Origin: a bacterium
Lineage (GTDB): Bacteria > Verrucomicrobiota > Verrucomicrobiia > Limisphaerales > JAJXZI01
DNA length: 35,426 bases
Reading direction: 5' to 3'
Assembly (NCBI GenBank): GCA_021780115.1
Contig: JAJXZI010000039.1
Location: forward strand, 1 to 35,426
Shown here: positions 1 through 35,426 of the stretch, in pieces
Numbering within the stretch: position 1 is the first letter of the stretch
Layout of the letters: every line of letters starts with the position of its first letter
Notes under the pieces: generated by a model
Seen by the model: only the letters and a program-made list of their open reading frames with translations
What the model was told of the DNA's origin: nothing
Databases searched by the model: none
Made by a program: the position numbers and the translations under genes

Positions 1-3000
1 CCGCTCGAGCGCCTGGCCGGCACCAACCGCCTGCGCCTGGCCATCGGGCTGCCGGTGCGCGACCCGGCCGGTCTGACCAATCTCCTGCGGCAGCTCTACG
101 ACCCGGCCAGCCCCCGGTACCGCCAGTATCTCACGCCGGCGCAGTTCACCGAACGGTTTGGCCCCACCGAACAGGACTATCAAGCGGTCACGGCCTTTGC
201 CCGGACCAACGGTTTCACGGTGACGGCCACCCATCCCAACCGCCTGCTGCTCGACGTCGAAGCGCCGGTGGCCGACATCGAGAGGACTTTTCACCTGAAC
301 CTGCGCGTCTATCGGCACCCGAAGGAGGCCCGGACGTTCTACGCGCCGGATGCGGAGCCGTCCCTGGATTTGGCCGTGCCGGTCCTGGACATCAGCGGCT
401 TGGATAATTACTCGCTCCCGCAGCCGGCGGGCCTCGGCGGCACCGGCTCCTGGACCAACGGAGCCTTCATGGCCAGAGATCTCCGGGCCGCCTATGTTCC
501 AGGTGTATCGCTCGACGGCACTGGGCAGAGCGTCGGGCTTTTAGAGTTCGACGGTTATTACGCGAGTGACATCACTGCCTACGAAAGCCTGGCTAGGCTG
601 CAGAACGCCCCATTGGTAAATGTGCCGATTGATGGCGTCACCCGGAATCCCGGCTACAGTGGCATTTCTAACGCTGTGGTCGAAGTGTCTTTGGACATCG
701 AGATGGCGGTTGCTATGGCGCCCGGCTTGTCCCAGGTGATCGTCTATGAAGCGCCGCCGCCCGTTCACGTTGGTAACGACTGGTCGTCGTATAACACGCA
801 TTGGCTGCAGATTCTCAACCGCATGGCTAGCGACAACTCGGCCAGACAACTGAGTAGCTCTTGGGTAAACCCTCATATGAGCTCAGCGGACAAGCAACAG
901 GCCGAGCAGTCTCTCTACCAGATGGCTGCGCAAGGACAGTCGTTTTTTCAGGCGTCCGGCGATTACGATGCTTATCCGGCGGCTGGCCCATTCCCGGTGG
1001 ACAGCCCGAATGTTACCAGCGTCGGCGGGACATCGTTGACTACAACTACCCCAGGCGGAGTCTATTATTCGGAAACGGTCTGGAATTGGGGCCTCCAGCC
1101 CCAGCCTGACGGGAGTTACAAACCCGTCGGCAGCAGTGGAGGAATCAGCACTAATTACGCGATTCCCTGGTGGCAACAATTCACGAGCATGGCCCAAAAC
1201 GGAGGGTCCAAGTTTTTCAGGAACATTCCCGACGTAGCGATGGCTGCGGATAACATTCTCTATGTCGCAAACGGTCAACCGTCCCCCACTGGCGGCACCA
1301 GTGCCGCGGCACCGTTGTGGGCGGGCTTTACGGCCCTGGTCAATCAGCAAGCAGGCGCGAATGGCAAACCATCCGTCGGCTTTCTCAACCCGGCTCTCTA
1401 CGCGATCGGCAATGGATCGAACTACACCTCCTGCTTCCATGACATCACAACAGGGAGCAATTCTGTTTCCGGCCCTTTCCTTCCTGATCAGTTCGTTGCC
1501 GTTCCGGGCTACGACCTCTGCACCGGCTGGGGCACTCCGAACGGCCAGAATTTGATCAACGCTCTTGCGGGGACCAGCAGCGTGACGAACGTCACAACCA
1601 ACGTCATCAGCACCGTCGTCTCCAACTCCTCGCTCACCAACCTGTACTCTGCCTTGCTGGCCGGAGGCCGCATCACGTTCAGCGGCGCGTTGACCTTCAA
1701 TCTCACCAATGCAATCCCGATCGTCCGGGACACCATCCTTGACGCCGGCCCCACAAACGGACCTTCCGTGGTCTTCAACGGCGGCAACGCCACGCGGCTG
1801 TTCACGGTGTGCAGCAATGTCACGCTCCAGCTTATCAACGTCACCTTGACCGGAGGTTCCAGCGCCACCGGCGGCGCCGTCCTCAACCAAGGCGGCACCT
1901 TCATCGCCAACGGCTGCCTTTTCACTGGCAACCAGAGCGTCACCGGCGGGGCCATCCTCAACCAGGCCGGAACCGTCATCGCCACGAACTGCCTCTTTAG
2001 CGGCAACGCCGCGGTAGGCCCGTCGGGCGCCGCCGGAGCGCCGGGATACACCGATCCGTATGTGGGCGGCGATGGCGGCCCGGGCCTGCCCGGCACGAGC
2101 GCCGCCGGAGGAGCCATCTACACTCTCGCCCCAGCGGAGTTCTATTTGTGTCGCTTCGCAGGGGACACCGCGACGGGCGGCAACGGCGGCCCAGGGGGCG
2201 TGGGCGGCGTGGGCGGCTCGATGGGCGGCAACGGCGGCGACGGCGGCGCGGCCGCCGGAGCGTTTGGTGGTGCGATTTTTAGCACCAACCGACTTGTGCT
2301 TTCGGAATGCACCTTTGAGGCCGATACCGTGGCCGGCGGCAATGGGGGTCAGGGCGGCCTGGCCGCTCAGGGGACGAACACGACCACCACCTTCTTCCGC
2401 GCGGCGGGTTTGAGTCGCGCCGGCGGCAGCGCCTGCGGCGGCGCAATCTATTGTTCGGGTCAGCTCCTGGTATCGGGCTGCACCTTTGCCACCAACAGCA
2501 CCCTGGGAGGTGTCGGGGCCAGCGCGTTTCCCGACGCCGGTGGCACGGGCCTTCCCGGCCTAAGCGGCGGGGCCTCATTGGGTGGCGCGATTTACAGCAG
2601 CGGCACGAACGCCTTGGTCAACTGCACCTTCTTCGCCAACAGCGTCCAGGGGGGAGCGGGCGGAAACGGCGCTGCCGGCAACCCGTATGCGGGGGGTGAC
2701 GGTGGCGCCGGCGGTGCGGCCTTTGGCGGCGCGCTGGAGGTGGCTGGAGGCCGAACCGGCGCCACCAACTGCACGTTTGCCAATGGCTCGACCGTGGGAG
2801 GCGTCGGCGGGTTGGGCGGAGCTTCGGGAACGGGGGTCCTTTATCCAGCGCCCGGCGACCCGGGTACCATGAGCGCCGGGGGCGGCAACCTCGCTGCGGC
2901 ACCGGGCGGCACGCTGACGCTCGAGAATTGCATCGTGGCCAACAGCCCCAGCGGCGGCAATGCGTTCGGCAGCCTTGTCGATGCCGGCCACAACTTGAGC

Positions 3001-4311
3001 TCGGACGCGACGTGCCACTTCACCGCGTCCGGCAGCATGAACAACACGGACCCGTTGCTTGGCCCGCTGGGCGATTACGGCGGCCCGACCCAGACCATTC
3101 CGCTCCTGGTCACCACCGACAGTCAAGGCTGTCAGGGGTGCAACGGTCTCCTGGTGCAAAGCCCGGCCATCGACGCCGGTGTGGCCATTTTGGGCTTGGC
3201 AACCGACCAGCGCGGTGTGCCGCGGCCACAAGGGATGGCGGTGGACATGGGAGCCTTCGAGTGCGTGGCGGTGACTGGCCATGTGCAGCAGTATGACGGA
3301 ACCGCATTCGTCAACGCGACCATCTGGCTGCTTTCCACCTTTTCCCCGCCGCTAAAGGCGGTGACCGATGCCCAAGGACGCTATCAAATCGTCGCCCCGC
3401 CGGATGTGGTGCTGAACCTCGGCGTGTATCGGGTGGAGCCGGAGGCCGGGAACGTAATCTTCTCACCGGCCTATTCCTTAGTGAACCTTCCATCCCCCGT
3501 GAACAGCAGTGTCAATCTTGATTTCGCTGAGGTCCTGGCCATGGGCCAAGTGCGGCAGGGCGACGGGTCGCCGTTCACCAACATCACGGTTACGCTGGTC
3601 TCCACTTCTTCGCCGCCATTGAGGGTGGTGACCGATGCTCAGGGAAACTACCAATTCACTGTCCCACCCGGAGTGATCTTGGTTCCTGGCGCGTATCAGG
3701 TGGCGGCGGAGGCCGACGGAGCGGTCTTTTCGCCTCCGTCCGCCGCGCTGCAACTCGGAAGTCCCAGTACGAAGACGAATCTGGTTTTCACCGAGTGCGT
3801 GGCCGTCGGCCAGGTGCGGCAGTGCGACGGGACCCCGTTCACAAACGTGACGGTCTCGCTCCTCACGACGTTTTCACCGTTTTCACCGCGGGTGACGACA
3901 GCGACGGATGCGCTGGGCCACTACCAACTTGCCGTGCCGCCCGGTATGACGCTGACCCCCGGCGTGTATCAGGTGGTGCCGGCGGCTGGGGGCGCGGTCT
4001 TTTTGCCGTCTTCTGTCCAGGTGCAGGTCGGACCTTCGATGCCGAGCCGCACGCATCTGGACTTCGCCAGCCCGCTTCTGGGCGGTTTTACGGCGCAGAC
4101 GCAGCGCGGGTTCCACGTCACCGGTTGGGCCGCGCCGGGGCAGGTCTTCCGCGTCGAAGTCGCTCCGGCCTTGCCCGCGCCGTTCTGGCAACCGCTGGGC
4201 ACGGTGACCAATGGCGCGGACGGCCTGCTCGAATTCACGGACCCCACCGCGTGGAACTATCCCGCCCGGTTCTACCGGTTGGTGCCCCAAAATCCCCCGC
4301 CCGGCCCATGA
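1..4311 (+). CDS. S53 (sedolisin/kumamolisin) peptidase with beta-helix and repeat C-terminus, 5' partial
   Basis: Secreted serine-carboxyl peptidase fused to a long surface-type tail. The frame is open to the first base of the window, so the true start and any signal peptide lie outside it; the GTG at 55 is internal to the prodomain. Numbering from base 1: pro-kumamolisin activation domain about 1-140, S53 catalytic domain about 160-525. The catalytic set is visible: E228 and D232 in EVSLD, oxyanion D321 in SGDYD, and nucleophile S434 in GGTSAAAP. A Ca-site-like end (FHDIT, GYDLCTGWGTPNG) follows. Residues about 560-1000 are Gly-rich GGAI/NCTF repeats of a right-handed beta-helix. A choice-of-anchor-Q-like segment follows (DPLLGPLGDYGGPTQT, SPAIDAG, GAFE). 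Three ~89-residue repeats come next, and the end is FYRLVPQ. S53 enzymes normally cleave proteins at acidic pH outside the cell. The intact catalytic residues suggest activity; the tail probably anchors it or binds a surface. No PEP-CTERM or LPXTG is seen. Confidence 0.93.
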   Translation, partial: PLERLAGTNRLRLAIGLPVRDPAGLTNLLRQLYDPASPRYRQYLTPAQFTERFGPTEQDYQAVTAFARTNGFTVTATHPNRLLLDVEAPVADIERTFHLNLRVYRHPKEARTFYAPDAEPSLDLAVPVLDISGLDNYSLPQPAGLGGTGSWTNGAFMARDLRAAYVPGVSLDGTGQSVGLLEFDGYYASDITAYESLARLQNAPLVNVPIDGVTRNPGYSGISNAVVEVSLDIEMAVAMAPGLSQVIVYEAPPPVHVGNDWSSYNTHWLQILNRMASDNSARQLSSSWVNPHMSSADKQQAEQSLYQMAAQGQSFFQASGDYDAYPAAGPFPVDSPNVTSVGGTSLTTTTPGGVYYSETVWNWGLQPQPDGSYKPVGSSGGISTNYAIPWWQQFTSMAQNGGSKFFRNIPDVAMAADNILYVANGQPSPTGGTSAAAPLWAGFTALVNQQAGANGKPSVGFLNPALYAIGNGSNYTSCFHDITTGSNSVSGPFLPDQFVAVPGYDLCTGWGTPNGQNLINALAGTSSVTNVTTNVISTVVSNSSLTNLYSALLAGGRITFSGALTFNLTNAIPIVRDTILDAGPTNGPSVVFNGGNATRLFTVCSNVTLQLINVTLTGGSSATGGAVLNQGGTFIANGCLFTGNQSVTGGAILNQAGTVIATNCLFSGNAAVGPSGAAGAPGYTDPYVGGDGGPGLPGTSAAGGAIYTLAPAEFYLCRFAGDTATGGNGGPGGVGGVGGSMGGNGGDGGAAAGAFGGAIFSTNRLVLSECTFEADTVAGGNGGQGGLAAQGTNTTTTFFRAAGLSRAGGSACGGAIYCSGQLLVSGCTFATNSTLGGVGASAFPDAGGTGLPGLSGGASLGGAIYSSGTNALVNCTFFANSVQGGAGGNGAAGNPYAGGDGGAGGAAFGGALEVAGGRTGATNCTFANGSTVGGVGGLGGASGTGVLYPAPGDPGTMSAGGGNLAAAPGGTLTLENCIVANSPSGGNAFGSLVDAGHNLSSDATCHFTASGSMNNTDPLLGPLGDYGGPTQTIPLLVTTDSQGCQGCNGLLVQSPAIDAGVAILGLATDQRGVPRPQGMAVDMGAFECVAVTGHVQQYDGTAFVNATIWLLSTFSPPLKAVTDAQGRYQIVAPPDVVLNLGVYRVEPEAGNVIFSPAYSLVNLPSPVNSSVNLDFAEVLAMGQVRQGDGSPFTNITVTLVSTSSPPLRVVTDAQGNYQFTVPPGVILVPGAYQVAAEADGAVFSPPSAALQLGSPSTKTNLVFTECVAVGQVRQCDGTPFTNVTVSLLTTFSPFSPRVTTATDALGHYQLAVPPGMTLTPGVYQVVPAAGGAVFLPSSVQVQVGPSMPSRTHLDFASPLLGGFTAQTQRGFHVTGWAAPGQVFRVEVAPALPAPFWQPLGTVTNGADGLLEFTDPTAWNYPARFYRLVPQNPPPGP
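3271..4074 (+). repeat. Three tandem ~265-bp repeats (carboxypeptidase-regulatory-like domains)
   Basis: Three consecutive in-frame units begin near 3271, 3541 and 3805 within the S53 fusion gene. Each encodes G-x-V-[RQ]-Q-x-DG...F-x-N, then a serine/proline turn, V-T-D-A-x-G-x-Y-Q, and a closing L-x-F-[AT]-E-like strand. The pattern fits carboxypeptidase regulatory-like/SpaA-like beta-sandwich modules. The units have diverged in sequence but hold their length, so this is an old duplication kept under protein-level selection. Confidence 0.8.
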
Positions 4312-4367
4312 GCCGGAGCATTCCAATGATTGCGCGCTGGACGCCCCGATGGACCCGACCGGGGGCG

Positions 4368-4387
4368 CCGGACAGCGTCCGGGTTTT
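4368..4387 (+). terminator. Probable intrinsic terminator after the S53 gene
   Basis: A perfect 6-bp stem (CCGGAC/GTCCGG) with a 3-nt loop is followed by GTTTT, 57 bp after the S53 stop codon. The stem is short but GC-only at both ends and correctly placed. The rest of the 312-bp gap before the next gene shows no other gene or RNA. Confidence 0.5.
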
Positions 4388-4623
4388 GGACTCCTCCGTC
4401 CAGGGATTGGACGGGTGGTGGCCCCGCGCCGGGAGCGTTCGGCGGGTTGTCGGCGACCGTTCGCCCGGCCCGGCTGGGCGGGACGCGTTGCGATCCGCTC
4501 CCTTCGCGCGGGAATCCCGGCGGCGCGGACACCGTGCGCCTCGTTTCCGGCACACGGTCTGCTTTCACTTTTCCCCGCTGAAGGCGGCAACATCGGATGG
4601 AGCGCGGCCAAGCCAGGACAAAC

Positions 4624-5715
4624 ATGAAAACTAGGGATTGCAGCGAACGGAGATTCTTTGGGTTCACCTTGATGGAAATGGTCGGCGTGTTGGCGGTGGT
4701 CGGGATTTTGACGACCCTGCTCGTGCCGCGGATCATGGCCGCCATCGCCGACGCCGATCTGGCGGCGGACGTGCTGAGCATCAAGAGCGTGCGCTCCGCG
4801 GCGGAGGACTATTTCCGGCGGTACGGCCAGTTCGGGCTGGTGGGGGGCGCAGCGATTCCCGCCAGTCAGTTGAACCACAATGCCTACGAGTATTGGGACC
4901 AAAAGGTGTTGCTCCCGGAACAGTTGCTCGAAAAGCCGTTCGTCTCACGATTGGCCAACAACTGCTACATCCGGGTCATCACCAACTACTATCAAACAGC
5001 GAGCGGCGGCCTGGGCTCGGCTGCCAATCCTTTGGGAACGGGCACCTACGGCTCCCTCGGGAGCCAATACTGCAACAACGGCGCCTACGATCTGACCCAG
5101 GAATACGCCGCCAACAGCCGCGCGCCGCGTGAGTTGAACGCTTACGCACTGGGGCGTGCGCCCGCCTTGTTCCAGGCGCCGGCGTGGGCCGATTGGCTGG
5201 TTTCTCTGGCCGGGAAGCGCGGCGCGGCATTGCGTGCCTTCGACGGCGTGCGCAGCGTTGCCTCGGCGCGGGAAGGTTCGCCGCGAAACGGTTCGCGGTT
5301 CGCTTCGGTCCGGTCGGCGTCCCCCAACGCCGGTTCCGGCTGGTTGGCCCGGCTCCGCGAAAGCGTCCGCAGGCCGATCGAGGCAATCGTCCTGTTTCCC
5401 CCGCGCAACAGCGTTCCCAGCAGCACCCCTCCGCCGACACCGGGGGAGGGCGCGGTGGTTTCTCCGCCGGGTACCAGCGCGAGCCATACCGGCAGTGACC
5501 TGCCCAACACCTGCCACAACGACGCCGCGTCCAGTTCTTACGGGGTCGAGATCGTGCTTCAAGGCGTGTCCCTCGCCGACGCCTACCGGCTGAGCCTGGC
5601 CATTGACGGTCCCACCCAGAGCAACTGGGCCTACTGGGACAGCCAGGGACGGGTCAAATACGATTTCGCCAACGCCCAGGTGGGGAACGTGTTCATCTAC
5701 GTCGCCTGTAAGTAA
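4624..5715 (+). CDS. Prepilin-like (type IV pilin / type II pseudopilin) protein, atypical and long
   Basis: 363 residues. A short basic leader ends at G13, followed by F14-TLMEM: a class III signal cut by prepilin peptidase, with the +5 glutamate at E18, then a hydrophobic helix to about residue 36. This start is chosen over the ATG at 4597 because AGGA lies 8 nt upstream and it gives a normal short leader. Residues 40-190 resemble a pilin globular head (helix tail, YGQF, paired Cys114/Cys150). Residues about 195-295 form an Arg/Ser/Pro-rich, low-complexity insertion, unusual for a pilin. The last 65 residues return to a pilin-like pattern (LADAYRLSLAIDGP, WAYWDSQGRVKYDF). It lies between two giant surface-protein genes on the same strand, so a role in surface display or secretion is an inference. 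Confidence 0.85.
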   Translation: MKTRDCSERRFFGFTLMEMVGVLAVVGILTTLLVPRIMAAIADADLAADVLSIKSVRSAAEDYFRRYGQFGLVGGAAIPASQLNHNAYEYWDQKVLLPEQLLEKPFVSRLANNCYIRVITNYYQTASGGLGSAANPLGTGTYGSLGSQYCNNGAYDLTQEYAANSRAPRELNAYALGRAPALFQAPAWADWLVSLAGKRGAALRAFDGVRSVASAREGSPRNGSRFASVRSASPNAGSGWLARLRESVRRPIEAIVLFPPRNSVPSSTPPPTPGEGAVVSPPGTSASHTGSDLPNTCHNDAASSSYGVEIVLQGVSLADAYRLSLAIDGPTQSNWAYWDSQGRVKYDFANAQVGNVFIYVACK

Positions 5716-5882
5716 CGAACCTGCCTGGCCCGCTTCCATCCCTGTGATCCCGCCGCCCGCCCAACGAACGCGCTGCCCGGCATGAAGACCGGGAGCGGAC
5801 GACGTGTCGCTCGGGCCGTTCGGCGAAGCGGCCCCGGCTTTGGCCTTGGTATCTTTTCCCCGATCTCCCGCACCTCGAACTC

Positions 5883-8800
5883 ATGAAAATCCCGACTCCA
5901 AAACACTCGGTTACGGCCGTGGCCCTTGGCCTCCTGTTCAGTCTGGCCTCACTCGAACGCGCGCCCGGTCAAACGGCCTGCTGCCTGGTGTTCCCACCGG
6001 CGCCGGACAACGGCGCCATCTTTGGTCTCACCACGCCGTGGGCCTTGACGGGGGATTATACCGTGGCCAGCAACCCGGCCTATTTCTCCATCCAGGTTAC
6101 AACCGGGGACGTGGTGGTGCCCGCGGGGACGTACCGGGCTTGGTGCGTCGATGCGGCCACGCCCATTGATCCGGGGCCGACGACCTACACCAACCTGCTG
6201 TACTCGACTTGTGACACCAACCTGAACAGCGACCTGCCCGCCGGGCGCCCGGCGACGGTGTATGTCAGTCCCGACGTGTGGCACCAGGTCAACTACCTCC
6301 TCAATCACAAAACGGTGTCGGGCACCAACGCCTATTTCTGGGACGTGCAACTGGCCATCTGGGGCTTGGTCGGCGGGCCGGTGCCCTCCGTGTACCTGGA
6401 TCCCAGCCAAGGCTACCCGCCCGCGGACACCAACGTGGAGAACCTCCTCGTGGCGGACGCGCAAGCCAACGCCGCCGCCTGGCAGCTTCCGTGCGGGGGC
6501 ACCATCGGCGTCGTGGCCGTGGTGCAGGATTGGTCCAGTGCCGTGCAACTCTTGATGCTTGAAGTGCCCTGCTCGTGCAACACCCCGACCATCGTGCCGA
6601 CCGGCGGCACGGTGGGGCAGACCTTCATCTCGCCGCCCACGGTCCTTGGCGGCACCAACTACACCATCACCTCCGGCAGTCTGCCGCCGGGATTGGTCCT
6701 GAACCCGACCACCGGCGACATCACCGGCACGCCGACGACGCCCGGCACCTACACCTTCACCGAGACCGTGACGGATTCCACCGGGACGACGACGACGCTG
6801 CCGCCCACGACCATCATCATCGCTCCGCCCCTGGCGGGGGTGTTTGTGTCCGAGGAAATCGCCTGCCTGCAGCCGACGAATAATTGCGCCCCCTTCGCCA
6901 AGCTCGCCGCCGGCATCAAGGGACTCGAAGACCCGGGCTTTTGCTACCAAATCACCGTGACCAACAGCGGCGTCTCGGGCCTGACCAATTTGTCGGTGGT
7001 GGACTCCCATCTTGGTGATGTCACCACCAATCTGTTTGCCGCGCCCACCGTCGTCCTGCCGCCGGGTGGCGTCGCCACCGCCTATTTCAAGGCGGCGTGG
7101 GCCACCAACACGACCAACACCGTGACCGTTTCCGGCCAGTCCGTCACCAACGGCGCCACGGTGACGGCGAGCGACGGCACCGTGGCCTTGGTGGACTTGG
7201 CCAGCCTGACCTGCAACGTGATGGTGACCGCGCCCTGCGACCTGGATGGCGTGCCGAACAACAACCACGTGCTGTTGCCCGGCTGCGGCGCCTCGTGCAG
7301 CGTGCAGTTCGACGTCCAGGTCTGCAACACCGGCCAGGCGGACCTGACGGCGGTGGTCCTCAGCTCGCCGGCCTTGGCCGCGCTGGGGTGCGGCCTGCCC
7401 GCGCCGTTCACCCTGCCCGTCGGATCGTGCAGCAATTTCCAGTGCTCCGCCACGCTGACGTGTCCCGGTCAGGCGCTCCCGGTCAACGTCACCGTTGCCG
7501 CCAAGGCCAGCGCCGGCGCCGGCGCCTGCGCCTACGACCTGAGCAGCACGAACATCGTGGACGTCGCGGCGGCCGGCTCCGGTTTGGTGGAATGCGCCGC
7601 CGGCTCGGCCAACGTGTGCGGCGCCGTGCTGCGCGATTGCGCCGCCAACGGCAACCTCGCCGGCGCGCCAGGTCTGGCCGGGGTCGTCGTGACGTTGAAG
7701 AACACCAGCGGCTACGCGGTCGCGGCCACCGTCACCGACCCCAACGGCGCCTGGTGTTTCAACCAGGAACCGGATGGCGTTTATACCGTCGTGGTCACGC
7801 CGCCGGCCAACTACCTGCAGACGGTCGATCCCGACGCCACGCTGGACAACCAGACCGTCGTGACCGTGACCGGCTGCGCAAACCTCACCGGCGTGAACTT
7901 CGGCTACACCGGCTCCGCGCCGGCGGTGACGCTGCTCAAGACCGGCCCGGCCGCGGCGAACTGTGGCGACACCATCACCTACACCTTCGCCGTGACCAAC
8001 ACGGGCAACACCTGCTTCAGCGGCCTGCAGGTGATCGACCCGATGTTTGGGGGCGAGATCTTCAACGCAGGCGCGGTGGTTCCCGGCCAGGGGTTCGTGT
8101 TCACCACGAACTACGTGGTGAAGGCGACCGACCCGACCAATCTGGTCAACACCGCCACGGCCGTCGGCCACCCGCCCACCGGTAACGCCGTCACCGCCCC
8201 GGCTTCCTGGACGGTCCAGGTCACGCCGTGCGTGCCCTTGACGTTGGCGTGTGCGACCGGCGCCGGCGTGTCCGGCACGCCGTTCAGCGCGGCTCCGCAG
8301 GCCAACGGCGGCGTGCCGCCGTATCTGTTCGCGATGGTCGCGGGCAGCCTGCCGCCAGGGCTGACGCTGGATCCCGCCACGGGTGCGATCACCGGCACGC
8401 CGACCAGCGCCGGCACGTTTGGCTTCGCGCTACAGGTCACCGACGCGAAAGGGGCGACCGCGGTGGCCGGATGCACGCAGGGTTGCTTCGTCACCAACGC
8501 GTGGAATTTCTCGACGCTCGCAGGCGTGTTGGGCACTTCGCAGGCGTACACCACCAACGGTCTCACGATCACGGCCTATGGCTACGCCAAGAGCGGCCAA
8601 GCCCTGGCGCTCTACGGCAAGACCCAGGGAGGCGATGAGAACGGTGTCGGCATCGCCTGCGCCTCAGACTACGAAATCGGCACCTCCAATTTTATCCAAT
8701 TGGACCTGACGCAAGTGATTGCCAGCGGCGCCCAGAATGCCCTGCTGGTGATCGGCAGCGTGCAACCCGGCGAAGGCTACAACATCTACGGCTCGACCAC

Positions 8801-10820
8801 CCAAGGCGTTCTGGGGACCCTCTTGGGCAGCAACGGCACGCTCGACTTTACGCCCTTCCCGGTCCCGGGCTATCCGGCGTATCCCTTCGTCAGCGTGAGC
8901 GCTTCCGCGGCGAACGTGTTGCTGGACGCCCTCAGCGTCGTCGTCCCCTCGCCCACATGTGTCATCACCATTGCCGCGCCCGCGCCGCCGCCGCCGCCGT
9001 GCGTCGGGGTGGACAAGGAGATTGCCTGCGCGCAACCGAACAACGCCTGCGGCCCGCTGGGCAAGTCGGCCGCCGGCTTCAAGGGCGTGGAGGCCCCCGG
9101 CTTCTGTTACCAGATCACGGTGACCAACTGCGGCCCGGTTGCGCTGACCAATCTGACGGTGGTGGACGATCTGCTCGGGGACGTGACCACGAACTTCTTC
9201 CCGACGCCCGCCACCGCCCTGCCGCCGGGCGGGACGGCCACGGCCAATTTCCGTTTGGCCTCGGAGGAGGACACCACCAGCACCGTGACGGTGTCCGCCC
9301 AGTCGGCCGCGGACGGAACGCCCGCGTCCGCCACGGACCACGTCCTGGCGCAGGTGACGGCCGCCACCATCGCGTGCCAGACGTTTGTGACCGCTCCGGA
9401 CGACGTGGACGGACACATCAACAGCAACGTGGTCATGCTGCCGAACGACGGCGCTCCGCACCTGGTGACGTTCAGCCTCACGGTGACGAATCCGGGCGCG
9501 GCGGATTTGGCGAGTGTCACCATCGTGGCCCCGACGCTGACCAACCTCAGCGGCGCGCTGCCCGGGCCGTTCGCCCTGCCGGCCGGCACGGCCCTGAACT
9601 TCACGCTGGGTTCGACGGCGCTGACGTGTCCGAACTTCCCGGTCAACAATCCCGTAAGCGTGGTGGGATTGATCGACACCTCCAAGAGTGGCGGCTGCGC
9701 GAATGACGTGGATGGGAATGCCATTGTCGTGCAAAGCCAATGCTCCGCCCAGGTCGGCTGCACCAACGTCAGCCACGGCTGCACGTTCACCATCGGCTAC
9801 TACAAGAACCACCCCAGCGCCATCGGCCCGTTGCCCATTGACCTCGGCACGAACGGCGGCGTGGACACGCTCATCGTGACCAATCAGCCGATGGGCGCGG
9901 ACGTGGAGAGCCAGAAGGTGTTCGGCGCCCCGTCCAACGGCATCACCAAGCTCTATGCCCAATTGCTGGCGGCCAAGATCAGCATTCTGCACGGGGCGGA
10001 TTCCAGCGCCGTCGCGACCACGATCACGCAAGCCGACGCCTTCCTCTCGGCCTACAACTACCTGGACTGGTCCAACCTGAGCGGCGCGCAGCAGCAGTCG
10101 GTCCTGCAATGGCAAACGACCCTGGATTCCTACAACAACGGCTATATTGGTCCCGGGCATTGCAGCGCACCCTGTCAGCCCCGGCAGCAGTCGATCGAGT
10201 CCCAGTTCAACTCCCAGATGCCCCGGGGTTCCTCCTGCGTCTGGTTTAACGCTCATGTCTCCGCCCAACCCGGACAGGAGGCGACGATCTACTGCAAGAA
10301 CGCCTCGGTGAAAATCGTGGGCCGGAGTGGCCAGAAATACACCTACCCGGTGCCGGATGGGACCATTGTGTTCAGTGCGAGCGCCACCAACGCCACGACC
10401 ACCTTCGACGGCACGCAATGGACAACCACGGTGCCGACGGCGGGCGACGACGAGATCTTCATGGCGGGCTTGAGTGTTCCCATGCTGAGTGACTTCGCGC
10501 GGGCCGGTTCGGTGACCTGGCAATGTGATTTCACGTCGGACATGGCCGGCCTGAACCTGAACTGGCAGTGGAGCGCCTCCGCCTACGGCACGGACCTGAG
10601 CCAGTACGGGTCGCTGGGCGTCAAAGCCAGCCACAACAACGCCTGTTCCACCGGCGCGGGCTTCAAGTCCTCCGATCACGCTGGCACGCCCGGGACGGTC
10701 AAAGGCTTCCTCGCTCCCGGCTGCCGCGGTGGCGGCGGATCCAACTACACCGGCTCCTGGAGCGGCAAGGATTCCCTGCAGCTCTGCAATCAGAGCAACG
10801 ACGCCTCGGACGGGGACTAA
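5883..10820 (+). CDS. Giant cysteine-rich modular surface protein (thioester-like, He_PIG, SdrD_B, DUF11 domains)
   Basis: 1645 residues with an N-terminal signal peptide (about 1-30, ending RAPGQ). Module order: 40-230, a domain with YRAWCVDA (C88) and DVQLAIW (Q156), like Cys-Gln thioester adhesin domains; 235-315, He_PIG (LPPGL...TGDITGTPTTPG); 316-565, a repeat unit opening EIACLQPTNNC; 575-680, SdrD_B-like (GVVVTLKN, DPNGAWCF); 680-785, DUF11 (LLKTGP, YTFAVTNTGNTC); 790-875, a second He_PIG; 875-1025, an unrecognised jelly-roll-like segment; 1040-1290, a second copy of the 316 unit after a short proline run; 1298-1425, a TIGYYKNHPS domain seen in other large surface proteins; then a unique C-terminus rich in Cys, Gly and Ser. 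No LPXTG, PEP-CTERM or T9SS signal is recognised, so the anchoring route is unknown. Likely an extracellular adhesin or stalk. The start lacks a Shine-Dalgarno but gives a good signal peptide. Confidence 0.88.
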   Translation: MKIPTPKHSVTAVALGLLFSLASLERAPGQTACCLVFPPAPDNGAIFGLTTPWALTGDYTVASNPAYFSIQVTTGDVVVPAGTYRAWCVDAATPIDPGPTTYTNLLYSTCDTNLNSDLPAGRPATVYVSPDVWHQVNYLLNHKTVSGTNAYFWDVQLAIWGLVGGPVPSVYLDPSQGYPPADTNVENLLVADAQANAAAWQLPCGGTIGVVAVVQDWSSAVQLLMLEVPCSCNTPTIVPTGGTVGQTFISPPTVLGGTNYTITSGSLPPGLVLNPTTGDITGTPTTPGTYTFTETVTDSTGTTTTLPPTTIIIAPPLAGVFVSEEIACLQPTNNCAPFAKLAAGIKGLEDPGFCYQITVTNSGVSGLTNLSVVDSHLGDVTTNLFAAPTVVLPPGGVATAYFKAAWATNTTNTVTVSGQSVTNGATVTASDGTVALVDLASLTCNVMVTAPCDLDGVPNNNHVLLPGCGASCSVQFDVQVCNTGQADLTAVVLSSPALAALGCGLPAPFTLPVGSCSNFQCSATLTCPGQALPVNVTVAAKASAGAGACAYDLSSTNIVDVAAAGSGLVECAAGSANVCGAVLRDCAANGNLAGAPGLAGVVVTLKNTSGYAVAATVTDPNGAWCFNQEPDGVYTVVVTPPANYLQTVDPDATLDNQTVVTVTGCANLTGVNFGYTGSAPAVTLLKTGPAAANCGDTITYTFAVTNTGNTCFSGLQVIDPMFGGEIFNAGAVVPGQGFVFTTNYVVKATDPTNLVNTATAVGHPPTGNAVTAPASWTVQVTPCVPLTLACATGAGVSGTPFSAAPQANGGVPPYLFAMVAGSLPPGLTLDPATGAITGTPTSAGTFGFALQVTDAKGATAVAGCTQGCFVTNAWNFSTLAGVLGTSQAYTTNGLTITAYGYAKSGQALALYGKTQGGDENGVGIACASDYEIGTSNFIQLDLTQVIASGAQNALLVIGSVQPGEGYNIYGSTTQGVLGTLLGSNGTLDFTPFPVPGYPAYPFVSVSASAANVLLDALSVVVPSPTCVITIAAPAPPPPPCVGVDKEIACAQPNNACGPLGKSAAGFKGVEAPGFCYQITVTNCGPVALTNLTVVDDLLGDVTTNFFPTPATALPPGGTATANFRLASEEDTTSTVTVSAQSAADGTPASATDHVLAQVTAATIACQTFVTAPDDVDGHINSNVVMLPNDGAPHLVTFSLTVTNPGAADLASVTIVAPTLTNLSGALPGPFALPAGTALNFTLGSTALTCPNFPVNNPVSVVGLIDTSKSGGCANDVDGNAIVVQSQCSAQVGCTNVSHGCTFTIGYYKNHPSAIGPLPIDLGTNGGVDTLIVTNQPMGADVESQKVFGAPSNGITKLYAQLLAAKISILHGADSSAVATTITQADAFLSAYNYLDWSNLSGAQQQSVLQWQTTLDSYNNGYIGPGHCSAPCQPRQQSIESQFNSQMPRGSSCVWFNAHVSAQPGQEATIYCKNASVKIVGRSGQKYTYPVPDGTIVFSASATNATTTFDGTQWTTTVPTAGDDEIFMAGLSVPMLSDFARAGSVTWQCDFTSDMAGLNLNWQWSASAYGTDLSQYGSLGVKASHNNACSTGAGFKSSDHAGTPGTVKGFLAPGCRGGGGSNYTGSWSGKDSLQLCNQSNDASDGD
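6831..7575 (+). repeat. Internal duplication, copy A
   Basis: Encodes about 250 residues opening EIACLQPTNNC and containing GFCYQITVTN, GDVTTN, LPPGG and VTAPCDLDG. It aligns along its length with the segment at 9000-9747 of the same gene. It is a pair of DUF11-like conserved-repeat domains. Confidence 0.8.
9000..9747 (+). repeat. Internal duplication, copy B
   Basis: Second copy of the 6831-7575 unit: EIACAQPNNAC, GFCYQITVTN, GDVTTN, LPPGG, VTAPDDVDG. Several cysteines of copy A are lost here, for example the CDLDG cysteine is replaced, so the two copies probably differ in disulphide pattern. Confidence 0.8.
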
Positions 10821-10916
10821 TCGGACGCTCAATGCGGCGGCGCAAGTTCCGCGGTCAACGAGTCGCTTTTGTCGAGTGGTTGTCGCCGGCGCAGGTGGGT
10901 TGGTTCGGTAGCAATT

Positions 10917-10948
10917 GCGCGGGCGGGATCTTTCCGTCCCGCCCGCGC
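10917..10948. terminator. Strong hairpin, likely terminator of the giant surface-protein gene
   Basis: A perfect 12-bp inverted repeat (GCGCGGGCGGGA and its complement) encloses an 8-nt loop, starting 96 bp after the stop of the 1645-residue gene. There is only a CTT after the stem, so Rho-independent action is plausible but the U-tract is weak. Confidence 0.55.
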
Positions 10949-11191
10949 TTCGCCCTTGCTGCCACGCGCGGCTCCAGTCCCCTCCACATTTCCTTTCCCC
11001 GCTGGGTTTCGGGTGCGTCGGTAACATGTCGCTTGGACCGCGTCCAGCCCGGCGGGGGGGCCACGCCTCACGCGAGCTGAGGAGAATCCATCTTGCATCC
11101 GTGGTTCCTCCGTCGGATCGGCCGGGAGGGAAGCGGGCAGGGGCGGCCACCACGATACGCACCCATCTTCCGGATGCTGTTCTGATCACGT

Positions 11192-11213
11192 CCGCCCTCC
11201 GGGGCGGGGTTTT
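11192..11213 (+). terminator. Short GC hairpin followed by T4
   Basis: CCGCCC / GGGCGG with a 4-nt loop, then GGTTTT. It has the form of a small intrinsic terminator on the plus strand, but no plus-strand gene lies directly before it apart from the giant gene 370 bp upstream. Confidence 0.3.
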
Positions 11214-11461
11214 GGCCCGACGAGATCACGATTCCCCAGCCACGGACACAGGAGGAGTCAAAGCGATTGCGACCGACGACTGGGGCGGACCAAGGAGTGG
11301 TTTCGGGAAGGAGGCGTTCCACTCCGTTCCTCCCGCACCTTGGCGGGCGGGTTCTTGTGAGGTTTCGCCGAATCCGCCGTCACCTCTTCTCAGCGGCGGC
11401 CAGCCTGATGGTGGTCTGATCGGCGTACGGGGTTTCCGAGCCAGCCGGATCAGGTGTCGGC

Positions 11462-12421
11462 TCAAGCCCGGAGCCGGCGGTGCGCCGCGGCGCAGAGCAG
11501 CAGGCCGACGGCGGAGATCAGGCCGGTCGCCGCCGGTTCGGGCACCACGGAGTAACCCAGGTCGCGCAGGAAGCCTTGTTCGGTGGTAGTCAGCGCGCGA
11601 AGTCCGAGGCCCGAACTGACGGACGGATCCATCAAGAACGCCTCGTTGATGTAGCCGCCGGGGCCGCCGTCAATGTGGCTGCCGCTGCTGCCTTGCTGCC
11701 ACGGATTCGGCGAGAAGATCGCCACCCGGCCACCAAAGGCCGCCACGGCGTTGGGCCCGCTGAAGAACATGCCGCCGCTGCCCGGTCCGCCGGTCAGCAC
11801 GCCCAGCTTGGACGTGTCGAAGGCGAAGGTGGACGGGTTGACCAGCGGGTTGCCGGCGCTGTCGGTTAGGAACCGGTCGAAGGTGGACCAGACATCCGGG
11901 CTGCCGCTGGTTTGGTTGGCGGCGCCTTGGCCCGTGGAACTGATCTCGGAGATGAAGCCCAGCGTGTGGGTCAACTCATGCATGGCCACGGACTGAAAAT
12001 CGTAGCTGCCACTGACGGGTGTGTTGCCGTAGAACCAGGGCTGGGTGAAGTTGACAAGCATGGTGCCGTCCGCGGCGCTGCCGTTCAAGTCGGTCCCGGT
12101 GAGGATTTTGTCCTGGACTACCGTGGGTTGGAAGCCGTTGGCGAGCGGGATGGGGCTGCCGGCGCTGGCCAGCGTGTTGCCGGAACCGCCGGAGCCGGCG
12201 TCAATCGTCACCGTGACGTTCCCCGCGACGTTGAAATAGCCGGCCAGCGTGCTGGCGGCGGATTCCAGCGCCGCCTGGCGGGTGGGACCCAGCGTCGCGT
12301 CGTTGAAGCCCGAACCGCTGGGGTCCGTGAAGTTGAAGTTGAAAACCAGACTGGCCTGCGCGGCGGACGCGCCGGGCAGGAGCCAGGAAACCAGGGCGAG
12401 GAGGGGGACCGTTCGCTTCAT
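11462..12421 (-). CDS. PEP-CTERM secreted zinc metalloprotease (NF038122-like)
   Basis: 319 residues. Signal peptide 1-23 (ending SAAQA). The zinc site is H148-E-x-x-H152 in MHELTHTLGF. The usual third metzincin ligand three residues after the glycine is absent (F-I-S follows). A later SHID (H249) and the AFLMDPS stretch (Met264) look like the distant third histidine and Met-turn of leishmanolysin-type enzymes. The C-terminus has a PEP-CTERM sorting signal: VPEP at 293, a hydrophobic helix at about 301-313, and a basic tail RRLRA. This predicts export and sorting by the exosortase system, with the protease held at or released from the cell surface. The NF038122 family name is from memory of similar PEP-CTERM proteases. 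No Shine-Dalgarno is visible, but the start gives a standard signal peptide. Alternative: a catalytically dead homologue if H249 is not a ligand. Confidence 0.85.
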   Translation of the reverse strand: MKRTVPLLALVSWLLPGASAAQASLVFNFNFTDPSGSGFNDATLGPTRQAALESAASTLAGYFNVAGNVTVTIDAGSGGSGNTLASAGSPIPLANGFQPTVVQDKILTGTDLNGSAADGTMLVNFTQPWFYGNTPVSGSYDFQSVAMHELTHTLGFISEISSTGQGAANQTSGSPDVWSTFDRFLTDSAGNPLVNPSTFAFDTSKLGVLTGGPGSGGMFFSGPNAVAAFGGRVAIFSPNPWQQGSSGSHIDGGPGGYINEAFLMDPSVSSGLGLRALTTTEQGFLRDLGYSVVPEPAATGLISAVGLLLCAAAHRRLRA

Positions 12422-12800
12422 TGCTGTTGCGTGACGTGGTTGCCGTGCGATTTGTTACCGAGATTAGAATTCCAGGCGAGGGACAGAAGCAGGAACAAGT
12501 CCAACCTTGGGAATCCGTGAAACCTTCGGGGGTGGCGGAGAACCGGCAGTTCCGTGCGACAACATTCAGGACACTCGCGTCCGACGATTGGACAACGGAT
12601 CCTCGATTTGAGGATTCCCATTCCAGGTTGAGGACATGGATCAACCCGCGCCTGGGAAGGCCCGCCTTGCTGGCTCGGTTGGTGGCTTGACTTTCCCGTT
12701 TCGGCCCGCCTACTTTGGCTTCACTGTTCGGCGGGGCATGGTCGCGTCTCGGATGAGCCGCGCTGCCCGGCCCAGTGTGTCAACCAGCCTGGAGTCTCCT
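12422..12800. other. Divergent intergenic region
   Basis: About 380 bp between the minus-strand PEP-CTERM protease and the plus-strand oxidoreductase. The only signals are the possible promoter at 12687-12716 and the GGAG ribosome site at 12791-12794, 6 nt before ATG 12801. No gene or RNA is recognised. Confidence 0.5.
12687..12716 (+). promoter_or_regulatory. Possible sigma70-type promoter for the oxidoreductase
   Basis: TTGACT, an 18-bp spacer, then TACTTT, 84 bp upstream of the start codon. The -35 is good and the -10 is weak (3 of 6). It is supported only by position and sequence. Confidence 0.35.
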
Positions 12801-14153
12801 ATGACGAAGAAACAAACGTCTCTAACGCGGCGTGACTTCCTCCGCGCGGCGGGCGTCTCGGCCGCCGCCTTCACCGTTGTGCCCCGCCACGTGATTGCGG
12901 CCAGCGGCTCGCCCCCGCCCAGCGAGCGGCTGAGCATCGCCGGCATCGGCGTCGGCGGCCAGGGCGCCGGCGACATCGACGCCGTCGCCGGGGGGAATAA
13001 CATCGTCGCGCTTTGCGACGTGGACTCGCGGCGCTCCGGCGACACCTTCAAGAAGTACCCCGATGCCCGGCCCTACCGCGACTTCCGCAGAATGTTCGAC
13101 GAAATGGGCAAGAGCATCGACGCGGTCGTCGTCGCCACGCCGGACCATTTCCACGCGGTGGCGGCCATGGCGGCCATCCGGCACGGCAAACACGTGTACT
13201 GCGAGAAACCGCTGGCCCATTCCGTGTATGAGGTGCGGCAGTTGATGCAGGCGGCCCGCCAGCACAAAGTCGTCACCCAACTCGGCAACCAGGGCCACTC
13301 CTTCAACACCATCCGCGACTTTTGCGAGTGGATCTGGGACGGCGCCATCGGCGACGTCCACACCATTCACGCGGGCTGCACCGCGGTGAATTCCGGCCTC
13401 GACGAACTGCCGCGGCTCGCGGAGCAGCATCCGGTCCCGCCGACCCTCGATTGGAACCAGTGGCTCGGTCCCGCGCAGAACCGCCCGTATCATCCCGCCT
13501 ACCTGCCCGGCACGTGGCGTGGCTGGGTGCCCTTCGGCAACGGCACCGTCGGCGACTGGACTTGCCATGTCGTCGATCCGGTGTTTTGGGCCTTGGACCT
13601 CGGGGCGCCCAAGACGATCCAGGCCCAGGTCAAGAACTACGATTTCAAGACGCAAGGCGACGCCTTCCCCAAAGGCGAGATCATCACCTACGAATTTCCG
13701 GCCAAGGGCAAGCGCGGCCCCATCACCATGAACTGGTACAGCGGCACGGAGCACATCCCGCGTCCGCCGGAACTGGAGGCGGATGAAAAGGGTGTCGGGA
13801 CCGGCGCGGTCGTGATGGGCGAGAAGGGCACGATCATCTACGGGTCGCACGGGGCGGGCGGGGTGCGGATCATTCCCCAGGCGAAGATGGAGGCCTACAA
13901 GCGTCCCGAGAAGAGTCTCCCGCGGATCCGGGAACACCATTGGGACTGGCTGCAGGCGATCAAGAACGGGACGCGGGCCGGTTCGGACTTCTCCTACGGC
14001 GGGCCGCTCACGGAAATCGCCCTGCTGGGGGTGATCGCCATCAAACTGGCCGGCACGCGGCTGGAGTGGGACGGACCGAGGATGCGCTTCACGAATTCCG
14101 CGGAGGCGAACCGCTTCTTGAACCCGCCCTACCGAACCGGCTGGATGCTCTGA
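12801..14153 (+). CDS. Tat-exported Gfo/Idh/MocA family oxidoreductase
   Basis: 450 residues. The start is fixed by GGAG 6 nt upstream of ATG 12801, which places a twin-arginine signal at the N-terminus (R10-R11-D-F-L-R-A-A-G); the longer open frame upstream has no such logic. The Rossmann NAD(P) site is GIGVGGQG at 48-55, and the family lysine motif EKP is at 135-137 (VYCEKPLAH). The C-terminal half is the usual beta-sheet substrate/oligomer domain (GDWTCHVVDP, YEFPAKG). Members oxidise or reduce sugars, inositols and sugar acids with a tightly bound nicotinamide cofactor. The Tat form is exported folded with its cofactor. Verrucomicrobia and Planctomycetes carry many of these, usually near glycan genes. 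The substrate cannot be read from sequence. Confidence 0.93.
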   Translation: MTKKQTSLTRRDFLRAAGVSAAAFTVVPRHVIAASGSPPPSERLSIAGIGVGGQGAGDIDAVAGGNNIVALCDVDSRRSGDTFKKYPDARPYRDFRRMFDEMGKSIDAVVVATPDHFHAVAAMAAIRHGKHVYCEKPLAHSVYEVRQLMQAARQHKVVTQLGNQGHSFNTIRDFCEWIWDGAIGDVHTIHAGCTAVNSGLDELPRLAEQHPVPPTLDWNQWLGPAQNRPYHPAYLPGTWRGWVPFGNGTVGDWTCHVVDPVFWALDLGAPKTIQAQVKNYDFKTQGDAFPKGEIITYEFPAKGKRGPITMNWYSGTEHIPRPPELEADEKGVGTGAVVMGEKGTIIYGSHGAGGVRIIPQAKMEAYKRPEKSLPRIREHHWDWLQAIKNGTRAGSDFSYGGPLTEIALLGVIAIKLAGTRLEWDGPRMRFTNSAEANRFLNPPYRTGWML

Positions 14154-14297
14154 CGCCGGAGTCGTGCGGCCTGCGGCAAATTTGAAGACGAAGGGGAGCA
14201 GGCCGCCGTCTGATCCAGCGCGGTCGCTTGGTCTGCACTCCCCGGTCTTCTCCGGCGTTGACGCCGGGCGGTGATTGTGGGACAGGTTGGACACCGT

Positions 14298-14951
14298 ATG
14301 AAAGCGAGTGTTCCGGCGGGCCGTGCGTTCACCTTGATCGAGTTGCTGGTGGTCATCGCCATCATTGCCATCCTGGCGGGCCTGTTGTTCCCGCTCCTCG
14401 CCCGCGCCAAGGAAAACGGCCGGCGCTCCGCCTGCATCAACGGCCTGCGCCAGATTGGCCTGGCCATCCAGATGTACCGCGACGACCACGGCAAGCCCCC
14501 GCTCTATCTCGTGAACCCCGGCACGTGGACCTACGGCTACCCCGGGGCCAACACGCCGTATCTCGAGCGCGACTACCTCCCCAACACCAACATCTTCATT
14601 TGCCCGGACGACCGCACGCGCGGCCGCATCCCCATCGACCTCGGCTGGGAGTATTTCGGCAGCACCAACACCTGGACCACGAGCTACGCCTATCACCTGG
14701 GGCCGTGGCAGCAGACCACGGCCGACGGCAAGCAATGGCTCTCCAGCCAGGTGACGCGCTGGGGAGCGCGGTTCATCGTGGCTGCCTGCCCCTGGCACCG
14801 GCACCTGTTCAGCGGCTGGCTCGGCCTGCAGGCCACCTTCACCAAGTCCACCAACGTCCGCGACGTGGCGCTGCGCTACGACGGCAGCGTGGACAGCTTT
14901 CGCTGGCCGTCGGACAACTGGGAAGAAGAGCCGTACACCAAGTTCCGCTGA
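14298..14951 (+). CDS. Type II secretion/prepilin-like protein with [18 protein letters not shown]
   Basis: 217 residues. After a short leader ending G-R-A, it carries [16 protein letters not shown] with the +5 glutamate, then [28 protein letters not shown], the standard N-terminal helix of the Planctomycetes/Verrucomicrobia pseudopilin family (DUF1559-like). A GTG at 14271 would add nine residues, but ATG 14298 gives the normal leader length. The head has CPDDR and SYAYHLGPW, typical of this family, but no clear H-x9-DG end. It starts 145 bp after the oxidoreductase on the same strand. These abundant proteins are thought to form extracellular pseudopili; individual roles are unknown. Confidence 0.88.
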
Positions 14952-15030
14952 GCCACCGGGCGCAGAGCTTCGCCGCTTTCCGGTTTGAATCGGCCCCGGC
15001 CCGCCGCCGCGCCGGCGGAGTGGTGGCGGT

Positions 15031-17466
15031 TCAGGCCTCGGGCGGGACGGCCTGCGCGCGCAGGCCGTCGAGCCGGCCGCCGGACGGGGTGCGGACCCGG
15101 AGGCAGAATTCCCACGGGCCGGTGTCCTGGGTGACTTTCAGGAGCAACGCGTTCCAGCCCTGGCGCAATTCCACATTGGTCTTGAAGTCGCCGGGCACCG
15201 CCGCCCCGCCACGGTTGGCGGCGTGGATGAGTTTGCCGTTGAGCCAGAGCTTGTGGCCGTCGTCGGTGCCGAATTCGATGCGCGCCGCTTGGGCTTTCGC
15301 GGAGTAAATCCAGGTCCGCGCGTAGCCGGCGCGGTGCTCGCCTCCCAGCGCGGCGAGCAAATCGAGCATCCACGGCTGTTCCGCCTTCGTGCCCGCAAGC
15401 AGCGGACGCCAGGCGGCTTTGCCATCGGCCTTTTCGGGCGGAAACGTCGTGTCGAAAATGGAGTTGCCGGAGTCCGGTTTCGTGTACGGCCCGGCCACCT
15501 GCCAGGCGGTGATGAAATCCTGGACTTTCTCCGCCTGCTGGAGGAGTTGGGCCGCGCGGTCGCGGATTCGCTCGCTCTTCGATTCCGTTTGCAACTGGGT
15601 GGCGGCCGCCTTGGCGTCGGCCGGGTCGGAGCCCATGATGCCGCCGGCAATGCCGAGCAGGGCGAGCTCCGCCTCCGCCTGGACCTGGGGGTCGGCGAGG
15701 AGCGGCTCGACCAGCTTGAGCGCGGCCGGATCGGGCACATTGGCCAGGCCGGAGAGGACCACCTTGCGGTCGTCGGAACTCTTGGCGCTGGCCAGAAGCT
15801 CGCCGTAGCTCTTCACCGTTTGCGGGAGAGGCTGCCCGCCGAGGCCCAGCAGGCGCACGCAACCGCGCAGCGCGAGGAAGCGGTGGGTTTCATCCTGCGT
15901 GGTGCGGAAGACGGCGAACAGTGCGGGCAGCGCCGCCGGTTCGGCCCAGTCCGCAAGGACGCGCACGGCCGTGTCGCGCACCGCGGCATCCGGGTTGGCC
16001 AACGCGGACCGGACGGCGTCGAGGGCGCTGGCGGTGCTGACGGTGCCGAGCACGCGGAGCAAGGCGCATTTCGCCGGCGTCGAGCTGGCCGGAAGGCCGG
16101 CGAGCAACTGGTCGGCGCACGCGGCCTTGTCGGAAAGCCGCATGCAGGCGGACTGCAATGCCGCTTCGACGGCGGCCAGGTCGTCGGCGGACTTCGCCCG
16201 GGCCAACGAATCCGTCAGCGCGCCCAGATCAGCGGCGCTGACGGTTTCGCCCAGTGCCTTGATCCCGGCGGCTCGGATTGCGGGGTCGGCATCGCCGGCC
16301 GCCTGGGTCAACTCCGGCACGGCCGCCGCGATGTGCCGCTGACCGGCCAGTTCGACGAGCACCCGGCGCGGCGCCCCGGTGGCTAGCCGCAGGCGCGCGA
16401 CCAGTGGATCGTTCACCGCGTTGTCGGGCAGCCGGAGCAGGGCGATCTTGGCGGCGGCCGCCAGATCGGCGTCGCTCTCCACCACGGTGTCCAGCAGGAC
16501 CGGCACGCAAGCCGTGTCGCCCAGCTTTTCCAGCACGCCGATGGCCACGAGGCGCAGGTTTTTCGAGCCGCTCTTGGCCGCGTTGAACACCGCGGGCAGC
16601 GCCGCGGGGTCGCTGCGATCGGCCAGGGCCAGGAGCAGCGCGTCCTGCCGGTTCGGGGCGGTTCGCTCCAATTCGGCCGCCAGCGCGTCGGTGACTTCGC
16701 GCCCTGGCAGCTCGCGGGCCGTGCTCAGGCCAATCCGGAACGTCGCCCGGTCCGGCGAACGCAGCGTTTCGAGCAAGAGCGGCAGGCCGTCCGCTTTGCG
16801 GGCCAGGATGGCGCCGCGGGTGGCTTCGAGAAGGCGCTGCTTTGGCACGTCGGCCTGGCGGACGGTGTCGTACAACTTGGCGGCCTCGGCGGACTTGCCT
16901 TCGGCGAGGAAGTGCTCGGCGCACAGAATGCAGCCCTGCGCCACCGCCGAACGCGCGCCGGCGGGCGCGCTGGTCAGAGATTGTTCCAGCGCCCGGGCCG
17001 CCGGATCACCGCCGATGCGGCCCAGCGCCACGGCGGCGGCGGACGCCACCTCGGCGTCCGCGTCACCGAGCCTGGCCGCCAGGGCGCTCACGGCCTGGGC
17101 GTCGCCGCGAACGCCGATGGAGTTGATGACGCCGACGAGCAACCGGCCCTGCACTTTATTCATCGCGTTGCGCAGGGCTTCATCGGCCGCCGGGCCGGGA
17201 ATCACTTCCAAGGCGATGCGCGCCCAGGAAGCCAGTTCCGCGTTCGTCAGGAGGGGCGCGAGGGCCGGGACCGCGTCCGCCGTGCCGAAGACGGCGAGCG
17301 TTTTGCAGGCGAGCGCCTTGTCCGGCGGCGGCGCGTCCGACTGGAGGATGCGGAGCGCGTTACGCGCCTTGTCGGCGGATGAAGTTGAGCTGTCCGCGGC
17401 GGGCGCGAACTGCGCGACGGCGACGAGCGCAAGACACCACGCGAATCGTTGGAGTTGGAGGATCAT
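15031..17466 (-). CDS. Secreted HEAT-repeat protein with C-terminal sugar-binding-like beta domain
   Basis: 811 residues. ATG 17466 is chosen over the TTG 15 bp upstream because AAAGG lies 7 nt before it. Signal peptide to about residue 24 (ending APAAD). Residues about 30-640 are alanine/leucine-rich HEAT repeats (patterns AVPALAPLL, DAEVASAAAVALGRIG, DAAVRDTAVRVLADWA). About 650-800 is a beta-sandwich module with WQVAGPY, a GTDDGHKLWLNGKLI loop and GWNALLLKV, as found attached to carbohydrate-active and membrane-bound proteins of this phylum. Its function is likely scaffold or glycan binding outside the cytoplasm; no catalytic motif is seen. It starts 25 bp after the stop of the upstream Tat oxidoreductase, so the two are probably cotranscribed. 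Confidence 0.9.
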   Translation of the reverse strand: MILQLQRFAWCLALVAVAQFAPAADSSTSSADKARNALRILQSDAPPPDKALACKTLAVFGTADAVPALAPLLTNAELASWARIALEVIPGPAADEALRNAMNKVQGRLLVGVINSIGVRGDAQAVSALAARLGDADAEVASAAAVALGRIGGDPAARALEQSLTSAPAGARSAVAQGCILCAEHFLAEGKSAEAAKLYDTVRQADVPKQRLLEATRGAILARKADGLPLLLETLRSPDRATFRIGLSTARELPGREVTDALAAELERTAPNRQDALLLALADRSDPAALPAVFNAAKSGSKNLRLVAIGVLEKLGDTACVPVLLDTVVESDADLAAAAKIALLRLPDNAVNDPLVARLRLATGAPRRVLVELAGQRHIAAAVPELTQAAGDADPAIRAAGIKALGETVSAADLGALTDSLARAKSADDLAAVEAALQSACMRLSDKAACADQLLAGLPASSTPAKCALLRVLGTVSTASALDAVRSALANPDAAVRDTAVRVLADWAEPAALPALFAVFRTTQDETHRFLALRGCVRLLGLGGQPLPQTVKSYGELLASAKSSDDRKVVLSGLANVPDPAALKLVEPLLADPQVQAEAELALLGIAGGIMGSDPADAKAAATQLQTESKSERIRDRAAQLLQQAEKVQDFITAWQVAGPYTKPDSGNSIFDTTFPPEKADGKAAWRPLLAGTKAEQPWMLDLLAALGGEHRAGYARTWIYSAKAQAARIEFGTDDGHKLWLNGKLIHAANRGGAAVPGDFKTNVELRQGWNALLLKVTQDTGPWEFCLRVRTPSGGRLDGLRAQAVPPEA

Positions 17467-17491
17467 ATTCTGCCTTTTCAAACGGTCTCTC

Positions 17492-18799
17492 TCAGATCAC
17501 GCGCCACGGTTCGCGCAGCGCTTCCGAACGCAGCCGGTTGGCTTCTTCGTCGCCGGGGAACTCGCACTTGACCGGATCGAACTTGACCTTGCGACCCAGG
17601 AACAGCGCGATGTTCGCGGCGTGACAGGTGATGTGCGACCAGCACGCCGTGTCGGCGTTGGCCCGCGTCTGGCCGCGCGACCGCACGCAGGCCAGGAAAT
17701 CGCGGATGTGGAAGTTCGCCGGATAGCCGGCGATCCGGACCCGCGGTCCGGCGATCAGCGACGCCGGGCTGGCGGCGAGTTCGCCGTTGTCGCCGGTCTC
17801 GACCCAGCCGGCGTCGCCTTCGTAGCGCACCGGGCAGGAGCCAAGCGGGAGCCAGCCTTCGTTGCGCAGGATGAGCTTGACGCCGTTGGCGTAGAGCGCG
17901 TGCAGTTCATTGCCCTCCGGCCAGTATTCCACCGCCGCCGTGCGATCGGCGTCGTTGGCCCACTGGCACTGGTCCACGCAATGCGAACCCCATTCGAGGC
18001 AGCCGCCGCCGCCAAAGGCGCCAACGAAGCCGCCGCCTTTCTCGAAATTGAAACCGTCCAGGAGCCGTTTGTTGTAAGGTCGCCACGCCGCCGGGCCGAG
18101 GTAAAGATCCCAGTCCACTTCGTCCTTGGGGGGCTCGGGCTGGGCGGGCAGCCAACCGCTCATCTCGCAGGCCAGGCCCGCGGGATGGGCGTAGAGCGTC
18201 CGGAGTTTGCCCAGCTTGCCGCTCCGGGCGAGGTGGGCGGCAAACTCGAAGTTTGGCAGACTGCGGCGTTGCGTGCCGGCCTGGAAGACGCAGCCCGTCC
18301 GGCGGAAGGCCTCGGCCAGCGCCAGGCTCTGCGCAATGTTCTTGGTGCAGGGTTTTTCGCAATACACGTCCTTGCCCGCGTTGGCGGCCAGGATGGCGGC
18401 GGTGGCGTGCCAGTTTGGTCCGGTGGCGATCAGCACGGCGTCGATGTCCGGCCGCGCGAGCAGGTCGTGCAGGTCGCGATACATGACGCAGTCCTGGTTG
18501 CCGTAGAGGTCGTCGGCGATTTTTTTGACCGCGAGCCGGCGTGCCTGCTTCACGTCGCAGATCGCCACGAACTGCACGCCGGGCTCGGGCAGGAAGCAAC
18601 TCAAGTCGTAGCCGCCGCGGTTGCCGATGCCGATCCCGCCGAGCACGATGCGCTCGCTCGGCGCCACCGCGCCGTCGGCGCCCAGGGCGCTGGACGGGAT
18701 GAGCGTGGGCGCGACGACGGCCCCGCCGACGACGGCGCCGGCGCGCTGGAGGAAGGTTCGGCGGTTAAGGTTCTTCTGGCCTCGGGTGGGTGTCTTCAT
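17492..18799 (-). CDS. Tat-exported Gfo/Idh/MocA family oxidoreductase (second copy)
   Basis: 435 residues. Twin-arginine signal N-R13-R14-T-F-L-Q-R-A-G followed by a hydrophobic stretch to SALG; Rossmann site GGIGIGNRG near 54-62; catalytic-lysine motif EKP at 148-150 (VYCEKPCTK). The C-terminal domain is of the planctomycete type, with EWGSHCVDQCQWAN replacing the GDWTCHVVDP segment of the other copy at 12801. The two share family but not close sequence, so they probably act on different sugars. It is first gene of a two-gene unit with the HEAT-repeat protein. No strong ribosome site is visible. Confidence 0.93.
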   Translation of the reverse strand: MKTPTRGQKNLNRRTFLQRAGAVVGGAVVAPTLIPSSALGADGAVAPSERIVLGGIGIGNRGGYDLSCFLPEPGVQFVAICDVKQARRLAVKKIADDLYGNQDCVMYRDLHDLLARPDIDAVLIATGPNWHATAAILAANAGKDVYCEKPCTKNIAQSLALAEAFRRTGCVFQAGTQRRSLPNFEFAAHLARSGKLGKLRTLYAHPAGLACEMSGWLPAQPEPPKDEVDWDLYLGPAAWRPYNKRLLDGFNFEKGGGFVGAFGGGGCLEWGSHCVDQCQWANDADRTAAVEYWPEGNELHALYANGVKLILRNEGWLPLGSCPVRYEGDAGWVETGDNGELAASPASLIAGPRVRIAGYPANFHIRDFLACVRSRGQTRANADTACWSHITCHAANIALFLGRKVKFDPVKCEFPGDEEANRLRSEALREPWRVI

Positions 18800-19154
18800 A
18801 ATAACGATGGGTGCGGCGCGTCTGGGGTGTGATCAACCTTCGGTGAGGACGGAATGGAACCGCCAAGCGTTCGCGGAAAGCTCTTTCCCGGCGCTGAAGC
18901 GGAGCCGGAGGATCTGTCGCCGACGCAGTTTCATGCCGGGCAGGCTGAACTCACCGCCGGCGGCGTCAAGTCCAGAGTCCAGGAATTCTCGGCTTCCCCT
19001 CCGGCTTCTCCGCGTGAGTGAGTTGAAGCAGGAAATCTTGGAGACCGGCTCAAGGGCCGTTTGACGGCCTGGCTCGGAAGTTCCCTGCCTGCGGCCGGAA
19101 ATTCCGTTCGCCTTCGCCCATCGGCCCGCGTAAGAATCCGTCCGGTTCTGACCT
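18800..19154. other. Divergent intergenic region
   Basis: About 355 bp between the minus-strand oxidoreductase and the plus-strand GH16 gene. It must hold both promoters, but no convincing -35/-10 pair, operator palindrome or RNA was found. Confidence 0.5.
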
Positions 19155-19931
19155 ATGCGCACCACCAACTTGACCTGCCTTTCGCTCGTCGGATTGACTT
19201 GCACGTTCGCCGCGTTCGCCCAGACCGACCAGGTTTCTCTGCCCCCGGCGCCCGCGGGCAAACACTGGCGGCTCGTCTGGCAGGATGAGTTCGACGGCGC
19301 CAAGCTGGACGAAACCAAATGGAACCGGCTCGGCGACTCGAAGCGCCGCGACGGTTTCTGGATCAAGGACGACGCCTACCTTGACGGCCAGGGGCATCTG
19401 CTGCTCCGCACCCGGAAGGACGGCGACCGCTACACCTGCGGCGCGGTGGACACGCGCGGCAAGTTCGAGCACGCCTTCGGCTACTATGTCGCCCGTTGCC
19501 AGATGCCCAAGGAACCGGGCCACTGGTCGGCGTTCTGGATGATGTGCGGCGGCGTCAGCCACGTCGGCGACGGCGGACGCGACGGCACAGAGATCGACAT
19601 CGTCGAAATGCCCTGGCGCGACGGCCGGCTCACGATGAACCTTCACTGGGACGGCTACGGCCCGGACCACCAGCACGCGGGCACCACCATCACCAACACG
19701 GCGGCGATTGACGGCTTCCACGATTACGGATTGCTGTGGGAACCGGATCGGTACGTCTTCTACGTTGATGGCCGGGAAGTCTGGCACACCGCGGCGGGCG
19801 GGGTGTCGCAGGTACCGGAATACCTGATGCTCACCAATGAAATCGGCACCTGGGCCGGCAAAATCCAGGACGCGAAACTGCCCGATTACTTCAAGGTGGA
19901 CTACGTGCGGGTTTACGATCTGACTCCGTGA
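19155..19931 (+). CDS. Glycoside hydrolase family 16 (beta-1,3/1,4-glucanase or related)
   Basis: 258 residues. Signal peptide 1-23 (ending AFAQT). The catalytic motif E146-I-D148-I-V-E151 matches the GH16 signature ExDxxE: E146 nucleophile, E151 acid/base, with the extra V typical of laminarinase/agarase-type clades with a beta-bulge. WQDEFDGAKLD at about 42 and HWSAFWMM at about 123 are standard substrate-cleft segments. The end, VDYVRVYDLTP, is the normal domain C-terminus, so it is a single-domain enzyme of usual length. It cleaves beta-linked glucans or galactans outside the cell by a retaining mechanism. Exact substrate (laminarin, lichenan, agar, porphyran) is not resolved. It fits the nearby GH43 and oxidoreductases as part of polysaccharide breakdown. 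Confidence 0.95.
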   Translation: MRTTNLTCLSLVGLTCTFAAFAQTDQVSLPPAPAGKHWRLVWQDEFDGAKLDETKWNRLGDSKRRDGFWIKDDAYLDGQGHLLLRTRKDGDRYTCGAVDTRGKFEHAFGYYVARCQMPKEPGHWSAFWMMCGGVSHVGDGGRDGTEIDIVEMPWRDGRLTMNLHWDGYGPDHQHAGTTITNTAAIDGFHDYGLLWEPDRYVFYVDGREVWHTAAGGVSQVPEYLMLTNEIGTWAGKIQDAKLPDYFKVDYVRVYDLTP

Positions 19932-19994
19932 TCCGGACGGCGGCGCCGGGGAGCGGCTTGCGTTCGCTGGCCGGGCACTGGCGAGGCGGCGCGG

Positions 19995-20618
19995 TCAGGC
20001 TGGGTAGCCGGCGGAGACAAAGGAGCGGATCACGTCGAGTTCCTCCTCGCCCGCGATGGTGTGTGCCTTCCGGAACTCGCGCCATTGGAGGTCGAGGCCG
20101 GCCGACTTCAGGAGTTGGACCTGCTCCCGCACCGGCGCGATGGGCAGGAGCGGATCGTCGGTGCCGTGGGTCAGGAGGAATCGCTGCTGGCGGGCCACCG
20201 GGGAAAGCGCCCCCAGCAGTGTCTCCGGCTCGCACACGTAACCGCTGATGCCGACAACGCCCGCCAATCGGTGCGGATAGCGGCAGCCGACTTCGACCGC
20301 CATCAGGCTGCCCTGTGAGAAACCACCGAACGTCGTCTGCTCCGAGGCGAAGCCTTGGGCGCGGAGCTCGTCGAGCAACTCGAAGAGCAACCCGCGGCTA
20401 CGGCGCACACCAGACGCCGCGTCGCCCGCGAAATCATACCAGGAGTACCCGCCGAAATATGCGTCAGGCGCGTTGACCAGGACGTAATTGAGCCACGGCA
20501 ACCGCAGGGCGTCGGGCAGCCAAAGGTAGCCGGCCAGGCTGTCGCCCAGGCCGTGCAGCATGACCATGAGGCGTTTTGCGTCGCGCTGGCCGGCGGCGAT
20601 GAAGTGCGTTTCAAGCAT
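19995..20618 (-). CDS. Phospholipase/carboxylesterase family alpha/beta hydrolase
   Basis: 207 residues from ATG 20618; the frame runs further upstream but the extension is basic and non-homologous and overlaps the GH43 gene. The catalytic triad is readable: S101 in GGFSQGS, D155 in HGTDDPLLP and H186 in KAHTIAGEE. HGLGDS at 22-27 forms the oxyanion region. Length matches the 200-230 residue YpfH/acyl-protein-thioesterase-like family. No signal peptide, so cytoplasmic. It probably hydrolyses short-chain esters; deacetylating imported sugars is an attractive idea given the neighbours but is only inferred. It lies 130 bp downstream of GH43 on the same strand. No Shine-Dalgarno is visible. Confidence 0.9.
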   Translation of the reverse strand: MLETHFIAAGQRDAKRLMVMLHGLGDSLAGYLWLPDALRLPWLNYVLVNAPDAYFGGYSWYDFAGDAASGVRRSRGLLFELLDELRAQGFASEQTTFGGFSQGSLMAVEVGCRYPHRLAGVVGISGYVCEPETLLGALSPVARQQRFLLTHGTDDPLLPIAPVREQVQLLKSAGLDLQWREFRKAHTIAGEEELDVIRSFVSAGYPA

Positions 20619-20748
20619 GGGCGAAAGGTAGATCGGAAATCCCAAACCGAAGCAAGCCCGCGAAGCGGGAACGCGTTCGGAAGCGGCGTGCCCCAGGCGG
20701 GTTGACGGTTTCCACGCGCCTTCACGGCGGCGGCGGGGCGGCGGTCCG

Positions 20749-21768
20749 TCACGGCCTTTCCAGCGGCGGGCCGCCGATGGGCCAGTCAGCGCGGTCCCAG
20801 CGCAACGGGCGCACGGAGAGCGTTGCGGCGCCGCCCCGCCGGCCATCGTAATAGTGGCAACTGAACCAGTCCGTGCCGCCTTCCGAAAAAACCGCCGCGT
20901 GCCCGGGGCCGATGAAAGGATCCTCGGTTCCCAGGAAGAGGCTGCCGCCGCCGTGCAGCAAGTCCACGCCCTCCTTGTCCAGGTAGGGGCCGGTGACGCG
21001 GGCGCTCCGGCCCAGGCGGATGTTGTAGGTGCTGTTGGTGCCGCGGCAGCATTGGCCCCAGTTCACGAAGAGGAAGTAGTCGTTGCCGTGCCGCCAGAGG
21101 CAGGACGCTTCGATGGAGCTGTGGTATGCCAACGGGTAGAGCGGCGCGTCCGGCGCGATGCGCTGGCCGGTGATCGGGTCGAGTTGGAGCAGTTTGATGC
21201 CGCTCCAGAACGAACCGAACGCGAGCCAGAGGGAACCGTCGCCCGCCGACGCGACGCTGGGGTCGATGGCGTTGAAATCATCGCCGCGTCTGGACTGGCA
21301 CACGACGCCTTGGTCCGTCCAATGGTAGGCCGGGTTCGCCGGATCGAGCGTGGGATTCGTGGCCAACCCGATCGCGGAGGTGTTCACGCCCCACCGGGAA
21401 ACCGAATAGTAGAGTAGAAACCGGCCGTCGAGAGGGATGACATCCGGCGCCCAAAAGTAGCCGCGGAAGCCGGGTGCCGCGTTGGTGGTCCAGGCCGGTG
21501 GCGTGGGGAAAACCCGTGGCCCGGCCTCCCAGTTCACCAAGTCGCGCGAGTGCCGCGAGGCGATGCCGGGCCCGGTCGAGAACAGCCAGTACTCGCGGCC
21601 GCACCGGACGATCGTGGAAGGATCGTGGACGTACAGACCACGGCGGGCGGGTTCGCGGCGCGCCTCGGCGGGAGGCGCGGGATTCGGGTCCGCCGCCAGT
21701 GCCGGCGCGGGCGACGCACTCGTTCCCACGACCGCCAGGCCCAGCAGAAGGAAACCGGGGGTATTCAC
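20749..21768 (-). CDS. Glycoside hydrolase family 43, endo-1,5-alpha-L-arabinanase-like
   Basis: 339 residues from a GTG start that begins a signal peptide (ending ALAAD, about 26). The five-bladed propeller residues are present: D49 in VHDPST (base), D169 in NAIDPSV (pKa modulator) and E220 in SSIEASCLW (acid). FWAPDVIPL, YYSVSRWG and GPGHAAVF are the usual propeller segments. Arabinanases of this clade hydrolyse alpha-1,5-arabinan from pectin; other GH43 activities (xylosidase, arabinofuranosidase) are less likely given the TYNIRLGRSARVTGPYLD pattern. It follows dnaX by 68 bp on the same strand and precedes the esterase. No ribosome site is visible. Exported enzyme acting on hemicellulose/pectin. 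Confidence 0.93.
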   Translation of the reverse strand: MNTPGFLLLGLAVVGTSASPAPALAADPNPAPPAEARREPARRGLYVHDPSTIVRCGREYWLFSTGPGIASRHSRDLVNWEAGPRVFPTPPAWTTNAAPGFRGYFWAPDVIPLDGRFLLYYSVSRWGVNTSAIGLATNPTLDPANPAYHWTDQGVVCQSRRGDDFNAIDPSVASAGDGSLWLAFGSFWSGIKLLQLDPITGQRIAPDAPLYPLAYHSSIEASCLWRHGNDYFLFVNWGQCCRGTNSTYNIRLGRSARVTGPYLDKEGVDLLHGGGSLFLGTEDPFIGPGHAAVFSEGGTDWFSCHYYDGRRGGAATLSVRPLRWDRADWPIGGPPLERP

Positions 21769-21836
21769 TGTCTCGGGTCCAATTCAGCGACTTCGGTGCA
21801 GCGGCGACTTTATTGCCGGACAGAGGCGGAGCGCGC

Positions 21837-23648
21837 TCAGCCGCGCACTTCCACGATCCGGCCTTTGAACACTTCCAGGGCTTTCTTGATTAGCGGGTCA
21901 TTCTGGAAATCTTCCTTGCTGAGCGGACCACTGGCCGGCTTGGCCTTGCGCGCCGGGACGGCGGCCGGGACCGGAGTTGTCGCGGCCGGGGAGGCCGGCT
22001 GCTCCGGCAACGGGGCCGGACTGGTTTCCACCGGGCGCGCGACCGGCGCGCGGCCGACGGGAGCGTTCGCTTGGACGAATTTGACCTGCGCCTCCGGATG
22101 GCCGAATTCCTTCAGCTTGGTTTGCAGCAGCGTGTGGTTACGCGGCGTATCCACCAGACCCAGATGTTCGGCGAACTCCGGATCGAAGCCAATCGTCAGA
22201 ACGCCCTTGGCCCACGAAACCGGATGCGCCTCCAGCAGGTAGCTCCGGGTGAACGGGCTGACGCGCCCGACGGCTTCGACGAGTTGGCCCCACAGCGCTT
22301 CGAGGCTGGACGGGCTTTCCGCCGCGGCCGGTGGGGCGGCGGGCGGCGGGGGCGCGCTGGCGGGCGCGCCCCGGCCTGCCGATGGAGTCTCGTGGAGCGA
22401 GGCGGGCTGGGCGGCCGCAAAGGCCGGTGGCGGCCAGGGCAGCTGCGCCGGGCTGACCGGTGGGATGGTGACGACGGGCGGCATCGTGACGGTGTCGCGG
22501 CCCGCGCGCAACTCCGCCAACTCCGCCAACTGTTTCAGGAGCGAGTCGATGCTGACCGCGCTGCGGGCCTCGATCGCCCGGATCAGGGAAACCTCGACCA
22601 GGATCTTCTTGGACGCCGCGTCACGGAGGCGCGCTTCGGCGTCGGACAGCACCTCCATGATCCGGGTCAGCGCCTCGACGCTCAGGGCCGCGGACTGCCC
22701 GGCCAGGGACGCGCCTTCCGCTTCGGAGATTTCCAACATGCGGAGGTCGCCGTGCGAAACGCGGTAGATCAGCAGATTGCGGAAGTGGTTCAGCAGGTCG
22801 GAGAGCAGGCGGCCGAGGTCTTTGCCGTGGCGGGCCAACTCGTTCAACTGGCGCAAGGCCGGCTCGGCCTCGCCCGCTACGATTGCCTGCGCGATCTCCA
22901 GGATTTGGCCCTGCGCCGTCAGGCCGAACATCGAGAGCACGTCGGCCTCCTCGATTTGGGCGCCGCAAAAGCTGATGAGCTGGTCGAGGGTGGATTCGGC
23001 GTCGCGCATCCCGCCGTCGGCGCCGCGGGCGATGGCGTGGAGCGCCGCGTCCTCGATCTTCACCTGCTCCAGTTGGGCGATGTGCCGGAGGTGCTGGACG
23101 ATCAACGCGGCCGGGATGCGTCGCAGATCAAACCGCTGGCAGCGCGAGAGAATCGTCGGCAGGACCTTCTCCGGGTCCGTCGTGGCGAACATGAATTTCA
23201 CGTGCTCGGGCGGCTCTTCCAGCGTCTTGAGCAGCGCGTTGAACGCCGCCGTCGAGAGCATGTGGACCTCGTCGATGATGAAAATCTTGAACCGCGCGGC
23301 CGCCGGCAGGTACTTCACCGTCTCGCGCAACTCGCGCACCTGCTCGACGCCGTTGTTGCTGGCGCCGTCAATTTCCAGCACGTCCACCGAGCGGCCCTCG
23401 GTAATCTCGACGCAACGCGGGTCGGCGTTGTCGAAATCCACCTGGGGACCGCCGGTGCAGTTCAGGCACTTGGCAAAGATGCGGGCGATGGTGGTCTTGC
23501 CGGTGCCGCGCGGGCCGCAAAACAGGTACGCGTGGGCGATGCGCCGTTGCTCGATGGCGTGGGTGAGCGTCTGCGTGACGTGTTCCTGCCCCACAACATC
23601 GGCGAACCGCTGCGGGCGGTACTTCCTGGCGATGACTTGATACGACAC
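21837..23648 (-). CDS. dnaX: DNA polymerase III subunits gamma and tau
   Basis: 603 residues. The clamp-loader ATPase opens beta sliding clamps for the replicative polymerase in the cytoplasm. The start is set at GTG 23648 because the protein then begins [M]SYQVIARKYRPQRF, matching E. coli MSYQVLARKWRP; the ATG at 23684 would translate an intergenic repeat. Walker A GPRGTGKT at 45-52, Walker B/DExx IIDEVH at 124-129, sensor/arginine-finger segment LPTILSRCQRFD near 163-174. Residues about 370-470 are Pro/Ala-rich linker. The C-terminal domain (about 475-603) keeps tau-like segments (SYLLEAHPVSW, FEHLG-like). The zinc module has only C61, C64 and C79, with CxxC replaced by VDFDNADP. No A-rich slippery site for programmed gamma production was seen. 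It sits downstream of the SRP RNA gene on the same strand. Confidence 0.96.
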   Translation of the reverse strand: MSYQVIARKYRPQRFADVVGQEHVTQTLTHAIEQRRIAHAYLFCGPRGTGKTTIARIFAKCLNCTGGPQVDFDNADPRCVEITEGRSVDVLEIDGASNNGVEQVRELRETVKYLPAAARFKIFIIDEVHMLSTAAFNALLKTLEEPPEHVKFMFATTDPEKVLPTILSRCQRFDLRRIPAALIVQHLRHIAQLEQVKIEDAALHAIARGADGGMRDAESTLDQLISFCGAQIEEADVLSMFGLTAQGQILEIAQAIVAGEAEPALRQLNELARHGKDLGRLLSDLLNHFRNLLIYRVSHGDLRMLEISEAEGASLAGQSAALSVEALTRIMEVLSDAEARLRDAASKKILVEVSLIRAIEARSAVSIDSLLKQLAELAELRAGRDTVTMPPVVTIPPVSPAQLPWPPPAFAAAQPASLHETPSAGRGAPASAPPPPAAPPAAAESPSSLEALWGQLVEAVGRVSPFTRSYLLEAHPVSWAKGVLTIGFDPEFAEHLGLVDTPRNHTLLQTKLKEFGHPEAQVKFVQANAPVGRAPVARPVETSPAPLPEQPASPAATTPVPAAVPARKAKPASGPLSKEDFQNDPLIKKALEVFKGRIVEVRG

Positions 23649-23657
23649 GGCGTTGGG

Positions 23658-23748
23658 AATTATGAGGTGTGAAGGATGAAGCATGAACCGGGGCCGATGC
23701 GCCTCGCGACGCGCGGCCTTCATACCTCATCTTTCATCCTTCATAATT
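23658..23748. repeat. 29-bp imperfect inverted repeat built from ATGAAGG-like units
   Basis: Arms 23658-23686 and 23720-23748 match at 23 of 29 positions as inverted copies and are separated by 33 bp. Each arm is made of degenerate ATGAAGG/ATGAGGT heptads beginning AATTATGA. It lies between the SRP RNA and dnaX, and is AT-rich against the GC-rich background. Confidence 0.75.
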
Positions 23749-23755
23749 GAAATAT

Positions 23756-23847
23756 GCCAGGGTGACCACGGCGGATGCGGAGCAGACTGCCGTTGCTGCC
23801 TTCCGGCCCTGGCGGGGTTCGTAAGTCCGCATTCCATGGGCCCTGGC
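23756..23847 (-). ncRNA. ffs: Signal recognition particle RNA (4.5S, small bacterial type)
   Basis: The minus strand reads the conserved apical core GCCAGGGCCGGAAGGCAGCA (23796-23815), including the GGAA-type tetraloop neighbourhood that binds Ffh. The ends pair: GCCAGGG with CCCTGGC, then CCATGG with CCGTGG, then ATGCGGA with TCCGCAT, forming the long hairpin of the ~95-nt bacterial SRP RNA. Ends are given from the pairing and may extend a few nucleotides. SRP RNA with Ffh targets nascent membrane proteins to FtsY. Placement upstream of dnaX is also seen in other bacteria. No clear promoter could be picked. Confidence 0.93.
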
Positions 23848-24087
23848 GCCGGCAAGGTGGCGCACCCGCGAGCGGGCTTCAATCTAAAAGAGCAGTGGAA
23901 CCGCTGATCAACGCCGCTGGGCGCAGATGAGAACGACCGGGGTGTCGGTCGGGCTACAACTGAACGGCGACACGTTCGGCCTGGCCGCAATGTGCGTTCC
24001 CTCGGTGTCCATCTGCGGTTTCGGTTTCCGGCTGGTCTCTTCAATGGCTGGATTCAGGTTCAAGGAGAATTCCGCCGCGCCCCGCCG

Positions 24088-25416
24088 TCACGGCCAGCCC
24101 AGGCGCCCCCGATCCGCCTGGTAGAGCAGCCCCAGAATCCGCATCGCCACGACCAGCAGGTAAAGGCCCAGCAAGTCCGCCGGCACCCGGGACAACGCCA
24201 GTACCGGCAGCAGGCGCCAATAAACTCCCCCGGCGGCCAGGCGAATTCCGACATCCCCGACGACCAGGTAAGCGCCGACCATCAACTCAAACGCCGCCGC
24301 CGCCGCGAGGTAGTGCAGCGGGATGCGCCCGATGGCTTCCAGCAGCGGCACCGGGTTCAACGCGGCCACGCTGTCGAAAACCGCCAGCCCCAACATGCCC
24401 ATCGGAGCCAGCAGGAGGCCGAGTCCCAACGCGGCCGCCGTCGCCGCTTCCGTGAAGGCCGGGCTGACCGGCTGCCACCACCGCAGGATCAGCGCCGGCC
24501 CCAGACTCAGCCCCGCCAGCGCGATCAGTTGACCGAGCGGCTCCAGAATGTCCGCCTGCCAGTCCGTGTAGTCCGGCCAATCCGGAGGCGCGTTCCCGCC
24601 CGTCCCCGTGGTGGCGATGACGCACTTGCAGTAGTTGAACAGGTACCCCGGTCCGAAGAGGGCGATCATCACGGCCACGATCCCGCCGTAGAAACCGATC
24701 ACTCCCGCCAGGAAGGTGAGCCATCGGACCACGAGCAGGAAAACCACGCCGCCCACCAGCAGAATGACGCCGTTGCCTTTGAGCGGGTAGCCGAAGGCGC
24801 CGGGCAACTGGGCGAAGAAGGCCGTTTCCTCCGCTGGCGCCGCTGGCGCCGCCAGCGGCTCGCAGGGACGGCCGCAGACGCGGCACAGGTGCTGGGTGCT
24901 TCCGCCCGCCCACCGCGCCGGCACGCACAAATCACAGTACCGCGCCTGACAATGGCCGCACTCCCAGTGGGCTTGCGCTTTGGGATGGCGTGAGCAGGAA
25001 ATCGGACCGCTCGCGTCGTCGGAAGCCGCCGGGCGTGCGGTGGTCGGGGCGCGCTGGGCCGCCCGCTCCGGAATAGGCGGCGGCAGCGGTGGCGTGGTTC
25101 CCGGCCCGGGCGCACGGGTTCCCTCGCGGGTGTCGGAAGCCAGCAGCAAGTCCACCTCGCCCAAGGTGAGCGTTTGGCCCGGAGCCAATGCGGCCTCCCG
25201 GACTGGTTCGTGATTGACGAAGGTGCCGCAACTGGAGTCCAAATCCTTCAACGTGACCGCGTCCCCGGCCACCCGGACTTCGCAGTGCGCCGCCGAAACG
25301 GTGTCGTGGGTGATCGGGAAGCCGCCGGCGGGATCGCTGCCGAGCGTCGTCACCCCTGGCGGGAGCGGGATTTCCCACGCGCGATCGGTGCCCGGATTGA
25401 CGATGAGCCTGAGCAT
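24088..25416 (-). CDS. FHA domain, B-box-like zinc finger, multi-pass membrane protein
   Basis: 442 residues from ATG 25416, which begins exactly at a forkhead-associated domain; upstream frame is non-homologous. FHA about 1-95: TLGSDPAGG (24-32), S41-A-A-H44, and GTFVN (64-68), the residues that read phosphothreonine; the usual Gly-Arg is Gly-Ser, so binding may be altered. Linker 96-138 is Pro-rich. About 140-186 is a Cys/His cluster (C141, H144, C153, C156, C161, C164, C178, C181, C185), arranged like a B-box/double zinc ribbon. From about 200 on there are six or so hydrophobic segments, so the N-terminal domains probably face the cytoplasm. Role unknown; the architecture suggests a membrane protein regulated by phosphorylation. 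No operon partner: SRP RNA lies downstream. Confidence 0.85.
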   Translation of the reverse strand: MLRLIVNPGTDRAWEIPLPPGVTTLGSDPAGGFPITHDTVSAAHCEVRVAGDAVTLKDLDSSCGTFVNHEPVREAALAPGQTLTLGEVDLLLASDTREGTRAPGPGTTPPLPPPIPERAAQRAPTTARPAASDDASGPISCSRHPKAQAHWECGHCQARYCDLCVPARWAGGSTQHLCRVCGRPCEPLAAPAAPAEETAFFAQLPGAFGYPLKGNGVILLVGGVVFLLVVRWLTFLAGVIGFYGGIVAVMIALFGPGYLFNYCKCVIATTGTGGNAPPDWPDYTDWQADILEPLGQLIALAGLSLGPALILRWWQPVSPAFTEAATAAALGLGLLLAPMGMLGLAVFDSVAALNPVPLLEAIGRIPLHYLAAAAAFELMVGAYLVVGDVGIRLAAGGVYWRLLPVLALSRVPADLLGLYLLVVAMRILGLLYQADRGRLGWP

Positions 25417-26030
25417 GGCCCGGCGCGAACGGTTTGAATCGGCCGGCCCCGCACTCTGACCCGGCGGGCGCTTCGGGTCGAGGAGGTTTTCGACCGCGGT
25501 CGGTGGCGGAGAGGGCCGGATTCTCCTGACCTTTTTCAAGGCGCGCCAAGGGCGGCGTCCGTGGAGCGGACCGGCCTTGGGTTGACCTTCCCAGCCTGGC
25601 CGGTTGGGCGCGGTCCCGAACCTGGTTCTGCGTTGCGCGAACTCCCTTTGCGCTTCCTCCCGGCGCCGATTCCAGTGGAAGCCCACGGCGAGACGGAAGT
25701 GTCGGCGCGCGGGGAACACCAACAGCCAGCCAGCCCAGCCGGCGCGCGGTGTTCCCGCCGCTTCAACGCCAAGCCGAGGAAAACGCAGCCGACCCGGCAA
25801 ATTCCAATATCTACCCGCGCTGAAGCCGCGCACACGCCGCGCTCCCCACCCCCACCCCGCCGGTCAAGGCTGAGGCGCGCGGTCTCTGACAAACTCCGAT
25901 CGCACAGTTGAACCCGAGGCTGGTTGCTGATAGCTTAGGCGGCTGGGAGCAGTTCTGGGTTGTCAGCACCATGAAATCGAAACCAAGAGTACCAGAGAAA
26001 CCGTCCCGTTCAGCCTGAAGGAGCACCACT
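25417..26030. other. Intergenic region upstream of the caspase-like gene
   Basis: About 610 bp with no supported gene; open frames are Pro/Arg-rich and lack start signals. It includes an inverted repeat, GGGGAACACC at 25711-25720 and GGTGTTCCC at 25748-25756, and a candidate promoter near 25908. AAGGAG at 26017-26022 is a near-consensus Shine-Dalgarno 8 nt before ATG 26031. Confidence 0.55.
25908..25936 (+). promoter_or_regulatory. Possible promoter for the caspase-like gene
   Basis: TTGAAC, 17-bp spacer, TAGCTT; about 95 bp before the start codon. Good -35 and spacing, weak -10. Untested. Confidence 0.35.
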
Positions 26031-27413
26031 ATGCCCAAAGCAACCGACCAAGCCCTATTCGAGAGCATCCGCACTCATGCGTTCCGCAGCCTGCCGTTCG
26101 ACCGGCTGCAGTCCACGAACCTCCACCTTGACACACGCATCTACCGGGCGGGGCAGCCGATCGGTCCCCGACGCCAGAAGATCGTGGCCGACCGGGCCAG
26201 CGTCCTGGTCTTTGCCGACGACGCCCCGCAGGCGAACTTCTCGCACGCGTGCCGCTACCTCCTGTACGACGCCAAGACCGGCGGCTTCCACCGGGAAGTG
26301 CCGGCGCAGTTCCCGCCCTTCGACAAGGCCCGGCCGGAAACCTTGCAAGCGTTTCACGAACCCGTGCAGTTCACGGCCCGCCCGAACCTGTTTCAGGTGC
26401 GCCCCTGGTGGCGATGCCCGGTGTTCGTCCCGGACGGCAGCCGGTATGCCGTTCTCTACGCGGGCATGACCAACAAGCGGCACTTGAACGACATGGAATT
26501 CCTTTACCGGACCTTGATCGACCTCTACGCGTTTGATCCGAACAACATCTACGCGCTCAGCTACGATGGGACGCTCAACACGCAGGACGGCGTCCAGACG
26601 AAGTGGCCGGGCGACAACACGGCTTACCGGATCAAAATCACCGGGCAGGGGACGCAGTCCGCCCTGGTCGCCGCGATCGACGACTTGAAGAAGCGAATCA
26701 AGGCGCCCGATCTGCTCCTGATTCACACGAACAATCACGGCGGGTATGACGGCACGCCGGGCACGGCCAATCTATGCACCTACCCGAGCTGGACCGGCTA
26801 CTACGCGAGCGATTTCGCCAACAAACTGGCCGAGTTGCCCAAGTTCCGGAAGCTGATCGTGATGATGGAGCAGTGCCATGCGGGTGGATTCAACGGCCCC
26901 ATCATCGCCCACAGCCCCGCCGATGAAACGAGCGTGGCCTCCGCCGCGATCGAGACGCAAAGCTCTTACGTGACCGCAGACGGAAACTGGGACCCATTCG
27001 CCCGGGACTGGATTGCGGCGCAGGCCGGTCACAATCCCTTCGGCGGCGCACTCGCGTTCAACGCCGATACCGACGGCGATGGAAAGATCGAAGCCGAGGA
27101 GGCCTACGTTTATGCGAACGCCGTGAAAGACCCGCGCGACACGCCGAACTACAGCGAAAGTTCGGAGGCGGGAGGCGATATCGCCCTTGGGCAGGAGTAT
27201 GTGATCTGGTGGTGGTGGTGTCCCATTCTCCACGAGGTTCTCTGGCCGCAGTACGCCAAGCTGCCCCCGCCCGAATACTATGCCCGGCTGCGCAAAGTGC
27301 AGCCGGAGCTCGCGAGACTCACGGCGGAGCTGGACCAGACCTCCAACAAATTGCGCGAGGAATTCTCCGCCAAGGTCAAGTCGGTGATCGCCTCAACCTT
27401 CGACCAAGGATAG
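26031..27413 (+). CDS. Clan CD (caspase/legumain-like) cysteine protease with novel N-terminal domain and EF-hand-like loop
   Basis: 460 residues; start supported by AAGGAG 8 nt upstream, one of the strongest ribosome sites in the window. No signal peptide or membrane segment: cytoplasmic. Residues about 1-110 form a domain of unknown function with ASVLVFADD, the motif A-N-F-S-H-A-C-R-Y-L-L (68-78) and QFPPF (93-97). The peptidase domain is about 130-345: strand YAVLYAG, then the catalytic His H236 in IHTNNHGG and catalytic Cys C282 in MMEQCHAGGF, the order and spacing of C13/C14-type enzymes. The loop D346-D348-D350-G-K-I-E-A-E-E357 matches a calcium-binding EF-hand. A charged, probably coiled-coil tail covers about 415-455. 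It is tail-to-tail with a gene encoding a free copy of the N-terminal domain. Substrate and trigger are unknown; calcium control is inferred from the loop. Confidence 0.85.
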   Translation: MPKATDQALFESIRTHAFRSLPFDRLQSTNLHLDTRIYRAGQPIGPRRQKIVADRASVLVFADDAPQANFSHACRYLLYDAKTGGFHREVPAQFPPFDKARPETLQAFHEPVQFTARPNLFQVRPWWRCPVFVPDGSRYAVLYAGMTNKRHLNDMEFLYRTLIDLYAFDPNNIYALSYDGTLNTQDGVQTKWPGDNTAYRIKITGQGTQSALVAAIDDLKKRIKAPDLLLIHTNNHGGYDGTPGTANLCTYPSWTGYYASDFANKLAELPKFRKLIVMMEQCHAGGFNGPIIAHSPADETSVASAAIETQSSYVTADGNWDPFARDWIAAQAGHNPFGGALAFNADTDGDGKIEAEEAYVYANAVKDPRDTPNYSESSEAGGDIALGQEYVIWWWWCPILHEVLWPQYAKLPPPEYYARLRKVQPELARLTAELDQTSNKLREEFSAKVKSVIASTFDQG

Positions 27414-27434
27414 GGCGAAGCAAGCCGGTTGGCG

Positions 27435-27466
27435 CCGCCTCCCCGGCGCTGCGGCGGGGGAGGCGG
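27435..27466. terminator. Bidirectional terminator-like hairpin between convergent genes
   Basis: A 10-bp perfect stem (CCGCCTCCCC / GGGGAGGCGG) with a 12-nt loop sits midway between the stops of the caspase-like gene and its domain homologue. There is no T-run on either side, so it may slow polymerase rather than terminate alone. Confidence 0.4.
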
Positions 27467-27509
27467 TGCAATGGGCGTGGGATTCCCAACGGGGCGGGCC
27501 AATCTGCCG

Positions 27510-27860
27510 TCAAATCGCGCGGAGCACCCCGTCCGGGACACCCGGCGCTTTGAACAGCAGCCGCCAGCGGAGAGTCCCGCCCGGTCGGAATGGCGGAAGC
27601 TGAGCCTCGAAGGACCGCGCCTCGCCGGTTTCGCAATGGACCAGCAGGTAGCGGCAGGAGTGGCTCCAGTTCGCGGCGGGGTCGCGGTCCACGAAGACCA
27701 GCCAGGCCTCCCACGGCACCGCAATCTGCACCTTGGGGAAGGCGAGTTGTGTGCCGGCGGCGACGGGCCCGTCCACGGCATAAGCGGCGCCTCCCGCGAC
27801 TTCCGAAGCCGTGAGATGGCCCTTTACCAGCGAAGCCAGTTCTTCGGATGAGCGAGGCAT
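27510..27860 (-). CDS. Stand-alone homologue of the caspase-like protein's N-terminal domain
   Basis: 116 residues with no protease domain. The segment LVFVDRDPAANWSHSCRYLL (54-73) aligns with residues 58-78 of the protease at 26031. Further on, QLPPF aligns with QFPPF at the same spacing, with a shared T-G turn between them. The conserved N-x-S-H-x-C-R-Y-L-L block is therefore the signature of a domain that exists both fused and alone. No signal peptide, so cytoplasmic. The gene is convergent with the protease, 96 bp apart. No Shine-Dalgarno is seen upstream of ATG 27860. It could be an inhibitor, adaptor or substrate-presenting partner of the protease; a simple duplicated remnant is the alternative, but the frame is intact and the block well kept. 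Confidence 0.72.
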   Translation of the reverse strand: MPRSSEELASLVKGHLTASEVAGGAAYAVDGPVAAGTQLAFPKVQIAVPWEAWLVFVDRDPAANWSHSCRYLLVHCETGEARSFEAQLPPFRPGGTLRWRLLFKAPGVPDGVLRAI

Positions 27861-28624
27861 TGGTCGTGTTTGCTGTGAGGATGGCCACGCAGCGGCGATC
27901 CGGGCGAAACATCATGGTTGAACCGCCGGCCCGCAATCCCAAACGGCGAATCCGACAAGGAGCAACTATTGCCTTTGGAGCGGACGCGGGTTCGAAGCGA
28001 ACGGCTCATGGTGTGGGCTTCCCTTCGATCCCAGCGCCAACACTTCACCCGTTAATACCGTCTTCATCCCCCCTCCCTGCAACCCAAGCCGGAGCGATGC
28101 CATTGAACATGGGGGAGCGCGACCGGCCCGGTCGCCTCGTCGGCGTCTCGCCCACGAGAGGGTAGCGCGTCGGCAGCGTCCGATTTGGTTTGCGTCGGTC
28201 GGGGGGCCGTGCCTTCGTCCGGAGGCCGAAAACGGCGGATGCGACGCCCGCGCTCCTCCCGCGGCAACGGAATGATCCGGCTCAAAAGCGAAGGCTGGAG
28301 GTCCGAAACGTCCGCCGGCCCGCAGTGAATATTCGGTGAGCCGGTGTGAGCAAGATTCTGCGAAGTTGGTTGCCGAATTGGGGAGATGACTTTTCCAACC
28401 TGCATGACTGATTCTGTTGGCGACACCGGCACCGTTTCCCCTTTCCCGCCGGGAGAGAGAGAAGCCATCGCCGCCCAAACCGTGAGCGACACCGCGGTTT
28501 CCCTCATCTGCACCATCGGCGAACCCACCCCGCCCAACGAAACCGCCGCCGTCCGGCCCGAAGCGGCGTTTGGCGCGACTTGTCCGGTCCCGAGGCCGCC
28601 GCGAGCCAACCCCAAGGAACACGC
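27861..28624. other. Long intergenic region, no supported gene
   Basis: About 760 bp. Open frames exist on both strands but are Arg/Gly/Pro-rich with no family resemblance. The stretch at about 28380-28620 reads as a mosaic of short GC-rich intergenic-type sequence; an 8-bp inverted pair GCCGGTGT/ACACCGGC occurs at 28340 and 28423. Nothing assignable. Confidence 0.5.
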
Positions 28625-29584
28625 TCAGTTTTCGGTGACGGGCGTCCAGGTCTTGTCCGGGTCGTAGGCGGTCATCCGGGAGGCCACCGCAGAAGTCTTC
28701 GGCCCCAGATTTTTCTGATAGACCTTGCCTTGCTGGTTGACGAGGAAGGTCATCACTCCGGTGTTGCCCCAGGCCGCCGGCCAGGCCACCAGCGCGAAGC
28801 CCGCGATCATGTGCCCGTTGATGATGTATTTATATCTGCCGCCGGCCGCGTGGTTGCCCTGGCGGGTCAGGATTTCGAAGTAATAACCATGGTAAGGCGA
28901 CTGTTCGTCCGCCAGGATTCGGGTCTTTTGCCGATAGCCTTCGCCCCGGGCCAGCGCGACCAGCGGGCCTAACGGGCTGAGTTCATCGCCGGGGCGCAGG
29001 GACCAGTAAAGGCCGTCGTGCGTGCCGGGAGTGCTCCGCAGATGCTGGGCGTATTCGAGCACTTCGTCCCCGTTGCGATCCGCGCTGGCATAGTCGCGCT
29101 GGGCCTGCACGTAGGCGCGGCAGACCTGGATGGCACCCAGTTCATTGGCGCCAATGCGCCGGTTGAGGACCTCCTCCTTGCCCGCCGCGGTATCGAAAAA
29201 CCATTGCCCCTCCTGTTTCACCAGCGGAATGGGAAAGGGCCAGCCGTCGGCGCCCAGGTGCAGTTCCTGCCGGGAGTCGGATTCCGTCACCAGGTTGACC
29301 TTCTCCTGGAGGCGGCGCACGAACAGCTCCCGCTCCGCCGCGGCCTCCACGACATCCGCCGAAACCAGGTTCTGGGCGCCCGGACCGAAGATCGCGCGCA
29401 GGGCATTGGTATCCTTGGCTTCAACCGCCGCTTGGAGCGTGTCCACCGCGGCCTGGGGGGATCTGAATCGCTCCTCCCCCGCCGCCCGCAAGCGCCCGGG
29501 CGGCACCAGCAGGAGCAGCAGGAAAAGGAGTCCAGGCACTCGCTCGGGGGAGCGGCAAACGGAAAACGAAGGGCGGAGTTTCAT
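28625..29584 (-). CDS. DUF2950 family protein
   Basis: 319 residues with a signal peptide (hydrophobic core LLFLLLLLVPP, cleavage near RAAG-E, about 36). The mature protein has the DUF2950 pattern: RSPQAAVDTLQAAVEAKDT, a W-F-F-D-T-A-A-G-K-E-E block, LNRRIGANEL followed by the C-x-A-Y-V-x-A-Q-R-D-Y-A block, and near the end GYYFEILTRQG, NTGVMTFLVN and the closing DPDKTWTPV. The function of DUF2950 is not known; it is a periplasmic or exported protein commonly encoded beside DUF3300, as here. It starts 41 bp after the DUF3300 stop, so the two form an operon. Confidence 0.92.
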   Translation of the reverse strand: MKLRPSFSVCRSPERVPGLLFLLLLLVPPGRLRAAGEERFRSPQAAVDTLQAAVEAKDTNALRAIFGPGAQNLVSADVVEAAAERELFVRRLQEKVNLVTESDSRQELHLGADGWPFPIPLVKQEGQWFFDTAAGKEEVLNRRIGANELGAIQVCRAYVQAQRDYASADRNGDEVLEYAQHLRSTPGTHDGLYWSLRPGDELSPLGPLVALARGEGYRQKTRILADEQSPYHGYYFEILTRQGNHAAGGRYKYIINGHMIAGFALVAWPAAWGNTGVMTFLVNQQGKVYQKNLGPKTSAVASRMTAYDPDKTWTPVTEN

Positions 29585-29625
29585 GGGGCAGGGTTCGGTG
29601 GCGAAGTCATCGTGGGACCGACGGA

Positions 29626-30723
29626 TCAGCGTCTTCCGGCGGCGGGCGGGCGACCGGGAGCCTCCGAACGGGCGGGAGGCGACTCAGGTTGGGGAGCAAC
29701 CTCCTGCCGGCTTTGCTGGCCGCGGGTGCTGAACTGCCGCGTCTCGTGGGAACTCTGGACGCCAATCAGCGCGCCGTTCGCCGGCCGCCAGCGGGGTGCG
29801 GGCGCCGCCGGCGCGACCATCCCCGGTTGCGGTTGGCGGCCAATCGACGCCGGAGTTCCGCCTCGCTCCCCCGACCGGGGTTGGCCCCCGATTACCGTGA
29901 CCGTGCTCGGGCCCTGGCGGGAATCCCAGCCGCGGTCCAGGCCCCGATTGGCCAGGCCCGCGCCGTTGCGGGGCTGCCAGACGGCGGCGCGGTTCATCTC
30001 CATCCGCGGAGGTCCGCCGGGGCGGCGAAACCACCAATCGGCCGGGCGCGGCTGGTCATGGCGCCAGACGATGAGGTGGTGATTGTGCCAATCAAAATCG
30101 TGGTTGAGCCAGGCGCCCACCGCCAGGCCCAACCCGAAGGAGATGAACGGAACACCATAGGGTTGCTGGAAATAGACCAGGGCCGGTTGATACACCGGCA
30201 CGTACATCACCTGCGGATCGGCGGGGAGGATTTCGATGGTTCCGTCGCCGGCAACGACGTTCTCCTGCGGGGTGGATTGCAAATTGCCCAGGGCCTGGGC
30301 CTGGCCCCGGAGCCGTTGAACGGAATCCATCACGTCCTGCTGCTGATACAGGAACGCCTGTCCCAGGGCCGTGGTCCAGGCCAGGTTATCGTCCAGCCAT
30401 TTGAGGACGGCCGGGTAGCGGGCCAACGCCTGGACGCTGGGATCCCAAGGTTGCTGGTCAATCAGGTTCGGGTCGCCGCCGCCGTTCACGTAGCGATCCG
30501 CCAGGACGATTTCCGCAGGCAAGGTCGCGGCCGGGAGGATTTGCGCGATCAACGGGTCGGGGTAGAGCGCAATGGGTCCCAGCATCTGGTCCAGTTCGGC
30601 GCTGGAGCGCAGGGGCACTTCCGGCGCCGGAGGCGGAGCGGACATTTGGGCCCGCCCGCTCATCCCGATGCTGAGGACGACCAGTAAAGCGGCCGTGAAA
30701 ATGGGTTTTGGTCTCATGGGCAT
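29626..30723 (-). CDS. DUF3300 family protein
   Basis: 365 residues from ATG 30723 (a second ATG two codons later at 30717 is equally possible). The longer upstream frame is rejected because it would place the signal peptide internally. Signal peptide to about 25 (SGRAQ). The DUF3300 core is clear: ELDQMLGPIALYPDPLIAQ, PAATLPAEIVLADR, WDPSVQALARYPAVLKWL, then DPQVMYVPVYQPALVY. Residues after about 200 are Trp/Arg/Pro/Gln-rich low complexity, common in this family. Role unknown; exported. First gene of the DUF3300-DUF2950 unit. Confidence 0.92.
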   Translation of the reverse strand: MPMRPKPIFTAALLVVLSIGMSGRAQMSAPPPAPEVPLRSSAELDQMLGPIALYPDPLIAQILPAATLPAEIVLADRYVNGGGDPNLIDQQPWDPSVQALARYPAVLKWLDDNLAWTTALGQAFLYQQQDVMDSVQRLRGQAQALGNLQSTPQENVVAGDGTIEILPADPQVMYVPVYQPALVYFQQPYGVPFISFGLGLAVGAWLNHDFDWHNHHLIVWRHDQPRPADWWFRRPGGPPRMEMNRAAVWQPRNGAGLANRGLDRGWDSRQGPSTVTVIGGQPRSGERGGTPASIGRQPQPGMVAPAAPAPRWRPANGALIGVQSSHETRQFSTRGQQSRQEVAPQPESPPARSEAPGRPPAAGRR

Positions 30724-31106
30724 GGCCCAGTTATTCTGGTCCGCTTCTGCCCGATGGGAAGCGAATTTATTCTTCCCGCTCGCCCGGGTTCCTGACGCCA
30801 GTGCCCACGACTCAGCCGTTCGACACATTCCGTCTTCCCGGCGGCCAGACCGACCCGCATCACCACGCACGCCCTCCCCGGAACCGACTGAACACACGGG
30901 GTGCCATTCGTTTTGATGAGCCTTCCCCGGCTGGGGATTCAGTGCGGGAGGCCTACCCGTTGCCAAGCATCTGGGTGCGTCGTGGGCAACCAGTGCTTCG
31001 TCACTGCTTTCAACAACTTCGCCGCGCTCGGCCATGCCTCCATCAACCCGAACCTCGGCAACACCGCCGTCGAGGGAATGGGTGGCACGCCGCCACAGTT
31101 GGCTAC

Positions 31107-31300
31107 GCTGGTCCGTCAAAGTGAAGTCCGGAATTTCTTCGTAGGCGATCGTGACGGTCCGGCCGCGGGCTCGAGCGAGCGGATTTGGCCGGTGACGTCC
31201 ACCGCGCGCACATGGGGGCCGACGACTGCTGGCCGCCCCCGGACGCAAACGCCAGCAGCGCGACGCTGATGAAAATCCCGGCAATTCTGTTCTCATACTC
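31107..31300 (-). pseudogene. Relic of a signal-peptide/CusF-like copper-binding/SCO-type protein
   Basis: Three overlapping minus-strand frames must be joined to read it. First NRIAGIFISVALLAFASG, a secretion signal (about 31300-31220). Then HVRAVDVTGQIRSLEPAAG (about 31219-31160). Then GRTVTIAYEEIPDFTLTDQ (31167-31110). The pattern V-x-G-x-[IV]-x-S-L-x-P-A-A-x-T-V-x-I-x-x-E-x-I-P is the CusF-like segment that precedes the SCO1/SenC fold in many exported copper chaperones. It runs straight into PDFTLTDQ, the usual start of the SCO fold, so the intervening ~60 residues and the rest of the SCO domain are gone. Two frameshifts plus deletion: non-functional. Confidence 0.55.
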
Positions 31301-31557
31301 ACAACATCCGCGTCGGAGCACGCACGTCCGGCGGGCGGGTTCGCCGGGCCGTCGTTCATGTTTCACGCCGACATCTTGGGGAAGCTGCGACCGGCGAGTT
31401 TGACCACCATCAAGTCTGTCGGTGTTTTGTCTCCGCCGACCGGGCCGCGCGCGGATCCACGCTGGTTGCCTCCCACTGCGTTCCCGGCGGACCTTTTTTG
31501 GGGTGCCGCCGCGGCCATCGCCCCGCGGCGGACTTGAGTTTTGGGGGTTACATTTGC

Positions 31558-31586
31558 TTGACTTGGCTGGGCGCCGGCGCCTTAAT
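31558..31586 (+). promoter_or_regulatory. Possible promoter for the broken prepilin gene
   Basis: TTGACT, 17-bp spacer, CTTAAT; 20 bp before the GTG start at 31607. The -35 is good and the -10 matches 4 of 6. Confidence 0.35.
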
Positions 31587-31606
31587 CAGCCCAGCCTTGG
31601 GAAAAA

Positions 31607-32496
31607 GTGAAAACGCATTCGCCCAGTGCCAGATCCCCCGCGACCCGAGGAGACCCCGCGCCGTGCCGCCGCGCCGCCTTCACGTTGATCGAACTGCTGG
31701 TGGTGATCGCGATCATCGCGCTGCTGGCGACGCTGCTCCTGCCGGCGCTGGCTCACAAGCCAAGGCCCGCGCCCGGCTCGCCGGGTGCCTCAACAACCAG
31801 CGCCAACTGGCGCTGGCGTGGATGACGTACACCGAGGACAACGGCGACCGCCTGGCCCTCAACGGCATCCCCACCCGCAGCTCGCGCTATCCGCTGCCCG
31901 CCTCCTCCAAGCTGTGGGTGGCCGGGATTTTCTCCGACCGTGGCGACAGCACCAACGTCAACCTGCTGCTGGATCCGGGCTGGGCGCTGTTCGCGCCCTA
32001 CCTGAAGACCGCCCAGATTTATCATTGTCCCGCGGACACGGAACCGGTGGACCAGGCGGGCATTCCCGGCGGGCAAAGCGTGAACGTGCGGAGTTACTCG
32101 ATGAATTGCAAAATGGGCGCGTCGTGGATGAACATCGACGGGCGGCTCTATCTCGGCTGGGGCGGCTACCTGAGCTTCCAGCGGGCCGCCCAAGTGGCGA
32201 CGGTCGGACCGGCGGACTTGTTCGTCTTCGTGGACGTGTACGCCCGAAGCATCTGTTTTCCATTTTTCGGCGTCTATCTGGCGGAGGACGCCTTCTTCAA
32301 CTTCCCCGCGTCCTACCACGGCCAGGGCGGGGTGTTGGGCTATGCCGACGGCCACGTCGCCCGTCACCGCTGGACGGACCCGCGCACGATTTTCCCGCAG
32401 TCGCCCAATTTCCACGCGCACCACGATCCCTCGCCCAACAACCCGGACCTCGCCTGGCTGCGCCAGCGCACCAGCCGGCCCGGTGACGGTTGGTGA
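31607..32496 (+). pseudogene. Prepilin-like protein (type II secretion/DUF1559-like) with a 2-nt frameshift
   Basis: Starts GTG 31607 with GGGA just upstream. The first frame gives a leader and [20 protein letters not shown] then LLPALAH before running off. The homologous continuation, QAKARARLAGCLNNQRQLAL, is in another frame from 31756. The junction reads GCTCACAAGCC; removing one CA of the CACA at 31754-31757 restores a single frame of 295 residues ending GYADGHVARHRW and a Pro/Ser tail, the H-x9-DG-like end of this family. Everything else is intact, so the lesion is recent. A dinucleotide slip, an assembly error or an on/off phase switch are all possible; translation as it stands gives a 72-residue stub. 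Confidence 0.85.
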
Positions 32497-32562
32497 GGTT
32501 TCCCCGAAATGCGGGATAGAGGTGAGCGCCGAGGGCTTGCGCGGCAGCTTGAGCACCCGCGC

Positions 32563-33753
32563 TTACTGTTGTTTCACAAACAGCGCCAGCGAGGCGGTGT
32601 AGCCGTGGAGGAAATTGCGCTGGCCGACCGGCCCGATCTCACCGTTGCAGAAGAACCCGCTCAGACCGAACGGACCGAGTTGTCGCTGCACCAGACGGGC
32701 ATCGTGGTTCGAAACCCCGAAGAGGCCCTTGCCCCGGCCGTTGCAGCAGCAGAGGCAGCCGCCGTAAACGGTGGCGTTCCCCAGCTCGCGGTGGGCGCGC
32801 AACAACAGTTCGTTCATGTCCTCGGTGGCGGCGGCGGCGTCGCGGCGCTGGAACTGGATGGTTTGGCCGGTGTGCGGCAGGGCGCCGACGGCCACGACGC
32901 CCGACTGGGGGTCGGCGGCGAGCAGGTTGCGGATCAAAAAATCGCCGCGATGGAAGTCGTCGAGGTATTCGTTGATCACCAGGCCGATGAACAAGTTGCC
33001 CTGCGCCTTGCGCTTCTCCTCGGTCGGGAGTTTCTCAAACGTTTCCGCCAGTACGTCGTAGGCGCGGCGGTTGCCGATGCTGTGGATGTAATTCCGCTCC
33101 ACGCCGGTGAGGGTCCAGGTTTCGCCAATGGGAGTGCAGCCCTGGGAGATGACGCCCAGCAGCTTGACGCCACCGCCAAAGGAGATGGCCACGCCGCCCT
33201 CCTCGTACACCTCGCCGTTGAGATAGACCTGGGTGGTTTGCTCCGAGAACTCGCCGCTGGCAAGGCCGCCGACCACGGGCGCGGGAGCGTATGCCTCGTT
33301 CCAGCCCTGGATCCAGGCCTCGCAATCGAGATGGAACGGATCGACGAACGCCAGCCAGCCGTGGGTGTGGCCGGGGCCGATTCCGGTGTGCTGGTGCCAG
33401 TAGTCCGGGCCGCTGGCCTCGCCCACCTGCTGCTGGTTGAAGTGAACCGCCGTCAACTCCGCCTCCGGCAGCGCGTAGAGACCCAGCGCGATGCCCGGCG
33501 TCTGCTCCACTTCCTGGTCGCCGGCGACCAGGCTGGCGCCGGAGCATCCGGCCAGCAGCGGGATCCGCGCGTGGACCCGCAGGATCTCCAGGATTTGCCC
33601 GGCCTGTGGGAAGAAACGGGGCGCCAGGAAAACCAGTCCCAGCGACACCCGCGGGGCGGCGAGCGTGGCGCGCAAACCCTCCGCCCACTTCTGCAGGCCG
33701 GGTTCGTCGAAGCCGCCGGACCAGTGCGCGGCCACTGAGAATTCATCGCTCAC
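32563..33753 (-). CDS. FIST domain signal-sensing protein
   Basis: 396 residues from a GTG start, no signal peptide, so cytoplasmic. The N-terminal FIST_N domain (about 25-225) has LGLVFLAPRFF, LLAGCSGASLVAG and the GGLASGEF segment. FIST_C (about 225-385) has LFIGLVINEYLDDFHRGDFLIRN, ADPQSGVVAVGALPHTGQTIQFQRRD, and the Cys-rich G-G-C-L-C-C-C-N-G-R-G-K-G-L-F-G block, the family signature CxGRGxxLFG with extra cysteines. FIST proteins are small-molecule sensors, often beside or fused to kinases or cyclases; here it stands alone. Convergent with the broken prepilin and 200 bp from its upstream neighbour, so no partner can be named. Confidence 0.93.
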   Translation of the reverse strand: MSDEFSVAAHWSGGFDEPGLQKWAEGLRATLAAPRVSLGLVFLAPRFFPQAGQILEILRVHARIPLLAGCSGASLVAGDQEVEQTPGIALGLYALPEAELTAVHFNQQQVGEASGPDYWHQHTGIGPGHTHGWLAFVDPFHLDCEAWIQGWNEAYAPAPVVGGLASGEFSEQTTQVYLNGEVYEEGGVAISFGGGVKLLGVISQGCTPIGETWTLTGVERNYIHSIGNRRAYDVLAETFEKLPTEEKRKAQGNLFIGLVINEYLDDFHRGDFLIRNLLAADPQSGVVAVGALPHTGQTIQFQRRDAAAATEDMNELLLRAHRELGNATVYGGCLCCCNGRGKGLFGVSNHDARLVQRQLGPFGLSGFFCNGEIGPVGQRNFLHGYTASLALFVKQQ

Positions 33754-33957
33754 CGCGGCAACTTACCGGAGGCGGCTGCGAATGCAACCCACGCGGACTG
33801 GCCTTCGGCTGCGCTCTGGGCCGGCCGCGCCGACAGGCGTCCGTCGGCCCGGCGAGCGGGGCGAATCCGGCTCCGCCATGCGGTGTTGGGACCGGACGCC
33901 ACACTTCAGAATGGTTCGGTGATTGGCGTTACCGCGGACTCGTGCGCCTCGGCGCGG

Positions 33958-34356
33958 TCAGTCTGTCCCGGCAAAGATTTCTCTTCCCACGGCCTCGGCC
34001 GACTGGCTCGTCTCCGCCGCGGTGGTCTGCGTTTCGCCTTCGCCCGCCGCGCGCGGCCAGATGTGGAAGCCGCCGCGGTCGGCGACACTGATTTCCCACG
34101 TGCCCCAGATGCCTTTGCCCTCGCGAAACCCGCGGTAGAAAACACAGTGCGCGCCGAGGTAGGTCTTGGTCCACCAACATTCGAGCGTGCCGGCGTCGTA
34201 GCGTCCCTCCACCGCGAACCGGCCCACGTCATCGAGGCCGTCGCCCTGGAGTCGGCCGCCGGCGAAGGTCAGCGTCAATTCCATCCGATGTTTGTCCTTG
34301 GGCGCGTAGTTGTAGAAGCCGACCCACGGCCCGGAGGGAAACAGGTTTTCGCTCAC
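33958..34356 (-). CDS. Conserved small protein of unknown function
   Basis: 132 residues from GTG 34356, 30 bp after the methyltransferase stop: the pair is likely cotranscribed. No signal peptide or membrane segment. The sequence has a repeated-strand pattern (GPWVGFYNY, MELTLTFAGGRLQGDG, GRFAVEGRYDAG, ECWWTKTYLGAHCVFYRGF, GKGIWGTWEI, GGFHIWP), consistent with a small beta-barrel. The last ~30 residues are Ala/Glu/Thr-rich and probably disordered. Similar proteins of this pattern occur in Planctomycetes and Verrucomicrobia. The function is unknown; no catalytic motif is evident. Confidence 0.78.
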   Translation of the reverse strand: MSENLFPSGPWVGFYNYAPKDKHRMELTLTFAGGRLQGDGLDDVGRFAVEGRYDAGTLECWWTKTYLGAHCVFYRGFREGKGIWGTWEISVADRGGFHIWPRAAGEGETQTTAAETSQSAEAVGREIFAGTD

Positions 34357-34386
34357 GCCGAAACGTGGCTTCGGGCGGGAGGCGTG

Positions 34387-35052
34387 TCAAAGGCGGGCGT
34401 GGCCCGGGGCGTCGGCGTGCGGACGGGCGGCCGGCGCGGCGTTCCGCTGAAACCGGAACCAGGCAAAGCGTTGCTCCGTCTGCCAGGGCGTGACGTGGCG
34501 TTCGCGGCATTGTTCGACGAGGCGAAACTCGGCGCCCAACTCGGCGCCCAGCGAGCCGGCGTCGTAGCGGACGACCTCCAGGCCGCTGCATTGCGACGGG
34601 CCGTCCGTCGCGAAAGTGGCCATGATGACGTGGCCGCCGGGAACCACCGCGCGTTTCAGGGTGCGGAGGTAGTCCCGATGGGCGCCGGCGTCCGTCAGGA
34701 AATGGAACACCGCGCGGTCATGCCAGAGGTGGAACGGGCGCGGCGGGTCGAAGGTGGTCACGTCGGCTTCGATCCAGCTCACGGCCTGGGCGCGCGGGCC
34801 GAGGCGATGACGGGCGTGTGCCAGGGCCGTGGCGGAAATGTCCAGCACCGCTACGACTTGAAAGCCGGCGTCGAGCAGGCATCCGGCCAGCACGGACGCC
34901 CCGCCGCCGACGTCAATGATCGCTTGGTCTTTCGCGAGGCCCGCCGCCGCGATCAACCTGAGCGAGTTGGCTGGATGGGCCTGATGCCAACTCACGTCGG
35001 CCGTCGGGTCCTTTTCGCGATAGATCTTTTCCCAACGGTCTTTGGCCTTCAT
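34387..35052 (-). CDS. Class I SAM-dependent methyltransferase
   Basis: 221 residues. ATG 35052 is chosen because it starts MKAKDRWEKIYREKD, the usual opening (WExxYxxKxxxxxSWHQxHP) of this subfamily; the longer upstream frame is non-homologous. Motif I is IIDVGGGASVLAG, the post-I acidic strand is VVAVLDIS, the WIEADVTTF segment binds the adenine, then LWHDRAVFHFLTDAGAHRDYLR and PGGHVIMATFATDGP. Single domain, soluble, cytoplasmic. The acceptor substrate is unknown; similar sequences are annotated only as class I or tellurite/thiopurine-like. Leads a two-gene unit with the 132-residue protein. GGTGG just upstream is a weak ribosome site. Confidence 0.92.
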   Translation of the reverse strand: MKAKDRWEKIYREKDPTADVSWHQAHPANSLRLIAAAGLAKDQAIIDVGGGASVLAGCLLDAGFQVVAVLDISATALAHARHRLGPRAQAVSWIEADVTTFDPPRPFHLWHDRAVFHFLTDAGAHRDYLRTLKRAVVPGGHVIMATFATDGPSQCSGLEVVRYDAGSLGAELGAEFRLVEQCRERHVTPWQTEQRFAWFRFQRNAAPAARPHADAPGHARL

Positions 35053-35426
35053 CGCCACCAAGTTACGATGGGTTGCCTGAACTACGCAAAGGGGGATCCG
35101 TGCTGCCGTACGGAACCGCTGGCCGCGGGTAGCCGGAAGCCTTCGCCGCTTTGTGATCGGGCCGTCCACGCGCCGACGCCCTGAGCTTGGCCAAACCGCG
35201 TGAAACACCGGGATGGCCGGCCCGAGGCAACGGGCAGAATTGAGGTTGAAGAAATTCGGCGGGTTCGCTATTCCGTCCGCGTGACACGGGGACTAAGCCC
35301 CAGAAGCGAACAACCAGAATCCATTTAGATAATTTAGGTTTAGGTTCAATAGACTGTTCGGGAACTGGTGGAATGGCAGGTAGAACTGAAGCTTGAGATT
35401 TTGATTGATTTTGTTCTTCTATAAAC
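35053..35426. other. Terminal gap with AT-rich end
   Basis: 374 bp without a supported gene. To about 35300 it is GC-rich like the rest. From about 35320 to the end it is strongly AT-rich, with a short duplicated TTTAGG pattern at about 35334-35344. No gene, tRNA or att site could be supported; see findings and rejected items. Confidence 0.5.

Follow-up and report, generated by a model that had tools for sequence, protein, structure and literature searches.

A legumain-like cysteine protease encoded beside a free-standing copy of its own N-terminal domain: a proposed trans inhibitor or regulator found in bacteria and on an archaeal plasmid

Small inhibitor genes located beside the gene of the protease are known from SpeB-Spi (C10) and staphopain-staphostatin (C47), and Spi is an analogue of the SpeB propeptide (PMC2873492). 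Among clan CD enzymes, legumain (C13) binds asparagine in an S1 pocket formed by Arg44, His45, Ser216 and Asp231; the enzyme is kept in check from its C-terminal side by a domain, whereas the peptide at the N-terminus plays no part in activation (PMC4357240). Independent legumain inhibitors, the cystatins and the mycocypins, have a loop that exposes a conserved P1-Asn (PMC9579014), and the N-terminal prodomain of gingipain R (C25) inserts a P1-Arg (PMC4357240). Additionally, systems with effector-associated domains or EACC1 link a small domain or protein to a protease of the caspase superfamily through genes that lie side by side (PMC7159879). Prokaryotic legumain-like proteases appear to have been little studied.

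The window, that is, the whole stretch of 35,426 nucleotides analyzed, contains one such protease gene paired with a small gene. Both open reading frames were found where the initial annotation had placed them, with the lengths of 460 and 116 aa it had given; the two genes are convergent, and their stop codons lie 96 nt apart (Table 1). An AGGAG ribosome-binding site was observed just upstream of the protease gene, and a consensus scan of the locus found no promoters or terminators. A hydropathy scan detected no signal-peptide-like segment in the window protease. Elsewhere in the window, adjacent genes for DUF2950 and DUF3300 proteins (28625-31359) lie upstream of the small gene and on its strand. 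A very long ORF (55-4311) starts inside a pro-kumamolisin activation domain, with no kumamolisin catalytic domain match reported, and the product of another (5883-10820), 1645 aa long, contains repeats of the Ig-like and DUF7507 types.

Table 1. Positions of the two genes and their functional parts in the window.
Feature	Coordinates	Strand	Basis
Legumain-like (C13-type, clan CD) cysteine protease, 460 aa	26031..27413	+	Pfam, PDB profile, Foldseek
Prodomain-like N-terminal domain of the protease, about residues 1-112, homologue of the small protein	26031..26366	+	
PQANFSH loop in the N-terminal domain of the protease, Asn69 invariant	26226..26246	+	
R150-H151, counterparts of legumain S1-pocket Arg44-His45	26478..26483	+	Plant legumain alignment and family table
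Catalytic His236 (NNHGG)	26736..26738	+	Invariant among relatives
Catalytic Cys282 (EQCHAGGF)	26874..26876	+	Invariant among relatives
S312 to D321, probable equivalents of Ser216 and Asp231 in the S1 pocket of legumain	26964..26993	+	
EF-hand-like loop D346-E357 of the protease	27066..27101	+	
Free-standing domain copy, 116 aa; proposed trans inhibitor or regulator	27510..27860	-	Kept at 13 other loci
PAANWSH loop in the small protein, with the invariant Asn64 (Met included in the numbering)	27660..27680	-	

The larger protein had been described as "caspase/legumain-like". It belongs to clan CD and is legumain-like (C13), and the "caspase" part of the description should be dropped. Legumain was the best match to its predicted fold (Foldseek E 3e-11, TMt up to 0.70; AlphaFold pLDDT 81), and PDB profile searches with the protease returned plant legumains and metacaspase-4. 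In Pfam, Peptidase_C13 (PF01650) scored 21.5 on the window protease against a gathering cut-off of 22.8; the same profile matched all 13 members of the protease alignment (A2) at E <= 0.1, the best at 1.2e-7, and several distant relatives exceeded the cut-off. The catalytic motifs that had been recognized, NNHGG and EQCHAGGF, are indeed present, and H236 and C282 were found in 25/25 aligned relatives, in H-G and E-x-C-x-[AS]-G contexts. At the C-terminus, where legumain has its LSAM prodomain, AlphaFold predicted helices with low confidence.

By alignment, the equivalents of the legumain S1-pocket residues in the protease are R150, H151, S312 and D321. The last two, which we take to be the counterparts of Ser216 and Asp231, were assigned by motif position from the known legumain sequence. 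In the family table, R150 and D321 were kept in 24 of the 25 relatives, S312 was Ser or Thr in all of them, and the H151 position was Tyr in the secreted members. Since these equivalents are kept, a preference for P1-Asn is predicted for the protease.

The presence of an EF-hand-like loop was also borne out: D346-T-D-G-D-G-K-I-E-A-E-E357 is a canonical 12-residue DxDxDGxIxxxE loop, which makes calcium binding by the protease plausible. The loop was kept in most protease relatives, including the secreted ones without a separate partner, and was lost in L021, which is a paired member. The loop therefore belongs to the whole protease family and does not tie calcium to the pair, so that the "calcium-responsive two-protein system" suggested by the initial annotation found no support.

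The small protein is homologous to the N-terminal domain of the protease over most of its length, and the similarity is far above chance. The own-genome search gave E 1.7e-7 for this match and revealed no further copies of the domain in the 5.15 Mb draft genome. The Smith-Waterman score of the two sequences was 104, compared with a mean of 26 (sd 4.4, maximum 48) in 2000 shuffles, and only 29 was reached against the catalytic part of the protease. Profile-profile comparison of the two domains gave a probability of 99.4% (E 1e-21) over 83 columns. AlphaFold modelled the small protein as a compact alpha+beta structure (pLDDT 92, pTM 0.86); the row of the plasmid record was left out of the structure-prediction input. 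One or two helices followed by strands occur in the same order in the models of the small protein and of the protease N-domain, and the homology therefore covers the whole domain, beyond the short block first noticed. As the initial annotation had stated, the domain matches no family that can be named: no match was found in Pfam, NCBIfam, PADLOC, PDB sequences, PDB folds or BFVD folds, and the best PDB fold match had E 0.16 and a TM of about 0.23. The layout had raised the suspicion of a cystatin-, PepSY- or staphostatin-like identity, for which the fold search gave no support.

The occurrence of the pair in other genomes was then surveyed. A single scan of 84,980 prokaryote genomes yielded 11 protease relatives from several phyla, a Methanomethylovorans hollandica plasmid contributed one more (L022), and domain-profile surveys added three loci (G163/L056, G340/L057 and G1236/L075) with the pair adjacent in each. 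The two genes were adjacent at 14/14 loci with a clear free-standing copy, so that the expected co-occurrence was observed, in Verrucomicrobia, Acidobacteria, Desulfobacterota, Betaproteobacteria and the archaeal Methanomethylovorans plasmid. Gene order and strand varied: on the same strand, the small gene is upstream of the protease in L011, L012, L013, L014, L015 and L022 and downstream in L017, L018, L019 and L021, and the window pair is convergent. The domain in any form is rare, being found in 2 to 6 genomes per sample of 80 to about 300. In L016 and L020 the protease has no neighbouring small gene, which indicates that the latter is not obligatory where a cis copy exists; the protease frame of L020 (7965-9167) is disrupted near its C-terminal end, either really or by an assembly error. 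One further locus, L062, carries separate domain and protease ORFs overlapping at GTGA and was left uncounted as a possible frameshift, and a match in G060 (E 0.003) was taken as chance.

Some of these loci deserve particular mention. In L075 the sole copy of the domain is a separate gene, directly upstream of a protease lacking the domain; the TAA of the small gene is followed almost immediately by the protease ATG, and this protease starts at its catalytic domain and has its own ribosome-binding site. In L057 both partners start with signal-peptide-like segments (hydropathy 2.49 and 2.32), which indicates that the pair changes compartment together, the paired group being mostly cytosolic. 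On the archaeal plasmid the small gene (L022:7525-7899, NC_019972.1) is missing from the annotation shown, and the pair is 68% (protease) and 58% (small protein) identical to the Desulfobacterota pair L056. From these identities, the two genes probably travelled together, which points to an exchange between domains of life.

Other features of these loci were also recorded. The proteases of L057 (901-2574) and L021 (7977-9656) carry two similar C-terminal repeats of roughly 70-80 aa, recognized by eye, and those of L057 have no Pfam match. A four-gene cassette, about 70% conserved between Acidobacteria and Geobacteraceae, was found in L011 (444-5606), L013 (4526-9383) and L015 (4177-9080); in it the pair comes after the genes of an alpha/beta-hydrolase-like protein of roughly 905 aa with PETase/chlorophyllase matches and of a protein of 112 aa. 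When a third conserved partner of the pair was sought, this cassette was common to these three loci only, and no relatives of the hydrolase were found in the other 12 genomes checked, the window genome included.

In a tree of 32 domains, cis and free-standing, 13 of the 14 small proteins formed one branch, with the protease N-domains on the other side. The exception was the exported small protein of L057, which grouped with the group of its own protease and is perhaps a second origin, although the long branches make this unsure. Moreover, the distances among small proteins tracked those among the catalytic cores (r = 0.82; Mantel 0 of 5000). The separate branch and the matched divergence argue against recent independent duplications in each genome, and judging from the tree the small-protein branch is ancient.

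The most conserved part of the domain is a PxANWxH loop between two predicted strands, and its Asn was invariant in 25/25 aligned cis, trans and phage copies. Thirty domain-protease sets were compared (L010 and L078 were read from the sequences): every one of the 24 sets whose S1 pocket could be recognised had the loop Asn, as did two of the six lacking such a pocket (Fisher 0.0005, relatedness ignored). The four sets without it carry Gln, Arg, Ser or Asp, the Arg set lying beside a caspase (C14)-type domain, and L078 keeps the Asn despite its lost pocket. Asp57, His66 and an aromatic residue at 64 (numbered without the Met) are as conserved as the loop Asn, and this conservation would fit a role in structure or in ligand binding better than that of a plain bait.

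The earlier proposal that the small protein is a partner of the protease has gained ground, as the protein is a copy of the protease N-domain and the two occur together elsewhere; by inference, it acts most plausibly as an inhibitor or as a trans-acting prodomain. We judge the chances somewhat better than even that the small protein, in the manner of a prodomain, inhibits or regulates the protease next to it in trans, because of the linkage at 14/14 loci, the matched divergence, the trans-only domain of L075, the joint export in L057 and the match between loop Asn and S1 pocket. The domain would bind its protease, and this binding would be inhibitory. The cis copy would hold the zymogen and be cleaved or displaced upon activation; the trans copy would then hold or re-silence the mature enzyme, as Spi does SpeB. 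A more tentative proposal, to which we give rather less than an even chance, is that the loop Asn enters the S1 pocket much as a substrate would, like the P1-Asn of cystatins and mycocypins or the P1-Arg of the gingipain prodomain.

The domain might instead be a recruitment module, the free copy nucleating, bridging or capping protease assemblies and so activating or scaffolding the enzyme in a death-fold-like manner. Systems with effector-associated domains, in which effector and neighbour share a small non-enzymatic domain, offer a precedent, and alpha/beta-hydrolases, like that of the three cassettes, accompany caspases in some systems (PMC7159879). However, adjacent copies are not mutual closest relatives here, as those of effector-associated domains are; the neighbourhoods share no recurrent NTPase or other core component, and the L075 protease has no copy to dimerise with; we regard this activating role as unlikely, if deserving of attention. 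Nor did the programmed death or abortive infection role mentioned in the initial annotation find support, since PADLOC gave no match for the pair or the cassette partners and no recurrent defence neighbours were seen among the loci compared.

Many propeptides are intramolecular chaperones, and the domain could likewise help the protease to fold, both in cis and in trans, inhibition being a lesser effect or none at all. The L075 arrangement, with the domain in trans only and immediately upstream of the protease gene, would suit this role. Yet 13 loci keep an extra copy although their proteases already have the cis domain, and a strict Asn in step with the S1 pocket is unneeded for a folding aid, which makes a chaperone improbable. 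Dedicated substrates encoded beside proteases are also known, and if the small protein were cleaved after the loop Asn, the fragment or the cleavage itself would be the output; in most copies the loop reads x-A-N, like the standard legumain substrate Ala-Ala-Asn (PMC9579014). Nevertheless, the enzyme would then have a version of its own domain as substrate, the cis copy has the same site, and conservation spans the whole domain beyond the cleavage site, so there is little to recommend this role. Finally, a tandem duplication can leave homologous neighbours that are functionally unconnected, and in L057, whose branches are long, a second duplication may have happened independently. Retention across phyla and on an archaeal plasmid, the ancient separate branch with its matched divergence and the trans-only domain of L075 make mere coincidence scarcely credible.

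The domain was also detected outside the pair. Large proteins, most of them secreted, carry it ahead of a C13-like or remoter clan CD protease in Verrucomicrobia, Planctomycetota, Desulfobacterota, Acidobacteriota and the phylum of G154; it therefore behaves as an N-terminal domain of this protease type. Such arrangements before C13-/C14-like proteases, some with sorting tails, were observed in L009 (1793-8656), L010 (5365-9540), L055, L058-L061, L063-L065 and L076-L078. A possible second, degenerate tandem copy in L058/L059, which would be the cis equivalent of the pair, scored weakly (isolated 108- and 123-aa targets, 7-16 bits) and was set aside from the main evidence.

Free-standing copies were also present on four IMG/VR contigs, two of which are identical around the gene (L071:5878-6198, L072:5857-6156, and L073 and L074 around 5770-6096), near ParB-like, replication and methyltransferase genes. 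No C13 protease was detected on these four contigs, a search of IMG/VR for the protease found none, a PHROGs search with the phage copies only gave no match, and no host or defence link was found for them. A scan of INPHARED phages for protease and domain gave no credible match, the weak Pectobacterium matches (E 0.7) overlying a spanin gene. If the domain is an inhibitor, the phage copies could be anti-protease proteins. It is a long shot that the domain represents a new class of asparaginyl-protease inhibitors without known fold relatives, acting as cis zymogen domain and trans inhibitor among bacteria and archaea, which phages have taken up to counter proteases; if true, these legumain-like enzymes would act against phages.

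No description of this pair was found in the literature, which was searched mainly outside subscription journals, and the pair can be compared with each of the systems above. The protease resembles legumain in fold, catalytic dyad and S1-pocket residues, and differs in that the conserved domain is N-terminal. The loop Asn is like the P1-Asn loop of cystatins and mycocypins, whose folds are unmatched by the small domain. Gingipain R shares the clan, and its prodomain is likened to the domain described here; that prodomain is larger and acts in cis, and no free-standing neighbour copy of it has been described (PMC4357240). Compared with effector-associated domains, in which adjacent copies are mutual closest relatives and one copy is fused to an NTPase or core component, 13 of the 14 small proteins here group apart and each copy either stands alone or is joined to a clan CD protease. 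Neither the transmembrane helix of EACC1 nor its caspase fused to variable effectors is found here (the maximum N-terminal hydropathy of the window small protein is 1.05).

By analogy, the closest counterpart in logic is SpeB-Spi, where the neighbouring gene likewise encodes a relative of the N-terminal domain of the protease itself; as there, the small protein may be a built-in brake on the enzyme. SpeB-Spi and staphopain-staphostatin are secreted clan CA systems, whereas the present pair is clan CD and mostly cytosolic in the paired group, with no similarity detected between its small domain and Spi, staphostatin or any solved fold. In place of a C10 protease with a Spi-type sequence there is a C13-like protease with a small protein lacking a Pfam match, and the pair is spread across bacteria and an archaeon. 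A dedicated, co-inherited partner made from the front domain of the protease opens the control of such enzymes to experiment and provides a new domain to try on those of the legumain type; an arms-race role can be tested with the phage copies, and the short list of prodomain-derived inhibitors would gain a clan CD member.
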